Assembly (NCBI RefSeq): GCF_003669015.1 | Contig: NZ_CP033069.1 | Coordinates: 3,172,501-3,236,500, forward strand | Length of the DNA: 64,000 nucleotides | Direction of reading: 5' to 3' | Origin: Acidovorax sp. 1608163 | Lineage (GTDB): Bacteria > Pseudomonadota > Gammaproteobacteria > Burkholderiales > Burkholderiaceae_C | Position numbers and translations under genes: made by a program | The notes under the pieces: generated by a model | Databases searched by the model: none | Told to the model about the DNA's origin: nothing | What the model saw: only the letters and a program-made list of their open reading frames with translations | Shown: one piece after another, positions 1 to 64,000 of the stretch | Layout of the letters: each line of letters begins with the position of its first letter | Numbering within the stretch: the stretch's first letter is position 1

Positions 1-113
1 CCCCATGATGGCCCAATGGCTTAACTCATGCACACAAGGCATGAGGTCTATGGCGCATTGGAGCTGGGCATGCAGTAAGCTCATTTCACCGTTTCGCACC
101 ATCATTGTTTTTT

Positions 114-2426
<2,313 letters not shown>

Positions 2427-2434
2427 TCGATTCG

Positions 2435-2482
2435 CCCTCCCCAAAAAGAAAGGCCCTTCGGGGCCTTTCTTTTTGGGGAGGG
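2435..2482. terminator. Bidirectional intrinsic terminator
   Basis: A 22-bp perfect inverted repeat around a TTCG tetraloop. Each arm holds AAAAAGAAAGG or its complement, giving a T-rich stretch on either strand. It sits between the convergent malic enzyme and HDOD genes and can serve both. Confidence 0.9.
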
Positions 2483-2511
2483 ATTGAACCGCAGACTTGA
2501 ACACGGTCGCG

Positions 2512-3330
2512 TCAGTGCACGGCCACATCCACAAAGTCCGCCACCGGCGGCAGGTGCTCCGCCAGCCATTCCGAGTCCAGCTGCAGCGCCTGCTTGATCT
2601 CCTCAGGCAGGCTGGCAATCGTGTCGGCGGGGGACTTGGGCTCTTCCAGCCCGATCTCTGCCAGCAGCATGGCCACATGCACGATGCCGCCCAGACGGCA
2701 GAACGGGGTCGCGGCCACGGGGTCTTCGGCGGTTTCCAGGGCCCGCACGATCGAATCGGGGAAGCGCCAGCGTTTGGCCAGCTCGGCCGTCACCTGCGCC
2801 TCGGTAAAGCCCAGCAGGCGCTTTTCACGCTCCCAGCGGCCGCCCGCCTGGTGGGGCAGTTGCTCAATGGCAGCCATTTGCTCTGGCGCCTTTTGCGCAA
2901 TGATCAACTCGCCAATGCGCACCAAGAACCCGGCCAGCCAGGACTGCTGCACATCCGAGCCCAGCGTGCGCGCCAGCCACTGCGCATACCCTGCAGTGGC
3001 CATGCTCTCCTTCCAGAAGGCATCGGCCTCCACACCCGGCGTGTCTTTGAACATGCCACTCATGCAAGCCGCCAATGCCAGGGTGCGCACCTGGTTCAGC
3101 CCCACCAGGGTCAGCGCATCATCCAGCGTGGCCACCTGTCGCGCCAGCCCAAAGCGGGCGCTGTTGGCCAGGCGGATGAGCTTGGCCGTCAGGGCCGGGT
3201 CACGCGCGATGGCATTGCGCACCTTCTCAAACGGGATGTCGTCGTCCTGCATCGTCGCCACCAGGTCCCGCGCCACGTCGGGCATGGTGGGCAACTGCAC
3301 GTTGTCAAAAAACTCGGTCAGATGTGGCAT
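2512..3330 (-). CDS. HDOD domain protein
   Basis: A 272-residue protein that is almost entirely one HDOD domain (about residues 12-215), a degenerate relative of HD phosphohydrolases found in signalling proteins. Recognisable stretches are LPTMPDVARDLVATMQ, then RDPALTAKLIRLANSARFG, then VGLNQVRTLALAACM. The metal-binding HD pair is not evident, as expected for HDOD proteins, so an enzymatic role is unlikely. The ATG at 3330 follows GAGAGG at good spacing; the frame stays open upstream but loses the family pattern. The gene stands alone, converging on the malic enzyme gene, and nothing nearby suggests a partner. The family is certain; the pathway is unknown. Confidence 0.88.
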   Translation of the reverse strand: MPHLTEFFDNVQLPTMPDVARDLVATMQDDDIPFEKVRNAIARDPALTAKLIRLANSARFGLARQVATLDDALTLVGLNQVRTLALAACMSGMFKDTPGVEADAFWKESMATAGYAQWLARTLGSDVQQSWLAGFLVRIGELIIAQKAPEQMAAIEQLPHQAGGRWEREKRLLGFTEAQVTAELAKRWRFPDSIVRALETAEDPVAATPFCRLGGIVHVAMLLAEIGLEEPKSPADTIASLPEEIKQALQLDSEWLAEHLPPVADFVDVAVH

Positions 3331-3725
3331 GGGTGAGCCCTCTCGTGGGTCTTTAAAGAACCCGAAGACGCAAGCCTTCGCGCTGCAGTGCAACGGGCTG
3401 CGCACCCATCCCCAGGAACCCTGTCCAGCAGCGCCTGTGGTCTGCGAGGCAATGCCCTGATTTTTGGATGCTGCGACTTCGTTGTACCACCGCGGCCGCG
3501 CCCCCGTCTGCGTGTTTGTCCCAATCCGTTGCAACGGCGCACGCACCATTTCGGGAAACCCTCCATGCCCAGCCGCACCACTTCGGTGAAGAATGGTTTG
3601 ACGCGCTGAGCCACCCCTGTCAAAACCCGGTAATGTGTTTGAAAGCGGGCATCGTTTTTGCTGACTAGCCTGTACAGGCACCCTCTTCCTTCTCTTCTTA
3701 TTTGGCAACCGCCAGGAGCTATCCC
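3331..3725. other. Divergent intergenic region
   Basis: This 395-bp region separates the divergent HDOD gene and ABC importer operon and must hold promoters for both. I found no convincing promoter pair, operator dyad or small gene. The only clear signal is AGGAG about ten bases before the binding-protein ATG. Confidence 0.5.
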
Positions 3726-4754
3726 ATGAAAAAAAGAACGTTCATGCACACTGCAGCAGCACTGGCGCTGGCCAGCGCATTGCCTGTGGCGCATGCGCAA
3801 AGCACGCCCATCAAGTTCCAGCTGGACTGGCGCTTTGAAGGCCCGGCTGCGCTGTTTTTGCAGCCTGCCGCCAAGGGCTACTTCAAGGCCGCAGGGCTGG
3901 ACGTGACGGTGGACGCTGGCAACGGATCGGGCGGCGCAGTGCAGCGCGTGGCCTCGGGCACCTACGACATGGGCTTTGCTGACCTGGCCGCCGTGATGGA
4001 GTTCCACGCCAACAACCCCGACGCGCAGAACAAACCGGTGGCGGTGATGATGGTCTACAACAACACGCCCGCATCGGTGATGGCGCTCAAGAAAAGCGGC
4101 ATCGCCACGCCCGCCGACCTGGCTGGCAAAAAGCTGGGCGCCCCGGTGTTCGATGCAGGCCGCCGCGCCTTCCCCATCTTCCAAAAAGCCAACAAGGTCG
4201 GCAACGTGCAATGGACGGCCATGGACCCCCCACTGCGCGAGACCATGCTGGTGCGCGGCGACGTGGATGCCATCACTGGCTTCACCTTCACCTCGCTGCT
4301 GAACCTGGAAGCCCGGGGCGTGAAGACTGCCGACGTTGTCGTGCTGCCTTATGCCGACTTTGGCGTGAAGCTGTACGGCAACGTGATCATTGCGTCGCCC
4401 AAGCTCATCAAGGAGAACCCGGCCGCCGTCAAGGCCTTCCTGTCGGCCTTCACCAAAGGGGCCAAGGAAGTCATCGCCAACCCCGCTGCCGCCATCGAGC
4501 ATGTGCGCGCACGCGATGGCATCGTGAACGTGGCACTGGAGACGCGCCGCCTGCAACTGGCCATCGACACCGTGGTCAACAGCGCCGATGCACGCGCCGA
4601 AGGCTTCGGCCAAGCCAAACCGGGCCGCCTGTCGCTGATGGCGTCGCAGGTGTCCGACGCTTTCAACACCAAGACCCGCGTGAACGCAGACGATGTGTGG
4701 AACGGCAGCTTCTTGCCCAGCGCCACCGAGCTGAACATCCTGCCGAAGAAATAA
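3726..4754 (+). CDS. ABC transporter substrate-binding protein, NitT/TauT (SsuA/THI5-like) family
   Basis: A 342-residue periplasmic binding protein with a clear signal peptide (two lysines after Met1, hydrophobic core, cleavage near AHAQS at residue 26). The mature start IKFQLDWRFEGPAALF and the later GYFKAAGLDVTVDAG are typical of the SsuA/THI5-like fold that binds nitrate, sulfonates or pyrimidine precursors. It is followed by an ATPase and a permease on the same strand, so it is the capture subunit of a complete importer. The ATG at 3726 has AGGAG upstream. The substrate cannot be told from sequence; the DW segment near the mature N-terminus is common in pyrimidine-precursor and riboflavin-type binders, which is only a hint. 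Confidence 0.9.
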   Translation: MKKRTFMHTAAALALASALPVAHAQSTPIKFQLDWRFEGPAALFLQPAAKGYFKAAGLDVTVDAGNGSGGAVQRVASGTYDMGFADLAAVMEFHANNPDAQNKPVAVMMVYNNTPASVMALKKSGIATPADLAGKKLGAPVFDAGRRAFPIFQKANKVGNVQWTAMDPPLRETMLVRGDVDAITGFTFTSLLNLEARGVKTADVVVLPYADFGVKLYGNVIIASPKLIKENPAAVKAFLSAFTKGAKEVIANPAAAIEHVRARDGIVNVALETRRLQLAIDTVVNSADARAEGFGQAKPGRLSLMASQVSDAFNTKTRVNADDVWNGSFLPSATELNILPKK

Positions 4755-4770
4755 GCCCCGCCTGCGCCAC

Positions 4771-4830
4771 TATCAATTCAATAGCTGCTAGCGCTTATCC
4801 AATAAGCGCTAGAGGCATTTTTTACTTAAA
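4771..4830 (+). repeat. Dispersed palindromic repeat, copy 1
   Basis: Fills the gap between the binding-protein stop and the ATPase start. The core ATAGCTGCTAGCGCTTATCC is followed by AATAAGCGCTAGAGGC and a T-run. AGCGCTTAT and ATAAGCGCT can pair as a hairpin. Other copies lie at about 24571, 25485, 36652, 49009, 55378 and 58109. Confidence 0.85.
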
Positions 4831-4833
4831 ACC

Positions 4834-5658
4834 ATGCAGGCTGCCGAATCCTATTTCGTGGATTTTCGCGATGTCTGGCTCGCCTACAACGACGAGCTGC
4901 GCGCGCAGAACCACTTTGCGGTCGAAGCCATCGACCTGCAAATCCGCCAGGGCGAGTTCATTGCCATCGTCGGTCCGTCGGGCTGTGGCAAGTCCACCTT
5001 CATGAAGCTGGCCACGGGGCTGAAGATGCCATCGATGGGCAAAATCCTCATCGACGGCCAGCCCGTAACCGGGCCACTCAAAGTTTCGGGCATGGCGTTC
5101 CAGGCGCCCTCGCTGCTGCCCTGGCGCACCACAGTCAACAACGTGCTGCTACCACTGGAAATCGTGGAGCCCTACCGCAGCCACTTCAAGCAAAAGCGCA
5201 AGGAATACGAAGAGCGTGCCCGCAAGCTGCTGCAAAAGGTGGGGCTGGCGGGGTACGAGGACAAGTTCCCCTGGCAGCTGTCGGGTGGCATGCAGCAGCG
5301 CGCCAGCATCTGCCGCGCCCTCATCCACGAGCCCAAGATGCTGCTGCTGGACGAGCCCTTCGGCGCGCTGGACGCCTTCACGCGCGAGGAGCTGTGGTGC
5401 ATCCTGCGCGACCTGCAGGCCGAGCAGAAGTTCAACGTCATCCTGGTCACGCACGACCTGCGCGAAAGTGCCTTTCTGGCCGACACGGTGTACGTGATGA
5501 GCAAGAGCCCCGGCCGCTTTGTGGTCAAGCGTGAGATTGACCTGCCCCGCCCCCGGGACCTGGAAGTGACCTACACCAAAGAGTTCACCGACATCGTGCA
5601 CGAGCTGCGCGGCCACATTGGCGCCATGCGAAAAGCTGGCGCGCCCATCCAGCAATAA
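4834..5658 (+). CDS. ABC transporter ATP-binding protein, NitT/TauT type
   Basis: The 274-residue cytoplasmic ATPase that powers the importer. Visible motifs are Walker A GPSGCGKST (near residue 50), Q-loop MAFQAPSLLPWR, signature LSGGMQQR, Walker B MLLLDEPFGALD and switch histidine VTHDLRESAFL. Between Q-loop and signature there is an extra charged segment, HFKQKRKEYEERARK, of the kind seen in SsuB/TauB relatives. It lies between the binding protein and the permease, with only a dispersed repeat in the upstream gap. The ATG at 4834 comes directly after that repeat, so the repeat forms the leader of this cistron and no strong Shine-Dalgarno sequence is present. Confidence 0.94.
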   Translation: MQAAESYFVDFRDVWLAYNDELRAQNHFAVEAIDLQIRQGEFIAIVGPSGCGKSTFMKLATGLKMPSMGKILIDGQPVTGPLKVSGMAFQAPSLLPWRTTVNNVLLPLEIVEPYRSHFKQKRKEYEERARKLLQKVGLAGYEDKFPWQLSGGMQQRASICRALIHEPKMLLLDEPFGALDAFTREELWCILRDLQAEQKFNVILVTHDLRESAFLADTVYVMSKSPGRFVVKREIDLPRPRDLEVTYTKEFTDIVHELRGHIGAMRKAGAPIQQ

Positions 5659-5669
5659 GGCCAGACCCC

Positions 5670-6437
5670 ATGCACAAAAAAACCGTAGAACGCTGGTCCC
5701 CCTGGCTGCTGCTCGCGGCCACCATCTTGCTGTGGCAAATCATCTGCTCGGCCTTCAATGTGTCCGAGTTCATCTTCCCCAGCCCCTGGGCCATTGGCAC
5801 GCAGCTGGTGGAGTTTGGTGGCGTCATCGCAGGCCATGCCTGGCGCACCTTTTGGGTCACCATGGCGGGGTTTGGTATCGCCATCGTCGTGGGGGTGCTG
5901 CTGGGCTTTGTGATTGGCAGCTCGCGCCTGGCCTATGCCGCCGTGTACCCGCTGATGACGGCCTTCAACGCCCTGCCCAAAGCGGCCTTCGTTCCCATCC
6001 TCGTGGTGTGGTTCGGCATTGGGGTGGGTCCCGCCATCCTCACGGCCTTTCTCATCAGCTTCTTCCCCATCATGGTCAACATCGCCACGGGCCTGGCCAC
6101 GCTGGAGCCCGAGCTCGAAGACGTGCTGCGCGTGCTGGGCGCCAAGCGCTGGGATGTACTGACCAAGGTGGGCCTGCCCCGCTCACTGCCTTACTTCTAT
6201 GGCTCACTCAAGGTCGCCATCACCCTGGCCTTTGTGGGCACCACGGTGAGCGAGATGACGGCCGCCAACGAAGGCATCGGCTACCTGCTCATCAGCGCGG
6301 GCTCGTCCATGCAAATGGGCCTGGCCTTTGCCGGGCTGATGGTGGTGGGCGCGATGGCGATGGCCATGTACGAGCTGTTCAGCTGGGTCGAGAAGCGCAC
6401 CACAGGGTGGGCGCACCGAGGTTCCCAGGGCGAATGA
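5670..6437 (+). CDS. ABC transporter permease, NitT/TauT type
   Basis: A 255-residue inner-membrane permease with about six hydrophobic helices. The cytoplasmic coupling loop carries the expected glycine motif (EDVLRVLGAKRWDVLTKVGLP, about residues 150-170), which docks on the ATPase. It starts 11 bases after the ATPase stop and completes the binding protein-ATPase-permease operon. The single permease would act as a homodimer, as in SsuC and TauC. The substrate is not inferable. Confidence 0.93.
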   Translation: MHKKTVERWSPWLLLAATILLWQIICSAFNVSEFIFPSPWAIGTQLVEFGGVIAGHAWRTFWVTMAGFGIAIVVGVLLGFVIGSSRLAYAAVYPLMTAFNALPKAAFVPILVVWFGIGVGPAILTAFLISFFPIMVNIATGLATLEPELEDVLRVLGAKRWDVLTKVGLPRSLPYFYGSLKVAITLAFVGTTVSEMTAANEGIGYLLISAGSSMQMGLAFAGLMVVGAMAMAMYELFSWVEKRTTGWAHRGSQGE

Positions 6438-6486
6438 GCCAGGCGCGGGGGGGCCGTCCGGTCGGCACTTCCCCGCATGCCCCCGC

Positions 6487-7122
6487 TCAGGGAAAAGACC
6501 GGCGCGAAGGAAAGTCTCCGTCCGACTCCCACAGCCCAGGCTGCGTGCGCGCACGCACGGCCCAGCCCTGCTTTGTTTGCATGTAGCGGCGGTAGCGGGT
6601 CGTGAAGTGCCCCTCCTGCGGCTCGCTGCGGACCGACAGCAATTGCTCCGCAGCGCCCACCCGCACCCTCTTCCATGCGGCCTTGCCGGTGTGGGCCAGC
6701 ACGATGGGCTGCCACTGCCCCCTTGCAGCGCGGGCCTGTGCAGGCGCCAGTCGGTTGCCCATGACCTGGATTGGCCGGGTCAGCAAGCCGCTATAGCTGC
6801 CTGCAGGCGCCGTCAAGTCCACAGTGACCAGCACCGTGGGGACATGTGCACCGCGCAGCAAAGCGTGGTCTAGCCGGGCCAGAGGGGCCTCCAGCGTGAC
6901 GCTGTCCACCAAGGCTCCGTCGCAACCCCGAAGCTGCAAAACGGCGGGGGCGCCAGGGGCTGGGTCGCCACTGGCCCACAGGCGGTCCAGCGCATAGGGT
7001 GTCAGCCTGTCATCAAGCATCAGCGCCACCGTCTGGCAGCCCACAGCCAGCCGATCCCCGGCAGACGCCAAAGAATGGGCGGCGACCAGCACAAGCGCCA
7101 GCCAAGGGGACTTCAACGTCAT
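6487..7122 (-). CDS. Hypothetical exported protein
   Basis: A 211-residue protein I do not recognise. It begins with a signal peptide (KSPWLALVLVAAHSLASA, cleavage near residue 21). The mature part has two cysteines (VGCQTVALML and LRGCDGALVD) that could form a disulfide, several beta-type hydrophobic stretches, and an Arg/Tyr-rich C-terminal segment (TTRYRRYMQTKQGW). It looks periplasmic or surface-associated. It converges on the ABC permease gene and diverges from the patatin gene with a 290-bp gap. GAGG lies 13 bases before the ATG. No function is proposed. Confidence 0.65.
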   Translation of the reverse strand: MTLKSPWLALVLVAAHSLASAGDRLAVGCQTVALMLDDRLTPYALDRLWASGDPAPGAPAVLQLRGCDGALVDSVTLEAPLARLDHALLRGAHVPTVLVTVDLTAPAGSYSGLLTRPIQVMGNRLAPAQARAARGQWQPIVLAHTGKAAWKRVRVGAAEQLLSVRSEPQEGHFTTRYRRYMQTKQGWAVRARTQPGLWESDGDFPSRRSFP

Positions 7123-7412
7123 GATCAGGGCACCTCGATACCGGAAGAAACAACACCCTGGATGGCCGCGAACGCAGGCAGGTGCAAATCAAAATGAAGC
7201 GGCATTGTAGGCAGCCGCACCGCACCAGAAGCTGGGACACAGGCGCCAGGGCTGCCAAACAAGAAAGACTTTGGCGTCTGCCCGCGAACGCGAACCCACC
7301 CATCGCGCACGCCATGGCCCGCCACACTCCCCCATGCGCTTGACATAGCCAACACCTGGGCCAAACCCCAGCCGCTACACTCCCCGCCTCGAATGACAAC
7401 AGGATCCTGCAC

Positions 7413-8456
7413 ATGCGGTTGGACGTTTTCTTGCGCCCACTGGCGCTGCTGATTTGCGCGGGCCTTGCTGCATGCGGCGGCACACAGCCCACCCAGCCTG
7501 TGGCGGCCGCACCGGCCACAGCCACCACGGCAGCGCCCACAGTGCCCCCCATCAAGGTCGGCATCGCTTTGGGTGGCGGCGCAGCCAAAGGCTTTGCACA
7601 CATCGGCGTGATCAAGATGCTGGAGGCCAACGGCTTCGCGCCCGCTGTGGTCTCTGGCACCAGCGCAGGCAGCGTGGTCGGTGCGCTGTATGCCAGCGGC
7701 ATGAACGCTTTTGAGATGCAGGAAAAAGCCGTGGCACTGGACGAGGCCAAAATCCGCGACCTGCAGTGGTCGTCCGGCGGCCTGCTGCAAGGCCAGAAGC
7801 TGGAAGACTATGTGAACGAACAAGTGCGCCGCAAACCTCTGGAGCAAATGACCAAGCCCTTCGTGGCCGTGGCCACGCGGCTCGAAGACGGCGAACGTAC
7901 CGTGTTTGCACGCGGCAACACGGGCCAGGCCGTGCGCGCATCGAGCAGCGTGCCGGGCGTGTTCCAGCCCGTCACCATCGGCAAGTACCACTTTGTGGAC
8001 GGCGGCATCGTAAGCCCCGTGCCGGTGGATGCTGCGCGCCAGTTGGGAGCCGATATCGTGATCGCCGTGGACATCTCCAACAAGGCCCGAGGCCAATCGC
8101 CCGGCGACATGCTGGGCACGCTGGGCCAGTCCATCGCCATCATGGGCCAAAAGCTCGGCCAGGCCGAACTGGCCCGCGCCGACGTCATCATCCGCCCCCA
8201 GGTGCTGGACATTGGCTCAGCCGATTTCAGCCAACGCGCCAATGCCATCCTGGAAGGTGAAAAGGCCGCCCTGGCCGTGATGCCCCAAATCCGCGAACGC
8301 ATCGCCCAACTGCAAACCGACCGTGCCAACGCTGCGCGCACCGCCCAGCAAAAAGCAGCCGAAGCCCAGTACCAAGCCTGCCTTGAAAAACGCAGCAGCC
8401 TGCAAAAGCTGGCAGGCATGGCCCGGCTGGACGACTCCTGCTCGGCGCCGAAGTAA
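7413..8456 (+). CDS. Patatin-like phospholipase family lipoprotein (RssA-like)
   Basis: A 347-residue predicted lipoprotein: the signal peptide ends in lipobox LAAC with the lipidated Cys near residue 21. A low-complexity Ala/Thr/Pro linker follows, then a patatin domain with the oxyanion loop GGGAAKGFAHIG (about residues 53-64), nucleophile motif GTSAG (Ser near residue 90) and dyad aspartate in VDGGIVSPVPVD. All catalytic elements of a Ser-Asp acyl hydrolase are present, so it probably cleaves lipid esters at the envelope. The C-terminal 80 residues are helical and charged. AGGAT precedes the ATG. It is monocistronic and convergent with the sugar-acid operon. The substrate is unknown. Confidence 0.9.
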   Translation: MRLDVFLRPLALLICAGLAACGGTQPTQPVAAAPATATTAAPTVPPIKVGIALGGGAAKGFAHIGVIKMLEANGFAPAVVSGTSAGSVVGALYASGMNAFEMQEKAVALDEAKIRDLQWSSGGLLQGQKLEDYVNEQVRRKPLEQMTKPFVAVATRLEDGERTVFARGNTGQAVRASSSVPGVFQPVTIGKYHFVDGGIVSPVPVDAARQLGADIVIAVDISNKARGQSPGDMLGTLGQSIAIMGQKLGQAELARADVIIRPQVLDIGSADFSQRANAILEGEKAALAVMPQIRERIAQLQTDRANAARTAQQKAAEAQYQACLEKRSSLQKLAGMARLDDSCSAPK

Positions 8457-8486
8457 ATCCGTCAGCGAGACGCAGGCCGCCGATGG

Positions 8487-9467
8487 CTATCGGCCTTCGT
8501 CCAGCTCCTGCCGCGTGGGCAAGCCATCGGCATCGCCAGGGAACTGCACCACGCGGGCGCCAATGGCATTGCCACGCGCAGCGGCTTGCGCCAGCGCCAG
8601 GCCTTCCAGCAGGCCACTGACCACGCCCACGGCAAAGCCGTCGCCCGCGCCCACGGTGTCCACCACGCGTTCCACGCGCAGGCCGGGGGCCATGCCACAT
8701 GCGCCGCCTTGCTGCGCGTAGTACGCCCCCTCGGGGCCGAGTTTGACGACCACTTGCCTTGCGCCACGCTCCAGATAGAAGACAGCGATGTCTTCAGCCG
8801 TGTGTCGACCAGTGAGCTGGCGGCCTTCGGCCAGGCCAGGCAGCACGGTGTCGCTGAGCGCGGCCAGAGCGTTGATGCATTCGGCCATGGCCTCGGTTGA
8901 GGGCCACAGGCGCGGGCGCAGGTTGGGGTCAAACGAGATGGACGCACCGGCCGCACGGGCCTGTCTGGCGAGGTAAAAGGCCAGTTCGCGCGTGGTGGGC
9001 GACAGTGCGGGGGTAATGCCGGTAAGGTGCAGGTGGCGCGCGGGAAAGGTGTTGCCCTCATCCACGGGCGCATCGGCCACACTCAGGTGGCTGGCGGCCG
9101 AGCCCTTGCGGAAGTATTCGATCTGCGGGTCGCTGCCATCGTCGCTGCGGGTCTTGAGCATGAAGCCCGTGGGGTGGGAGGCGTCGGCCACCACGTAGCG
9201 CGTGTCAATGCCTTCATGGGCGAGCACGCCGCGCAGAAAGTTGCCGAACGAGTCCTGCCCCAGGCGCGTGATGTAACCGGTAGCAAGGCCCAGGCGGGCG
9301 AGGCCAGTGGCCACATTCAGCTCGGCCCCCGCAGGCACGCGGCGAAAGTCAGGCACCACATGCAGCTCGCCCGGCTGCAAGGCCATGAACAAAGCCATGG
9401 GCTCGCCGACGGTGAGCACGTCCAGGGCCTGGACGGTGGAGGTAGAGGTCTGTGCCGTGTTCATCAC
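8487..9467 (-). CDS. kdgK: 2-dehydro-3-deoxygluconokinase (PfkB-family sugar kinase)
   Basis: A 326-residue PfkB/ribokinase-fold kinase predicted to phosphorylate 2-keto-3-deoxygluconate (KDG) to KDPG. Family signs are the start VLTVGEPMALFMA, the substrate-lid region LARLGLATGYITRLGQDSFG, and the C-terminal DTVGAGDGFAVG motif holding the catalytic aspartate. KDG specificity is inferred mainly from context: it is the last gene of an operon whose upstream dehydratase yields KDG. Its ATG overlaps the dehydratase stop by four bases (ATGA), indicating coupled translation. A second ATG lies one codon in. A KDPG aldolase is not in this window. Confidence 0.9.
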   Translation of the reverse strand: MMNTAQTSTSTVQALDVLTVGEPMALFMALQPGELHVVPDFRRVPAGAELNVATGLARLGLATGYITRLGQDSFGNFLRGVLAHEGIDTRYVVADASHPTGFMLKTRSDDGSDPQIEYFRKGSAASHLSVADAPVDEGNTFPARHLHLTGITPALSPTTRELAFYLARQARAAGASISFDPNLRPRLWPSTEAMAECINALAALSDTVLPGLAEGRQLTGRHTAEDIAVFYLERGARQVVVKLGPEGAYYAQQGGACGMAPGLRVERVVDTVGAGDGFAVGVVSGLLEGLALAQAAARGNAIGARVVQFPGDADGLPTRQELDEGR

Positions 9468-11005
9468 ATCACCGCGCCCAGTTGCCAGGGCAGGAATTCG
9501 TTGTCACCCAGGCCATTGTCTTCGCTCTTGCTGCGCTGGCCCGAGGCCGTGGCCACCATGAGCTGCAGCAGCGCGGCGCCGGCCTCCTGGATGGTCTGGC
9601 GGCCATCCACAATGCCACCGCAGTCAAAGTCCATGTCCAGCGACATGCGCGTGAACATGGGCGTGTTGGAGGCCAGCTTGAGCGAGGGCGTGGGCTTGCA
9701 GCCGTAGGTGGAGCCGCGCCCGGTGGTAAAGCAGATCAGGTTGGCGCCGCCAGCCACCTGGCCGGTGGCCGAGACCGGGTCGTAGCCCGGCGTGTCCATA
9801 AACACCAGGCCGTGGGCACGCACGGGCTCGGCGTACTCCACCACGTCCATCAGCCCCGTGCTGCCCGCCTTGGCCACGGCACCCAGCGATTTTTCGAGGA
9901 TGGTGGTGATGCCCCCGGCCTTGTTGCCGGGCGAAGGGTTGTTGTTGAGGTCGCCACCATGCAGGGCGGCATAACCCTCCCACCAGGCCAGGCGCTGGAG
10001 CAACTTGTCGGCCACGGCCGGCGACGCGGCGCGGTGCGTGAGCAGGTGCTCGGCGCCATAGATTTCGGGAGTCTCCGACAGGATGGCTGTGCCGCCCTGC
10101 TGCACCAGCAGGTCCACCGCCGCACCCAGCACCGGGTTGGCGCTGATGCCGGAGTAGCCATCCGAGCCACCACACTGCAGCCCCACGGTGAGGTGCTTCA
10201 GTGGCACCGGCTCGCGCCGCGCCTGGTTGGCCTGTGCCAGCATGCCCTGCAGCACGGCCTTGCCCTGGGCAATGGTCTCGCGCGTACCGCCTTCGTCCTG
10301 GATGGTCAGCGTAGCAAACATGCCCGGTGTGCGGGCGCTGAGTGTTTCCACCAGCGGGGCGATCTGGTTGACCTCGCAACCCAGGCCAATGACCAGCACG
10401 CCCGCAAAGTTGGGGTGGTTGGCATAGCCGCGCAGCGTGCGCTGCAGCAGCGCCAGCCCTTCGCCGTTGCCGCCCATGCCGCAGCCGCTGCCGTGGGTGA
10501 TGGCAACCACGCCGTCCACGTTGGGGAAGGCGGCCAGTGCTTCATCCTTGAACGCATCAGCGATATGGCGGCACACGGTGGCCGAGCAGTTCACGCTGGC
10601 GATCACGCCCAGGTAGTTGCGCGTGGCCACGCGGCCATCGGGGCGCACATAGCCATCAAACGTGAGCGGCTGCGGCGCCACGGCCGTGGGCTGGTAACCA
10701 GCCCCGGCGGTGTGGGCGTGCTGGGATTCGGCCATGCCCACGTTGTGCACGTGCACATGGGCACCCATCGGAATGTCCACCGTGGCCACACCGATGTTCT
10801 GCCCGTACTTGAGCACAGGCGCGCCTTGCGCGATGGGCCGCAACGCCACCTTATGGCCTGAGGCAATGGCATCGCGCAGCACCAGGGTGTGCACGCCCAC
10901 CTGCAGGGTGGCGCCGGCCTCCAGGGCCTGGCGTGCAACGGCCACGTTGTCGGCCGCACTCAACTGGAGGGCCGCTGGGGGAAGAGACTGCGTGGGGGTG
11001 TTCAT
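9464..11005 (-). CDS. uxaA: Altronate dehydratase-family protein (UxaA type)
   Basis: A 513-residue sugar-acid dehydratase, predicted to convert D-altronate to 2-keto-3-deoxygluconate using an iron or manganese centre. The N-terminal SAF domain (about residues 20-95) ends in the histidine-rich VHVHNVG. The large C-terminal domain has conserved Cys-containing motifs: NCSATVCRHIA, HGSGCGMGG, GLGCEVNQ, LQCGGSDGYSG and FTTGRGSTYGCKPTPSLK. I start it at the ATG at 11005, where family similarity begins; the frame is open 12 codons further upstream. It lies 54 bases after the reductase-like gene and overlaps kdgK. Galactarate or another aldonate/aldarate substrate is possible, since the family is broad. 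Confidence 0.88.
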   Translation of the reverse strand: MNTPTQSLPPAALQLSAADNVAVARQALEAGATLQVGVHTLVLRDAIASGHKVALRPIAQGAPVLKYGQNIGVATVDIPMGAHVHVHNVGMAESQHAHTAGAGYQPTAVAPQPLTFDGYVRPDGRVATRNYLGVIASVNCSATVCRHIADAFKDEALAAFPNVDGVVAITHGSGCGMGGNGEGLALLQRTLRGYANHPNFAGVLVIGLGCEVNQIAPLVETLSARTPGMFATLTIQDEGGTRETIAQGKAVLQGMLAQANQARREPVPLKHLTVGLQCGGSDGYSGISANPVLGAAVDLLVQQGGTAILSETPEIYGAEHLLTHRAASPAVADKLLQRLAWWEGYAALHGGDLNNNPSPGNKAGGITTILEKSLGAVAKAGSTGLMDVVEYAEPVRAHGLVFMDTPGYDPVSATGQVAGGANLICFTTGRGSTYGCKPTPSLKLASNTPMFTRMSLDMDFDCGGIVDGRQTIQEAGAALLQLMVATASGQRSKSEDNGLGDNEFLPWQLGAVM

Positions 11006-11059
11006 GGTGAGAAGGACGGGTTGGGTGGCAATGCACCGCACAGCGGTGGCATCGCCAGC

Positions 11060-12208
11060 TCAAGGGAGGGTGGAGGCCATGGCCGCCTGCAGGCGCGGCT
11101 GGGCCAGATCGGGCGCATGCTCTGCCGCCAGCGCCAGGATGGGGCCAAAGCGGCGCTGCTTCTTTTGCGCATGGTTTTGCGCAATGTCGGCAATGCGGTG
11201 GTTCAGGAAGGGGTTCTCAAACCGCTCGCGCACGTCCACCAGATAGGCATCGGCCTGCGCCCGTGCGGCCAAGCCCAGGGCGCTGAACACGGGCAGGATC
11301 TCCTGCGTCCACAGCGCTTCCAGGGCAGCGCGCAGCGGTGCATCGGCCATAGCCTCTCGCACGGTTTCGTCGGCACGGCGGCCCTCTTGCAACCAGCGCT
11401 CAGCCAGAAACGTGTGGCCCGCATTGAGCAAAAAGAGCTTGAGGCGCTCGTAGAACGCCAGGTCGTCGGTCAACACGATGCAGGGGTGCTTGCACGGCAG
11501 CTGCAGCCGGTCCTGGCGCTCAACCACCCACACGGCATAGGGCTCGGCCACAGCGCCCACGGGCTCGATGGCCTCCGAGACGATGCGGTCCACCAGCGAG
11601 TTGGCCCACACGCAGTGCGCGCCCAGCCAGGCAAGGAAGGCCTCAGGTTGCCCCCATTGCCGCGCCAGGTCCACGACCACGTCGCGCAGCACCTCGCCAT
11701 TGCGTTCAATCAGCTCACAGGGCAGCAGCGTCAGGGGCAACTGCGGCGCGGCACGCCAGCGCCCCTGCAGCAGCACCAGCAGCTTGGCCGGAAAGCTGTG
11801 GGGCGCAGGCCGGCCCTCGGCCAGCGCCCCAGCCGTGTCGCGCTCGTCCAGCAGATAGCCTTTGTCGGCGGTGTTGGATACCACCACGCGCACCTCGGTC
11901 GCCATGGCGGCGCGCAGCGCGGGCCAGTGGCGGGATGCCTGCCAGGCCTCGCGCACTGCCGTGCACTGCACGGTGTCATCAATGCGTTGGCCGCCCGACA
12001 GCCCCTGGATGCGCACCGGGTAGCCACGGCCCTGGGCCAGGGCGGCAATGCGTGCGGCACCGTCGGGCCGGTCCGTGGTCTGAACCACGGTGATGCCTCC
12101 CAGCGCATCGCTGGCACCGTGGCTGTGCGCCAGCGCCTGCGACACGAACAGGTCCACATGCGCCAGCAGAAAACGGCTGGTGCCAAACTGAAGAATCGGA
12201 AGAGCCAT
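11060..12208 (-). CDS. Mannitol dehydrogenase-family oxidoreductase, probable tagaturonate reductase
   Basis: A 382-residue NAD-dependent polyol/uronate dehydrogenase of the long-chain mannitol dehydrogenase family. It begins with LQFGTSRFLLAHVDLFVSQA (the glycine-containing nucleotide-binding start of UxaB/UxuB), and has VVVSNTADKGY, LPCELIERNGEVLRDVV and CVWANSLVDRIV, the last typical of the catalytic region. It is about 100 residues shorter than E. coli UxaB, matching shorter relatives in this bacterial group. With a UxaA-type dehydratase next, the likely step is D-tagaturonate to D-altronate. It sits 17 bases after the zinc dehydrogenase gene. Mannonate or fructuronate as substrate cannot be excluded. 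Confidence 0.82.
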   Translation of the reverse strand: MALPILQFGTSRFLLAHVDLFVSQALAHSHGASDALGGITVVQTTDRPDGAARIAALAQGRGYPVRIQGLSGGQRIDDTVQCTAVREAWQASRHWPALRAAMATEVRVVVSNTADKGYLLDERDTAGALAEGRPAPHSFPAKLLVLLQGRWRAAPQLPLTLLPCELIERNGEVLRDVVVDLARQWGQPEAFLAWLGAHCVWANSLVDRIVSEAIEPVGAVAEPYAVWVVERQDRLQLPCKHPCIVLTDDLAFYERLKLFLLNAGHTFLAERWLQEGRRADETVREAMADAPLRAALEALWTQEILPVFSALGLAARAQADAYLVDVRERFENPFLNHRIADIAQNHAQKKQRRFGPILALAAEHAPDLAQPRLQAAMASTLP

Positions 12209-12225
12209 GTCTGTGCGCCCCGGGT

Positions 12226-13236
12226 TCAGACTTCCACGATGGCTTTGACCACGCGTTGCGCCGGGTCGAGCAACTGCGCAAAGTCGGCAGGCACCTGGGC
12301 CAGGGGCATGCGGTGCGTGTTGAGCGCGGCGGTGGGCACCTTGCCTTCGCGCATAGCAGCAATCACGGTCTCGAAGTCTTCGGTGGTTGCGTTTCGGCTG
12401 CCCAGCAGCGTGGTCTCGCGCTTGTGGAACTCGGGGTCGGAGAAGGTGATGGTGTCGCGCACGACCGAGATCAGCACGTAGGTGCCGCCATGGGCCACAA
12501 AGCCAAAGCCCCGCTCAATGGCCTTGCCGTTGCCCGTGGCGTCGAACACCATGTCAAAAAACTCGCCCTGGGTGGCGGCAGACAGCTGGTCCACATCGCC
12601 TTCGCCCAGCGCCACGGTGCCCGCCACGCCCAGCTCGCGCTGGCAAAAATCCAGGCGGTCCTGGCGGCCATCCAGCGCCGTGACAGTGGCCCCGCGCAGC
12701 CGCGCAAAAATCATCGCGGCCATGCCGATGGGCCCCGCTCCCACCACCAGCACACGCTGGCCAGGCTGGACGTTGCCCCTGCGCACCGCGTGCGCGCCGA
12801 TGGCCAGAAACTCCACCATGGCGGCCTGGTCCAGCGTCACGCCCTCGGCCTTGTGCACGAAGGCTTCAGGCAGCGCCAGGTATTCGGTGAAAGCGCCGTC
12901 GCGGTGCACGCCCAGCACCTGGATGTTGACGCAGCAGTTGGTCTTTCCCTGCCTGCACGCCACGCACTGGCCGCAGGACAGGTAGGGCATGACGTACACC
13001 ACATCTCCTACCGCCAGTCGCCCGCCGGGCGCAGCTTCTTCGACCACACCCGAGAGCTCGTGGCCCATCACCCGGGGGTAGTCCAGAAACGGCTGGTTGC
13101 CCGTGAAGATGTGCAGGTCGGTGCCACACACACCCACACGCTTGACACGGACCAGCACCTGGCCCTCCGCCCGCACGGGGCGCTCGCGTTGCTCGGCCTT
13201 GAGGGTGCCGGGGGTTTCACAGATGACGGTCAGCAT
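12226..13236 (-). CDS. Zinc-binding alcohol dehydrogenase, probable L-galactonate-type 5-dehydrogenase
   Basis: A 336-residue medium-chain zinc dehydrogenase. The catalytic zinc region VGVCGTDLHIF and GHE motif are near residues 37-60, the structural-zinc cysteines are in SCGQCVACRQGKTNCC (about 92-107), and the nucleotide-binding motif is VVGAGPIGMAA (near 168). It resembles E. coli LgoD/YjjN, which oxidises L-galactonate to D-tagaturonate, and the next two genes would act on exactly that product. The specific substrate is inferred from the operon. An 11-base G/C homopolymer lies 28-38 bases before its ATG and could affect transcription or translation if its length varies. Confidence 0.8.
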   Translation of the reverse strand: MLTVICETPGTLKAEQRERPVRAEGQVLVRVKRVGVCGTDLHIFTGNQPFLDYPRVMGHELSGVVEEAAPGGRLAVGDVVYVMPYLSCGQCVACRQGKTNCCVNIQVLGVHRDGAFTEYLALPEAFVHKAEGVTLDQAAMVEFLAIGAHAVRRGNVQPGQRVLVVGAGPIGMAAMIFARLRGATVTALDGRQDRLDFCQRELGVAGTVALGEGDVDQLSAATQGEFFDMVFDATGNGKAIERGFGFVAHGGTYVLISVVRDTITFSDPEFHKRETTLLGSRNATTEDFETVIAAMREGKVPTAALNTHRMPLAQVPADFAQLLDPAQRVVKAIVEV

Positions 13237-13263
13237 GGTGGGTCCAGGAGTTGGTGAAGGAGA

Positions 13264-13274
13264 GGGGGGGGGGG
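13264..13274. repeat. 11-base G (C on the minus strand) homopolymer
   Basis: An uninterrupted run of eleven G on the plus strand, in the 54-bp gap between the binding-protein gene and the zinc dehydrogenase. On the transcribed strand it is a poly-C tract in the dehydrogenase leader. It is the longest mononucleotide run I saw in the window. Confidence 0.85.
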
Positions 13275-13290
13275 TGAAATCAACGGGGCT

Positions 13291-14061
13291 TCAGCCGCCG
13301 TGGTACTTCTTGTAGATGGCTTGCAGCTTGCCGTTGGCCAGGTTCTTGGTGATCCAGTCGTTGACCCAGGCCTTGAGTGCAGGCTCGTCCTTGCGCATGC
13401 CGATGCCCAGGGGCACGGTGGACATCGTGAACTTGGTCACCAGGTCTTTTTGTGGCGACTTGGCCAGCACGGTGCTGACGATGGCGGGCGAGGTGGCGAT
13501 GATGTCGGCCTGGCCGCTCACGGCCGCAGTGACCAGCGTGGCGTCGTCGTCATACCGCACCACCTGGGCATCCTTGGCTCCGGTGGTCACGACCTTGTCG
13601 TTGTTGGAGCCACGTGTGGTGGCCACGCGTTTGCCCTTGAGGTCGTCAAACCCGTTGATCTGCACGCCTTTGGGGCCCGCCACCACGGCCAGGATCTGTG
13701 CATAGGGCACCGAGAAGTCGATGACCTTCTCGCGCTCGGGTGTCACCGACAACGAGGCCACCACGATGTCGGCCTTGCCGGTCTGCAGGAAAGGGATACG
13801 GTTGGGGCTGGTGGTCTGCACGATCTCGATGGCCACACCCAGGTCCTGTGCCAGCAGGTGCGCGGTTTCCACATCGGAGCCCACGGGCTTCATGGCGCTG
13901 TCCACAAAGCCGTAGGGCGGCGATCCGGTATCGAGTGCGATGCGGATCTTCTTGGCATCGCGGATGTCCTTGAGCAGGTCGGCATGGGCCGCGCCCGCGC
14001 CAAAGGCCAACAAGGCAGCAGCGGCAATCAGGCCGCGAACGAGAGTGGAACGCTGTGTCAT
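13291..14061 (-). CDS. Polar amino-acid-type ABC transporter substrate-binding protein
   Basis: A 256-residue periplasmic binding protein of family 3. Signal peptide residues 1-27 (LIAAAALLAFGAGAAHA), then the typical start IRIALDTGSPPYGFVD, the middle motif GKADIVVASLSVTPEREKVIDFS, and KRVATTRGSNND. It is the fourth gene of the minus-strand operon, after two permeases and an ATPase, and directly precedes sugar-acid catabolic genes. The family usually binds amino acids, but the operon argues for a sugar acid such as L-galactonate. The family's ligand-carboxylate arginine has its likely equivalent in ATTRGSNND, which would suit any carboxylate. Confident on family, tentative on ligand. Confidence 0.9.
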   Translation of the reverse strand: MTQRSTLVRGLIAAAALLAFGAGAAHADLLKDIRDAKKIRIALDTGSPPYGFVDSAMKPVGSDVETAHLLAQDLGVAIEIVQTTSPNRIPFLQTGKADIVVASLSVTPEREKVIDFSVPYAQILAVVAGPKGVQINGFDDLKGKRVATTRGSNNDKVVTTGAKDAQVVRYDDDATLVTAAVSGQADIIATSPAIVSTVLAKSPQKDLVTKFTMSTVPLGIGMRKDEPALKAWVNDWITKNLANGKLQAIYKKYHGG

Positions 14062-14130
14062 GGTGTGTCTCCGTTGTGGTTATGGGGAATTCAAAAAAGG
14101 AACGTCAGGTGATGCGGTGAACAAGCCGCC

Positions 14131-14859
14131 TCACAGGCCGTTGCCCACAAAGTCACGCAGCTCGGTGGTGGCAGGGGCGTCTAGGATGGAGGCCGGACCG
14201 TGCTCCCATACGCGGCCCTTGTGCATGAAGATGACCTCATCGGCCACCTTGCGGGCAAAGGCCATTTCGTGCGTAACGAGGATCATGGTCATGCCGCCTT
14301 CCGCGAGTTTCTCCATCACGCGCAGCACTTCGCCGGTCAGTTGGGGGTCCAGCGCCGAGGTCACTTCGTCAAACAGCATGAGCTGGGGCTGCATGGCCAG
14401 CGAGCGCGCTATGGCCACGCGCTGCTGCTGCCCGCCGGACAGTTGTGAGGGGTAGCACTCGGCCTTTTCAGCCAGACCGACCTGGGCGAGCACAGCCAGG
14501 GCGCGCTCCTTGGCTTCGGACTTGGCTGCTTTTTGCACCAGGCGGGGCGCCAGCATGATGTTCTGCAGCACCGTGAGATGGGGAAAAAGGTTGTAGCTCT
14601 GGAACACAATGCCCACGTCGCGGCGCAGCTGGTGCAGGTCCAGCCCGGGCGACGTAACCTCATGGCCACACACGCGGATGCGGCCCTGGTCCACGGTTTC
14701 CAGGCGGTCGATGCAGCGCAGTGCCGTGCTTTTTCCCGAACCGCTCTGGCCGATGATGGCCACCACCGCGCCTTTGTTGACGGTGAAGGACACCCCCTCC
14801 AGCACGCGGGTGCTGCCGAAGCACTTGGAGATGTTCTCGATCTCAACGATGGGCGACAT
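14131..14859 (-). CDS. Polar amino-acid-type ABC transporter ATP-binding protein
   Basis: A 242-residue ATPase of the GlnQ/HisP type with Walker A GQSGSGKST, Q-loop FQSYNLFPHLTV, signature LSGGQQQR, Walker B LMLFDEVTSALDP and switch VTHEMAFARKVAD. The start is the ATG at 14859, six bases after GAGAGGAG; a TTG five codons upstream lacks such a site. Its 5-prime end overlaps the preceding permease by 17 bases, suggesting coupled translation. It energises the importer of the sugar-acid operon. Confidence 0.94.
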   Translation of the reverse strand: MSPIVEIENISKCFGSTRVLEGVSFTVNKGAVVAIIGQSGSGKSTALRCIDRLETVDQGRIRVCGHEVTSPGLDLHQLRRDVGIVFQSYNLFPHLTVLQNIMLAPRLVQKAAKSEAKERALAVLAQVGLAEKAECYPSQLSGGQQQRVAIARSLAMQPQLMLFDEVTSALDPQLTGEVLRVMEKLAEGGMTMILVTHEMAFARKVADEVIFMHKGRVWEHGPASILDAPATTELRDFVGNGL

Positions 14860-15493
14860 GGAAGCTCCTCTCAAGGCGACGGCTCAGCACCGACAGCGGG
14901 TAACACAGGGCGAAATACAGCATCGCCACGATCACGAAAATGACAAACGGCTCGAAGGTCGAGTTGTTGATGATTTGCCCGGCCCGGGCCAATTCGACAA
15001 ACCCGATGGCCGATGCCAGCGAGGTGTTCTTGACGATCTGCACCATGAAACCCACGGTGGGGGGCGTGGCGATCTTCACGGCCTGGGGCAAGATGACATG
15101 GATGACCCGCTGGTGCCAGCGCAGCGCCAAGCACTCAGCCGCCTCGGCCTGGGTGCGGGGCACAGACTCGATACACCCGCGCCAGATTTCGCCCAGGTAG
15201 GCCGAGACATAAATCGACAGCCCCAGCGCCGCAGCGCCCAGCGGCGGAACATTGAGGCCCAGCACAGGCAACCCAAAGTAAGCCAGAGGCAGCAGCACCA
15301 GCAGCGGTGTACCCTGAATCAGCTTGACGTAAAGCGACACGCCCAGGCGCGACCAGCGCGGCCCGTAAGACGTGCCCAGCGCCACGGCAAAGCCGAGCAA
15401 ACCGCCGCCCACAAAGGCCAGCAGAGACAAACCGATGGTCCACAACAGGCCATCAAAGAGAAATTGCAGGTGCGCAAGTGTGAGAAATCCCAT
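14843..15493 (-). CDS. Polar amino-acid-type ABC transporter permease (first)
   Basis: A 216-residue HisMQ-type inner-membrane permease with about five helices and the coupling-loop motif ESVPRTQAEAAECLALRWHQ (about residues 112-131) that contacts the ATPase. It starts 16 bases after the other permease ends and overlaps the ATPase gene by 17 bases. The two permeases form the heterodimeric pore of the importer. Confidence 0.92.
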   Translation of the reverse strand: MGFLTLAHLQFLFDGLLWTIGLSLLAFVGGGLLGFAVALGTSYGPRWSRLGVSLYVKLIQGTPLLVLLPLAYFGLPVLGLNVPPLGAAALGLSIYVSAYLGEIWRGCIESVPRTQAEAAECLALRWHQRVIHVILPQAVKIATPPTVGFMVQIVKNTSLASAIGFVELARAGQIINNSTFEPFVIFVIVAMLYFALCYPLSVLSRRLERSFHVAHR

Positions 15494-15508
15494 GGCATGG
15501 CCTCCGGG

Positions 15509-16192
15509 TTACAAAGGCGTGCCAAGGCGGCGACGGCGGGGAAAGGCCCACCGGGCCAGCAGCCAGAAGATGCCCCGCATGACCAGCGACATCGCCAGGT
15601 AAGCCACCGCCACGATGAGGTACGTCTCGACCGAACGGAACGTGTCTGACTGGATGCGGTTGGCCACGGCGGTCAACTCTTCAGCCGAGATCTGCGAGCT
15701 GATCGAAGAGGCCAGCATCAGCAGCACGTACTGACTTGTCAGTGCGGGGTACACACGCTCCACCGCAGGGGGCAGCACCACATTGCGCAGCATCTGCCAG
15801 CGGGTCAGCCCCAGGCATTCGGCAGCCTCCAACTGGCTTTTGGGAATGGACTCGATACCCGCCCGCACGATCTCGCTGGTGTAGGCCCCCACATTGACCA
15901 CCAGCGCCACCGTGGCCGCCGTGAAGGCCCCCACCGCAAAGCCCATGGACGAGAGCCCGAAATAGACGATAAAAATCTGCACCAGCAGCGGGGTGTTGCG
16001 GATGACCTCGATGTAGACACCCGCGATGCGGGCCAGCCATTTGACACGACCCGTGGTGGCCAGAGCGCAAAACACCCCGACGAGGAAGCCAAAGAAGGTC
16101 GCTGCCAGCGATAGCGACAACGTGGTCCATGCGCCTGCCAGCAGGTCTGGCCAATAAGCCAGCGGACCGGAAAAGTCGAAGGAGTATTTCAA
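15509..16192 (-). CDS. Polar amino-acid-type ABC transporter permease (second)
   Basis: A second HisMQ-type permease and the first gene of the minus-strand operon. The coupling motif ESIPKSQLEAAECLGLTRWQ and RNTPLLVQIFIVYFGL are diagnostic. The start is uncertain. The frame is open to a TTG at 16267 (252 residues), but family similarity begins at KYSFDFSGPLAYWP, so I place the start at the TTG at 16192 (227 residues). This also keeps a perfect 14-bp inverted repeat at 16239-16279 outside the coding region, where an operator belongs. Neither start has a good Shine-Dalgarno sequence. Confidence 0.88.
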   Translation of the reverse strand: MKYSFDFSGPLAYWPDLLAGAWTTLSLSLAATFFGFLVGVFCALATTGRVKWLARIAGVYIEVIRNTPLLVQIFIVYFGLSSMGFAVGAFTAATVALVVNVGAYTSEIVRAGIESIPKSQLEAAECLGLTRWQMLRNVVLPPAVERVYPALTSQYVLLMLASSISSQISAEELTAVANRIQSDTFRSVETYLIVAVAYLAMSLVMRGIFWLLARWAFPRRRRLGTPL

Positions 16193-16238
16193 GGTGGTAA
16201 CTGCGCCAGGCGGGGCACCTGTTGTTGTTGCGCATTTT

Positions 16239-16279
16239 GGTAAGGCCAATTTAAACTCAACACTCAAATTGGCCTTACC
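16239..16279. promoter_or_regulatory. Perfect 14-bp inverted repeat, probable GntR (FCD) operator
   Basis: GGTAAGGCCAATTT and its exact complement AAATTGGCCTTACC flank a 13-base spacer. The half-sites resemble TGGTNNNACCA-type FCD-GntR boxes. It lies just upstream of the minus-strand importer and sugar-acid operon and about 170 bases from the divergent GntR gene. Confidence 0.7.
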
Positions 16280-16388
16280 GGGTTAACCCCAATCCACGAC
16301 AAAAGCTCGCAAAAGACAATGCAACTTACAGGGAGAAACTCCTTTTTTAAAGCGATTCACACTCCACAATACTTTCCACCACCTTATT

Positions 16389-16416
16389 TTGGCCTGACCA
16401 AGATATCTGACCAATT
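16389..16416. promoter_or_regulatory. Paired GntR (FCD)-type operator boxes
   Basis: TTGGCCTGACCAA (16389-16401) and TATCTGACCAATT (16404-16416) both match the TTGGTNNGACCAA pattern of FadR/LldR/PdhR-like regulators. They end 30 bases before the GntR start codon, so autoregulation and shared control of the divergent operon are likely. Confidence 0.65.
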
Positions 16417-16445
16417 ACCCCATTGACTTTCCATCGCACGTTTGC

Positions 16446-17140
16446 ATGACCGACCTCTCCAAAGCCACAGACCCCACGCGGCGCCTGTACCAGCTGATCG
16501 CCGACAAGGTGCGCGCCCTCATCCAGCAAGGCGACTACAAGGAGGGCAGCCGCCTGCCGCCTGAACGCGACCTGGCGCAGCAATTGGGGGTATCACGCCC
16601 CTCGCTGCGCGAGGCGCTGATTGCACTGGAGATTGAGGGCAGCGTGGAGATCCGCATGGGCTCGGGCGTGTATGTGTGCAGCCGCGCGCTGCGCCGCAAC
16701 CCCATGCCCCCCTCAATGGGAGAGAGCCCGGCAGAACTGATGCAGGCGCGGGGGGCACTGGAGGGTGCCGTGATCGTGCTGGCCTGCGTCAATGCCACCC
16801 CCAAGGACTGGCGCGGATCGCAGAGAGCGTCGAGGCCATGCGCGCAGACATCGCCGCCGGGCGCGACGTGCTGGAACACGACCGTGAATTCCATGTGCGC
16901 ATTGCCGAGATGAGTGGCAACTCGGTGCTTTTGAGCCTGGTGGGTACGCTTTTTGACGAACGCCGGGGCCCCTTGGCGAGCCACATGCGCAACCGGCTCG
17001 AGGGCCAGCCCACCTGGCACGCCGCGCTGGCCGAACACGAACTCATCCTGCGCTGCCTACAGTCACGCGACCCACTGGCCGCCGAATCGGCCATCCGCTC
17101 CCATATCCGCGCAGCCGCCGACCGCTGGGTGACGCCGTAG
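16446..17140 (+). pseudogene. FCD-type GntR transcriptional regulator, interrupted by a one-base frameshift
   Basis: The first 118 codons encode a GntR winged helix (LPPERDLAQQLGVSRPSLREALIALEIEG, about residues 37-65) and the start of an FCD ligand domain. The frame then changes: downstream homology (GLARIAESVEAMRADIAAG ... EFHVRIAEMSGNSVLL) continues in another frame to the stop at 17140. One extra C in the C5 run at 16798-16802 would restore one continuous protein of about 231 residues. As written, the first frame ends at 16913 with a scrambled tail. The FCD metal-site histidines (FHVRIAE, HELILRCL) are intact in the second part. It is the likely regulator of the divergent importer/sugar-acid operon. 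It is either a sequencing error or a recent mutation. Confidence 0.82.
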
Positions 17141-17281
17141 CCACCGGCCGGAGGCGGCTCACGGTCTTCTCAATAATCGAAGGGGGCATACAAGAGGCAC
17201 CCCGAGCCGGCGTCTGAAGCACATGCTTGGAGTACAGTCAGCCGTCGCTCCAGACCGTCACCGTCCCCTGTGTCCACCCCC

Positions 17282-18064
17282 ATGTCGTCCCCCTTCTCCG
17301 CCGTCAAACCCAGCCTCAAACTGGCCGACCAAGTCGCCAGCACGCTGGAGACCGAAATCCGCGCGGGCCGCATCCAGGCGTCTGAGAAGCTGCCCACCGA
17401 GGCAGCGCTAGCGCAGCAGTTCCAGGTCAGCCGCACCGTGGTGCGCGAGGCCATCTCTCGGCTCAAATCGCTGGGGCTGGTGGACTCACGCCAGGGCAGT
17501 GGCGTGTATGTGCAGGCCCCGGGCATTGAGCCCCTGCACTTTGAGTTGCCCCATGCCGCATCGCGCGAGGCGGTCATGCAAATCGTGGAGGTACGCCGCG
17601 CCCTGGAATCCGAGGTGGCCGAGCTGGCCGCCCAGCGCCGCAGCGATGCCGATGTGCAGGCCATTCGCACCGCCATGCAACGCATCAGCGATGCCGTGCA
17701 GGCCGGGCGTGACGGGGCCGAGGAGGATGTGGAGTTTCACCGGGCGATTGCGCGGGCGGCGGGCAACCCGTTTCTCATCAGCACGCTGGACTACCTGGCC
17801 CGCTTTCTTCAAGGCGCCACACGCGTCACCCGCGCCAATGAGGCCCGGCGCAGCGACTTTGCCCAGGCCGTGACGCAGGAGCACGAGCAGATCGTGCGCG
17901 CGATTGAAGCTGGTGACGCCGCCGCAGCCCGGCATGCCGCCACCGACCACATGCGCAACGCGCTGCGCCGCATTGAGCAAGCCGACCCCGCCTTCTGGGC
18001 GCAGGACGGTGCACGCCTGGCACAACCCCTGGTGGTGGACACAGCCCCCTCGCAGCGCGACTGA
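17282..18064 (+). CDS. FCD-type GntR transcriptional regulator
   Basis: A 260-residue FadR-type repressor. The winged helix is in the first 75 residues (KLPTEAALAQQFQVSRTVVREAISRLKSLGLV, then QGSGVYV), followed by a helical FCD effector domain with metal-binding positions in EDVEFHRAIARAAGNP and HEQIVRAIEAGD. The ATG at 17282 is chosen; a GTG four codons upstream is also possible and neither has a clear ribosome site. It precedes the tetronate operon on the same strand by about 195 bases, with a dyad between them, so it most likely controls tetronate use. Confidence 0.92.
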   Translation: MSSPFSAVKPSLKLADQVASTLETEIRAGRIQASEKLPTEAALAQQFQVSRTVVREAISRLKSLGLVDSRQGSGVYVQAPGIEPLHFELPHAASREAVMQIVEVRRALESEVAELAAQRRSDADVQAIRTAMQRISDAVQAGRDGAEEDVEFHRAIARAAGNPFLISTLDYLARFLQGATRVTRANEARRSDFAQAVTQEHEQIVRAIEAGDAAAARHAATDHMRNALRRIEQADPAFWAQDGARLAQPLVVDTAPSQRD

Positions 18065-18179
18065 AGGGCCCCACGCCGAGCGCGTGCAACCACAAGCCGT
18101 TGCGTCAACGTAGGCGCACCACACCCACCGAAATCAGAGCACCTTCAGGGTTAACCCGTAACAAACTGCCACGTTAAAT

Positions 18180-18198
18180 TTGTATGATGACCATATAA
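18180..18198. promoter_or_regulatory. Dyad upstream of tetronate operon, probable GntR operator
   Basis: TTGTATG and CATATAA, with five bases between, form an imperfect palindrome in an AT-rich patch 60 bases before the permease start. The TTGTATG half-site resembles known FCD-GntR half-sites. GGTTAACC just upstream (18149-18156) is another short palindrome. Confidence 0.5.
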
Positions 18199-18258
18199 AC
18201 ACACCAACTTGAGCAGCGCCGCGTGTGCTCGCTCAGCCATCCCGGAGATATCTCGTTC

Positions 18259-19626
18259 ATGTCCACCCTCGCACTTCTCGGCATCGGCGCCGGCAGCATT
18301 GCACTGCTCCTGTTGCTCATCATCCGCTGGCAAGTCCACGCCTTCGTGGCGATGATGCTTGTGAGCTTTCTGGTGGCGTTTGCCACGCAGATGCCCATTG
18401 GCGACATCATCAGCACGCTGATTGCGGGCATGGGCGGCACGCTGGGTTCGGTCGCCATCCTGGTGGCGCTGGGCTCCATGCTGGGGCGCATGATCGAGGT
18501 CTCTGGCGGTGCGGCCAGCCTGGCCAACCGCTTCACGCAGCTTCTGGGCCCCACACGGGTGCCCATGGCCCTCACGGCCGCAGCGCTGGTCCTGGCCATC
18601 CCGGTGTTTTTTGACGTGGGCTTCATCATCCTGGTGCCCATCGTCTACGGCTTTTGCAAGGCAGCGGGCGTCAACCCCATCAAGTTCGGCCTGCCCGTAG
18701 CGGGCATCATGCTGGCCGCACATGTGGTGGTGCCACCGCACCCTGGCATCGTGGGCGGCGCGGCCATCGTCAAGGGCGACATTGGCTGGATCACCATCAT
18801 TGGCCTGGCCATCTGCATCCCGCTGGCGGCGCTGTCGCAGTATGTGTCGGGCTGGCTCAATCGCAAGGGCTACCCCTTGTTGCCCACCACGGCCGAGCAG
18901 TTTGCAGCCTTTGGCAACAGCGAAGACAGCCAAACCACCCAGGCGGGCAAAGCCCCTGGCGTGGGCACCATCATGGCGCTGATCGTGATCCCCCTGGCAC
19001 TCATCATGGCGGGCACCACCGGCGCCACGCTGCTGCCCAAGGGCGACAACCTGCGCAACGTGCTGGGCTTCATCGGCTCGCCCATCTTTGCACTGATGGT
19101 GGCCGTGGGCCTGGCCATGTTCCTGCTGGGCCGCAACCAGGGCTGGAACCGCGAGCGCACCAACGCCATCATGGAATCCGCCCTGCCCCCTGCTGCCACG
19201 GTGATCCTGGTGACGGGCGCAGGCGGCGTGTTTGCCAAGGTGCTCACCGCCAGCGGCATTGGCACGGCGCTGTCGCAAAGCCTCACGGCCACCCACCTGC
19301 CGCTCATCCTGCTGGCGTTCATCATCTCGCTGGCGCTGCGTGCCGCCCAGGGTTCTGCCACCGTGGCCATCATCACCACCTGCGGCCTGCTGGCCGATGC
19401 GATGGCAGGTGGCGGGTATTCCCCCTTGCAAGTGGCGCTGCTCACGGTTGCCATCGGCTTTGGCAGCCTCGGGCTGTCGCACGTCAACGATTCGGGCTTC
19501 TGGATCGTGACCCGATACCTGGGCCTGAGCGTGGGCGATGGCCTGCGCACCTGGACCGTGCTGACCACCGTGCTGGGCTTGGCGGGTTTTGCGCTCACGG
19601 CTTTGCTTTGGGTGCTGGTGGCCTGA
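18259..19626 (+). CDS. GntP-family permease, probable tetronate importer
   Basis: A 455-residue inner-membrane transporter of the gluconate:proton symporter family with about 12-14 hydrophobic segments. Family stretches include GMGGTLGSVAILVALGSMLG, PVFFDVGFIILVPI and VVVPPHPGIVG. I start it at the ATG at 18259, after GGAG and where similarity begins. It is the first gene of the operon and is followed by ltnD, otnK, otnC and otnI, so the likely cargo is L-threonate, D-erythronate or a related four-carbon acid and not gluconate. Confidence 0.9.
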   Translation: MSTLALLGIGAGSIALLLLLIIRWQVHAFVAMMLVSFLVAFATQMPIGDIISTLIAGMGGTLGSVAILVALGSMLGRMIEVSGGAASLANRFTQLLGPTRVPMALTAAALVLAIPVFFDVGFIILVPIVYGFCKAAGVNPIKFGLPVAGIMLAAHVVVPPHPGIVGGAAIVKGDIGWITIIGLAICIPLAALSQYVSGWLNRKGYPLLPTTAEQFAAFGNSEDSQTTQAGKAPGVGTIMALIVIPLALIMAGTTGATLLPKGDNLRNVLGFIGSPIFALMVAVGLAMFLLGRNQGWNRERTNAIMESALPPAATVILVTGAGGVFAKVLTASGIGTALSQSLTATHLPLILLAFIISLALRAAQGSATVAIITTCGLLADAMAGGGYSPLQVALLTVAIGFGSLGLSHVNDSGFWIVTRYLGLSVGDGLRTWTVLTTVLGLAGFALTALLWVLVA

Positions 19627-19663
19627 ACGCCCCCTTTTTGAATTTCTTTGAAGGACTGACAAC

Positions 19664-20587
19664 ATGACAAAACCCACCGTCGGCATCATCGGCCTGGGCG
19701 CCATGGGCGCTGGCATTGCCAAGACCCTGCGCAACAACGGTTTCACCATCCACGTGTGCGACGTGCGCCCCGGCGTAGCCGATGCCTTTGTGGCAGACGG
19801 TGGCACAGCCCACGCCACCACCGCGTCGCTGGCAGCGGCGAGTGATGTGGTGGTGTCGGTGGTGGTCAACGCGGCGCAGACCGAGAGCGTGCTGTTCGGC
19901 GACGAGGGCCAAGGCGGCGCAGCAGCGGCCATGCGCCCCGGCAGCACCTTTGTGATGTGCTCCACCGTGGACCCCAACTGGTCTGTGGCACTGGAAGCCC
20001 GTCTCAACGCCCTGGGCCTGCACTATGTGGACGCCCCCATCTCCGGCGGCGCAGCCAAGGCCGCATCGGGCCAGATGACCATGATGACCTCGGCCAAGCC
20101 CGAGGCCTATGCCGCAGCCAACGCCGTGCTCGATGGCATGGCCGGCAAGGTGTACCGCCTGGGGGACAAGGCGGGCGCGGGCAGCAAGGTCAAGATCATC
20201 AACCAACTGCTGGCTGGTGTGCACATTGCCGTGGCCGCCGAAGCCATGGCCCTGGGCCTGCGCGAAGGCGTGGAAGCCAGCGCCTTGTATGAAGTGATCA
20301 CGAACAGCGCAGGCAACAGCTGGATGTTTGAAAACCGCATGGCCCATGTGCTGGCGGGCGACTACACGCCGCTGTCGGCCGTCGATATTTTCGTGAAGGA
20401 CCTCGGCCTGGTGCTGGACACCGCACGCGCCAGCAAATTTCCCCTGCCACTGGCCGCCACCGCGCACCAGATGTTCATGCAGGCATCGACCGCAGGCTTT
20501 GCCAAGGAAGATGACAGTGCCGTGATCAAGATCTTCCCTGGCATCACGTTGCCAAATAGCGAAGGTCCAGGGAAGGACAAGGCATGA
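19664..20587 (+). CDS. ltnD: L-threonate dehydrogenase (3-hydroxyisobutyrate dehydrogenase family)
   Basis: A 307-residue NAD-dependent beta-hydroxyacid dehydrogenase predicted to oxidise L-threonate (or D-erythronate) at C2. The Rossmann motif GIIGLGAMGAGIAKTL is at residues 7-22, the substrate-binding DAPISGGAAKAASGQMT near 125, and the catalytic lysine in GAGSKVKIINQLLAG near 175. The specific role follows from its place directly before otnK and otnC, the known tetronate pathway layout. Its stop overlaps the otnK ATG by four bases. Confidence 0.92.
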   Translation: MTKPTVGIIGLGAMGAGIAKTLRNNGFTIHVCDVRPGVADAFVADGGTAHATTASLAAASDVVVSVVVNAAQTESVLFGDEGQGGAAAAMRPGSTFVMCSTVDPNWSVALEARLNALGLHYVDAPISGGAAKAASGQMTMMTSAKPEAYAAANAVLDGMAGKVYRLGDKAGAGSKVKIINQLLAGVHIAVAAEAMALGLREGVEASALYEVITNSAGNSWMFENRMAHVLAGDYTPLSAVDIFVKDLGLVLDTARASKFPLPLAATAHQMFMQASTAGFAKEDDSAVIKIFPGITLPNSEGPGKDKA

Positions 20588-21861
20588 CACACGCACGTGC
20601 ACTGCTGGGCTGCATTGCCGACGACTTCACCGGCGCGACCGACCTGGCCAACAACTTGGTGCGCGCCGGCATGCGCGTGGTGCAGGCCATGGGCGTGCCC
20701 ACGGCACCTTTGGATACCGAGGCCGATGCCATCGTGGTTGCGCTCAAGTCGCGCACCATTCCCAAGGGCGATGCCATCGCCCAGTCACTGGCTGCGCTGC
20801 AATGGCTGAAAGCGCAAGGTGCCGAGCAGATCTACTTCAAATACTGCTCCACCTTTGACAGCACGGCCGAAGGCAACATCGGACCCGTGACCGATGCACT
20901 GATGCAGGCCCTGGGCACCGACTTCACCATCGCCACGGCCGCCTTCCCCGACAACAAGCGCACCGTGTTCAAGGGCTACCTGTTTGTGGGCGACGTGTTG
21001 CTGAACGAGAGCGGCATGCAGAACCACCCGCTCACGCCCATGACCGACCCCAACCTGGTGCGCGTGCTGCAGGCGCAAACACCCAGCCGCGTGGGCCTGA
21101 TCGACCACAGCGTGGTCGCACAGGGCGAGGCAGCTATCCGCGCACGCATCGATCAACTGAAGGCCGAGGGCGTGCGCATGGCCGTGGTCGATGCGGTGTC
21201 GAACGCCGACCTGCTGCGCCTGGGCCCTGCGCTCAAGGGCATGCCGCTGGTGACAGCCGGCTCTGGCGTGGCCATTGGCCTGCCGGGCAACTTTGGCGTG
21301 GCCCCCAGCAACGAGGCCGCCCGCCTGCCCGCTGCACAAGGGCTTCAGGCCATCGTTTCGGGCAGCTGCTCGGTGGCGACCAACCAGCAGGTGATGGATT
21401 TCATCAAGGCAGGCCAACCCGCCCTCGCCATCGACCCGCTGCGCATTGCTGCAGGGGTGGACGTGGCCGCCGAAGCTCTGGCCTGGGCCGAAGGCCACAT
21501 CGGCCAAGGCCCGGTGCTGGTGTATTCCACCGCCGAGCCCTCGGCCGTGCGTGCCATTCAGGGCAAGCTGGGTTCTGAAAAGGCCGGAGCCATGGTGGAA
21601 GAAACCATTGCTGCCATTGCACGCGGCCTGGTGCAGCGCGGTGTGCGCCAGCTCATCGTGGCGGGCGGCGAAACCTCCGGTGCCTGCGTGCAGGCCCTGG
21701 GCATCACGCAAATGCGCATTGGCGCGCAGATTGACCCCGGCGTGCCGTGGTGCCATGCCGTGGCGCCCGACGCCAAGGACGGGCTGCACATCACGCTGAA
21801 GTCGGGCAATTTCGGTAGCACCGACTTCTTCACCAAGGCTTTTGCACAATTGCTGGCATGA
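20584..21861 (+). CDS. otnK: 3-oxo-tetronate kinase (DUF1537 family)
   Basis: A 425-residue four-carbon acid sugar kinase that phosphorylates the 2-oxo/3-oxo-tetronate formed by the dehydrogenase and isomerase. The N-terminal motif GCIADDFTGATDLANNL (residues 9-25) is the family signature. The C-terminal nucleotide-binding region includes LIVAGGETSGACVQALG. It is joined to both neighbours by ATGA overlaps (20584-20587 and 21858-21861), so all three enzymes are translationally coupled. Confidence 0.93.
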   Translation: MTHARALLGCIADDFTGATDLANNLVRAGMRVVQAMGVPTAPLDTEADAIVVALKSRTIPKGDAIAQSLAALQWLKAQGAEQIYFKYCSTFDSTAEGNIGPVTDALMQALGTDFTIATAAFPDNKRTVFKGYLFVGDVLLNESGMQNHPLTPMTDPNLVRVLQAQTPSRVGLIDHSVVAQGEAAIRARIDQLKAEGVRMAVVDAVSNADLLRLGPALKGMPLVTAGSGVAIGLPGNFGVAPSNEAARLPAAQGLQAIVSGSCSVATNQQVMDFIKAGQPALAIDPLRIAAGVDVAAEALAWAEGHIGQGPVLVYSTAEPSAVRAIQGKLGSEKAGAMVEETIAAIARGLVQRGVRQLIVAGGETSGACVQALGITQMRIGAQIDPGVPWCHAVAPDAKDGLHITLKSGNFGSTDFFTKAFAQLLA

Positions 21862-22568
21862 CCGCTACCCCCGCCTTCATGGATGAGCCCCAAGCCCGCG
21901 ACGAAATATGCCGCGTGGGCCGCAGCCTGTTTGAGCGGGGCTATGTGCACGCCACCGCCGGCAACATCAGCGTGCGCCTGGCCGACGGCTACCTCATCAC
22001 CCCCACCGATGCCTGCCTGGGCACGCTGCAGCCCGAGCGGCTGGCGCGCCTGGACGCACAGGGCCAGCAGGTGGCGGGCGACCGGGCCAGCAAGACCATT
22101 GCGCTGCACCGGCAGATTTACGAGGCGTCGGCATCGACAGCAGCCCCCGCGCGCTGCGTGATCCACACGCACAGCACGCACCTGGTGGGCTGCTCGCTGC
22201 AAGCCGACACCGCTGCAGGTGGGCAACTGGCGCCCGATGCGCAATTGCTGCCCCCCATCACGCCCTACTTTGTCATGAAGGTGGGCCGCGTGCCGCACAT
22301 CCCTTACCACCGCCCTGGTGATGCCGCCGCAGCAGCGCTGGTGGAGCAGACCATCACCCGCTATGCAGCCCAGGGCAGCCCTGTGCGCGCCGTGATGCTG
22401 GCGCGCCTGGGGCCCAACGTGTGGCACGACACGCCCGCCGCCGCCATGGCCGTGCTGGAAGAGCTAGAGGAAACCGCACGCCTGTGGATGCTGTGCCAGC
22501 CCCGCCCCACGCCGCTGACCGAGCCCCAGATCGAGGAGCTACGCCAGAGCTTTGGCGCCCACTGGTAA
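21858..22568 (+). CDS. otnC: 3-oxo-tetronate 4-phosphate decarboxylase (class II aldolase family)
   Basis: A 236-residue class II aldolase/adducin-fold enzyme expected to decarboxylate 3-oxo-tetronate 4-phosphate to dihydroxyacetone phosphate and CO2. GYVHATAGNISVRLADGYLITPT (about residues 28-50) and the metal-binding VIHTHSTHLVGCS are visible. It follows otnK with a four-base overlap. The product enters glycolysis directly, completing the pathway. Confidence 0.92.
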   Translation: MTATPAFMDEPQARDEICRVGRSLFERGYVHATAGNISVRLADGYLITPTDACLGTLQPERLARLDAQGQQVAGDRASKTIALHRQIYEASASTAAPARCVIHTHSTHLVGCSLQADTAAGGQLAPDAQLLPPITPYFVMKVGRVPHIPYHRPGDAAAAALVEQTITRYAAQGSPVRAVMLARLGPNVWHDTPAAAMAVLEELEETARLWMLCQPRPTPLTEPQIEELRQSFGAHW

Positions 22569-22624
22569 CGGGCGGGCTGTGCCCATGGCGCGGTGATGAA
22601 AGAACACACACAAGGAGACAAACC

Positions 22625-23692
22625 ATGACCCTTTCTTTCTGGCGCAAAGCCTTCGCCCCCATGCTGCTGGGTGTGCTGGCCACAGGCGGTGCATCGGCTG
22701 CGGACTACCCCGACCCCAAGCACGGCGAGTGGGTCGTCAAGGATTTCCGCTTCCACACCGGCCAGACCTTGCCCGAACTCAAGCTGGCCTACTCCACCGT
22801 GGGCGAGCCCACAGGCGAGCCGGTGCTGGTGCTGCATGGCACCAATGGCTCGGCAGAGAGCATGCTCACGTCCGGCTTTGCAGGCACGCTGTTTGGCCCC
22901 GGCCAGCCGCTGGATGCGCGCAAGTACTTCATCATCCTGCCGGACGCCATCGGCACCGGCCGCTCCAGCAAGCCATCGGACGGCCTGCGCGCCGCCTTTC
23001 CAGCCTACAACTACGACGACATGGTGCAGGCTCAGTACCGCCTGCTGACAGAGCACCTGGGCGTGCGCCATGTGCGAGCCATCATCGGCAACTCCATGGG
23101 CGGCATGCACACCTGGGTGTGGGCCCAGCGCCACCCCGATTTCATGGACGTTGCCGTGCCCATGGCCTCGCTGCCCGCCGCCATGTCGGGCCGCAACTGG
23201 ATGATGCGCCGCCTGCTGGTCGATGCCATCCGCAACGACCCCGAATGGCAGGGCGGCAACTACACCCGCCAGCCCCGCAGCCTGCAGTTTGCGTCGGTGT
23301 TTTTTGGCACGGGCACGAACGGGGGCAATCAAGGCTTGCAAAAGCTGGCCCCCAACCGCGCTGCGGCCGATGCGCTGGTGGAGCAACGCCTCAAGGCCCC
23401 TTTCCGTGGCGATGCCAACGACCACATCTACCAGTGGGAAGCCTCGCGCGACTACGGCCCCGAGCCCGGGCTGGAACGCATCACCGCGCGCGTGCTGGCC
23501 ATCAACTCGGCAGACGATGAGCGCAACCCACCCGAGCTGGGTGTGCTGGACAAAGCCATCGCCCGCATCCCGCACGCCCAGGCCTACGTGATCCCTGCCA
23601 GCGCCGACACCCTCGGCCACAGCACGGTGGGCCTGGCGCGCTTTTACCAAGACCGGCTGGCGCAGGTGCTCACCAGTGCACCGCGCCGCTGA
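22625..23692 (+). CDS. Exported alpha/beta hydrolase, homoserine O-acetyltransferase-like fold
   Basis: A 355-residue alpha/beta hydrolase with a signal peptide (RKAFAPMLLGVLATGGASAA, cleavage near residue 25). The body carries LVLHGTNGSAESML (oxyanion), the nucleophile elbow GNSMGGMHTWVWAQ (Ser near residue 158), an aspartate in NSADDERNP and a histidine in DTLGHSTVGL, so the triad looks complete. It resembles MetX-type enzymes, but export argues against methionine synthesis. It sits inside the tetronate operon between otnC and otnI, so a periplasmic esterase or lactonase releasing tetronates from lactones or conjugates is a reasonable guess. The start is the ATG at 22625; the frame is open far upstream inside otnC. 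Confidence 0.88.
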   Translation: MTLSFWRKAFAPMLLGVLATGGASAADYPDPKHGEWVVKDFRFHTGQTLPELKLAYSTVGEPTGEPVLVLHGTNGSAESMLTSGFAGTLFGPGQPLDARKYFIILPDAIGTGRSSKPSDGLRAAFPAYNYDDMVQAQYRLLTEHLGVRHVRAIIGNSMGGMHTWVWAQRHPDFMDVAVPMASLPAAMSGRNWMMRRLLVDAIRNDPEWQGGNYTRQPRSLQFASVFFGTGTNGGNQGLQKLAPNRAAADALVEQRLKAPFRGDANDHIYQWEASRDYGPEPGLERITARVLAINSADDERNPPELGVLDKAIARIPHAQAYVIPASADTLGHSTVGLARFYQDRLAQVLTSAPRR

Positions 23693-23716
23693 CCGCTTTT
23701 TTCTCAGGAATCTTTC

Positions 23717-24514
23717 ATGCCCCGCTTCGCTGCCAATCTGTCCATGCTCTACAACGACGTGGACTTTCTCGACCGTTTTGCCGCCGCTGCCCGCGATGGC
23801 TTCCAGGCGGTGGAGTACCTGTTTCCCTACGCCTACTCTGCGCAAGAACTGGCCGCGCGCCTGCAAGCCAACGGCCTGCAGCAAGTGCTGTTCAACGCCC
23901 CGCCCGGCAACTGGGACGCGGGCGAGCGTGGGCTGGCCTGCCTGCCGGGGCGCGAGGCCGAGTTCCGCGAAGGCATTGCCAAGGCGGTTGAATACGCCCA
24001 GGCGCTGCAGTGCCCCCGCATCCACGTGATGGCCGGGCTGGTGCCCCAGGGTGCAGACGCAGCCACCGTGCGCGCCACCTACATCGCCAACGTGCGCTAC
24101 GCCGCCGCGCAGGCTGCGCCCCACGGCATCCAGATCCTGCTGGAGCCCATCAATGGCCGCGACATGCCCGGCTTCTTCCTGAGCCGCCAGGACCAGGCCC
24201 ACACGCTGATCGCCGAGATCGGCGCCGCCAACGTGAAGGTGCAGATGGACCTGTACCACTGCCAGATCGTGGAAGGCGACCTGGCCATGAAGGTGCGCCA
24301 GTACCTGCCCACCGGCAACGTCGGCCACTTCCAGATTGCCGGTGTGCCCGAGCGCCACGAACCCGATGTGGGCGAGATCAATTACACCTACCTGTTCAAG
24401 CTGCTGGACAGCCTGGGCTACGACGGCTGGATTGGCTGCGAATACCGCCCCGCGCGCGGCGCAGCAGCCCACGCCACCAGCGACGGGCTGGGCTGGCTCA
24501 AGCCCTGGCTGTAA
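23717..24514 (+). CDS. otnI: 2-oxo-tetronate isomerase (hydroxypyruvate isomerase family)
   Basis: A 265-residue TIM-barrel isomerase that converts 2-oxo-tetronate to 3-oxo-tetronate so that OtnK can act. Family features are [20 protein letters not shown] at the N-terminus, the barrel-end metal ligands in [14 protein letters not shown] and [13 protein letters not shown], and [12 protein letters not shown] near the C-terminus. It is the last gene of the operon, 24 bases after the hydrolase. Being in this operon it is more likely OtnI than a true hydroxypyruvate isomerase. Confidence 0.91.
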
Positions 24515-24570
24515 GGCCTGAGATACCCGTTGGCTTGCAGGGTATGGAATATGCTTACTAGATAAAACGG

Positions 24571-24622
24571 GCTGCTGCGCTTGTCAATCAAGCGCAAGCA
24601 GCTATATTTTTGATAGTAAACA
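24571..24622 (-). repeat. Dispersed palindromic repeat, copy 2
   Basis: In the gap between otnI and ureD. On the minus strand it reads ATAGCTGCTTGCGCTTGATT then GACAAGCGCAGCAGCCCG, so the pairing GCGCTTG/CAAGCGC is kept. It ends 10 bases before ureD. Confidence 0.8.
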
Positions 24623-24632
24623 GACATCCAAC

Positions 24633-25463
24633 ATGCCCTGGCACGCGCGCCTGCAACTGAACTACACCCTCGAAAACGCCCGGACCGTGGCGCGGTTTGA
24701 GCACCACGGGCCGCTGCGCATTCTGCAAAGCCTGTACCCCGAAGGCGACAGCGTTTGCCACAACGTGCTGGTGCACCCGCCGGGCGGTTTGGTGGGCGGC
24801 GACACGCTGGAGATTGCCGCCACCGTGGGCACGGGGGCGCACGGGCTGGTCACCACACCGGGGGCCACGCGGTTTTACCGATCGGCTGGCGAGCTGGCGC
24901 TGCAGCGCACCCACCTCACCCTGGCTGAGAACGCGCGCCTGGAATGGCTGCCGCTGGAGGCGCTTTGCTACAACGCCTGCCACGCCCGCAACCACCTGAC
25001 ACTGTCTCTGGCGGCAGGCGCCGAATGCATGGGCTGGGACGTCACCGCACTGGGCCTGCCCCACGCCAACCAGCCCTTTGAAATGGGCGATTTCGAACAG
25101 CACATCGAAGTGCCCGGCGTGTGGCTGGAGCGCGGCACCATCAACGCAGCAGACCACCAGCTGCTGTACAGCCCCCTGGGCCTGGCCGGGCAGCGCTGTC
25201 TGGGCAGTTTGTTCTTTGTCACAGGCACGCCCCTGGACAGAGCCCGGCGCGATACCGCGCTGGATGCCGCCCGGGCTGTGGTGGATGCGCACTCGCTCAA
25301 GGCCACGGCGGGCGCCACCAGCCCCAACCCGCAGGTGGTGGTGTTGCGCGTGCTGGCGCCCCAGGTGGAGCCTGCCATGCAGTTGCTCAAGCAAGTGCGC
25401 AGCGCCTGGCGCAAAGCCCTGTGGCAGCTCGATGCCGTGCCACCCCGCATCTGGGCGATGTAG
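24633..25463 (+). CDS. ureD: Urease accessory protein UreD
   Basis: A 276-residue UreD/UreH, the scaffold protein that with UreF and UreG delivers nickel to apo-urease. Typical segments are RTVARFEHHGPLRILQSLYP, VLVHPPGGLVGGDTLEI, TTPGATRFYRSAG, and LEWLPLEALCYNACHA, where most homologs have an LPQETI-like stretch followed by a conserved phenylalanine. It is full length. No ureA, ureB, ureC, ureE, ureF or ureG is in the window, although in this bacterial group ureD usually precedes ureA. Dispersed repeats lie on both sides. The urt urea transporter is 11 kb away on the other strand. Confidence 0.9.
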   Translation: MPWHARLQLNYTLENARTVARFEHHGPLRILQSLYPEGDSVCHNVLVHPPGGLVGGDTLEIAATVGTGAHGLVTTPGATRFYRSAGELALQRTHLTLAENARLEWLPLEALCYNACHARNHLTLSLAAGAECMGWDVTALGLPHANQPFEMGDFEQHIEVPGVWLERGTINAADHQLLYSPLGLAGQRCLGSLFFVTGTPLDRARRDTALDAARAVVDAHSLKATAGATSPNPQVVVLRVLAPQVEPAMQLLKQVRSAWRKALWQLDAVPPRIWAM

Positions 25464-25484
25464 CCGATTGGCTACATTCATCAG

Positions 25485-25545
25485 CCAAAAATAGGCCTCT
25501 AGCGCTTTCATACAAAGCGCAATCAGCTATCAAATAAATAGCAAA
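25485..25545 (-). repeat. Dispersed palindromic repeat, copy 3
   Basis: Just downstream of ureD. On the minus strand it reads GATAGCTGATTGCGCTTTGT then AAAGCGCTAGAGGCCTATTT. Hairpin arms are GCGCTTT and AAAGCGC. Confidence 0.8.
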
Positions 25546-25713
25546 ACGCGCACCGAATGCAGCCCCTGGATGACCCCAGATGGGGCACCAACAAGGGGCC
25601 AAGGCAACGCGCCATGAGCGCACCGCACCCTGCCTCGCCCGACGGCAACCCTGCCCGCGATCGACAACGCCTGCCCCCTCCTCTCACTGGGTGACTCGGG
25701 TTTCTACGTGTAT

Positions 25714-25749
25714 TCAAGAATTTAGTTAGTAAATATAACTATTTCTTGA
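25714..25749. promoter_or_regulatory. AT-rich 36-bp dyad upstream of the porin gene
   Basis: TCAAGAA and TTCTTGA enclose TAGTTA and TAACTA half-sites in an AT-rich stretch that contrasts with the surrounding GC-rich DNA. It lies 155 bases before the porin ATG and looks like an operator with two nested dyads. The rest of the 25546-25904 gap shows nothing identifiable. Confidence 0.5.
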
Positions 25750-25904
25750 TGCGCAACAAGCACCACCATCAGGGCGATATGCCCCACCCACGCCACTGCC
25801 CGCCCCCTGCGGCGGCTGGTGCGCACGCCCCTGCAGCGCAACGCCCACAAGACGGCGCGCAGCATGGGCTCCATCCCCAGCGTCCATTCAGAAAGAACAT
25901 CACC

Positions 25905-27107
25905 ATGCAGAGACAAACCTCATTCCTTCCCCGTCACACCACCGACGCCCGTCAAGCCCGACGCCAGGCGCTGCGCTCCCGCGCATCGTGGGCGCGTGCT
26001 GTTGGCATGGCCACTTTGGCCACGGCTTCGTTGGCCGCGCAAGCCCAAAGCACCGGCACCTCCAGCGTCACCCTCTACGGGATCGTGGACGCCTCGGTGG
26101 GTCGATTCAACGGCTCAGCGGCTGGCATCAATGCGCAAAACACTGCCGTAAGCAAAGTGGAGAGCGGCAGCATGTCCACCAGCCGCTGGGGCCTGCGGGG
26201 CAATGAGGACCTGGGTGGCGGCTTGTCAGCGAGCTTCGAGATGTCGTCTTTTGTGCGCAACGACACTGGCGCCGTGGGCCGCAACGATGCCATTGGCGCC
26301 CCCGTCAATGTGGCGGCAGACCCCTTCTTCTCGCGCATGGCCTGGGTGGCGTTGGCCCACAAGGACCTGGGGCGCCTGCGCCTGGGCAACGTCACCACGC
26401 TGATGTTCGCCAACAGCATCGGCTCGAACGCCTTTGGCGACGGCACCATCTTCGGCCCGCTGAACCTGGTGACTTTTGTGGGCAGCCCCCTCACCGGCGG
26501 CACGGCCTGGACCAACTCGGTGGTGTACGACAGCCCCAACATCGCAGGCTTCACCGGCGCTGCGGCCTACGCTGCATCAGAAGCCCAGGGCGGCGGCAAC
26601 CGGGCCCTGCGGATGGCCTATGCCAACGGCCCCCTGGCCACCTCGCTAGCCTGGCAAAGCGTGAAGAAAAACCCGCTGACGTTTGCCGACGGCACGTCGC
26701 CCAACAACACCCGCTCGTGGCAATGGGCGGGCTCCTACGACTTCAAGGCCGTCAAGCTGTGGGCGCACCTGGGCCGCATTGAAAACAAGGGCACCGAAGC
26801 CACCCCTCTGGATGTGTCCTACAAAGTGTGGGACCTGAGCGCCACGGTGCCTGTGGGCGCAGGCAACATCCTGGCTGGCTACGCATCACGCCGCACCAGC
26901 GACGCCGTGGGCCCCGTGCCCGCTACTGCAGCTGGCGGCAATGTGCAGCGCAAGGTGTTTACCGTGGGCTATGACTACTGGTTGTCCAAGCGCACTGACC
27001 TGTACGCCATGGTCATGCGCGACAGCACCCGCACCAACACCGTGGGCAGCGGCTTGCTCAACGCCAGTGGCACCAGCTTTGCGGTAGGCATGCGGCACGC
27101 GTTCTGA
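25905..27107 (+). CDS. Gram-negative porin (Burkholderiales-type)
   Basis: A 400-residue outer-membrane beta-barrel porin. An unusually long, arginine-rich N-region precedes the hydrophobic signal core (GMATLATASLAAQAQ; cleavage near residue 48). The mature protein starts SSVTLYGIVDASVGRF, the classic opening, and has SRWGLRGNEDLGGGLSASFEM and a final GMRHAF ending in phenylalanine, as needed for barrel assembly. The ATG at 25905 is the first that yields only the signal peptide and porin; the frame remains open upstream. It is monocistronic, with a terminator after it. It probably gives general uptake of small polar solutes. Confidence 0.93.
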   Translation: MQRQTSFLPRHTTDARQARRQALRSRASWARAVGMATLATASLAAQAQSTGTSSVTLYGIVDASVGRFNGSAAGINAQNTAVSKVESGSMSTSRWGLRGNEDLGGGLSASFEMSSFVRNDTGAVGRNDAIGAPVNVAADPFFSRMAWVALAHKDLGRLRLGNVTTLMFANSIGSNAFGDGTIFGPLNLVTFVGSPLTGGTAWTNSVVYDSPNIAGFTGAAAYAASEAQGGGNRALRMAYANGPLATSLAWQSVKKNPLTFADGTSPNNTRSWQWAGSYDFKAVKLWAHLGRIENKGTEATPLDVSYKVWDLSATVPVGAGNILAGYASRRTSDAVGPVPATAAGGNVQRKVFTVGYDYWLSKRTDLYAMVMRDSTRTNTVGSGLLNASGTSFAVGMRHAF

Positions 27108-27163
27108 GTGCGGCGGCACCGCTGGTGGGCGGTGCCTGCCTGACTTGTAAGTGATCCAAGGTT

Positions 27164-27190
27164 GGGGCGTCTGCGGGCGCCCCTTTTTTA
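27164..27190 (+). terminator. Intrinsic terminator of the porin gene
   Basis: Stem GGGGCG/CGCCCC with an eight-base loop followed by a run of six T. It is 57 bases after the porin stop and fits plus-strand termination. Confidence 0.85.
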
Positions 27191-27201
27191 TCCTGCGGCC
27201 G

Positions 27202-27720
27202 TCAACGGTTGGCCACAGCCGAGGCAGGCGCCAACTTGGTGGCCAGCAAGCTGGCCGTGTAGCGCAGCCGGTCAATGTCTGCCCCGGCGTGCACACCCCG
27301 GCTGAAGCAGCACAACGTGCCATACACCGCGCCACCGGCAAGGCGCACTGGCGTGCTCAAGTGGGTGCCGATGGGAAATCCGGGATCCGGGGCTTTGCCA
27401 GATGCCACATAGGGCTTCGCATCCTGCATCACCTCCGGCAATCGCCCTTCCACCACCCGCTGGCACCAGCTTTCCTCTACAGGGTCAGACATGCCCGGCT
27501 CCAGCAGTGAGCAGTCGGGGGCGCTGTCCACGGCCTTAATGATGCGGCGGCCATCGGTGATCTGCGAGACGAACGCCACATCCATGCCCAAGCGGGTGCG
27601 CAGCAACTGCAACACCTGCGGCACTGCGGCCGGGAGGTCCGGATCCGCAGAGTCGCTAGTGGCCACCAGCAGTTCAGAAATAGTGACGTCAAGATCGTCG
27701 GGGTTGTAGTCCAGAAACAT
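27202..27720 (-). CDS. GAF domain protein
   Basis: A 172-residue protein consisting mainly of one GAF sensory domain (about residues 25-165): LLRTRLGMDVAFVSQITDG, then PDCSLLEPGMSDPVEESWC, then PIGTHLSTPVRLAGGAVYGTLCCFS. There is no attached output domain, so it would act as a small stand-alone ligand or redox sensor, or partner another protein. The ATG at 27720 gives the typical start MFLDYNPDDLDV; an upstream ATG at 27765 adds 15 residues and neither has a clear ribosome site. It lies downstream of an alanine aminotransferase gene on the same strand with a 126-bp gap, so a joint transcript is possible. Confidence 0.85.
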   Translation of the reverse strand: MFLDYNPDDLDVTISELLVATSDSADPDLPAAVPQVLQLLRTRLGMDVAFVSQITDGRRIIKAVDSAPDCSLLEPGMSDPVEESWCQRVVEGRLPEVMQDAKPYVASGKAPDPGFPIGTHLSTPVRLAGGAVYGTLCCFSRGVHAGADIDRLRYTASLLATKLAPASAVANR

Positions 27721-27846
27721 GCAAAACAGTCTAAGCGAGGGCCCCGGCTGAGGGCCGTAAGCCATCGTCGAAACCGTACACGGGCGGGGGAGAAGGCGGA
27801 CACCAAGTGCATAGCCCGGACCATCCCCCCACCGAACAGGGCAGCT

Positions 27847-29073
27847 TCAGGCTGCAGTCGCTGCGGGAACCTTCAACAGCCCATCGGCTTTGAACATGGC
27901 CCGTATGCCACGCACCGCCTGGCGGATGCGGGCCTCGTTCTCGATGAGGGCGAAGCGCACGTACTCGTCACCCTGGTCGCCGAACCCGATGCCCGGCGAC
28001 ACGCACACCTTGGCCTTGTCCAGCAGTTGCCGCGCAAACTCCAGCGAGCCCAGCGCACGGTAAGGCTCAGGGATGCGGGCCCAGATGTACATACTGGCCT
28101 TGGGGCAATCCACAGCCCAGCCGGATTCGGTGAGCCCCTTGTAGAGCACGTCACGGCGGCGCTGGTACTGGGCGGCAATCTCTTTCACGCACTGCTGGTC
28201 TCCCTCCAGCGCGGCGATGGCTGCCACCTGCAAAGGCGTGAAGGTGCCGTAGTCGTGGTAGCTCTTGATGCGCGCGAGCGCGGCCACCAGATCAGGATTG
28301 CCGACCATGAAACCCACGCGCCAGCCGGCCATGTTGTAGCTTTTGGAGAGGGTGAAGAACTCCACCGCCACGTCCTTGGCTCCGGGCACTTCCATGATGC
28401 TGGGGGCGCGGTAGCCGTCGTAGACGATGTCGGCGTACGCCAGGTCGTGCACCACCAGGATGTCGTGCTTCTTGGCCAGGGCGATCACGCGCTCGAAGAA
28501 ACTTAGCTCCACGCACTGCGCGGTGGGGTTGCTGGGAAAGCCAAAGATCATCATCTTGGGCTTGGGGTAGCTGCCGCGAATGGCCTTTTCCAGCTCGGCA
28601 AAAAAGTCCACATCCGGTGCCACGGGCACGCTGCGGATGTCGGCCCCGGCAATCACCGCGCCGTAGATGTGGATGGGATAGCTCGGGTCGGGCACCAGCA
28701 CGGTGTCGCCCCGGTCCAGCGTCGCCAGCATGAGGTGGGCCAGGCCCTCCTTGGAGCCGATGGTGACGATGGCCTCGGTGTCGGGGTTGATGTCCACCGC
28801 GTAGCGGTCTTTGTACCAGTGGCTGATGGCGCGGCGCAGGCGCGGGATGCCCTTGCTGGCGCTGTAGCCGTGGGTGTCGGGCCGCTGGGCCACTTCGGTG
28901 AGCTTGGCGACGATGTGCGGTGGCGTGGCCCCATCGGGGTTGCCCATGCTCATGTCGATGATGTCTTCGCCCCGGCGGCGGGCGGCGAGTTTGAGCTCGG
29001 CCGTGATGTTGAAGACGTAAGGAGGGAGGCGATCAATGCGCGCAAAGCGGCGCTTGCCTTGAGAAGCAGACAT
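27847..29073 (-). CDS. alaC: Alanine transaminase, AlaC-type class I/II aminotransferase
   Basis: A 408-residue PLP-dependent aminotransferase, fold type I. The N-terminus [20 protein letters not shown] and [11 protein letters not shown] are close to AlaC (YfdZ), which makes alanine from pyruvate and glutamate. The PLP lysine is in [15 protein letters not shown], the substrate carboxylate arginine in [15 protein letters not shown]. Length is normal. No biosynthetic partner adjoins it. The alternative is another aspartate-type aminotransferase of the same subfamily. Confidence 0.88.
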
Positions 29074-29217
29074 GCTGGTGAACTTTCACGTAAGCGCCCG
29101 GAACCGTCCGAGCGACGTGGCCAACAATGGGGTTGGCCCGTGTTCACTGTAACGCGCAACCTGGTGGTCGCGCTCGTCCACCGCAGGGATGTCGCAACGC
29201 TGCTACGCCCAATGCCC

Positions 29218-30432
29218 TCAGGCTATGGCGCGTGGGGCACGCCGCTCACTCGCCATAGCCCACGCAAAGATCCCAACGCCGCCCAGGCCCAGCACCACGC
29301 CCACCCAGCCGGTGGACGTCCAGCCCATGTCTGCCGCGATGGACACGCCGCCAAGCCAGGCACCCAGCGCATTGGCTGCATTGAAGGCCGAGTGGTTGAG
29401 TGCAGCGGCCAAGGTCTGCGCGTCGCCAGCCACATCCATCAGGCGGATCTGCAATGCAGGGCCAATAGCGACCACCGTGCCCAAGAAGAAGGTGGCCAGC
29501 GCCGCGCTGATGGGGTGGTGCGCGGCAGGCACGAAGAGCGCCATGACCACGATGGACCACAGCAGCACCTTGCCGATGGCGGGCATCAACGCCTTGTCGG
29601 CCATGCGCGAGCCGACAATGTTGCCCGCCACCATGCCCAGGCCGAACAGCGAGAGCACGAAGGGCATCAACGCCGGTGGCATGCCCGCCACCTCCAGCAG
29701 CGTGGGCTTGATGTAGCTGAACACCGCAAACATGCCACCAAAGCCAATGGCGCCAATGCCCAGCGTGAACCACACCTGCTTGCGCGCCAGCGCGCCCAAC
29801 TCGCGCAGCGGGCTGGCGCCGTGCGATGCGGGCATGTTGGGCACCCACAGGCGCACCATGGCGACGGCGGCCAACGCAATCAAACCAACGAAGACAAACG
29901 CGGCGCGCCAACCAAACACCTCACCCAGCGCCGCAGCGATGGGCACGCCCACCAGCGTTGCGGTGGTGAGCCCTAGCATGACCCAGCCCACGGCCCGCGC
30001 ACGGCGCCCTGGGGGCGCCAGGGCCGCGGCCACCAACGCGGCCACGCCAAAGTAGGTGCCATGGGGCAGGCCGGTGAACAAGCGCATGGCGCTGAGCGAT
30101 GCGTAACCGGGCGCCAGGGCCGATGCGAAGTTGCCCAAGGCGTACACCGCCATCAATGCCATCAGCAACGCCCGCCGCCCCCAGTGGGCACACAGCACCG
30201 CCAGCACTGGTGCACCCACCACCACACCCAGCGCGTAAGCGCTGATCACGTGGCCCGCCTGCGGGATGCTGACACCGATGTCGCGCGCCACCTCAGGCAG
30301 CAGACCCATGATGACGAACTCACCCGTGCCAATGGAGAAGCCCCCTACCCCCAGGGCCAGCACGGCACGCACCAGGGTGCGGTCATCGGTCGGGGTGGAT
30401 GCGAGAGACGTTGAGGGCAAAGGCGCGGTCAT
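29218..30432 (-). CDS. MFS transporter, DHA1 (AraJ-like) family
   Basis: A 404-residue efflux-type transporter with 12 predicted helices. AVLALGVGGFSIGTGEFVIMGLLPEVARDIGVS is the opening typical of AraJ/YdhP-type sugar or drug exporters; the loop motif ALCAHWGRRALLMALM is between helices 2 and 3. I start at the ATG at 30432; the frame is open far upstream but with no membrane character. It is divergent from the dehalogenase-family gene across 260 bases, and is followed after 144 bases by the aminotransferase. Substrate unknown. Confidence 0.9.
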   Translation of the reverse strand: MTAPLPSTSLASTPTDDRTLVRAVLALGVGGFSIGTGEFVIMGLLPEVARDIGVSIPQAGHVISAYALGVVVGAPVLAVLCAHWGRRALLMALMAVYALGNFASALAPGYASLSAMRLFTGLPHGTYFGVAALVAAALAPPGRRARAVGWVMLGLTTATLVGVPIAAALGEVFGWRAAFVFVGLIALAAVAMVRLWVPNMPASHGASPLRELGALARKQVWFTLGIGAIGFGGMFAVFSYIKPTLLEVAGMPPALMPFVLSLFGLGMVAGNIVGSRMADKALMPAIGKVLLWSIVVMALFVPAAHHPISAALATFFLGTVVAIGPALQIRLMDVAGDAQTLAAALNHSAFNAANALGAWLGGVSIAADMGWTSTGWVGVVLGLGGVGIFAWAMASERRAPRAIA

Positions 30433-30692
30433 GGCAAGGGCAACAGCAAAGGAAGGTGGCCCCGAAAGACAGCGGGGCAACACGGGCAACAGACGGGGTT
30501 GGGAGCGGGAAAGAGCGCGAAAAAGAAACAGAGTTACGGGGGTAAACCCGTTTTTTGTAACCATAGCACGCCATCCACAGACTTGCTGGGACAGGGGAAT
30601 GCGTCGCATGGGTGACGGGCAGGCCGGGCAACACGGTCCGTCCATGTCACCATGGCAGCCCCAAAGCCCAGCCCCTTTTGGAAGGACTGCGA

Positions 30693-31421
30693 ATGACGAA
30701 AGCCCCCAGCACAGCCGACACCCTTGCCGACACCGTACAGGTGCTGGCTTTCGACATCTTTGGCACGGTGGTGGATTGGCACGGCAGCATCGTGCGCGAG
30801 ATGCAGACACAGCACCCAAGCGTGGACGGCGATGCCTTTGCTCGGGCCTTGCGCGCTGGCTACCAGCCGGCCATGGCCCGGGTGATGGCGGGTGAGCAAG
30901 GCTGGACGCTGATCGACGACCTGCACCGGGGCATCCTGGAAGAGATTCTTCCGCGCTTTGGTCTGGCGCACCTGTCCGAAGCCGAGCGGCACCACCTCAA
31001 CCGGGTGTGGCACCGCCTGGATGCCTGGGCCGACAGTGTGGAAGGCCTGCAGCGGCTCAAGACCCGGTTCACCATCACCACACTCTCCAACGGCAATATC
31101 GGCCTGCTGACCAACATGGCCAAACGCGCAGGCCTGCCGTGGGATTGCGTGTTGAGTGCGGAGGTCTTCAAAGCCTACAAGCCCGCGCCTGCCACCTACC
31201 TGGGGGTGGCCAAGGTGTTTGACCTTGCCCCGCAACAGGTGGCGCTGGTGGCGGCCCACCATGACGATTTGGCCGCAGCGCGTGCTTGCGGCTTGCGTAC
31301 GGTCTACATCGAGCGGCCCCTGGAGTTTGGTGCCCAGCACATCAAAGACGTGACACCGCAGCCCGGCAACGACCTGCATTGCGCCAATCTGGTTGCCTTG
31401 GCACAGGCGCTGGGCTGCTAG
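30693..31421 (+). CDS. Haloacid dehalogenase type II family hydrolase
   Basis: A 242-residue HAD hydrolase. Motif I is AFDIFGTVVDWHG (nucleophile Asp near residue 21), motif II TTLSNGN, motif III lysine in EVFKAYKPAPATYLG, motif IV VAAHHDDLAAARACG. These match L-2-haloacid dehalogenase-type enzymes more than phosphatases, though in soil proteobacteria many such proteins have other natural substrates. GAAGGA precedes the ATG at 30693. Monocistronic, divergent from the MFS gene. Confidence 0.88.
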   Translation: MTKAPSTADTLADTVQVLAFDIFGTVVDWHGSIVREMQTQHPSVDGDAFARALRAGYQPAMARVMAGEQGWTLIDDLHRGILEEILPRFGLAHLSEAERHHLNRVWHRLDAWADSVEGLQRLKTRFTITTLSNGNIGLLTNMAKRAGLPWDCVLSAEVFKAYKPAPATYLGVAKVFDLAPQQVALVAAHHDDLAAARACGLRTVYIERPLEFGAQHIKDVTPQPGNDLHCANLVALAQALGC

Positions 31422-31484
31422 GGCCCCTCTGCTCGCATCACGGCGCCGCGTGCATCTGCGACCTCAGGCACTGCAGCCCCGGGC

Positions 31485-32600
31485 TTACCCGGCAGCCACC
31501 ATCATCTGCACAAACATCTGCGCACGGGCCTCAAACTCCGCGCTGGTCGAGGTGAACTCCACACCCGCCATAGGATGGGGAGTGTCGGTTTTGAGGGTTA
31601 CGACACGGGCATAGAGGTCTCGGGCCTGGTATTGCACCAAGGTCAGGTCGAAAGACAGGCGCACCTCGCCTTGCAAATCCAGCGGCTCGACCAACTCCAG
31701 CATGGCCCCGTGGTAGCCCATGTCGCGGATCACGGCTTGGGCCACATGGGGCAGGACAACGCCGTCCTGCACGATCTGGTAAGTGCAGGGAATCCGTACC
31801 TCCACCCGGTGGCTGCGTCGGAACTCCTGGCGAGGCACCTTGAGCCTGCGGGTGGGAATGGCCACCAGCTCACGCATGCTGATGGGCTGGCTATAGCCCT
31901 TGACGAACACCTGCATGGGCGCCGTGGCAGACACCAGTCCCCAGCAGCGCTCATAGGTTTCTTCGCTGATCAGCACCTGCCCGCGCAAACTGAAGGCCTG
32001 CAACCTGAAAGCCAGATTGACCAAATCTCCCATCACGGTGAAATGCGAGAACGCATCCGACCCGATGCGCCCGGCCAGCGCCTTGCCCGTGCTCAAGCCA
32101 ATGCCCATGAACACCTGCGGCACCCGGTCGCGCATATGCTCCATGTTCAGGTCACGCATGGCCATTTGCATCTCTACCGCGCACATCACGGCCCGCTGCA
32201 CATCGTCGCTTCGGGGGTTTTCTGCGCCAAAAAACACCTTGATCGCATCGCCCGAGAGCTGGTCGATGGTGCCTTGGTACCGGGTGATGACTTCAATGAG
32301 CTTGGCCAGGCAGCGGTTCAAAGGCTCCAGATCGGCTGCATCAGGGTTTTGGCTGTCCGTCACAGGCCCACCACGCAACTTGGCCCAAAGGACGGTGACG
32401 TCGCGCGAGACCAATGAAAACGCATAGGGTGCCATGCTGGTCTGCGCAGCCAAGCGCAGCGTGGCCGACATCTCCGCCCGGGCCGTAGCGCTGAGCGGGC
32501 TCCCCTTGTCCCGGGAGACCAGGCCATCGAGGTGCTGGAGAACCTCATCGGGGTCAAAGGCAGATGGACCGGTGGTCGAGGCTGTGGTGTCTTTGTCCAT
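31485..32600 (-). CDS. Degenerate class III nucleotide cyclase domain fused to a PilZ domain
   Basis: A 371-residue cytoplasmic protein with two signalling modules. Residues about 60-245 resemble class III adenylate/guanylate cyclases: VTVLWAKLRGG, IDQLSGDAIKVFFGAE, GIGLSTGKALAGRIG, then HFTVMGDLVNLAFRLQ. The first metal-binding Asp, normally in FAD, is Lys (WAK); the second (SGDA) and the transition-state Asn/Arg (VNLAFRLQ) are kept. Residues about 255-365 are PilZ-like: RRSHR supplies the RxxxR motif, but the DxSxxG motif reads DMGYHG, with Gly for Ser. It may therefore bind nucleotides without turning them over. I start at the ATG at 32600. No adjacent partner gene is evident. Confidence 0.8.
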   Translation of the reverse strand: MDKDTTASTTGPSAFDPDEVLQHLDGLVSRDKGSPLSATARAEMSATLRLAAQTSMAPYAFSLVSRDVTVLWAKLRGGPVTDSQNPDAADLEPLNRCLAKLIEVITRYQGTIDQLSGDAIKVFFGAENPRSDDVQRAVMCAVEMQMAMRDLNMEHMRDRVPQVFMGIGLSTGKALAGRIGSDAFSHFTVMGDLVNLAFRLQAFSLRGQVLISEETYERCWGLVSATAPMQVFVKGYSQPISMRELVAIPTRRLKVPRQEFRRSHRVEVRIPCTYQIVQDGVVLPHVAQAVIRDMGYHGAMLELVEPLDLQGEVRLSFDLTLVQYQARDLYARVVTLKTDTPHPMAGVEFTSTSAEFEARAQMFVQMMVAAG

Positions 32601-32759
32601 GGTTGTACTGAAAGCCCATCTGTTGGCACTGCAAACTTGCAATCAAGCGATGGCCGGCCACAAAACGGTGGCGCAGCCCACCGCCGCAGAATAGGCCCGC
32701 CTTGCAGGATGGTCAATATCGTGTTTCTACGTGCCTGTTCGCTCCTGGCAACAGGTCCC

Positions 32760-33590
32760 TCACCCCAGCGGTCTCGCCTCCACGCAGACAAAGTCGCCTG
32801 TTTTCGCATCAAAGTCCCAGCGCTGGGCATGGCGCTGAAGCGGTGCTGGCCCAACGTGCTCCAGGCCCACGGCGGGCACGACGGACTGCACCTGCAGCAC
32901 CACCAAACTATTCGGCTGCCCCCAGCGCAAACGGTGCGACACCGCCGTGCCCGCCTGCATGGACCACAGCCCGGGCAAGGGCTGTGACAGGCCTGGCTGG
33001 TGCACGTGGCCCGAGAGCAGCATGTCCGCCCCCGCCTCGCGCCAGCGCGCCACCGCGGCATCGGCCCCCAGGGGGCGGTGAGATCGGTCCTGCGCGCAGC
33101 GGCCCACCAGAGGGTGGTGGCTGGCCACAATGCACCAGGCGTCATTGGGCGCAGCCAGCAAATCTGCAGCCACCCGGTCGACCTGGCGCGCCGACAGGCT
33201 GCCCCGCTCATGCCGCCAAGGCCGGGTGGTGTTCACCCCCACCACACAAAACGGACCGACCTGGCGCTGCGGCTCCAACTGCGCACCAAACTGTGCGGCA
33301 AAGCGGTCGTAGGCACGTCCCCAGCGCAGCCACCAGGCAAACAGAGGCAAGTCGTGGTTGCCTGCCAGCACCACACGCTCGGGCACGCCCAGCCCCTGGA
33401 TGAAATCATGCGCCTGCGCAAATTGCGTGCGGGTGGCGCGTTGGGTCAGGTCGCCCGACACCACCACCACACGGATCTGCAACGCATGGGCCAGGCGCTG
33501 CACGGCAGCGCACACCTGCGGGTCGTGCGCACCAAAGTGCAGGTCGGACAAATGCATCAGCCGCTGCGGCTGCATAGCGGGTAAATCCAT
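32760..33590 (-). CDS. Calcineurin-like metallophosphoesterase
   Basis: A 276-residue dimetal phosphoesterase. All five motifs are present: SDLHFG (near residue 14), VVSGDLTQRA, LAGNHDL, SHHPL and LSGHVHQP. Lipid A-pathway UDP-diacylglucosamine hydrolases and cyclic-nucleotide phosphodiesterases share this core, so the substrate is open. The ATG at 33590 gives a compact protein and has AGAGGA upstream; a TTG seven codons earlier is possible. It is followed on this strand by nothing close, and preceded by a lipid kinase gene after 92 bases, which with the PAP2 gene suggests lipid phosphate metabolism. Confidence 0.9.
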   Translation of the reverse strand: MDLPAMQPQRLMHLSDLHFGAHDPQVCAAVQRLAHALQIRVVVVSGDLTQRATRTQFAQAHDFIQGLGVPERVVLAGNHDLPLFAWWLRWGRAYDRFAAQFGAQLEPQRQVGPFCVVGVNTTRPWRHERGSLSARQVDRVAADLLAAPNDAWCIVASHHPLVGRCAQDRSHRPLGADAAVARWREAGADMLLSGHVHQPGLSQPLPGLWSMQAGTAVSHRLRWGQPNSLVVLQVQSVVPAVGLEHVGPAPLQRHAQRWDFDAKTGDFVCVEARPLG

Positions 33591-33682
33591 CGCCAAAGAT
33601 TCCTCTGACAAAAGCGATTGCGTGCACCGAGCTTCATGGCTTCGGCGGCAGAGCCACCCTGGACCATGAAGGTTGCTTCACA

Positions 33683-34734
33683 TTAAGCGGTGACCAGCGA
33701 TGGCGCAACGCCCGTGGCGGCAGGCAAAGGCTCCACCGGCGATGCGGGCGTGCGCTCCAGCCTGGTGGGCGCCACCAGCCACAAAGGCCGTGGGTGCAAT
33801 TTGAAGCACAGCGGTGCATCCATGCGCTCACGCTCGCCATCAAACGCCACTTTGACCCGGCCCTTGCGCCAGCCGCTGGGGCTCACGGTCAGCTCAGCGC
33901 AGGCCAGGCTCAGCACGGCGGGGTCTTGCTCCAACTGCCCCAGTGCCGCCCGCCACACAGTGCGCGCCATGGCCCAGCGGCCCTGGGGCTTGAGCAGCAC
34001 CACCGCCAGCTGCCCCCCCTGCGCCACCGACTGCGCCTGGGGCAGCCCCACCTGCTCCAGCTGCAGCGGGTTGTTGCCCACAAACAAAGTGGTTACCTGG
34101 TGCTCTTGTTCGTACACCTGCGCGCCCTGGTGGGTGCGCACCAGCACCCGCCAGCGCCGCCCTGACGATGGCCGCAGCATGCTCCACACCGCCGCGCCCA
34201 TGGCCACCCAGCGCGAGCGGCCAAACCGGCGCGTGGCCTGCTCACGCTCGGCCAGCAGGCGCGGGTACAAGCCCACACTGGCGTTCACCAGAAACACGCG
34301 GTCGTTCACAAAGCCCACCTGCACCGGCCGCAGCTCGCCTGCACGCAGGGCCTGCAGCAGCTGCAGCACGGCCGCCTCGGCATCCATCGCAAGGCCCTGC
34401 TCGCGGCTGAAGTAATTGAAGGTGCCCATCGGCACCACCCCCATGGGCACCCCGGCGCGCAGGGCCGCAGCGGCCACAGCGTTGATGGTGCCATCCCCCC
34501 GGCGGCCACCAGCAGCCCCGCGCTGTCGCGCGCAGCGGCTGCGGCATGGTCGGCCAGTTGCACGATATCGCCCCGCTCGCGCGGCACATGCCACACCACG
34601 GGGTGGTCGCACTGGGCAAAGGCCCCGCTCAGTTGCGAGCGCGCCAGGTCCAGATCCGCCCCCGGGCGCAGGGGCACCACCAGGTGAACGGGGCTTTGGG
34701 CATGGAGCAGCAAGGGGCTTTGAAAATCGGTCAT
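33683..34734 (-). pseudogene. Diacylglycerol kinase-family lipid kinase, interrupted by a one-base frameshift
   Basis: The N-terminal part (ATG at 34734, MTDFQSPLLLHAQSPVHLVV ... SAGLLVAAGG) and the C-terminal part (DGTINAVAAAALRAGVPMG ... ) are in different frames. They meet at a run of six C (plus strand, 34495-34500) that encodes the two glycines of the catalytic GGDGT motif. One more base in that run gives a continuous 350-residue protein with GGDGTIN, MGTFNYFSRE and VFLVNASVGLYPRLL, all typical of bacterial DAGK_cat kinases that phosphorylate diacylglycerol or sphingoid-like lipids. The rest of the gene is intact. It is either a sequencing error in a homopolymer or a slippage mutation in the catalytic motif. 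Confidence 0.82.
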
Positions 34735-35018
34735 GGCAGCGGGCAGGCGTAGGGCCTGCGGAGGGTTCGGAGAGAGACAAGCGCCGCCGGGCGCATACCC
34801 ATGGATGGTGCCCAGCCCCTCGCCCCTTGGCAGCCAGCGCGCTGCGCTGCTGCATGTCAGCAGGCACCTACAAAGGCGCACCGCCCACCCGCCGATACCG
34901 TGCCAGCGGCGGGGAATAGCCTGCCGCAGCCGGGCACTTCGTGTAAAAACACGGCCCTTGCCAGCGCTGCGGCGCTGCCCCCACCCACCTTTGCCGCAAC
35001 CCAAAGAAGAAGCCCCTG
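34735..35018. other. Divergent gap between lipid kinase and PAP2 gene
   Basis: A 284-bp gap between the divergently transcribed genes. I saw no operator dyad or conserved small gene; both genes must have promoters here. Confidence 0.4.
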
Positions 35019-35849
35019 ATGACCCTGGACACCCTGGCCCCCTGGATCGCCCAACACCCCCTACCGCTGTGGCTGTGCGGCATGGCCCTGTGCGCACTGC
35101 TGGGCGGCCTGGCACTGCAAGGCCTGCGGGCACTGCGCCACCAGCAATCGCCCCTGCGCCGCTGGCTGCACCCCGCCAGCGCCACCGCGTTGCTGGTGAT
35201 GGCCATGGCTGCCACCGCCTGCGCGCTGCTGGCAGGCGGTGCGGTGCTGGCCGCCCTGGCCGAGAGCGGGCAGGCCACAGGCACCTGGGGGCGGGTGGAC
35301 GAGGCCATTGCCCACCAACTGCGCACCCAGGCCAGCATGGGGGACCTGCGGTGGTTCGCCACCGTTACCCATCTGGGCGACAGCTGGGTGCTGGCGGCAT
35401 TGACCGTGGCGGTGACAGCAGCGCTGTGGTGGCGCAAGCACCGCCTGCTGGCCGTGGGCTGGTTCGTGGCCATGGCCGGCAACGGGCTGTTGACCAAGAT
35501 CCTCAAAGACGTGTTTGCCCGCGTGCGGCCCGAGCATGTGCACGGCGCAGCCCAGGCCGATGGCTTCAGCTTTCCGAGTGGGCACAGCAGCGCATCCATC
35601 GTGGCCTACGCCATGCTGGCGTATCTGGCAGTGCGGCTGCTGCCCCGGCGCTGGCACCTGCCTGCGGCCTGTACAGCAGGCGCGCTGGTCTTCACCACCG
35701 GTTTCAGCCGCGTGGTGCTGCACGTGCACTACGCCAGCGATGTGCTGGCCGGCTGGCTGCTGGGCGGCACCTGGATGGTATGCACCGTGCTCATCATGGA
35801 CAGCATGGCCCGCTGGCGCGGCGCACCGCCCACGCTGGCCCACCAATAA
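35019..35849 (+). CDS. PAP2-superfamily membrane phosphatase
   Basis: A 276-residue inner-membrane lipid phosphatase with five or six hydrophobic helices. The three acid-phosphatase motifs are complete: KDVFARVRP (near residue 162), PSGHS (near 186) and SRVVLHVHYASD (near 228), whose two histidines form the catalytic centre. The active site should face the periplasm and act on phosphatidic acid, phosphatidylglycerol phosphate or undecaprenyl pyrophosphate. It is divergent from the lipid kinase, with a phosphoesterase beyond, forming a plausible lipid-phosphate gene group. Confidence 0.92.
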   Translation: MTLDTLAPWIAQHPLPLWLCGMALCALLGGLALQGLRALRHQQSPLRRWLHPASATALLVMAMAATACALLAGGAVLAALAESGQATGTWGRVDEAIAHQLRTQASMGDLRWFATVTHLGDSWVLAALTVAVTAALWWRKHRLLAVGWFVAMAGNGLLTKILKDVFARVRPEHVHGAAQADGFSFPSGHSSASIVAYAMLAYLAVRLLPRRWHLPAACTAGALVFTTGFSRVVLHVHYASDVLAGWLLGGTWMVCTVLIMDSMARWRGAPPTLAHQ

Positions 35850-35853
35850 GAGC

Positions 35854-35918
35854 GGCCAACAACACTCAGCGAAGCGGTTCTGGCCAGGCGCTGCGTCGCC
35901 AGGGAAGTTTTGTTGGCC
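35854..35918. terminator. Possible bidirectional terminator
   Basis: GGCCAACAA and TTGTTGGCC form a nine-bp outer stem around an inner CTGGC/GCCAG hairpin, in the gap between the convergent PAP2 and urtE genes. There is no long T-run, so factor-independent action is uncertain. Confidence 0.4.
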
Positions 35919-35940
35919 ACTGTAAAAGCGAAGGCCGGCT

Positions 35941-36633
35941 TCAAATGGCCACGAGGTTGCGGATGCCCTTGGCCTCCATCTCGCTGCCAGGACCGCGTGC
36001 AATGACTTCGCCGCGCTCCATCACCAGGTAGTCGTCGGCCAGCTCCTGCGCAAAGTCGTAGTACTGCTCGCACAGCAAGATCGCCATCTCCCCCTGGTCC
36101 GCCAGCATGCGAATCACCCGGCCGATGTCTTTGATGATGCTGGGCTGGATGCCTTCGGTGGGCTCATCCAAGATGAGCAAACGCGGGCCGGGCGCCAGCG
36201 CGCGGGCGATGGCCAGTTGCTGTTGTTGGCCACCCGACAGGTCGCCGCCCCGGCGCTTGAGCATCTGCTTGAGCACGGGGAAGAGTTCATACAGGTGCGG
36301 GGGCACGGGGGTGGAGCCACTTTTGTACGCCAAGCCCATGCGCAGGTTTTCTTCCACCGTCAGACGCCCGAAAATTTCGCGACCCTGGGGGACGAAACCG
36401 ATGCCTGCGCGGGCACGGTCGTAGGGGGTGGCCTTGTCGATGGGTTGGCCGTCGAAGGCAATGGAGCCGCTTTTGATGGGCACCAGGCCCATGAGGCTTT
36501 TGAGCAGCGTGGTTTTACCCACGCCGTTGCGGCCGAGCAGGACGGTGACTTTGCCGGGGGTGGCGGTGAGGCTCACGTCGCGCAGGATGTGGGAGCCGCC
36601 GTAGTACTGGTTGATGTTTTGGACGGTGAGCAT
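35941..36633 (-). CDS. urtE: Urea ABC transporter ATP-binding subunit UrtE
   Basis: A 230-residue LivF-type ATPase of the urea importer. It starts MLTVQNINQYYGGSHILRDV as UrtE proteins do; Walker A GRNGVGKTT, signature LSGGQQQQ and Walker B LLILDEPTEGIQPSII follow. It is the last urt gene but is separated from urtD by about 1 kb of repeats, whereas these genes are normally adjacent. Transcription through that island, or a local promoter, is needed for it to be made with the rest. Confidence 0.95.
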   Translation of the reverse strand: MLTVQNINQYYGGSHILRDVSLTATPGKVTVLLGRNGVGKTTLLKSLMGLVPIKSGSIAFDGQPIDKATPYDRARAGIGFVPQGREIFGRLTVEENLRMGLAYKSGSTPVPPHLYELFPVLKQMLKRRGGDLSGGQQQQLAIARALAPGPRLLILDEPTEGIQPSIIKDIGRVIRMLADQGEMAILLCEQYYDFAQELADDYLVMERGEVIARGPGSEMEAKGIRNLVAI

Positions 36634-36651
36634 GGTGGTTTTATGGGTGTT

Positions 36652-36700
36652 TTGGGCTCTAGCGCATGTATATCAAGCGCTGGCCGCTATTGTTTTTGAA
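36652..36700 (-). repeat. Dispersed palindromic repeat, copy 4
   Basis: Immediately upstream of urtE. On the minus strand it reads AATAGCGGCCAGCGCTTGAT then ATGCGCTAGAGCCCAAAA. More diverged than the other copies, with a shorter pairing. Confidence 0.65.
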
Positions 36701-36752
36701 GCGCTTCGTGTGCTTGCTCAGAGGCAGTCCGGATGTGTTGAGCACAAACCAA

Positions 36753-37614
36753 CCGTTCGGGCTGAGCTTGCCTGTCCTGAGCTTGGTCGAAGGGTCGAAG
36801 CCGGGGCTTGCTCGCTGGTCTTTGCGGAGTGCCTGATGTGAGGGCGGGTGCCGGGATGTGCGCCCGGCGGCGCACCTTCTTTTCTTGCGTCGCCAAGAAA
36901 AGAAGGCAAAAGAAGGCGACCCCACTGTCTGCGTCCCCAGCGCTGCGCGCTGGGGCAACCTGCGGTGCTCGCGTCCAGCGGGGTCTCGCTCAAACTCGCT
37001 GCGCTCAAACAGTCGCGAGCCCTGATCCGCTGGCCGCTGCGCTCCTCGGCGCATACAGAGGGGGGGACAGCCAACATCCATTCGGGCCATTGCTTCGCTC
37101 GGCCCTGCATGCGCAGCGCGTGGCGCTTGCGCCCGAGAGGTGGGGTCGAGCGCAGCAACGACCCGTGTGGCTGTTTTGGCGTTCGGCTGTCCACCCCCTG
37201 TGGCTGCGCCGGTGCCGGAGCGGTTGCGGGGTGGCACGCGCGTCGAAGCGCGCGTGCTTCGTGAACTGACTTGCCGCAGCTGTTTGAACGGTGCGCCGCA
37301 GGCGCGCAATGAGTTCTGCAGCGCACCCCGCAACCGCTCCGGCGCAGGTTTGCCCCGAAGCGCAGCGCAGGGGTCGCAGACTTGGGGTCGCCTTTCTTTT
37401 GCTTACTTTTTTTGGGCCGGCCACCCGGTTGCGAAGCAAAGAAAAGTGAGTCGCCTGCCGGGGCGACAACCCGGCTCCCGCCCTCAACCCAGGCACACCG
37501 CCTGATCAACCCACAAGCCCCGGCTTCGACAGGCACAGCCCGAACGGTTGGGGAAAAGCGCTCAGGCTTCGCCCCTTCGACCAAGCTCAGGGCAGGCAAA
37601 CTCAGCCCGAACGG
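36753..37614. repeat. 862-bp inverted-repeat island within the urt operon
   Basis: Terminal arms of 42 bases (36753-36794 and 37573-37614) are inverted copies, agreeing at 40 of 42 positions and beginning CCGTTCGGGCTGAGCTTG. Nested inside are further repeats, including a perfect 12-bp hairpin at 36875-36906 (CCTTCTTTTCTT with its complement) and related TTTCTTTTGCTTAC blocks near 37396. Another partial copy of the arm, GGCTTCGACAGGC followed by CAGCCCGAACGG, is at about 37520-37550. The sequence is free of recognisable protein homology, though stops are rare and several long frames appear on both strands. It separates urtD from urtE. Confidence 0.8.
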
Positions 37615-37661
37615 ATAGCGGACGCTCTCGTATTCCAATGAACCAGGGCAAAACGACACCA

Positions 37662-38537
37662 TCACCGCCCCAAATAAACCTCAATCACCCGCTCATCCGC
37701 CTGCACCTGGTCCAACGTACCTTCGGCCAGCACAGCGCCATCACACAGCACCGTCACCTTCTCAGAGATGGTGCGGATGAACCCCATGTCATGCTCCACC
37801 ACCATCAGCGAATGCTTGCCCTTGAGCGTGAGGAACAACTCCGCAGTCCGCGCCGTCTCCTCATCCGTCATCCCCGCCACCGGCTCGTCCAGCAGCAACA
37901 GCTTCGGGTCCTGCATCAGCAGCATGCCAATCTCCAGCCACTGCTTTTGCCCGTGGCTCAGATTGCCCGACTGCCGCGTCACGCTGTCGGCCAGGTGAAT
38001 CGTGTGCAGCACGTCGGCCAGCCGGTCCGACTGCGCGGAGTCGAGCTTGAAGAACATGCTCGACTTCACGCCCTTGTGGGTCTTCAAAGCCAGCTCCAGG
38101 TTTTCAAACACCGTGAGCTGCTCGAACACCGTGGGTTTTTGAAACTTGCGGCCGATCCCCAAGCTGGCAATCTCGGGCTCGTTGTGGCGCAACAGGTCGA
38201 TGGTGGAGCCGAAGAACACCGTGCCCTTTTGTGGCTGCGTCTTGCCGGTGATGATGTCCATCATCGTGGTCTTGCCCGCACCGTTGGGGCCGATGATGCA
38301 GCGCAGCTCACCGGGGGCGATGTCCAGGCTCAGGCCGTTGATGGCCTTGAAGCCGTCAAAGCTCACATGCACGTCTTCGAGGTACAAGATGCGGCCGTGG
38401 GTCACATCGACCTCGCCGGGCACGGCGATGCGCGAGAAGCCTGCCGCACGGCCTCCGGACTCGGTTTGGCCCACGGGCGCAGGCGCAAGCCTGGCCTCGA
38501 TGCGCCGTGCGCCCTCTTCCATCAAATCGGGCGTCAT
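37662..38537 (-). CDS. urtD: Urea ABC transporter ATP-binding subunit UrtD
   Basis: A 291-residue LivG-type ATPase. After a 35-residue N-terminal tail, ILYLEDVHVSFDGFKAINGL is the typical UrtD beginning. Walker A is GPNGAGKTT, signature LSHGQKQWLEIGMLL and Walker B LLLLDEPVAGMTDEE. Its ATG overlaps the urtC stop by four bases (38534-38537), so it is translationally coupled. The C-terminal end borders the inverted-repeat island. Confidence 0.95.
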   Translation of the reverse strand: MTPDLMEEGARRIEARLAPAPVGQTESGGRAAGFSRIAVPGEVDVTHGRILYLEDVHVSFDGFKAINGLSLDIAPGELRCIIGPNGAGKTTMMDIITGKTQPQKGTVFFGSTIDLLRHNEPEIASLGIGRKFQKPTVFEQLTVFENLELALKTHKGVKSSMFFKLDSAQSDRLADVLHTIHLADSVTRQSGNLSHGQKQWLEIGMLLMQDPKLLLLDEPVAGMTDEETARTAELFLTLKGKHSLMVVEHDMGFIRTISEKVTVLCDGAVLAEGTLDQVQADERVIEVYLGR

Positions 38538-39670
38538 TGCGCAGCTCCTTTCTTGCTTGTCTTGTCTTTGATTTTCTTGACCAGACCGACCACGCCATTG
38601 GGCAGAAACAGCGTGACGGCAATGAACAGCGCGCCCAGAAAATACAGCCAGAACTCTGGCGCCGTCACGGTGAGCCAGCTCTTGGCCCCGTTGACAATGA
38701 ACGCCCCCACGATGGGACCGATCAGCGTGGCGCGGCCACCCACGGCGGCCCACACGGCGATCTCGATGGAGTTGGCGGCGCTCATTTCGCCGGGGTTGAT
38801 GATGCCGACCTGGGGCACATACAGGGCGCCCGCCACGCCGCACATCATGGCGCTGATGGTCCAGATGGTGAGCTTGTAGGGCAGCGGCGAATAGCCCGAG
38901 AACATGACACGGCTCTCGGCATCGCGCACAGCCTGCAGCACGCGGCCAAACTTGCTGCGTACCAGCCAGCGCGCCAGCAGGAAGAAGCCCAGCAGCGACA
39001 ACCCCGTCAGCACGAACAGCGTCATGCGCATGTTCTGCGTGGCAATGGGCGTGCCCAGGATGCGCTTGAAGTCGGTAAAGCCGTTGTTGCCGCCAAAGCC
39101 GGTTTCGTTGCGGAAGAACAGCAGCATGGCCGCATACGTCATGGCCTGCGTGATGATGGAGAAGTACACACCCTTGATGCGCGAGCGGAAGGCGAAGTAG
39201 CCGAACACAAACGCGATCACGCCCGGCACGGCCACGATGAGGATCAGCGTGGCGATGAAGCTGTCGGACAGCGCCCAGTGCCAGGGCAGCTCCTTCCAGT
39301 CGAGGAACACCATGAAGTCCGGCAGGTCGCTCTTGTAGTTGCCGTCGCGGCCGATCTGGCGCATGAGGTACATGCCCATCACGTAACCGCCCAGCGCAAA
39401 GAACAGGCCGTGGCCCAGGCTCAGGATGCCGGTGTAGCCCCAGATCAGGTCCATGGCCAGTGCACAGATGGCGTAGCACATGATCTTGCCGAGCAGCGCC
39501 ACGGCGTAGTCCGACAGGTGGAACATGCTGCCTGCGGGCACCCAGAGGTTGAGCACGGGTGCCACGGCGCACACCACGATGAGCGCCACGATAAAGGCCG
39601 ACCAGCCACCGCGCGTGAGCAGCGGCGCCGGTGCGGGCAGTTGGATGTTGGGAGAGGTTGGCGTAGTCAT
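38534..39670 (-). CDS. urtC: Urea ABC transporter permease UrtC
   Basis: A 378-residue LivM-type permease with about ten hydrophobic helices. MDLIWGYTGILSLGHGLFFALGGYVMGMYLM and EMSAANSIEIAVWAAVGGRATLIG are diagnostic of UrtC. It pairs with UrtB to form the urea channel. The start is the ATG at 39670, 20 bases after urtB ends. Confidence 0.95.
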   Translation of the reverse strand: MTTPTSPNIQLPAPAPLLTRGGWSAFIVALIVVCAVAPVLNLWVPAGSMFHLSDYAVALLGKIMCYAICALAMDLIWGYTGILSLGHGLFFALGGYVMGMYLMRQIGRDGNYKSDLPDFMVFLDWKELPWHWALSDSFIATLILIVAVPGVIAFVFGYFAFRSRIKGVYFSIITQAMTYAAMLLFFRNETGFGGNNGFTDFKRILGTPIATQNMRMTLFVLTGLSLLGFFLLARWLVRSKFGRVLQAVRDAESRVMFSGYSPLPYKLTIWTISAMMCGVAGALYVPQVGIINPGEMSAANSIEIAVWAAVGGRATLIGPIVGAFIVNGAKSWLTVTAPEFWLYFLGALFIAVTLFLPNGVVGLVKKIKDKTSKKGAAQ

Positions 39671-39690
39671 GATCAGTCGTCTCTGGTGCT

Positions 39691-41271
39691 TCAGTCGGCC
39701 GTACGCCCTTTGACCGCGAAGATGCCCTGGGGCCGCTTCTGGATGAAGATGATGATGAACACCAGCACCGCAATCTTGGCCAGCACCGCGCCCGCCCAGC
39801 CTTCGAGGAACTTGTTCAGGATGCCCAGACCCAGCGCGGCATACACGGTGCCCGCCAGCTGGCCCACGCCGCCCAGCACCACGACCATGAAGGCATCGAC
39901 GATGTAGCTCTGGCCCAGATCCGGCCCCACATTGCCCACCTGGCTCAGCGCGCAGCCCGCCAAGCCCGCAATGCCCGAGCCCAGTGCAAAGGCCATGGTG
40001 TCGATGCGCGCCGTGTTCACACCCATGCACGAGGCAATGGGGCGGTTTTGCGTGACACCACGCACGAACAAGCCCAGGCGCGTGCGCCCGATCAGGTAGC
40101 CCATGCCCAGCAGCACGGCAATCGCAAAGCCGATGATGACGAGGCGGTTGTAGGGCAGCGTGAGGTTGGAGAGCACCTGCACGCCGCCGCTCATCCACGC
40201 GGGGTTTTCCACGCCCACGTTCTGCGCGCCAAAAATCGTGCGCACCAGTTGCATCAGCACCAGGCTGATGCCCCAGGTGGCCAGCAGCGTCTCCAGGGGG
40301 CGGCCGTACAGAAAGCGCAGCACGCCGCGCTCCAGCACCGCGCCCACGGCAGCCGAGGCGCCAAACGCCAGCGGCAGCGCAGCGACCAGGTACCAGTCGA
40401 ACGCGCCCGGAAAATACTTTTGGAAGATGCCCTGCACCACATAGGTGGCGTAGGCGCCGATCATCATCAGCTCGCCGTGGGCCATGTTGATCACGCCCAT
40501 CAGGCCGTAGGTGATGGCCAGGCCCAAGGCGACGAGCAGCAGGATGGAGCCCAGGCTGATGCCCGAGAACGCAGCGCCCAGGCGTTCGCCCCACGCGAGC
40601 TGGCCTTCCATGGCGCGCAGTGCGGCCTGCAGTGCGGCCTTGACCTTGGCGTCTTCTTCGACCGTGACGCGCTCGTTGAGCAGCAGCCGCGTATCGGGCG
40701 TGGCGCTGAGCGACAGTGCCTGGGCTGCAGCGATGCGCTGCGCAGCGTCGTCGCTGCCCAGCAGCGTGGCGGCGCGCGCCAGCTCCAGCTGGGTCTTGAT
40801 CTTGTCGTTGGTTTCCTGCGCCAGCGCCTTGTCGAGCAATGGCAGGCGACCTGCATCCGGCTCCTTGGCCAGCGCCTTGGCAGCGGCCATGCGCTTGGCC
40901 TCATCCTTGCCAAACAGCGCCAGGCCCGCCAGGGCCGTGTCGATCTCACCACGCATGCGGTTGTTGTTGATGATGTCTTCGGCATCGGCGGGCACAGGCA
41001 CCTCAGCGCCGCTCACCGGGTCAATGCCTTTGTCGTCACGCACGATCAGGGCCTTGCCTGCGGCGACCTTCACCGCGTCATCGGCCAGCGCCTGCAAAAA
41101 GACGGCGGTGCGTTCGCTAGGCTCCACGACGGCTTGCTGCACGGCAGCCACGCGGTCATCAGTCTCACCAGCAGCCATCGCCAGGGCCTGCTCGGCGGTA
41201 AGTGCGTACGCCTGCGCAGTTGCACACAGCAGAACGCAGGCGATCAGACGAGAAAAAATGGAGGAATGCAT
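39691..41271 (-). CDS. urtB: Urea ABC transporter permease UrtB
   Basis: A 526-residue LivH-type permease with the long UrtB-specific N-terminal part: signal-like hydrophobic start (SRLIACVLLCATAQAYA) and about 200 residues of Ala/Leu-rich helical repeats with many Asp and Lys residues, presumably periplasmic. The channel domain follows from about residue 235 (LGLAITYGLMGVINMAHGELMMIGAYATYV). The ATG at 41271 is used because the open frame further upstream is GC-rich hairpin sequence. Confidence 0.94.
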   Translation of the reverse strand: MHSSIFSRLIACVLLCATAQAYALTAEQALAMAAGETDDRVAAVQQAVVEPSERTAVFLQALADDAVKVAAGKALIVRDDKGIDPVSGAEVPVPADAEDIINNNRMRGEIDTALAGLALFGKDEAKRMAAAKALAKEPDAGRLPLLDKALAQETNDKIKTQLELARAATLLGSDDAAQRIAAAQALSLSATPDTRLLLNERVTVEEDAKVKAALQAALRAMEGQLAWGERLGAAFSGISLGSILLLVALGLAITYGLMGVINMAHGELMMIGAYATYVVQGIFQKYFPGAFDWYLVAALPLAFGASAAVGAVLERGVLRFLYGRPLETLLATWGISLVLMQLVRTIFGAQNVGVENPAWMSGGVQVLSNLTLPYNRLVIIGFAIAVLLGMGYLIGRTRLGLFVRGVTQNRPIASCMGVNTARIDTMAFALGSGIAGLAGCALSQVGNVGPDLGQSYIVDAFMVVVLGGVGQLAGTVYAALGLGILNKFLEGWAGAVLAKIAVLVFIIIFIQKRPQGIFAVKGRTAD

Positions 41272-41350
41272 GACGGAGGCTCTTTGAAGTCGCAGTGGGC
41301 CGCCGCGCAGGCGCGATGCGAAGGCGAGAGCCGCCGCGCAAGGGCCGCCC

Positions 41351-41419
41351 CGCCGCGCTGGCGGCGTCCCCCCTCCCACGCGCCAGCGTGAGAGAGGGGG
41401 TGAAGGCGCTCTAGCGCCT
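41351..41419. promoter_or_regulatory. Three successive hairpins between urtA and urtB
   Basis: In the 158-bp gap: CGCCGC/GCGGCG (41351-41366), a C-run/G-run stem around CACG and CGTG (about 41368-41400), and AGGCGCT/AGCGCCT (41404-41419) 11 bases from the urtA stop. Such stem-loops after a binding-protein gene often stabilise its mRNA or lower downstream transcription. Confidence 0.5.
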
Positions 41420-41429
41420 CAGGGGGGTG

Positions 41430-42692
41430 TTACTTCTTCTCAGGCTCGTCAGCCTTCTTGTCATTGCCTTCGATGTACGGGCTCCATGGCTTGGCCTTCA
41501 CAGGGCCAGGGGTCTTCCACACCACGTTGAACTGGCCGTCGGCCTTGATCTCGCCGATGAACACGCTCTTGTGCAGGTGGTGGTTCTTCTCGTCCATCTT
41601 GCTGACGATGCCGCTGGGCGCCTTGAAGGTCTGGCCGGCCATCGCTGCGATCACCTTGTCGGTGTCCGTGCTCTTGGCCTTGGTCACGGCCTGGGCCCAC
41701 ATGTTCACGCCGATGTAGGTGGCTTCCATCGGGTCGTTGGTGAGCGGCTTGTCCTTGTGGCCAGCAATGCCCTTGGCCTTGGCGTAGTCGCTCCACTTCT
41801 TGATGAAGGCGGTGTTCTCAGGGTTCTTGATGGACTGGAAGTAGTTCCAGGCCGCCAGGTGGCCCACGAGTGGCTTGGTGTCCACGCCGCGCAGCTCTTC
41901 CTCGCCCACGCTGAAGGCGACGACAGGAACGTCCTTGGCTTTCAGGCCTGCATTGCCCAGCTCTTTGTAGAACGGCACGTTGGAGTCGCCGTTGATGGTG
42001 GACACCACCGCCGTCTTGCCGCCCTGGCTGAACTTCTTGATGTCGGCCACGATGGTCTGGTAGTCAGAGTGGCCAAACGGGGTGTACTTCTCGTCGATGT
42101 CACTGTCCTTCACGCCCTTGGACTTGAGGTAGGCGCGCAGGATCTTGTTGGTGGTGCGGGGGTACACATAGTCGGTACCCAGCAGCACCCAACGCTTGGC
42201 GCTACCGCCGTCCTTGCTCATCAGGTAGTCCACCGCAGGGATGGCTTGCTGGTTGGGCGCAGCGCCGGTGTAGAACACGTTCTTGGACAGTTCTTCACCC
42301 TCGTACTGCACGGGGTAGAACAGCAGGCCGTTCATTTCTTCGACCACGGGCAGCACCGACTTGCGGCTCACCGAAGTCCAGCAGCCGAAGATGACCGACA
42401 CCTTGTCCTGGCCCAGCAGCTGCTTGGTCTTTTCAGCGAACAGCGGCCAGTTGGAGGCCGGGTCCACGATCACGGGCTCGAGCTTCTTGCCCAGCACACC
42501 GCCCTTGGCGTTGATCTCGTCAATGGCCATCAGCACCGTGTCTTTCAACACCGTTTCAGAAATAGCCATGGTGCCCGACAGGCTGTGCAGCACACCCACC
42601 TTGATGGTATCTGCCGCATGGACTGGGAGTGCAGACAGGCCAGCGAGCGTAGCGACGGCCGCGAGGGCTTTGAGGGAATAACGACGTTGCAT
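41430..42692 (-). CDS. urtA: Urea ABC transporter substrate-binding protein UrtA
   Basis: A 420-residue periplasmic receptor with signal peptide (LKALAAVATLAGLSALPVHAA, residues 8-28). DTIKVGVLHSLSGTMAISET, VIFGCWTSVSRKSVLPVVEE and LFYPVQYEGEELSKNVFYTGAAPNQQ are nearly diagnostic of urea/short-amide receptors. GGAG precedes the ATG at 42692. It leads the urt operon, which is usually nitrogen controlled; I found no obvious sigma-54 promoter upstream. Confidence 0.96.
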   Translation of the reverse strand: MQRRYSLKALAAVATLAGLSALPVHAADTIKVGVLHSLSGTMAISETVLKDTVLMAIDEINAKGGVLGKKLEPVIVDPASNWPLFAEKTKQLLGQDKVSVIFGCWTSVSRKSVLPVVEEMNGLLFYPVQYEGEELSKNVFYTGAAPNQQAIPAVDYLMSKDGGSAKRWVLLGTDYVYPRTTNKILRAYLKSKGVKDSDIDEKYTPFGHSDYQTIVADIKKFSQGGKTAVVSTINGDSNVPFYKELGNAGLKAKDVPVVAFSVGEEELRGVDTKPLVGHLAAWNYFQSIKNPENTAFIKKWSDYAKAKGIAGHKDKPLTNDPMEATYIGVNMWAQAVTKAKSTDTDKVIAAMAGQTFKAPSGIVSKMDEKNHHLHKSVFIGEIKADGQFNVVWKTPGPVKAKPWSPYIEGNDKKADEPEKK

Positions 42693-42804
42693 GTGATCTC
42701 CGGTAGGTAAGGGGGTCAAACCGCTTCGCCCTGCCCGCCGGGGTTGCCGGTGGGCCGTGTGGTGCGATGGAGTGGATTCTGGAGAGCCCCTGGCTTTCGG
42801 GAAA

Positions 42805-42888
42805 TACGCCGGGTGGCGTACACCGGGCTGGCGGGCGGCGGCTGCATGCGGGCCCAACCGCACAAACCGACAACCGGACAACTTGTCC
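42805..42888. promoter_or_regulatory. Two dyads between urtA and the divergent gene
   Basis: TACGCC/GGCGTA around GGGT (42805-42820) and GGACAACTTGTCC (42876-42888), which is palindromic about a central C, lie in the 315-bp divergent region. Either could bind a regulator of urt. No other structure was noted here. Confidence 0.4.
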
Positions 42889-43007
42889 ACCACAGCTCCC
42901 GTGGCCGGGACGTATATTCCATGCGCCACCGCGCAGGGCCGCGATCCTGCACACCGCCATCGGCCCGTCGCAAGGGTGGCCCCAGTTCTCGTTCAAAGGA
43001 ATCTTTT

Positions 43008-44546
43008 GTGCCAACCAACGATGCCCTGCCCACCCTGGAAGAACTTGCAGCCCTGGAGACACTTTTCCAAGGAATGGACAGTTACTTCAGTGAAAGCGGT
43101 GAACGCCGCCGCTTCATGCACACGGCCAACGCGCTGATCGACAGCGACCTGCAACTCTTGCAGGCCGTGCTGGCAGGCAAGCTCACCCGCGAAGCGGCCC
43201 GAGAGGGAGCAGCCCAGGCGCACAGCCCGCTGCGCATTGCCAACGCGTTGCTGGAGCTGGAGACCACGGTCCGAAAAAGCAAGGACCTGGTGCTGCTGGA
43301 CTTCATCTTTACGCTGCTGCAATCGAAAAAAGTGGTCACAGGCCTGAACCGTGCGTGGTTCTTTCCCTGGGAAAAGGCGCTGGTGCTGAACAAGCAACTG
43401 AGCGCTGATCAGCTGCGCTTTGTCTGGCTGAACAGGAAGGCGCATTACGCCAAGGAACTGGTTCCCGACTCTGTGCGCCTGCTGGCCAAACACCCCAGGT
43501 GCCCGCCGGACGTACTTGAAGCCGTTTTGCCCATGGACGACGCAAGGCTGCGCAAGATCATTGCCATGCACCCCAACACATCGGCGGAACTCACGCGTTT
43601 CTTTCTCAACAGCCCGCGCAAGCCCGAACGCCTGAACCTCGCCATGTCGAGCCATGCCAGCAGCGACGTGTTGTTGAGCCTGCTGCGCGACAAGCATGAC
43701 GAGGTCAGCCGCGCAGCGAAGAAGAACCTGACCCAGCGCTTTGCAGGGCTACAGACCACCGACGCTGCGATTGATGCGGCCATCGCCACCCACATCGCCA
43801 AACCTTACGTAAAACCAGCCAACCCCAAGCCTGAATTCAACCCCTGGAAGGCCGCCCAGGCCAGTCACGACAAGATTCTGGCAATGGACGGTGGCCAGCG
43901 CAAACGGGTGGCCGACGCCACCACCGATGCAGCGTTGCTGCGCCTGTTGGCCACTGACAGCAGCAAAGCCGTGCGCAGGGCCGTGGCAAAAAGGGGATGG
44001 TGCGATCTGGAGGTGCTCCAAGTGCTGGCACAAGACCCGGACACCGAGACGTCAAACAACGCGCTGAGGGTGATTTTCAAGAACACCCCAAATGCCATTG
44101 CGGAAGACTTGTTAAGCGCCGAGGCGGTGGATGCGGCGCACCGGGAGATCGCTCGGCATGTCGCGCAAAACAACCACACGCCTTATGGCGATGAAAAATG
44201 CAGCCCACAAGAAAAGCAGAATTTTGCGCGGGCCATGCTGGTGGCCGAGTACTCCAACAACCCCATGATCCAGCGGATGCTGGTCAAAGACCTGCAAGCC
44301 ATCCCCGAGACGCACACGGCACGCTGGGAACTGCTCGCATGCGCAGCTGCCAACAGGCATCTGGGCGAGACCGTCAGCAGACAAATCATCGTTGACCTGG
44401 GGTTCGGCGGGTTTGAGCCCATCCAGCGATGCAACAGCGCGGCCCTGCTGCGAGAGCTGCTGAAGCCGGGCGCCATCCAGCCGCACTACCACTCCACCGT
44501 GCAAGCCCGCCTGGCCGAATTGGTGGCCACAGAAGCCGCGAACTAG
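43008..44546 (+). CDS. Uncharacterised helical-repeat protein
   Basis: A 512-residue protein I do not recognise. It begins with GTG seven bases after AAAGGA; the frame is open upstream but without a better start. There is no signal peptide or membrane helix. From about residue 150 it contains loose helical repeats with the pattern LLAKHPRCPPDVLEAVL, IAMHPNTSAELTRFFL and MSSHASSDVLLSLLRDKHDEVSRAAKKNL, like leucine-rich-repeat-variant or HEAT-type proteins in which each unit starts near an HP/HxN turn. A second repeat block spans about 290-380 (LLRLLATDSSKAVRRAVAKRG). Such folds usually bind other proteins. It is divergent from urtA and convergent with the PAS-GGDEF gene. Confidence 0.8.
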   Translation: MPTNDALPTLEELAALETLFQGMDSYFSESGERRRFMHTANALIDSDLQLLQAVLAGKLTREAAREGAAQAHSPLRIANALLELETTVRKSKDLVLLDFIFTLLQSKKVVTGLNRAWFFPWEKALVLNKQLSADQLRFVWLNRKAHYAKELVPDSVRLLAKHPRCPPDVLEAVLPMDDARLRKIIAMHPNTSAELTRFFLNSPRKPERLNLAMSSHASSDVLLSLLRDKHDEVSRAAKKNLTQRFAGLQTTDAAIDAAIATHIAKPYVKPANPKPEFNPWKAAQASHDKILAMDGGQRKRVADATTDAALLRLLATDSSKAVRRAVAKRGWCDLEVLQVLAQDPDTETSNNALRVIFKNTPNAIAEDLLSAEAVDAAHREIARHVAQNNHTPYGDEKCSPQEKQNFARAMLVAEYSNNPMIQRMLVKDLQAIPETHTARWELLACAAANRHLGETVSRQIIVDLGFGGFEPIQRCNSAALLRELLKPGAIQPHYHSTVQARLAELVATEAAN

Positions 44547-44639
44547 GACGAGGCAAAAGCGGCGGCCCCCTATGACACGGGTGGTCGGCAGTGCCGCGGC
44601 AGGGCTGGACAAAGACGGTCCCCGCCCATTTACAGCGAT

Positions 44640-45746
44640 TTACTCCGAAGCAAACAAGGACAAGTTGTTGCCATCGGCGCTGTACACAGCATTGCGCCCA
44701 GTGCCCTTGGCTTGGTAGAGCGCATGGTCCGCCCGGTTGACCAATGCCTCGAAATTCAGGGGTTCACCCGGCAAGCCGGTGACCACCCCTATGCTCACCG
44801 TGACAGACAGGCGCGGGCCCTGATCGTTGACGGGCATGCCCATGGCAGCCACTTCACTGCGAAAGGACTCAGCAGCCTTCAAGGCGCTCGGCCCGTCCGT
44901 CTCGGGCAGCACGATCACGAACTCCTCGCCCCCAAACCTGGCAACGATGTCTCCCCCGGCACGCTGGCGCGCCTGAAAGACCTGGGCCACGGCGCAGAGC
45001 ATGCGGTCACCGACCAAGTGCCCCCAGGCGTCGTTGACCGATTTGAAGAAGTCGATATCGACCACCAGCACAGACAAGGGGTGGCCAAAGCGCTCGGCGC
45101 GCCGGCACTCGGCGTCCCCCAGTTGCATGAGCGTGCGCCGATTGCAAAGGCCGGTAAGAGGGTCCTTGGAAGCAAGGCCCTCCAGCGTTTCATTGAGCTG
45201 CTGAAGCAGGGCGTTTTGCTCGCGCAGCTGCTGGTTGATATCTGCAATCTCTTGCTCGCGGCGCTTGCGATCGTCGATGTTGAACGTGACACCAATCAAG
45301 CGGCGCCCCGGTGTGGCGGCGTGGGCATCCATGATGCGGCCGTAATTCGCAAACCACACCCACGCCCCCTGCTTGGAACGCAACCGAAACTCGCAGCGGT
45401 ACTGCGGCGTGACGCCGCTGAGGTGCTCGTGCACCGCCTGGCGAACTACCTCTACATCGTCGGGATGGAAGAGATCAAACAGATCAGGCATCCGGGATGC
45501 CATCTCTTCTGGGGTGTAGCCCAGCTCGGTGAACGTCTTGGTGGCCTGGCGGGTGACGGCCCCGGTGACGAGGTCGTTCTCCCACAGGTCCAGCCCTGCG
45601 GCCTCCAGGGCCAGCTCCAGCCGGTCTTTATTCAGCTCCGACTCATCGTGCAGGGGCCATGCCAGTGGCGCAGCACTGGCGTCGTCACCCGCAGCGGGGC
45701 GGGTGTTCCGATGGGAGGTGCCGCCGGGCGGTTTTGCTTGCTCCAT
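44640..45746 (-). CDS. PAS-GGDEF diguanylate cyclase
   Basis: A 368-residue soluble diguanylate cyclase. A PAS fold of the PAS_3 type spans about residues 45-160 (LDLWENDLVTGAVTRQATKTF ... WVWFANYGRIMD), then a coiled coil (EIADINQQLREQNALLQQLNE), then GGDEF from about 190: DPLTGLCNRRTL, VDIDFFKSVNDAWGH and active-site RFGGEEF. It should make c-di-GMP. The inhibitory RxxD site five residues before the active site is absent (AGGD), so product feedback may be lost. No operon partner. Confidence 0.93.
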   Translation of the reverse strand: MEQAKPPGGTSHRNTRPAAGDDASAAPLAWPLHDESELNKDRLELALEAAGLDLWENDLVTGAVTRQATKTFTELGYTPEEMASRMPDLFDLFHPDDVEVVRQAVHEHLSGVTPQYRCEFRLRSKQGAWVWFANYGRIMDAHAATPGRRLIGVTFNIDDRKRREQEIADINQQLREQNALLQQLNETLEGLASKDPLTGLCNRRTLMQLGDAECRRAERFGHPLSVLVVDIDFFKSVNDAWGHLVGDRMLCAVAQVFQARQRAGGDIVARFGGEEFVIVLPETDGPSALKAAESFRSEVAAMGMPVNDQGPRLSVTVSIGVVTGLPGEPLNFEALVNRADHALYQAKGTGRNAVYSADGNNLSLFASE

Positions 45747-46281
45747 GCGTCAGGCCTGGGGCATGGCCCCGGCACACGGCAGACCGCGCTGCAGCGCCAC
45801 AAACCCAGCCCACATGCGGGCACGGGCACCTGGCTGCGGCCCAGCGCTGGCAGGCGCACCCACGCCACGGCCTTTGGACACGCCGCGGCAAAGCGCCAGA
45901 TCGCCACTGGCAATGTCTCTCCAATCCGTTAGCCCGGAGGTCCCAGCCCGCATCATGCGCTCCTGATACTTTTAGAAACAGGTGACGATACGCGACAGCC
46001 AGGTAAAGTTAAACCGAAAGTTGCGGGGTGATGCTTATTCTTTATGGGCTATCAAGGCCCGATAGCGTGTGAAGGCCCCCTCTGAACCTGCTTTGATGGG
46101 TGTGATGGATCCGAAACGAATCGACTTGAACCGTTCACCAAGCCGAGTCGATGCACCGTGCAAGGTTTCGACCAGCTCCACCCGAGCGGATCTTTCAAGT
46201 TCAAAAAGCCCACCCCAACAGGCCCATCGAAACAGAAGCTTCGCCCGGGCTGCGATCACGGCATCCCTCACGGGCACCCTG
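45747..46281. other. 535-bp gap without a recognisable gene
   Basis: The region between the PAS-GGDEF gene start and the 3-prime end of the carboxylase gene. It must hold the promoter for the cyclase. A short stretch near 46166-46190 (TTCGACCAGCTCCACCCGAG) resembles a decayed arm of the repeats in the 36.8-37.6 kb island. A minus-strand frame at 46035-46298 has no homology I recognise. Confidence 0.5.
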
Positions 46282-48012
46282 TCAGGCGATGCGCGCAATC
46301 ACCGCGCCCAGCGCCTGTGCGGTGCCTGCCGCTGCAGCCAAGGTCACGCGCCCTGCGCGGTGCGCTGTCACCTGCATCTCCATCTTCATGGCTTCCATCA
46401 CAGCGATCACGTCGCCCTCTTGCACCGTGTCGCCATCGACCACCTTCCAGGCGTGCAGGTTGCCGGCGATGGGCGAGGTGACGGCGGCGGCATCCACCGC
46501 AGCCTCTGCCGGTGCGGCGGCACCAGCGCCCTGCCCGCCTGCTGCCGCCAAGCCTTGCAGCAGCACCGCTGGCAGGCCCAGTTGCACGCGGCGGCCGTCG
46601 ATCTCGATGGCGGTGCGCAGCAAGCTGGTGTCTGCCGCAGGCACGGCCCGCACCGCCGCGGCCAGTGGGGTGGCAAAGTCGGACTCGATCCAGCGGGTGT
46701 GCACCTTGAAGCCGTCTGCGCCCACAAAGTCGGGGTGGTCGATGACGGCACGGTGAAAGGGCAGCACCGAAGCCACGCCTTCGATCTGGAACTCGCGCAG
46801 CGCACGGCGGGCGCGGGCCAGGGCCTGCTCGCGCGTGGCGCCGGTGACGATGAGCTTGGCCATGAGCGAGTCGAACGTGCCGGGCACCACGGAGCCCGTC
46901 TGCACACCTGTGTCCAGCCGCACGCCGGGGCCGGAGGGAGCGTCAAAACGCTGCACCGGGCCGGGGGTGGGCAAGAAGCCTCGGCCCACGTCTTCGGCAT
47001 TGATGCGGAACTCGATGGAGTGGCCCAGCGGCACAGGCGTTTGTGTGAGGGACAGCGGCAGGCCGTCGGCCACGCGCAGTTGCTCCACCACCAGGTCCAC
47101 GCCCGTGGTTTGCTCGGTCACGGGGTGCTCCACCTGCAGGCGGGTGTTGACCTCCAGGAACGAGATGGCGCCGCTCTGGCTCAGCAAAAATTCCACCGTG
47201 CCCGCGCTCACATAGCCTGCAGCGGCGCAGATGTCACGTGCGGCGGTGTGGATGCGTTCACGCTGCGCGTCGCTCAAAAATGGCGCAGGAGCCTCTTCCA
47301 CCAGCTTCTGGTTGCGCCGCTGCAGCGAGCAGTCGCGCGTGCCCAGCACCACCACATTGCCGTGGGTGTCGGCCAGCACCTGGGCCTCGATGTGGCGGGG
47401 CTTGTCGAGGAACTGCTCCACAAAGCATTCGCCCCGGCCAAAGGCGGTGACGGCTTCGCGCACGGCGGATTCGAACAGCTCGGCCACTTCGTCCATGCGC
47501 CAGGCGATCTTCATGCCGCGCCCGCCGCCACCAAAGGCGGCCTTGATGATGATGGGCAGGCCGTTTTGCTCGGCAAAGGCGAGCACTTCGCTCGCGTCCT
47601 TCACTGGGTCGGGCGTGCCCACCACCAGCGGCGCGCCCACTTGCAGTGCAATCTTGCGTGCAGACACCTTGTCGCCCAGTTGGGCAATGGTGGCAGGGCG
47701 AGGGCCAATCCAGGCCAGGCCTGCATCGATCACGGCCTGGGCAAAGGCGGCGTTTTCCGAGAGGAATCCGTAGCCGGGGTGCACGGCGTCGGCGCCGCTC
47801 TTTTTGGCAATGGCCAACAGCTTTTCGACGTTCAGGTAGGTGTCTGCGGGGCGGTCACCGCCCAGACCATAGGCCTCATCGGCCATGCGGGTGTGCAGGG
47901 CATCGATGTCGGCATTGGCGTACACGGCGACGGACTGCACGCCGTAGTCGGCACAGGCGCGGGCGATGCGGACGGCGATCTCGCCTCGGTTGGCGATCAA
48001 AACTTTTTTCAT
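46282..48012 (-). CDS. Biotin carboxylase fused to a biotin carboxyl carrier domain
   Basis: A 576-residue two-domain protein. Residues 1-450 are biotin carboxylase: [21 protein letters not shown]-grasp loop [14 protein letters not shown], and active-site [16 protein letters not shown] linker leads to a biotinyl domain near the C-terminus with the biotinylation motif EAMKME. It has no carboxyltransferase domain. It is the last gene of the pyroglutamate operon and follows the PxpB-PxpC fusion, whose domains belong to the CT_C_D and CT_A_B families also found in urea carboxylase. It probably carboxylates biotin for a reaction done with those neighbours. Acyl-CoA carboxylase function elsewhere is the alternative. 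The start is the ATG at 48012. Confidence 0.9.
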
Positions 48013-48059
48013 ATCAATGTTCCGGTGTTCTTTGAAAGTGCAACCAACGGCACGAACAA

Positions 48060-49673
48060 TCAAGGCGCAAGCTCTGCAAACGGCTGGATCGGGTTGAACC
48101 GCAGCCACGCGCCCACAGGGATCTGCCCTGCGCGGTCGAGGTGGTACGGCGCCACGCAGCCGATGACCGGGTAGCCGCCGGTGAGCGGGTGGTCGGCCAA
48201 AAACAGCACGGGCTGGCCGCTGGGCGGTACCTGCAGGGCCCCCAATGCCGTGCCTTCGCTGGGCAGCTCGCCGGTGATGGCGCGGTCCAGAGGCACCTCG
48301 CCCGCCAGGCGCAGGCCCACGCGGTTGGATTGGGGCGTGACCTGCCAGCGCTGGGCTGCAAAGCGGGCGATGGCCTCGGGCGTGAACCAGTCGGTGCGCG
48401 GGCCCATCACCACGTCCAGCACCACGTCACGCTCCAGCGTGGGCAGGTCGGCGGGCGGCAGCTCGGGCGCGGCCACCACGCAGGTAGCCGGGGCGGGCAG
48501 CACGGCCAGCCAGTCGCCCACGGCCACGGGGGCGGGGCCCACATGGGCCAGGGTGTCGGTGGCGCAGCTGCCCATCACGGGCGCTTCGGCAAAGCCGCCG
48601 CGCACGGCCACATAGCTGCGCGCGCCTGCGGTGGGTTGGCCCACGGCCAGGGTGTCGCCATCGGCCAGGGCCACGGGCGCGTAGCGCGACATGGGCCAGC
48701 GCTGCCCAGAGGCGGTGATCAGCGTCAGCACGGCATCGGCACCGGTGACGGCCACCACGTTCTCGCCCACACTGCGCAGCTGCAGGCCACCGCCCACGGT
48801 CTCCAGCGCAGCCAGGTGGCTGGGGTTGCCCACCAGGCGGTTGGCAGCCTTGAGGGCGGCCTGGTCCATCGCACCCGATGCCGACACGCCCTGCCCAGCC
48901 TGGCCGTGGCGGCCCAGGTCCTGGAAGACGGTGAGCAACCCGGTGGCACGCACCTGCAACGCGGCCTGCCCTGCGGCAAGGCTGGGCTGCGTGCGGCCAG
49001 AGGGTTTAAGGTCTTTTTGGCCTGTAGCGCCCTCTGAATAAGCGCTAGCAGCTATTGATTTAGTAGCAACATCGACAAACCGCACGCGATAGCCAGGCTG
49101 CAGCAAGGCGGGCTGTGCGCGGGCAATGTCCCACATGGCCACGGGGGTGGTGCCAATGATTTGCCACCCACCCGGGCTGGCCTGCGGGTACACGCCGCTG
49201 AAGGTGCCTGCCAGTCCCACAGAGCCCGCAGGCAGGCGGGTGCGCGGCGTGCTGCGGCGGGGTACGTTCAGGCTGGGGTGGCCGCCGCTCAGGTACGCAA
49301 AGCCGGGCGCAAAGCCGGTGAAAGCCACGGTGTACTCGCTGCCCGTGTGGCGCTGCACCACTTCATCCGCAGTGATGCCCAGGATCTGCGCCACCTCGGC
49401 CAGGTCTTCGCCGTGGTAGTGCACCGGGATTTCGACCAAGGTATCGCTGCGCTCGGCGCGCTGCGACAGGTCGCGCTGCGCAATGTGCTGCACCAGCACG
49501 GCGGCGCTGGTGGCCGAGGGGCGGTAGCGCACCAGGATGGTCCGCGCAGCGGGGACCAGTTCTTCCACACCGGCCAGCGGGGTGTGCTGCAGCGAGGCCA
49601 GCAGCGCCAGGGTTTCGTCCAGGTCGGCCAGCTCGACGAGCAGCGAATTGAGGGTGACGGGCAAGAAACGCAT
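48060..49673 (-). CDS. pxpB-pxpC: Fused 5-oxoprolinase subunits B and C (PxpB-PxpC)
   Basis: A 537-residue fusion of two normally separate proteins. Residues 1-200 are PxpB (KipI-like, CT_C_D): [58 protein letters not shown]. Residues about 235-535 are PxpC (KipA-like, CT_A_B): [20 protein letters not shown] and [16 protein letters not shown]. With PxpA they open 5-oxoproline to glutamate using ATP. The linker (about residues 202-222, [19 protein letters not shown]) is encoded by a dispersed repeat that elsewhere is intergenic, so the fusion probably arose by read-through of the repeat. Downstream, 47 bases separate it from the carboxylase gene. Confidence 0.92.
49009..49072 (-). repeat. Dispersed palindromic repeat, copy 5, inside a coding region
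   Basis: On the minus strand it reads ATAGCTGCTAGCGCTTATTC then AGAGGGCGCTACAGGCCAAA, clearly the same element as the intergenic copy at 4771. It is translated in frame as the linker of the PxpB-PxpC fusion. Its length and frame contain no stop here. Confidence 0.85.
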
Positions 49674-49679
49674 GCCGCC

Positions 49680-50465
49680 TTACCCCTGGGCCGCGGCCAT
49701 GGAAGGGGCCATGAACGAAGCGATCTTGATGCCATCGGCCTCAAAGCGCTTGCGCAGCTCTTGCGCAATGCCCACGGCATCGGGGCTGTCGCCGTGCACG
49801 CAGATCGAGTCGGCCTCGATGCGCACAGTGCTGCCGTCAATGGCTTCGACCACGCCCTCGCGCACCAGGCGCACCATGCGCTGGGCAATCACTTCGGGGT
49901 CGTGCAGCACGGCGCCTTTTTCGCGGCGCGACACCAGCGCGCCCTGCGAAGTGTAGGCACGGTCGGCAAAGGCTTCGGACACCACGCGCAGGCCCGCATC
50001 GCGGGCCCACTGCACCAGGGGCGATCCGGCCAGGGCCACCAGGGTTAACTGCGGGTTGATGGCGCGAAGGGCGGTGATCACGTCCTTGGCCTGGCGGGCA
50101 TCTTGGGCAATGGTGTTGTAGAGCGCGCCGTGCGGCTTGACGTAGCGCACGGCAGTGCCCGCAGCCGCCGCCAGCCCTTGCAGGGCACCAATCTGGTAGA
50201 TCACATCGGCCACCAGCTCGGCGCTGGAGATGTCCATGCTGCGACGGCCAAAGCCCTTGAGGTCTGGGTAGGCCACGTGGGCGCCCACCACCACGCCGCG
50301 CGCTGCGGCGGCGCGCAGGGTTTGCAATATGCCGACAGGGTCGCCCGCATGAAAGCCGCAGGCCACATTGGCGCTGCTGACAATCTCCAGCATGGCGGCG
50401 TCATCGCCCATCGTCCAGGCGCCCAGGCTTTCGCCCAGGTCGCTGTTGAGGTCTATCGTTGTCAT
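49680..50465 (-). CDS. pxpA: 5-oxoprolinase subunit A (LamB/YcsF family)
   Basis: A 261-residue PxpA. The N-terminus [20 protein letters not shown] and [16 protein letters not shown] (about residue 32) are family signatures, as are [12 protein letters not shown] and [17 protein letters not shown]. It is the third component of bacterial 5-oxoprolinase, acting with PxpB and PxpC to hydrolyse pyroglutamate to glutamate. It ends seven bases before the PxpB-PxpC start and follows the pcp gene by 70 bases. Confidence 0.95.
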
Positions 50466-50535
50466 CGTGTTCTCCAGGTGCTGCCGCGTGCAAGGTGCGC
50501 GCGGCCAGCGTCGTCAATCAGCGGGGGAGCCAGGC

Positions 50536-51207
50536 TCAGTGCAGCGCGCCGCCCACTTCGCGCACGTCGGCCTGCACGGCCAGCGCGGTTTCGATGGCCA
50601 CTTGCAAGCCGCGTACCTGCGTGGCCAAGGCCATGCTGGGCATGCCGGGGTGCAATGCCGCCAGCTCAGGCAAGGTGGGCACATGGATAAAGCCACCGCG
50701 CACGCCCCCTGTCCCCCTGGCCAGGTGGTGCATCAGCGCATAGAAGATGTGGTTGCACACAAAGGTGCCTGCGGTGTTGGACACCGCAGCGGGCACGCCC
50801 TGGGCGCGCATGTCGCGCACCATGGCCTTGATGGGCAAGGTGGCGAAGTACGCGGTCGGGCCATCGGTGTGCACCGCCGTGTCCACCGGCTGGCGCCCGG
50901 CGTTGTCGGGGATGCGGGCGTCGTCCACGTTGATGGCCACGCGCTCGGGCGTGATCTCGGTGCGCCCACCGGCCAGGCCCAGGCAGATCACCAGCGTGGG
51001 CTGCCACTGCGCAACCGCCTGCTGCAGGCGGGCTATGGCATCGCCAAAGACGCAGGGCAGCTGCACAGCGCGCACGGTGCAGGCACCACCGGCGGATGCC
51101 GGTGTGGCTGGTTGCCAGCCGTCCAGCGCGCGGGCCACTTCCCACGAGGGGTTGAGCGGGTCTTTGTCAAACGGCTCAAAGCCGGTGAGCAGCACGTTCT
51201 GCGTCAT
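50536..51207 (-). CDS. pcp: Pyroglutamyl-peptidase I
   Basis: A 223-residue cysteine peptidase that removes N-terminal pyroglutamate from peptides. [21 protein letters not shown] at the N-terminus is the classic motif. The catalytic residues are Glu in [18 protein letters not shown], Cys in [14 protein letters not shown] and His in [11 protein letters not shown]. It liberates pyroglutamate that the following PxpABC enzymes can open, so the operon covers release and use of this compound. Confidence 0.96.
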
Positions 51208-51242
51208 GGTGTTTCCTTGGAGTTAATGGGGATTAACTAGGG

Positions 51243-52199
51243 TTAGCGGAACATCAGGAAGTACAGCAAAAACACGTTGGCCGTGAGCAGTGCCAGGGCC
51301 GTGGGCACCTGGGCGCGGATGACGGCGTTCTTGTCTGGCAACTCCAGCAGCGCAGCAGGCACGATGTTGAAGTTGGCCGCCATGGGCGTCAGCAGTGTGC
51401 CGCAATAGCCCGACAGCATGCCAATGGCCGCCATCACGGCGGGGTCACCGTGGTACACGCCCACCAGCACAGGCACGCCCACGCCGCCCGTCATCACCGG
51501 GAAAGCGGCAAAGCCGTTGCCCATGATGATGGTGAACAGCGCCATGCCAATCACATACACGGCCACGGCCACAAAGCGCAGGTCCATGTTGATGTAGGTG
51601 GTGGTGACGTAGGCCACGGCCTTGCCCACACCGGCGTCCGAGAACACCAGGCCCAGCATGCCCAGCATTTGCGGCAGCACCAGGGCCCAGCCCAGGGCGT
51701 CGGTCAGGCGGCGCGATTCGCGCATGCCTTGTGCAGGGGTTTCACGCGTCAGCCAGCACACCAGCGCCAGCGACAGCACGCAGCCCACGCCCAGGCTCAC
51801 CAGCGTGGTGTTCTTGGGGTCCAGCAGCGGCACGCCGCCCACCGACAGGTGCTTGGCCGACAAGGTGCCGATCATGGTGACCAGCGGAATCGCCAGGGCT
51901 GGGGCAAACAGCTTGTTGCCCAGGCGCTTGGCGCTGGCCGCGTATTCGGCCACGCTGGGGCTTTTGTGCTGGCCACCGGCCACGCCGCCAAAGCCCGCAA
52001 TCAGCGCCATGGCCACGGCGCCCACGCCCACCCACAGCGGGGGCAACTGGTCGCCCACCAAGAAGACGAGGGCATACAGGCCCCAGAACAAGCCGCTGCT
52101 CACGCGCTTGGGGTTGCTGCCATCGGTGAAGGTGGCAATGGACGTGAGGGCCAGCACGGCGCCCACCAGGTAGTACAGGTATTGGATGGAGAGAATCAT
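51243..52199 (-). CDS. DUF979 family membrane protein, probable pyroglutamate transporter component
   Basis: A 318-residue membrane protein with about nine hydrophobic helices. Typical stretches include QYLYYLVGAVLALTSIATF, LGNKLFAPALAIPLVTMIG and FTIIMGNGFAAFPVMTGGVGVP. DUF979 is almost always found with DUF969, and the pair often accompanies pcp in other bacteria, so a role as a two-part transporter for pyroglutamate or pyroglutamyl peptides is inferred. It starts 11 bases after the DUF969 gene ends. Confidence 0.9.
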   Translation of the reverse strand: MILSIQYLYYLVGAVLALTSIATFTDGSNPKRVSSGLFWGLYALVFLVGDQLPPLWVGVGAVAMALIAGFGGVAGGQHKSPSVAEYAASAKRLGNKLFAPALAIPLVTMIGTLSAKHLSVGGVPLLDPKNTTLVSLGVGCVLSLALVCWLTRETPAQGMRESRRLTDALGWALVLPQMLGMLGLVFSDAGVGKAVAYVTTTYINMDLRFVAVAVYVIGMALFTIIMGNGFAAFPVMTGGVGVPVLVGVYHGDPAVMAAIGMLSGYCGTLLTPMAANFNIVPAALLELPDKNAVIRAQVPTALALLTANVFLLYFLMFR

Positions 52200-52210
52200 G
52201 GCGGCGCTCC

Positions 52211-52951
52211 TCAGGCGGCTTTGTTGGAAGAAGCCGCAGCAGCGGACAACGGCTCGATGCCTTCGGCCTTCAGCTCACGGGCCAGCACGCCGTCCAGGCG
52301 GTACAGGCGCCATGCGTGGATGGCAAACGCGCAGATGGCGGTAGGGATGCCCCAGAACGCGACGTGCAGCGGCTCTACATCAATGCCCGCTTCGTGCAGG
52401 AAGGTGGTCATCAGCACGATGGCACCGAAGGCGACGAAGATGTCTTCGCCAAAGAACAGGCCCACGTTGTCTGTGGCAGCCGAGAAGGCGCGCAGCTTGT
52501 GGCGAATGCGCTCAGGCAGCGTGCCGTAGCGCGCCTCGGTGGCGCCTTCGGCCATGGGCGCCAGCAGCGGGCGCACCATTTGCGGGTGGCCGCCCAGGCT
52601 GGTCAGGCCAATGGCAGCGGTGAGCTGGCGCGCAGCCAGGTACACGATGAGCAGGCGGCCTGCCGTGGCCGACTTGATGGAGCTGATCCAGTTTTGCGCA
52701 TGCTGGCGCAGGCCGTGGCGCTCGAGCAGGCCAATCACCGCCAGGGGCAGCAAGATGATGAGCGGCAGGTTGCGCGTCTTGATAAAGCCCGTGCCGATGG
52801 TGGCGAGGATTTTGTCGATGGGAAACCCGGCTGCCAGGGCGGTGCCCACGGCCGTGACGATCACGACCAGCATGGGGTTAAACCGCAGGACAAAGCCCAC
52901 GATGATGATGGCCACCCCGATGAGCGGCCACAGATTGACGTCACTAAGCAT
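52211..52951 (-). CDS. DUF969 family membrane protein, probable pyroglutamate transporter component
   Basis: A 246-residue membrane protein, the partner of DUF979. LSDVNLWPLIGVAIIIVGFVLRFNPMLVV opens it; RNLPLIILLPLAVIGLLERHGLRQHAQ and RIRHKLRAFSAATDNVGLFFGEDIFVAFGA are typical. It is the first gene of the operon, divergent from a GntR regulator across 452 bases. The role in uptake is inferred from context. Confidence 0.9.
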   Translation of the reverse strand: MLSDVNLWPLIGVAIIIVGFVLRFNPMLVVIVTAVGTALAAGFPIDKILATIGTGFIKTRNLPLIILLPLAVIGLLERHGLRQHAQNWISSIKSATAGRLLIVYLAARQLTAAIGLTSLGGHPQMVRPLLAPMAEGATEARYGTLPERIRHKLRAFSAATDNVGLFFGEDIFVAFGAIVLMTTFLHEAGIDVEPLHVAFWGIPTAICAFAIHAWRLYRLDGVLARELKAEGIEPLSAAAASSNKAA

Positions 52952-53403
52952 GTTGATCCTTCATTGAGCACACAGACACACAAACACCCCGCACAGCCCT
53001 GCCCCCTGAACCAGGGCACAGGCACCGCTGCGCGCGCTTTTCCTCTGCCGCTGCGTACAGACCCCAAAGTCCCCAGCACGCAGCCAGCTGCCTCTCGCCA
53101 TGCAACTTGCATGCCATATCAACGAACAAAACATGCACCATTGAGTGGCAATCGAATAATTTTTGTTGAACAAAAAATATTCAGTTGTTTTACGATTTGT
53201 CGATTCTGCCCAACAAAGCAGCACCCACACCCTCAGTAAAAACCCTCGGTTTACGTACAAACTGTGGGGTTTGGGACGCCAGCAACCGCAGCGCGCCTCT
53301 CTGATGGGCCCGCCTGGCGGATGCCGCAGGGGCCCTGCAAATGCGCCAAAGGGGCCCCCAAAGTTGCGCGGGGGCGGGGCTTCTTTCCCCTTACCATCCG
53401 GGC
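52952..53403. other. Divergent control region of the pyroglutamate operon
   Basis: A 452-bp region between the DUF969 gene and the divergent GntR gene. It contains one strong AT-rich dyad (53154-53182). The stretch 53260-53400 is GC-rich and shows no small gene I can support. Confidence 0.5.
53154..53182. promoter_or_regulatory. 29-bp AT-rich palindrome, probable GntR operator
   Basis: GAATAATTTTTGTT and the near-complement AACAAAAAATATTC surround a central G. It lies about 200 bases from both divergent start codons and is the only strong dyad in this control region, so it is the best candidate site for the adjacent GntR protein. Confidence 0.6.
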
Positions 53404-54081
53404 ATGAAGTCAGAACTGAGCAACCCCCAAACACTGAATGACCGCATGGCGGAACTGATCCGCCAGAAGATCGTGCACGGGGAGTTCACGCCGGGCCAGC
53501 GCCTGTCCGAAGCGGCCCTGAGCGAGAGCCTGGAGATATCGCGCAACACCCTGCGCGAAGTGTTCCGCCTGCTGACCAAAGAAGGGCTGCTCAAGCACGA
53601 GCCCAACCGAGGCGTGTTTGTGGCCATCCCCAGCATCGCGTCCATCATCGACATCTACCGCGTGCGCCGGCTCATTGAGTGCCAGGCCCTGGCCCAGGCC
53701 TACCCCCGCCACCCCGCCAAAAAGCACCTGCGCGACGCTGTGGAAATGGCCCTGCGCTGCCGCGATGCAGGCGACTGGCAGGGCGTGGGCACGGCCAACA
53801 TGGAGTTCCACATGGCCATCGTGGAGCTGGCCGACAGCGAGCGCCTGAACGTGGTCTTCTCGCACCTGCTGGCCGAGCTGCGGCTGGCCTTTGGCCTGCT
53901 CAACGACCCGGAGTTTCTGCACATGCCGTATGTGGAGATGAACGTGAACATCCTGGAGCTGTTCGAGGCAGGCAAGCTGCAAGAGGCCTCTGCCGCACTC
54001 AACGAGTACCTGGTGCATTCCGAGCGCATCGTGCTGGCGGTGTATGCACGGCGGATTTCGGATGGCGGGCAGCCCAAGTAA
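53404..54081 (+). CDS. FCD-type GntR transcriptional regulator
   Basis: A 225-residue GntR regulator with an N-terminal winged helix (LSEAALSESLEISRNTLREVFRLLTKEGLL, about residues 34-63) and an FCD domain with metal-site histidines in MEFHMAIVELADSERL and HSERIVLAVY. It is divergent from the pyroglutamate operon and so its probable regulator, perhaps responding to pyroglutamate or glutamate. The ATG at 53404 is chosen; the frame is open 21 codons upstream. Its 3-prime end overlaps the dioxygenase-like gene by 20 bases. Confidence 0.92.
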   Translation: MKSELSNPQTLNDRMAELIRQKIVHGEFTPGQRLSEAALSESLEISRNTLREVFRLLTKEGLLKHEPNRGVFVAIPSIASIIDIYRVRRLIECQALAQAYPRHPAKKHLRDAVEMALRCRDAGDWQGVGTANMEFHMAIVELADSERLNVVFSHLLAELRLAFGLLNDPEFLHMPYVEMNVNILELFEAGKLQEASAALNEYLVHSERIVLAVYARRISDGGQPK

Positions 54082-54796
54082 GCGGGGCCTGGGCACGTCG
54101 GGCTGCGGCACTGCCGCCCAGGCGTTTGCAGCCCACGGGTATGCCTTGGTGGAAGACGCCGTGCCAGCCCCGCAATGCCAGGCACTGGCCGCGATGGCAA
54201 GCCGAGACGAGGCAACCGCCCGCACCCTTTCGGGCGGCACGCGCAACATGCTGGCGCAGCCCTGGTGCGCCGCCCTGGCCCAACAGCTGCGCGCCCACCC
54301 CAACATTGCCGCCTGCCTGCCCGCCGATGCGCGGGCCGTGCAGTGCACCTATTTTGAAAAGACCGCCCACCGCAACTGGCTGGTGGCCCCGCACCAGGAC
54401 CTGAGCGTGCCCGTGGCCCAGCAGGTGGCCGCACCCGGCTGGCAGGGCTGGTCGGCCAAAGAGGGGCACTGGTTTGTGCAGCCACCCGCCGCGTGGCTGG
54501 CGCACATGGTGGCCGTGCGGCTGCACCTGGATGACTGCGGGCCCAGCGACGGGCCGCTGCGCGTGCTGCCCGGCACGCACACCCACGGCCACCTCTCGCC
54601 CGCCGCCATGGCCACCTTGCGCCAGCAAGGCACCGAGGCAGTGTGCACCGCACCCGCAGGGGCTGCGCTGCTGATGCGCCCGCTGCTGGTGCACGCATCG
54701 TCCAAATCCACGGGCACAGACCGCAGGCGCGTGCTGCATTTTGTGTTTGGCCCCACCGCCCTGCCCCATGGGCTGCAGTGGCCCACCGCCGTCTGA
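54062..54796 (+). CDS. Phytanoyl-CoA dioxygenase-family protein
   Basis: A 244-residue Fe(II)/2-oxoglutarate-dependent oxygenase-like protein. The facial triad is visible as His and Asp in APHQDLSVP (near residue 120) and distal His in RPLLVHASSKS (near 210); GPLRVLPGTHTHGHLS is another family stretch. The ATG at 54062 overlaps the GntR gene by 20 bases; one at 54044 would overlap by 38. The overlap suggests co-transcription with the GntR gene. Substrate is unknown, and no link to pyroglutamate is evident. Confidence 0.85.
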   Translation: MAGSPSKRGLGTSGCGTAAQAFAAHGYALVEDAVPAPQCQALAAMASRDEATARTLSGGTRNMLAQPWCAALAQQLRAHPNIAACLPADARAVQCTYFEKTAHRNWLVAPHQDLSVPVAQQVAAPGWQGWSAKEGHWFVQPPAAWLAHMVAVRLHLDDCGPSDGPLRVLPGTHTHGHLSPAAMATLRQQGTEAVCTAPAGAALLMRPLLVHASSKSTGTDRRRVLHFVFGPTALPHGLQWPTAV

Positions 54797-54822
54797 CGGC
54801 ATCCCTTCACCCCTGCAACCCC

Positions 54823-55371
54823 ATGCCCTTCACCCCTTTTCACATGGGCGCAGGCCTGGCCCTCAAGGCCGTGGCCGGGCGCCACTTCAGCGTGCTCACC
54901 TTCGGCATTGCCCAGGTGGCGATGGACATTGAGCCGCTGGTGGGCATGCTGCGCGGCGCGGCCGTGCTGCATGGCCCCACGCACACCTACCTGGGCGCGG
55001 TGCCCATCGCGATGGCTACGGCCGTGCTGGCGCCCTGGCTGTGCCGCCCTTTGCTGCGGCGCTGGAACCTGGAGGTGCAGCACCACCGCGTGGCATGGCT
55101 GAGCGAAGCCGAGCAGTGGCGGCCAGGTACGGTGTTGCTCAGCGCCCTGGCAGGCACCTGGTCGCATGTGGTGCTGGACAGCGTGATGCACGCCGACATC
55201 ACGCCCTGGGCGCCATGGTCTGACGCCAATGGCCTGTACGCCTGGGTGTCGCTGTCTACCCTGCACGGGCTGTGCGTGGCAGGCATGGTGGCGGGCGCAG
55301 CAGCGTGGGTGGCAAGGCGCTGGCTGGGGCGCAAACGCCCTGGCATCGGCGCATCGCACACACCACCCTAG
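54823..55371 (+). CDS. Small membrane protein related to YdjM-type metal-dependent hydrolases
   Basis: A 182-residue protein with about four hydrophobic helices. Histidine/Asp clusters (PFHMGAGLALKA, MDIEPLV, GPTHTYLGAVPIA and SHVVLDSVMHADITPWAP) match the spacing of the YdjM/DUF457-like putative membrane hydrolases. I start it at the ATG at 54823, 26 bases after the dioxygenase-like gene, with which it is likely co-transcribed. No substrate is known for this family. Confidence 0.75.
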   Translation: MPFTPFHMGAGLALKAVAGRHFSVLTFGIAQVAMDIEPLVGMLRGAAVLHGPTHTYLGAVPIAMATAVLAPWLCRPLLRRWNLEVQHHRVAWLSEAEQWRPGTVLLSALAGTWSHVVLDSVMHADITPWAPWSDANGLYAWVSLSTLHGLCVAGMVAGAAAWVARRWLGRKRPGIGASHTPP

Positions 55372-55377
55372 AAACAC

Positions 55378-55440
55378 TGGCAGCTATATTTTTTATAGCT
55401 GCCAGCGCTTTATTTCAAAGCGCTACAGGCCCATTTGGCT
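55378..55440 (+). repeat. Dispersed palindromic repeat, copy 6
   Basis: Fills the gap between the convergent membrane-protein and diguanylate-cyclase genes. ATAGCTGCCAGCGCTTTATT then CAAAGCGCTACAGGCCCATT; an extra GGCAGCTATA before it can pair with TATAGCTGCC, giving a second hairpin. It may act as a terminator for both genes. Confidence 0.85.
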
Positions 55441-56606
55441 TAAAAAAGCACCACATCTGCCGGGGCCACCACCACCCGGTCGCGCCCGCTGGATTTGGCC
55501 TGGTACAAGGCCGCATCGGCACGGGCCAGCAGCAGCTCAAACGTGGCATCGCCCGCCTGCACGGCAGCCACCCCGATGCTGACGGTGCAGTGGGGGGCTG
55601 GGGCCTGGGGCGCAGCGCTGCGCACGGTGGCGGCCACCCGCTCGGCCACCACCTGGGCAGCGGCCAGATCGGTGCCCGGCATCAGCACCAGAAACTCTTC
55701 GCCCCCATAGCGCCCCAGCCTGTCTGCGCCGCGCAGAGCGGCACGCACCTGGGTGACCAAATCGCGCAGCACAGCATCCCCCACCAGGTGGCCGTGCGTG
55801 TCGTTGATTTGCTTGAAGTGGTCCACATCCAGCATGAACACCGCAAACGGCTGCTGGTAACGCTGCCAGCGCTGCATCTCCATGGCGGCCAGCTCCAGCA
55901 AAGCACGGCGCGCCAGCGCACCGGTCAGGCTGTCGTGCGTGGCCAGGTGCTCAAACTCTGAGCGCACCCGCTCGCTGGCCATCAGCAGCACCCCCACGCT
56001 GACGAGCAACACCGAAAAGCTGAAAGCCCCCAGGTAGGCCGTCTGCGCCAACGAGGGCGCAAAGCGGTCTGAATCCGCGCTGTCCAGCCACAGCGAAGAC
56101 ACGCCGCGCCCCACCAGCACCAGCACCTGGGCCGCCAGCACCCCGGCCGCCAGACGGCTGGAAAACCCCTGGCCGTGGCGCAACAGCAGGCGCACATGCA
56201 CCACGCACACCAGCGCCAAGGTGCTGGTGAACACCAGCACACGCAAACGGTAGTCGGGCTGCACCCACAAAAATACCGCCATGAGGGACAGCGCGCCTGC
56301 GGCCACCATGCCCCACCGCCGCCACGCCACGGGCTGGCCAAAAAAGCGCTGGCTGCCAAACAAAAAGAAGGCAAACCCCACCATCAGCAGCCCATTGCCT
56401 GCCAGCACCAACAACCAGTTGGGCAGCACGCCGCTGAGCACGAACAGCACGGTGGACGACGCACACAGCAGCGGCGCTAGCCCCCAATAGCGCAGGCCCC
56501 GGATGGACGCAGGAAAATTCGCGCGCACCCCGAGCAGCACCAAGCCCAGCACCACAGCCATGATGCCGGACATGGCAGCCAGCGAACGCAGATCGAGGGA
56601 AGGCAT
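55440..56606 (-). CDS. Membrane diguanylate cyclase (GGDEF)
   Basis: A 388-residue inner-membrane diguanylate cyclase. The first 210 residues contain about seven hydrophobic helices of a MHYT/7TM-like sensor without a recognised ligand site. GGDEF starts near residue 225: DSLTGALARRALLE, LDVDHFKQINDTHGH, active-site RYGGEEF. The inhibitory site RGAD is present five residues before the active site, so product inhibition should operate, in contrast to the PAS-GGDEF protein at 44.6 kb. The ATG at 56606 is used. Confidence 0.92.
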   Translation of the reverse strand: MPSLDLRSLAAMSGIMAVVLGLVLLGVRANFPASIRGLRYWGLAPLLCASSTVLFVLSGVLPNWLLVLAGNGLLMVGFAFFLFGSQRFFGQPVAWRRWGMVAAGALSLMAVFLWVQPDYRLRVLVFTSTLALVCVVHVRLLLRHGQGFSSRLAAGVLAAQVLVLVGRGVSSLWLDSADSDRFAPSLAQTAYLGAFSFSVLLVSVGVLLMASERVRSEFEHLATHDSLTGALARRALLELAAMEMQRWQRYQQPFAVFMLDVDHFKQINDTHGHLVGDAVLRDLVTQVRAALRGADRLGRYGGEEFLVLMPGTDLAAAQVVAERVAATVRSAAPQAPAPHCTVSIGVAAVQAGDATFELLLARADAALYQAKSSGRDRVVVAPADVVLF

Positions 56607-56769
56607 CAAGTCACACGGAGCACGAAGAGGCTGTGAGTTTATTCACTTTCTGTTACAGACAACACCCCATGGCAGAGCGGTCCCATGCGGGGACTTGGAG
56701 GTGGCGGTGCTCAAGTGCGTGCGCACCGCTTATGTGGCAAACAGGAAAGGCGGCCCGACGGCAGCGACT

Positions 56770-57942
56770 TCAAAGCGCCCGCTGCAGCTCCAGCCACGCT
56801 CGCAAGCGGCGCACACCCTCGACCAGGCGCGAGGGGTCTTTGGAGGCAAAGCACCAGCGCAACCAGCCCTGGGCCTCAGGGGCAAAGGCATCGCCCGGAG
56901 CCAGGCCCAGGCCAGCCTCGGCCACCAGGCGCTTGGCCACGGTCATGGAGTCGTCAAACCCTTCGAGTCGGAAAAACGCGTACATGCCGCCATGTGCCGC
57001 AGCCACCTGCACGCCGGGCACGGCGGCCAGCAGGGGCACCAGGGTGTCGCGGCAGGTTTTGAAATGCTCCACCACGCGGGGCGTGATCTCTTTGCGGTAG
57101 GCCAGCGCGGCCAGCGCCGCGCGCTGGGTGAACACACTGGCGCACGAGGTGTTGAATTCGATCAGCTTGCCCATGGCATCGACCAGCGCCTCGGGCAGCA
57201 CCAGCCAGCCCAGGCGCCAGCCGGTCATCAAAAAGCTTTTGGAAAAGCTGTGCGCCACCAGCAGGCGATCGTCGGGCGCGGCCACGTCCAGGAAGCTGGG
57301 CGCGCAGCCGTGGGCGGTGGGCTCGTAGTAGAGCTTTTCGTAGACCTCATCGGCCAAGATCCAGGTGCCGGTGCTGCGGCAATGCGCCAGGATTTGCTGC
57401 TGCTCGTCGCGCGTCAGCGTCCAGCCCGTGGGGTTGTTGGGTGCGTTGACGATGAGCAGCTTGGTGCGCGCCGTGATGGCGCCCAGCAGCGTGGGCAGGT
57501 CCAGCCCCCACGCGCCGCCCTGTGGCCGCAGTGGCACGCAGCGCACCTGCGCGCCCATGATGGTGGGCTGCGCCACCAGGTTGGGCCACACGGGCGTGAC
57601 GATGACGACCTCATCGCCCGCATCCACCAGCGCCTGCACCGCCAGCATCAACGCGCTGACCCCGCCCGAGGTGACCACGATGCGGCCTGCATCCACGCCT
57701 GCGGTGGGGTGCGACTCCCCCATGTATTGCGCCAGCGATTCGCGCAGCTCGGGCAGGCCGCAGTTCTGCGAATAGAAGGTTTCGCCGCTTTCCAGCGACT
57801 CGATGGCGGCGCGGCGGATCACGCCGGGGGTGACTTCATCGCTCTCGCCAAACCAGAAGGCCAGCACGTCTTTACGCCCCATGCCAGCGTTGGCGATTTC
57901 ACGGATTTTGGAAGCTTCCAGGTTGGCAATGACTTGGCGCAT
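56770..57942 (-). CDS. PLP-dependent class I/II aminotransferase
   Basis: A 390-residue fold-type I aminotransferase. MRQVIANLEASKIREIANAG, GESDEVTPGVIRRAAIESL, NAPNNPTGWTLTRDE and the PLP lysine in HSFSKSFLMTGWRLGW are the family motifs. It resembles aspartate/aromatic aminotransferase-like enzymes; the amino donor and acceptor cannot be stated. It is monocistronic and lies 163 bases upstream of the membrane diguanylate cyclase on the same strand. The start ATG is at 57942. Confidence 0.9.
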   Translation of the reverse strand: MRQVIANLEASKIREIANAGMGRKDVLAFWFGESDEVTPGVIRRAAIESLESGETFYSQNCGLPELRESLAQYMGESHPTAGVDAGRIVVTSGGVSALMLAVQALVDAGDEVVIVTPVWPNLVAQPTIMGAQVRCVPLRPQGGAWGLDLPTLLGAITARTKLLIVNAPNNPTGWTLTRDEQQQILAHCRSTGTWILADEVYEKLYYEPTAHGCAPSFLDVAAPDDRLLVAHSFSKSFLMTGWRLGWLVLPEALVDAMGKLIEFNTSCASVFTQRAALAALAYRKEITPRVVEHFKTCRDTLVPLLAAVPGVQVAAAHGGMYAFFRLEGFDDSMTVAKRLVAEAGLGLAPGDAFAPEAQGWLRWCFASKDPSRLVEGVRRLRAWLELQRAL

Positions 57943-58108
57943 GCAGCGGGGTCCTTCAGCGGTCGGCGGTGGGTGGATCAAGCGAGGCAAGGGCCCCAAT
58001 GTAATTCGGCTGAGGAGGCAGAAACCCATGTTGCCTCCTTTTCCCTTCTGTGCGGAGCAAAGGCACATGCCCTGGGAGCGTTCCGTCCTTGCGAAATATC
58101 GTCGTTCA

Positions 58109-58150
58109 CTATAAAAAAGATAGCTGATTGCGTTTCATAGACGGGCCTTA
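58109..58150 (+). repeat. Dispersed palindromic repeat, copy 7, shortened
   Basis: AAGATAGCTGATTGCG is the left half of the element, but the second arm AAGCGC is missing: the sequence passes through TTTCATAGACGGGCC to the IS target site. It abuts the IS element. Confidence 0.6.
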
Positions 58151-58158
58151 GAACCTGT

Positions 58159-58635
58159 TCAAGATCTTTTGAGCAGCAGAGCCAAGAATGCCAGATGGAC
58201 GAACTGCAAGCTGGTGTTCAGCAACCTCTCGCAGTTCTTCCACAACCGCCTGTTCTTCTCCAACCAGGCAAAGCTGCGCTCCACCACCCAACGCTGGGGC
58301 ATCACCTTGAACGTATGCAGTTCACTGCGCTTGGCGATCTGTGCCACGACGTGTCCGCCCAGAATGTCTTGGACGCCCTGGGCAAACGGCCGGCCCACAT
58401 AGCCGCTGTCACACAACAGGGCTTGCACCCGGCTCAAAGCAGGTTTGCAGCGCTGCAGTGCCTGCAAAGCCCCTTTGCGGTCCGTCACCTCTGCCGTCGT
58501 CACCGCAACGGCGTGCGGCAGCCCTAGCGTGTCCACTGCAATATGGCGCTTGATTCCCGAGACTTTCTTGCCCGCGTCATAGCCCTTGCTGCCCGCCGTT
58601 TCCGTGTTCTTCACGCTCTGCGCGTCCACGATCAA
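58159..58635 (-). CDS. IS5-family transposase, C-terminal frame (OrfB)
   Basis: A 158-residue frame with the DDE catalytic part of the transposase: the first Asp in LIVDAQSVKNTE, the second in LLCDSGYVGRPF, and the Glu in RWVVERSFAWLEKNRRLWKN. The same frame stays open upstream to a stop at the A7 run near 58690, and that section (VGAAREKLGRNASSTFLIVD) is also transposase-like, so the functional protein is an OrfA-OrfB fusion made by slippage there. Confidence 0.9.
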   Translation of the reverse strand: MIVDAQSVKNTETAGSKGYDAGKKVSGIKRHIAVDTLGLPHAVAVTTAEVTDRKGALQALQRCKPALSRVQALLCDSGYVGRPFAQGVQDILGGHVVAQIAKRSELHTFKVMPQRWVVERSFAWLEKNRRLWKNCERLLNTSLQFVHLAFLALLLKRS

Positions 58636-58951
58636 GAACGTGCTTGAGGCGTTGCGCCCCAGTTTCTCTCGGGCCGCGCCAACCTGATTTTTTTAAAGCC
58701 TGCTCCAGCAGGCTGCCTCCCTCACGCGGCTCGCTCCAGATGGCAAAGTACGCATGCACCGTGCGCCACTTGGGAAAGTCACTGGGCAACGCCCGCCACT
58801 GGCAACCGGTGCGCAGCAAATAGAGCACTGCGCAGAACACCTCATACAGATCAACACTGCGTGGGCGCGTACTCTTGCGGGCACTCTCCAGCAAGGCACG
58901 GATGGGTTCAAATTGCTCGGGGCTAATGTCGCTGGGGTACTTGGCTCTCAT
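58577..58951 (-). CDS. IS5-family transposase, N-terminal frame (OrfA)
   Basis: A 124-residue frame beginning MRAKYPSDISPEQFEPIRALLE, with VFCAVLYLLRTGCQWRALPSDFPKWRTVHAYFAIWSE, the DUF4096-type N-terminal region of IS5 transposases. After LLEQALKK it reaches a run of seven A (about 58690-58696) where loss of one A would fuse it directly to the OrfB frame. The last 30 residues in this frame are probably not part of the functional product. Confidence 0.88.
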   Translation of the reverse strand: MRAKYPSDISPEQFEPIRALLESARKSTRPRSVDLYEVFCAVLYLLRTGCQWRALPSDFPKWRTVHAYFAIWSEPREGGSLLEQALKKSGWRGPRETGAQRLKHVLDRGRAEREEHGNGGQQGL

Positions 58952-59029
58952 GGAGCACGCAGCTTAGCTTCAGTCACAGTCAGCCTGCTATCAGTACCTC
59001 ATCGGGAAAAGATTTTGAACAGGTTCTTA

Positions 59030-59386
59030 GACACAGATAGGAAAGACAGACAATCTTCTCGCGGCGAGACACTCCCGCCCCTGTGCGCGGCAGCAAACGC
59101 TCCCACTAAGGGCCACCAGGTCGCGCTAAGACACCGCAGCATGAAGACGCGAGGTGAAAAGGCACCGCAAGGCGATCGAAGATGAACGATGCGTAACTGG
59201 AGCGAGTACGGTCCAGGTAGCCAATCAAGCCTCCTTGTGAAACAATCATTTGACAATTCAACCGTGGCTTTGCAAGACGCCTCATGCGCATCAGCCTTCA
59301 GCTTGATATGGCAGAGAGACACAGGCACAGCGCCGCTTTCCCAACCCTCACAGCCCTTTTTTGGCGCGTTCAAACACCACAACTTT
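59030..59386. other. Gap between IS element and secreted orphan
   Basis: A 357-bp stretch that follows the IS target duplication. I see no gene, dyad or promoter that I can support. It is lower in GC than its surroundings near 59215-59260. Confidence 0.4.
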
Positions 59387-60220
59387 ATGTTCAAAGCCCG
59401 TCACTCGATTGCAGTTCTCCTTGCCGCAAGCGCCGCCTTGCTCGCACCGATCACGGCACAGGCTCTCCAGCCAGATTCGGGCATGTGGGCCGTCAATGGA
59501 GAGGTCACCGGCAAGCCAGGGCGTGGCCTGCAAATTGATGCTCAGGGCGGGCGCAATCTGATCGTGACGTACTTTGGCTATCGAGAAGATGGCTCGTCCA
59601 TGTTCCTGCAGGCCAGCGGCCCCCGGCAGGACGACGGCACATTCACCGCTGAACTGGTCGAGTTCCAGGGAGGAAAAGCGCTGGGTGCCCCTGCCAGGGA
59701 TGGCCAGGTGCGCAAAGTGGTCGGCAATATCGCCATTGCCTTTGACAGCGCCACGACGGCCAGCGTGACATTTCCCGGCGAAGCACCGGCAAGAATGACG
59801 CGGTTTCAATACGAAGACCACACGGCCCGCTTCAACCGCGAGGGGCGCTATGCCATCTCCTATGCCTTGGCCACCTTCGGCAGTCTGATGCCCGCCACCG
59901 TGAACTTCAAACTGGAGAACGGCAACTTCTACATGAGTCGGTACAACGGTGATCTGGAAACCTGTGAATACTCAGGGCGCTATCAACCCGCTGGCCGAGG
60001 CATCAAGGCCGAGGGCACTTTTGCTTGCAAACAGGCCAGTTCGTCTTCATCGGGCACGTTCTGGACTGAAGAGATGGAGGTGGATGAACAGCTCTCGTAC
60101 AAGGCCGTGATCTGGAAACAGACTCAGGGGAGCTCCATCAATCCTTCGGCCGAATACCACTACGGACTGTGCCAAGCACCCTTTGTCTTCGTGACCCCTT
60201 CTCGCTGCACCAAGCCATAG
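59387..60220 (+). CDS. Hypothetical exported protein
   Basis: A 277-residue protein I do not recognise. The signal peptide (ARHSIAVLLAASAALLAPITAQA, cleavage near residue 27) is clear. The mature part has the pattern of a beta-rich fold: PDSGMWAVNGEVTGKPGRGLQID, NLIVTYFGYREDGSSMFLQASG, then repeated blocks with alternating hydrophobic residues, and four cysteines (LETCEYSG, TFACKQAS, GLCQAPF, SRCTKP) that could make two disulfides. The start is the ATG at 59387, with the frame open upstream. It stands alone beside an IS element. Confidence 0.75.
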   Translation: MFKARHSIAVLLAASAALLAPITAQALQPDSGMWAVNGEVTGKPGRGLQIDAQGGRNLIVTYFGYREDGSSMFLQASGPRQDDGTFTAELVEFQGGKALGAPARDGQVRKVVGNIAIAFDSATTASVTFPGEAPARMTRFQYEDHTARFNREGRYAISYALATFGSLMPATVNFKLENGNFYMSRYNGDLETCEYSGRYQPAGRGIKAEGTFACKQASSSSSGTFWTEEMEVDEQLSYKAVIWKQTQGSSINPSAEYHYGLCQAPFVFVTPSRCTKP

Positions 60221-60275
60221 CGCCCAGGGGGTATCCCAATGGCACACAAGGCGGCCTCGGCCGCCTCGTTCCCAC

Positions 60276-61343
60276 TCACCCCTCAAACTGCGGATGCAGC
60301 TGCCGGATGCGGTTCATCGCCATCGCCGCTGCCGCCGTGCGCGTCTCCACGCCCAGCTTGGCGAACACGCGCTCCAGGTGCTTTTTGACGGTGGCGGGGC
60401 TGGCCCCCAGGATGTCGCCAATGTCGCGGTTGATCTTGCCCTTGACCACCCAGTACAGCACCTCAGCCTCGCGGGCGGTGAGCTTGAAGGACAGGCTCAT
60501 GGATTCGATGATTTTTGCATCGGACACCTCGCGCATCACGATCAGCCAGTCGCCGCCGCCCGCGCTGTCGCCCGCCTGCTGGTGCAGGCGGAAGGTGAGG
60601 CGGCGGGCGCCCTGCTCTACCGCCAGGCGCGGTGGCTCGGCCAGCGATGCGGCCAGCAGCTCGGCGGCGTTGTCGGCCAGCACATGGCGGCGCAGCCAGG
60701 CCTGCACGGGCTCGGGCGCCCACTGACCGTAAGCGGTCGGTGCGCCATCGGGCCCCACTTCTCCAAAGTAGCTTTGCAGCAGCTCCCGCGCCAGCGGGGT
60801 TTGCCACACGATGCGCCCATCGGCAGCGCGCACGGTGATGCTGGCATAGCCAAAGGCGTCGAGCGCGTTGCGGGCCTCGCGGGCCTGGCGGGCGTCTTGC
60901 CGGGCCTTGCGGGCGGCGCCCAGGTGCACCTGCATGCGGGCCATCACCTCGCGGGGCTTGATGGGTTTGGTGACGTAGTCGATGCCCCCTGCCTCCAGCG
61001 CGGCCACCAGGTGCTCGGTCTCGGTCAGGCCGGTCATGAAGATGATGGGGATGTGTGCTGTGGCGGGCGATGCTTTGAGGCGCCGGGCGACTTCAAAGCC
61101 GTCCATGCCGGGCATCATGGCGTCGAGCAGCACGATGTCGGGCAGGGCCTGTGCGGCACGCTGCAGCGCAGCTTCACCATGCATGGCCACCAGCACGGTG
61201 TAGCCCGATTCGTCGAGTGCGTCGTGCAGAACGGCCAGGTTGTCGGGCACGTCGTCCACGATGAGCACGACATCGCTGTCGGTGCGGTCAAGCATGCCTG
61301 TTGGGGTCACGGGGGCGGTGGATGCGGGGGAAGGCGCATTCAT
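60276..61343 (-). CDS. LuxR-type response regulator with middle PAS-like domain
   Basis: A 355-residue response regulator. The receiver domain spans about residues 25-140: VVLIVDDVPDNLAVLHDALD, phospho-acceptor Asp in DIVLLDAMMPGMDG (near residue 74), and KPI lysine near 124. A short coiled helix (RKARQDARQAREARNALD) leads to a PAS-like middle region, then a LuxR-type helix-turn-helix (LTAREAEVLYWVVKGKINRDI ... TVKKHLERVFAKLGV). Its ATG overlaps by four bases the stop of the kinase gene as restored, so it is the cognate regulator of that kinase. Confidence 0.93.
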   Translation of the reverse strand: MNAPSPASTAPVTPTGMLDRTDSDVVLIVDDVPDNLAVLHDALDESGYTVLVAMHGEAALQRAAQALPDIVLLDAMMPGMDGFEVARRLKASPATAHIPIIFMTGLTETEHLVAALEAGGIDYVTKPIKPREVMARMQVHLGAARKARQDARQAREARNALDAFGYASITVRAADGRIVWQTPLARELLQSYFGEVGPDGAPTAYGQWAPEPVQAWLRRHVLADNAAELLAASLAEPPRLAVEQGARRLTFRLHQQAGDSAGGGDWLIVMREVSDAKIIESMSLSFKLTAREAEVLYWVVKGKINRDIGDILGASPATVKKHLERVFAKLGVETRTAAAAMAMNRIRQLHPQFEG

Positions 61344-64000
61344 GGTGGGGTGTGCTCCAGGATCTGGCCCATGGCATCGAATTGGAATTGCTGCGCCAAT
61401 TGCCGCATGTGCAGCACAAAGGGCGCGTGCTCGGGGTGCTGGCGCTCGATATCGGCCAGGGCATTCAAGATGCCCCGGTAGTAGCCCAAGGATACCGACT
61501 GGGCCAGGTCGCCCAACAAGGCTGCGGGGGGACAGGCGATGGCCGCCCCGGGGCCGCAGCAGGCGCCACCACCGGGGCCGCGTCAACGGACTGCGGGGCG
61601 GTGGCGGAGACAGGGGCAGGCAACGTTGCGGGCTGTGGTGCAGCCGCGGGCGCCTCCAGCCACACCAGCTCCAGCCGGCGCTCCAGCCAGTCCAGCAGCT
61701 CTGTGTGGCGCACGGGCTTGACGATGAAGTCTTCAGGGCGGATGCCTGCGTCGTTCTCCAGCGTCTTGTCAAACGCGTTGGCCGACACCACGGCGATGCA
61801 GGCGCCTTCCCTGTCCGTGCCGCCCTCGCCACCCACCGCAGCCTCTGCAGCCCCTTCAGCCCAGCCCTGCGCGCGGATGCGGCGAATGGTCTCCCACCCG
61901 TCAATGCCGGGCATGGCCAGGTCCATGAAGATGGCGTGGGGCCGGTAGCCGGTGGCCAGCAGGTCCAGCGCATCGTGGCCGCTGGCGGCCTGGCGCAGCT
62001 CAAAGCCCAAGGGCTCCAGCAACTGGCGCAGCAGCTCGCGGTCGGGCTCTTCGTTGTCTACCACCAGAATGCGGCGGCGCTCGCCCACGTAGCCGGTGCG
62101 GGCCCTGGCGGGGCGCGGCAAGGCAGCCGCCCCGGCCTTGCCCAGGGCGTCGGCATGCACCTCGGGCAAAAAGAGTTTGACGTGAAAGACCGAGCCCACG
62201 CCGGGCTGGCTGGTCACCGTCAGCTCGCCGCCCATCAGCGCGGTGAGCATCTTGGCAATGGTCAGGCCCAGCCCGGCGCCGGGGGCCCCCGTGGCGCTGG
62301 CCCCGGCCGCCGAGCCCCCTCGGGTGAAGGGCTCAAAAATGCGCTCGATCTCTTGCGGCGTCAGCCCCGGCCCGGTGTCTTGCACGTCGATGCGGGCCAT
62401 CTCGCGGGCGTAGCGCACCCGCAGCGTGACGGTGCCGCGCGCGGTGAACTTGATGGCGTTGCCCAGCAGGTTGATGAGGATTTGCCGCAGGCGCTTGTCG
62501 TCGGCCCGCACCACCTCGGGGATCACGCCCTGCACATCGAACTGAAACGCCAGCCCCTTGGCTGCGGCCTGCAGCTCGAACAGGCCCGCCATTTCGTGCA
62601 GGCCATCGGCAAAGCGCATGGGGGCGACATCGAGCGTGAGCTTGCCCGACTCGATGCGGGCGATGTCCAGCGTGCCCTCGATGAGCGAGAGCAGATGCTC
62701 GCCGCCGCGCCGGATGACGTGCACCGCCTGCTTGCGGTGCGCGGGCACGGCGGGGTCCTCGCCCATGAGCTGCGCATAGCCCAGGATGGAGTTGAGCGGT
62801 GTGCGGATCTCGTGGCTGATGGCGCTGATGTAGCGGCTCTTGGCCTGGTTGGCCTGGTCGGCCAGGGCGCGTGCATCTTCGGCCTGCTGGCGCGCTTGCT
62901 CGGCCACACTGCGGGCGGTTTGCAGGGCCTCGTCGGTCTGGCGGTGCAGTTCAATTTCGCGCACCAGCAGACCCGTTTGGCGGTTCGATTCCTCTTGCGC
63001 CACCTGGCGGCTTTTGTGCGCCAGCACCAGCCACCAGGCCACGATGCCCGAGATGACCAGCAGCGCGAGGTACGCCTTGAGCAAGCCTGAGCGCAAGGCC
63101 ACCTCGGGCGCGGCCAGCACATCGGTGTCCGTCATGGCCTGGGCAATGGTGTTGAGCTCCTGGTGGTACAGCAGCCCCATCACGGCGGCCAGCAGCGGGG
63201 CAATCACCAGCATCAGCAGCAAAAAGTGCCCCAGGCCCGTGTCCAGGTAGCGCCACACCGCCCGCGGCAGCACCCAGCGCAACGCGGCAGACCATTGCAC
63301 CGCCATGCTGGCGTGGGGCTTGCACAGGTCGCCACAGCGCGCATCCAGCGTGCAGCACAGCGAGCAGATCGCGCCCCGGTAGGCGGGGCACTGGGCCATG
63401 TCGGGGGCTTCGTATTCGCGCTCGCACACCACGCAGCGCTGCACCGCCAAGCGCTGGTAGCTGCCCAGATCGGCCACCGTATCGCTGGCCCTTGTCCCGG
63501 GCACCGGGCCGTGCATGGGCACGGCCACCGGCTCGCTTTGGCGGGCAATGTAGTACTTGCCGCCCGTGGCCCAGGCAATGAGCGGCGCGGTGACAAAAGC
63601 CACGGCCATCGCAATCACCGCTGAGAACGCCTGCGGCAGCGGGCCAAACAGCCCCAGGTGCGCGCTGATGGAGACGACAGATGCCAGCGCCATCGCCCCC
63701 ACGCCCACCGGGTTGATGTCGTACAGGTGCGCACGCTTGAACTCGATGCCCTTGGGCGACAGGCCCAGCGGCTTGTTGATGACGAGGTCGGCCACCACCG
63801 ACATGATCCAGGCGATGGCGATGTTGGAGTACAGCCCCAGCACCTCGCCCATGGCTCGGAACACGTTCATCTCCATCAGCATGAAGGCGATGAGCGTGTT
63901 GAACACCACCCACACCACCCGCCCCGGATGGCTGTGCGTGAGGCGCGAGAAGAAGTTGGACCACGCGAGCGACCCGGCGTAGGCATTGGTCACATTGATC
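61340..64000 (-). CDS. Permease-like hybrid sensor histidine kinase, partial at the window edge, with a one-base frameshift near its 3-prime end
   Basis: The reading frame enters from beyond 64000, so the N-terminus is missing. The visible 840-residue part starts with about four membrane segments (TNAYAGSLAWSNFFSRLTHSHPG, LYSNIAIAWIMSVVADLVIN) that resemble the end of NCS1-type purine/cytosine permeases. A cysteine-rich stretch (CVVCEREYEA, CSLCCTLDARCGDLC) and two more helices follow. Then come the kinase domains: H-box SAISHEIRTPLNSILGYAQLM, N-box LINLLGNAIKFTA, G-boxes DTGPGLTP and GLGLTIAKML, and a receiver domain with Asp in IFMDLAMPGIDG. As written the frame ends at 61465. One extra base in the G6 run at 61526-61531 restores a 60-residue tail ending at 61340, with an ATGA overlap to the regulator gene. 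Confidence 0.82.

Follow-up and report, generated by a model that had tools for sequence, protein, structure and literature searches.

A dispersed two-hairpin repeat in the linker of a PxpB-PxpC fusion protein appears to have entered an already fused gene, and more than once

A REP/MITE-like intergenic repeat of Comamonadaceae, about 67 nt long and folding into two hairpins, has very probably been inserted in frame into the linker of a pre-existing fusion of PxpB and PxpC, at a tolerant site that would have been struck more than once. The copy that led to this reading lies in Acidovorax sp. 1608163, in a window (the whole stretch of DNA that was analysed) of 64,000 nucleotides, and its features are collected in Table 1.

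The element and the protein that carries it

The host gene, pxpBC, carries CT_C_D and CT_A_B in one frame, which places it among the PxpB-PxpC fusions of the 5-oxoprolinase/urea amidolyase family. Its product lies above the cut-off of TIGR00370 (PxpB) and just under that of TIGR00724. An ORF beside pxpA at 50536-51207 (-) resembles a pyrrolidone-carboxylate peptidase by eye and would supply 5-oxoproline to PxpABC.

Five copies of the element were found in the window by BLAST. The sequence-only reading had described a dispersed repeat in the linker, and shuffles, repeat pairing, BLAST and a covariance model all agree with it on this point; the match that it quoted as 20+13 nt is real but is part of a longer, full-length element, and the three other copies that it listed (4771, 25485 and 55378) were all recovered, whereas a fourth, at 36641-36707 (-), had been missed. 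ATAGCTGCTAGCGCTTATTC occurs exactly at 49036-49055 (-) and with one mismatch at 4781-4800 (+), compared with a mean of 0.00 occurrences in 100 dinucleotide shuffles. Repeat pairing joined 4770-4816 with 49020-49066 (81% over 47 nt) and 49019-49055 with 55395-55431 (78% over 37 nt). Across the 5.05-Mb genome, the 16-mer ATAGCTGCTAGCGCTT with up to two mismatches gave 255+294 = 549 matches, as against 0+1 for the reversed-pattern control, a count in which a near-perfect palindrome may score on both strands. The shuffles and the reversed-pattern control together exclude a chance match as the source of the linker repeat, as the earlier claim of a match above chance required. Used as a plain DNA query, the linker copy found at least 41 genome matches at E<=0.001, itself included, when 40 of 270 first-look candidates were scored. 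Against a covariance model built from 43 genome copies it scored 73.6 bits (E 1.6e-20), a value that is partly by construction because the linker copy is one of the 43; all 150 scored candidates, out of 2484 in the genome, matched the model at E<=6.5e-12.

The consensus of the 43 copies from Acidovorax sp. 1608163, CAATTGCTATTAAATCAATAGCTGCTAGCGCTTATTCAAAAAGCGCTAGAGGCCAATTTTACTTAAA, is about 67 nt long with a GC content of 0.43 (about 43%), and contains two hairpins, a small one on the 5' side and a larger one that forms the core; most copies also have a T-rich 3' tail. Read from the sequence, one of its three sense frames and no antisense frame is open, and the open frame encodes a 21-letter peptide rich in small residues. 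The stem shows compensatory change across four genomes (83 cells compared with 36.4 +/- 5.2 in shuffles, 0/500 as high), in shuffles that treat 70 copies as independent though they were drawn from only four genomes; within the Acidovorax sp. 1608163 genome alone, no covariation beyond shuffles was seen. A strand-by-position tally of the copies gave nothing clear. Rfam returned 0 matches at gathering score in the window, which rules out a known Rfam RNA as the identity of the element.

In the protein, the segment predicted to be disordered coincides with the element-encoded residues: in an AlphaFold model from a 36-row alignment (mean pLDDT 86.4), pLDDT falls below 50 solely at residues 206-224. 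Among 120 close homologues, mean identity to the window sequence was 75.5% for the element residues, 70.8% for the other linker residues, and 88.9% and 93.5% for the two domains, and a single linker length was found in 119/120, with no empty site in a close strain. From these identities and the uniform linker length, the element peptide appears to evolve as linker and to be fixed in the close homologues.

Table 1 Features of the pxpBC locus and copies of the element (positions in the window unless a locus is named)
Feature	Position	Strand	Basis
pxpBC, PxpB-PxpC fusion (5-oxoprolinase subunits B + C), 537 aa	48060..49673	-	ORF + PF02682 + PF02626
PxpB domain (CT_C_D, PF02682), residues 1-191	49101..49673	-	Pfam
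PxpC domain (CT_A_B, PF02626), residues 262-527	48093..48890	-	Pfam
pxpA, directly upstream of pxpBC, same strand	49680..50465	-	ORF, Pfam/TIGR match
Biotin-carboxylase-like ORF (named by eye), directly downstream of pxpBC, start uncertain	46282..48108	-	ORF
Full-length dispersed two-hairpin element, in-frame copy in the pxpBC linker, residues 201-223	49006..49072	-	BLAST, covariance model, shuffles
Hairpin core of linker element (model columns 25-49), host-subtype part	49024..49048	-	Core comparison
3' arm of linker element, resembling other sense-group linker copies more than genomic copies	49006..49023	-	Arm comparison
Element copy, not called in-gene	4764..4830	+	BLAST
Element copy, divergent	25481..25547	-	BLAST
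Element copy, divergent, absent from the sequence-only reading	36641..36707	-	BLAST
Element copy	55378..55444	+	BLAST, repeat pairing
In-frame copy, patatin-like protein, residues 267-290, behind Pfam match 55-253			
In-frame copy, MacB-like ABC transporter, residues 244-267, antisense; ABC_tran ends 183, MacB_PCD starts 295			
In-frame copy, ComEC, residues 299-322, inside Competence match			
In-frame copy, RsmB, residues 245-267, antisense, inside RsmF-B_ferredox match			
Loci of these four in-frame copies, in the order given above	L151 (1501-1567), L120 (1451-1517), L309 (901-967), L117 (1510-1576)		

Repeated insertion at the linker and the history of the hairpin core

The covariance model called the element in the linker at E<=0.001 in 25 of 101 sources (12/38 and 13/63 in two sets), one of the 101, L294, being a separate gene pair; the sole other place matched at this threshold, L017:6543, is outside the gene. 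In 20 loci (19 at E<=0.001 and L236 at E 0.015) the element is in sense orientation directly behind PxpB, and all 20 copies have their start 601 nt downstream of the gene's first base. In L278, L281, L283, L284, L286 and L291 (all at E<=0.001) it is reversed and occupies the far end of the linker just before PxpC, and reversed copies uncalled by the model were recognised by eye in L282 (E 1.3) and L292. A quick tree of the domains only, with a midpoint root, took 100 of the 146 fusion loci, L291-L293 being left out. In it, the 20 sense rows and the six reversed rows (L278, L281, L283, L284, L286 and L282) were explained by one change each, with support 99, and element-free fusions lay between the two groups. 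The opposite orientations, different linker ends and separate parts of the tree indicate that the PxpBC linker received at least two independent insertions, as judged from these comparisons. The sense part of the tree includes Acidovorax and Paracidovorax, and element-free genes are nested in a larger clade of sense rows, so that losses or several gains are needed. The element-free pxpBC of Cupriavidus (L012-L014, L016, L018) falls inside the Acidovorax-like clade, and two Cupriavidus genomes also lack the element; this placement suggests horizontal gene transfer.

A different, GC-rich palindromic repeat (PLPLGEGRGEG / PLTPALSPEGRG) was found in the linkers of L292 and L293, from G255 and G390 of genus g95. 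With up to 40 candidates scored, it had at least 36 and at least 37 matches in these two genomes, three in G447 and one in G196, and 0 in the Acidovorax sp. 1608163 genome. Median linker length was 36 aa in element-free loci (111 loci), 45 in sense loci and 39 in reversed loci, in a comparison that left out nine loci with doubtful remnants. Since the element adds about 22 residues, this small gain implies that some of the original linker has disappeared or been replaced.

We compared the linkers with the repeat families of their hosts. Each of 11 tested sense-carrier genomes had at least 136-150 element matches, and two more had at least 146-150, while two Cupriavidus genomes, one Variovorax and P. 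veronii had 0 and P. citrulli had 1, and none of these five carries a linker copy. P. anthurii had 17 element matches and a linker match at E 2.2 only. Linker presence does not follow the host repeat family everywhere. Four Comamonas genomes had 65, 147, 92 and 11 matches yet no called linker copy (possible remnants were seen by eye), and G238 had a called linker copy yet 0 matches to the L283 copy. The L010 linker copy matched at least 41 places in its own genome, at least 40 in G048 and 11 in G052, and none in G000 (Acidovorax sp. 1608163), G013 or G059. The reversed L283 copy matched at least 40 places in its own genome, at least 40 in G000, and none in G238 and G047, and it had from 13 to at least 41 matches in G272, G436, G447, G155, G255, G390 and G341, which are genomes with that linker kind or relatives.

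The hairpin core and the arms of the sense copies point to different histories. Core columns 32-33 read TT in 89/89 copies of Acidovorax sp. 1608163 and in 0/26 copies of G047 (19 AG), a comparison that took 89 of 149 other own-genome places and 26 of the 30 G047 loci (the other four being close to contig ends), the latter selected with a TT-type model. An alternative tally by reads, in which the palindrome may count twice, found a TT start in 89/94 own-genome reads and 0/39 G047 reads. Mean identity of the L089 core, out of 25 positions, was 18.9 with Acidovorax sp. 1608163 copies vs 14.3 with G047 copies, and the corresponding values were 13.9 vs 19.7 for the L010 core and 14.8 vs 19.5 for the L011 core. 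This agreement of each core with its own host subtype would be expected if the sense copies had arisen by separate insertions at the same place, each with the subtype of its host, and the 5' arms of L089 and L010 (17/24, unremarkable) are no closer to each other than L089 is to genomic copies (averages of 16.4 and 16.9). We regard separate insertions of this kind as a real but clearly lesser possibility. Against them stand the identical offset in 20/20 sense loci, the L089-L010 3' arms, which agree at 14/18, a level reached by 2/89 own-genome copies (compared with L089) and by 0/26 G047 copies (compared with L010), and the L010-L094 5' arms, which agree at 20/24, one more than the closest genomic copy compared (19). 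These data, above all the shared offset and the 3' arm, suggest that one old sense insertion, with a core later replaced by host copies, fits best. The linker cores of genus g5 (L242, L246-L249) appear by eye to be drifting relatives of each other with no clear host-copy match, and those of L094 and L095 are decayed; since the g5 cores look inherited, the host-typed pattern rests on one sister pair, Acidovorax vs G047/G048 (MAGs). Somewhat short of an even chance, in our estimate, is the broader idea that the repeat family keeps rewriting the protein, with the in-gene core converted by the host subtype, the linker evolving with the selfish repeat, and the PxpBC linker serving as a recurrent acceptor of different repeats. 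If core conversion is true, proteins would go on being edited by short repeats after the insertion itself.

An action of the linker repeat in the mRNA through its hairpin, on stability or on pausing between the domains, is improbable. Compared with shuffles, folding was favoured in L009 (z -2.28) and L010 (z -2.19), and in L094 (z -2.43) with a different fold, but the window's linker copy (z -0.08) and L011 (z -1.23) stand against this, as do the intergenic copy at 4764 (z -4.34) and the decay of the L094 and L095 cores.

Order of fusion and insertion

The sequence-only reading had also placed the repeat between the two domains, which holds, since residues 201-223 lie between domain matches that end at 191 and start at 262, and had taken it for the spacer that made the fusion. 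PxpB-PxpC fusions without the element are found in Cupriavidus, Variovorax, Pseudomonas, Photorhabdus, Providencia, Shinella, Agrobacterium and others, rhizobia included, and the covariance model gave no match in their linkers. PDB entry 3oep is also such a fusion, TTHA0988, 494 aa long and, to judge by its prefix, from Thermus. When 399 family genomes were searched, both domains lay in one frame in 63/63 of those matching at E<=1e-100 (two of these matches had one internal stop), a threshold that favours long matches, so that more divergent separate genes would have gone unseen in the remaining 336 genomes. Split genes had seemed present in G341, G255 and G390, first listed as PxpC only, and these proved to be full fusions with long linkers. 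In the genus, 14/47 genomes matched at E<=0.001, eight with a close orthologue and six with distant relatives only, and all eight close orthologues were fused across the linker (one truncated by a contig end). Separate pxpB and pxpC genes do exist, as had been stated: the pair examined, in G008 (36-37% identity), consists of ORFs at 866-1615 and 1612-2568 that overlap by 4 nt. The proposed search for strains in which the repeat lies between two separate genes found no such locus among the loci examined.

From the element-free fusions, the 63/63 fused matches and the overlapping separate pair, we conclude from sequence comparison that the repeat was inserted into the linker of an already fused gene and did not create the fusion. 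That the repeat once separated pxpB and pxpC, and that the two were fused by an uninterrupted frame running through it, is very improbable, for although the repeat sits exactly between the domains and separate genes occur, such an origin is at odds with the element-free fusions in many lineages and the one in the PDB, with the uniformly fused family matches, with two insertions in opposite orientations in separate parts of the tree, and with a separate pair that has no spacer. An order of events with the fusion first, and remodelling of the linker by intergenic repeats later, is better supported than a repeat-made fusion.

On the reading that we prefer, insertion into an existing fusion, the element, which presumably moves or once moved, would have entered the linker in frame by way of its sole open sense frame. 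Its small-residue peptide would be tolerated by the disordered linker and may serve as linker filler, while many insertions into folded parts were presumably lost, with selection as the filter. The hairpin core would then have been converted by host copies. The site would have been struck separately by the sense element behind PxpB, by the reversed element before PxpC, and by the GC-rich repeat in g95. Since the same linker appears to have taken up repeats on several occasions among related bacteria, protein linkers can come from intergenic repeats. One site with both orientations and two repeats provides natural replicates in which to ask what kinds of insertion a protein can accommodate.

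Genomic context and comparison with known repeats

In Acidovorax sp. 1608163, 5/90 element copies were called in frame within genes, with a home-made codon score and a non-random sample of 90 of the 150 scored places that included the best- and worst-scoring. Three of the five are in a linker or at the border of a domain; the other two fall within a Pfam domain match, so that folded parts do not exclude the element altogether. The remaining 85 copies were distributed, by a rough gene call, as 47 between tandem genes, 31 convergent, 4 divergent and 3 unassigned. The element is REP-like in the broad sense, as a high-copy hairpin with compensatory change across four genomes that lies, in Acidovorax sp. 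1608163, mainly in tandem and convergent gene gaps. One copy immediately precedes the ORF of a LolD-like ABC ATPase (named by eye; L003:794-1609, -) and could be read as its N-terminal extension; the true start of that ORF probably lies after the element.

Rickettsia palindromic elements (RPEs) are palindromes that occur between genes and in frame inside genes, where they add tens of residues. Our element is alike in being a palindromic repeat found both between genes and in frame within them, but RPE hosts are Rickettsia, the likeness is one of description, and what sets the element apart is one linker that was apparently struck several times, by two different repeats and in either orientation. 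RPE-1, -4 and -6 are discussed in the main text of PMC3733652, together with in-frame intragenic palindromes in Rickettsia and other REP-rich genomes. The same text describes GTAG-/CGTC-tagged REPs as short palindromes that lie for the most part in the gaps of tandem or convergent gene pairs, with some in ORFs, and reports, for two Xanthomonas species, a REP at nearly the same place in recB; that main text does not mention Acidovorax, Comamonas, Delftia or Burkholderia. Unlike these tagged REPs, the element consensus has neither GTAG nor CGTC (AATAGCTGCTAGCGC), and in 3/43 copies there is a G at the position where it would complete GTAG. PF01797 (Y1_Tnp, RAYT) had two matches in Acidovorax sp. 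1608163, one each in G056 and G058, where the repeat has 1 or 0 matches, and none in the repeat-bearing genomes G255 and G390. An element copy at E<=0.01 stood beside a PF01797 gene in 2/10 loci, and none was seen as a flanking pair. No consistent association with PF01797 genes was seen that would point to a RAYT as the mobiliser. No terminal inverted repeats of the MITE kind were seen by eye in the consensus.

Among betaproteobacterial repeats, BRE, as described in PMC3110155, is about 90 bp long with 69% GC, has up to 29 copies (1 in Acidovorax sp. JS42) and occurs in Betaproteobacteria including Comamonadaceae, with some copies within coding sequences. The element shares its dispersal in Betaproteobacteria, Comamonadaceae included, and its occasional place in coding sequence. 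Its identity with BRE was rejected, since 67 nt, about 43% GC and 549 matches set it apart from that description. Enterobacterial small mobile sequences of 103-168 bp, intergenic and also inside genes with open frames (PMC2759123 and PMC2229807), are by that account other elements in other hosts. Intragenic palindromes in Rickettsia and other REP-rich genomes and BRE copies in coding sequences show that the kind of phenomenon is already known. In the open-licence literature, no published account of the element was recognised by title or start of abstract, and no paper matching four element 12-mers was, by title, on bacterial repeats. Judged in the same way, this literature gave nothing on the origin of the PxpB-PxpC fusion, and neither repeated capture by one linker nor host-typed cores were found in the open-licence literature searched.

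Further repeats were noted in passing. Inverted repeat arms of 55 nt (CCTGAGCTTGGTCGAAGGG) lie at 36753-36807 and 37560-37614, 752 nt apart, and a peptide LRQAQPERLG in an ORF of L121 beside the element perhaps derives from a related repeat. A 38-nt inverted repeat (79%) at 58133-58170 and 59007-59044 flanks 836 nt and is possibly an insertion sequence.
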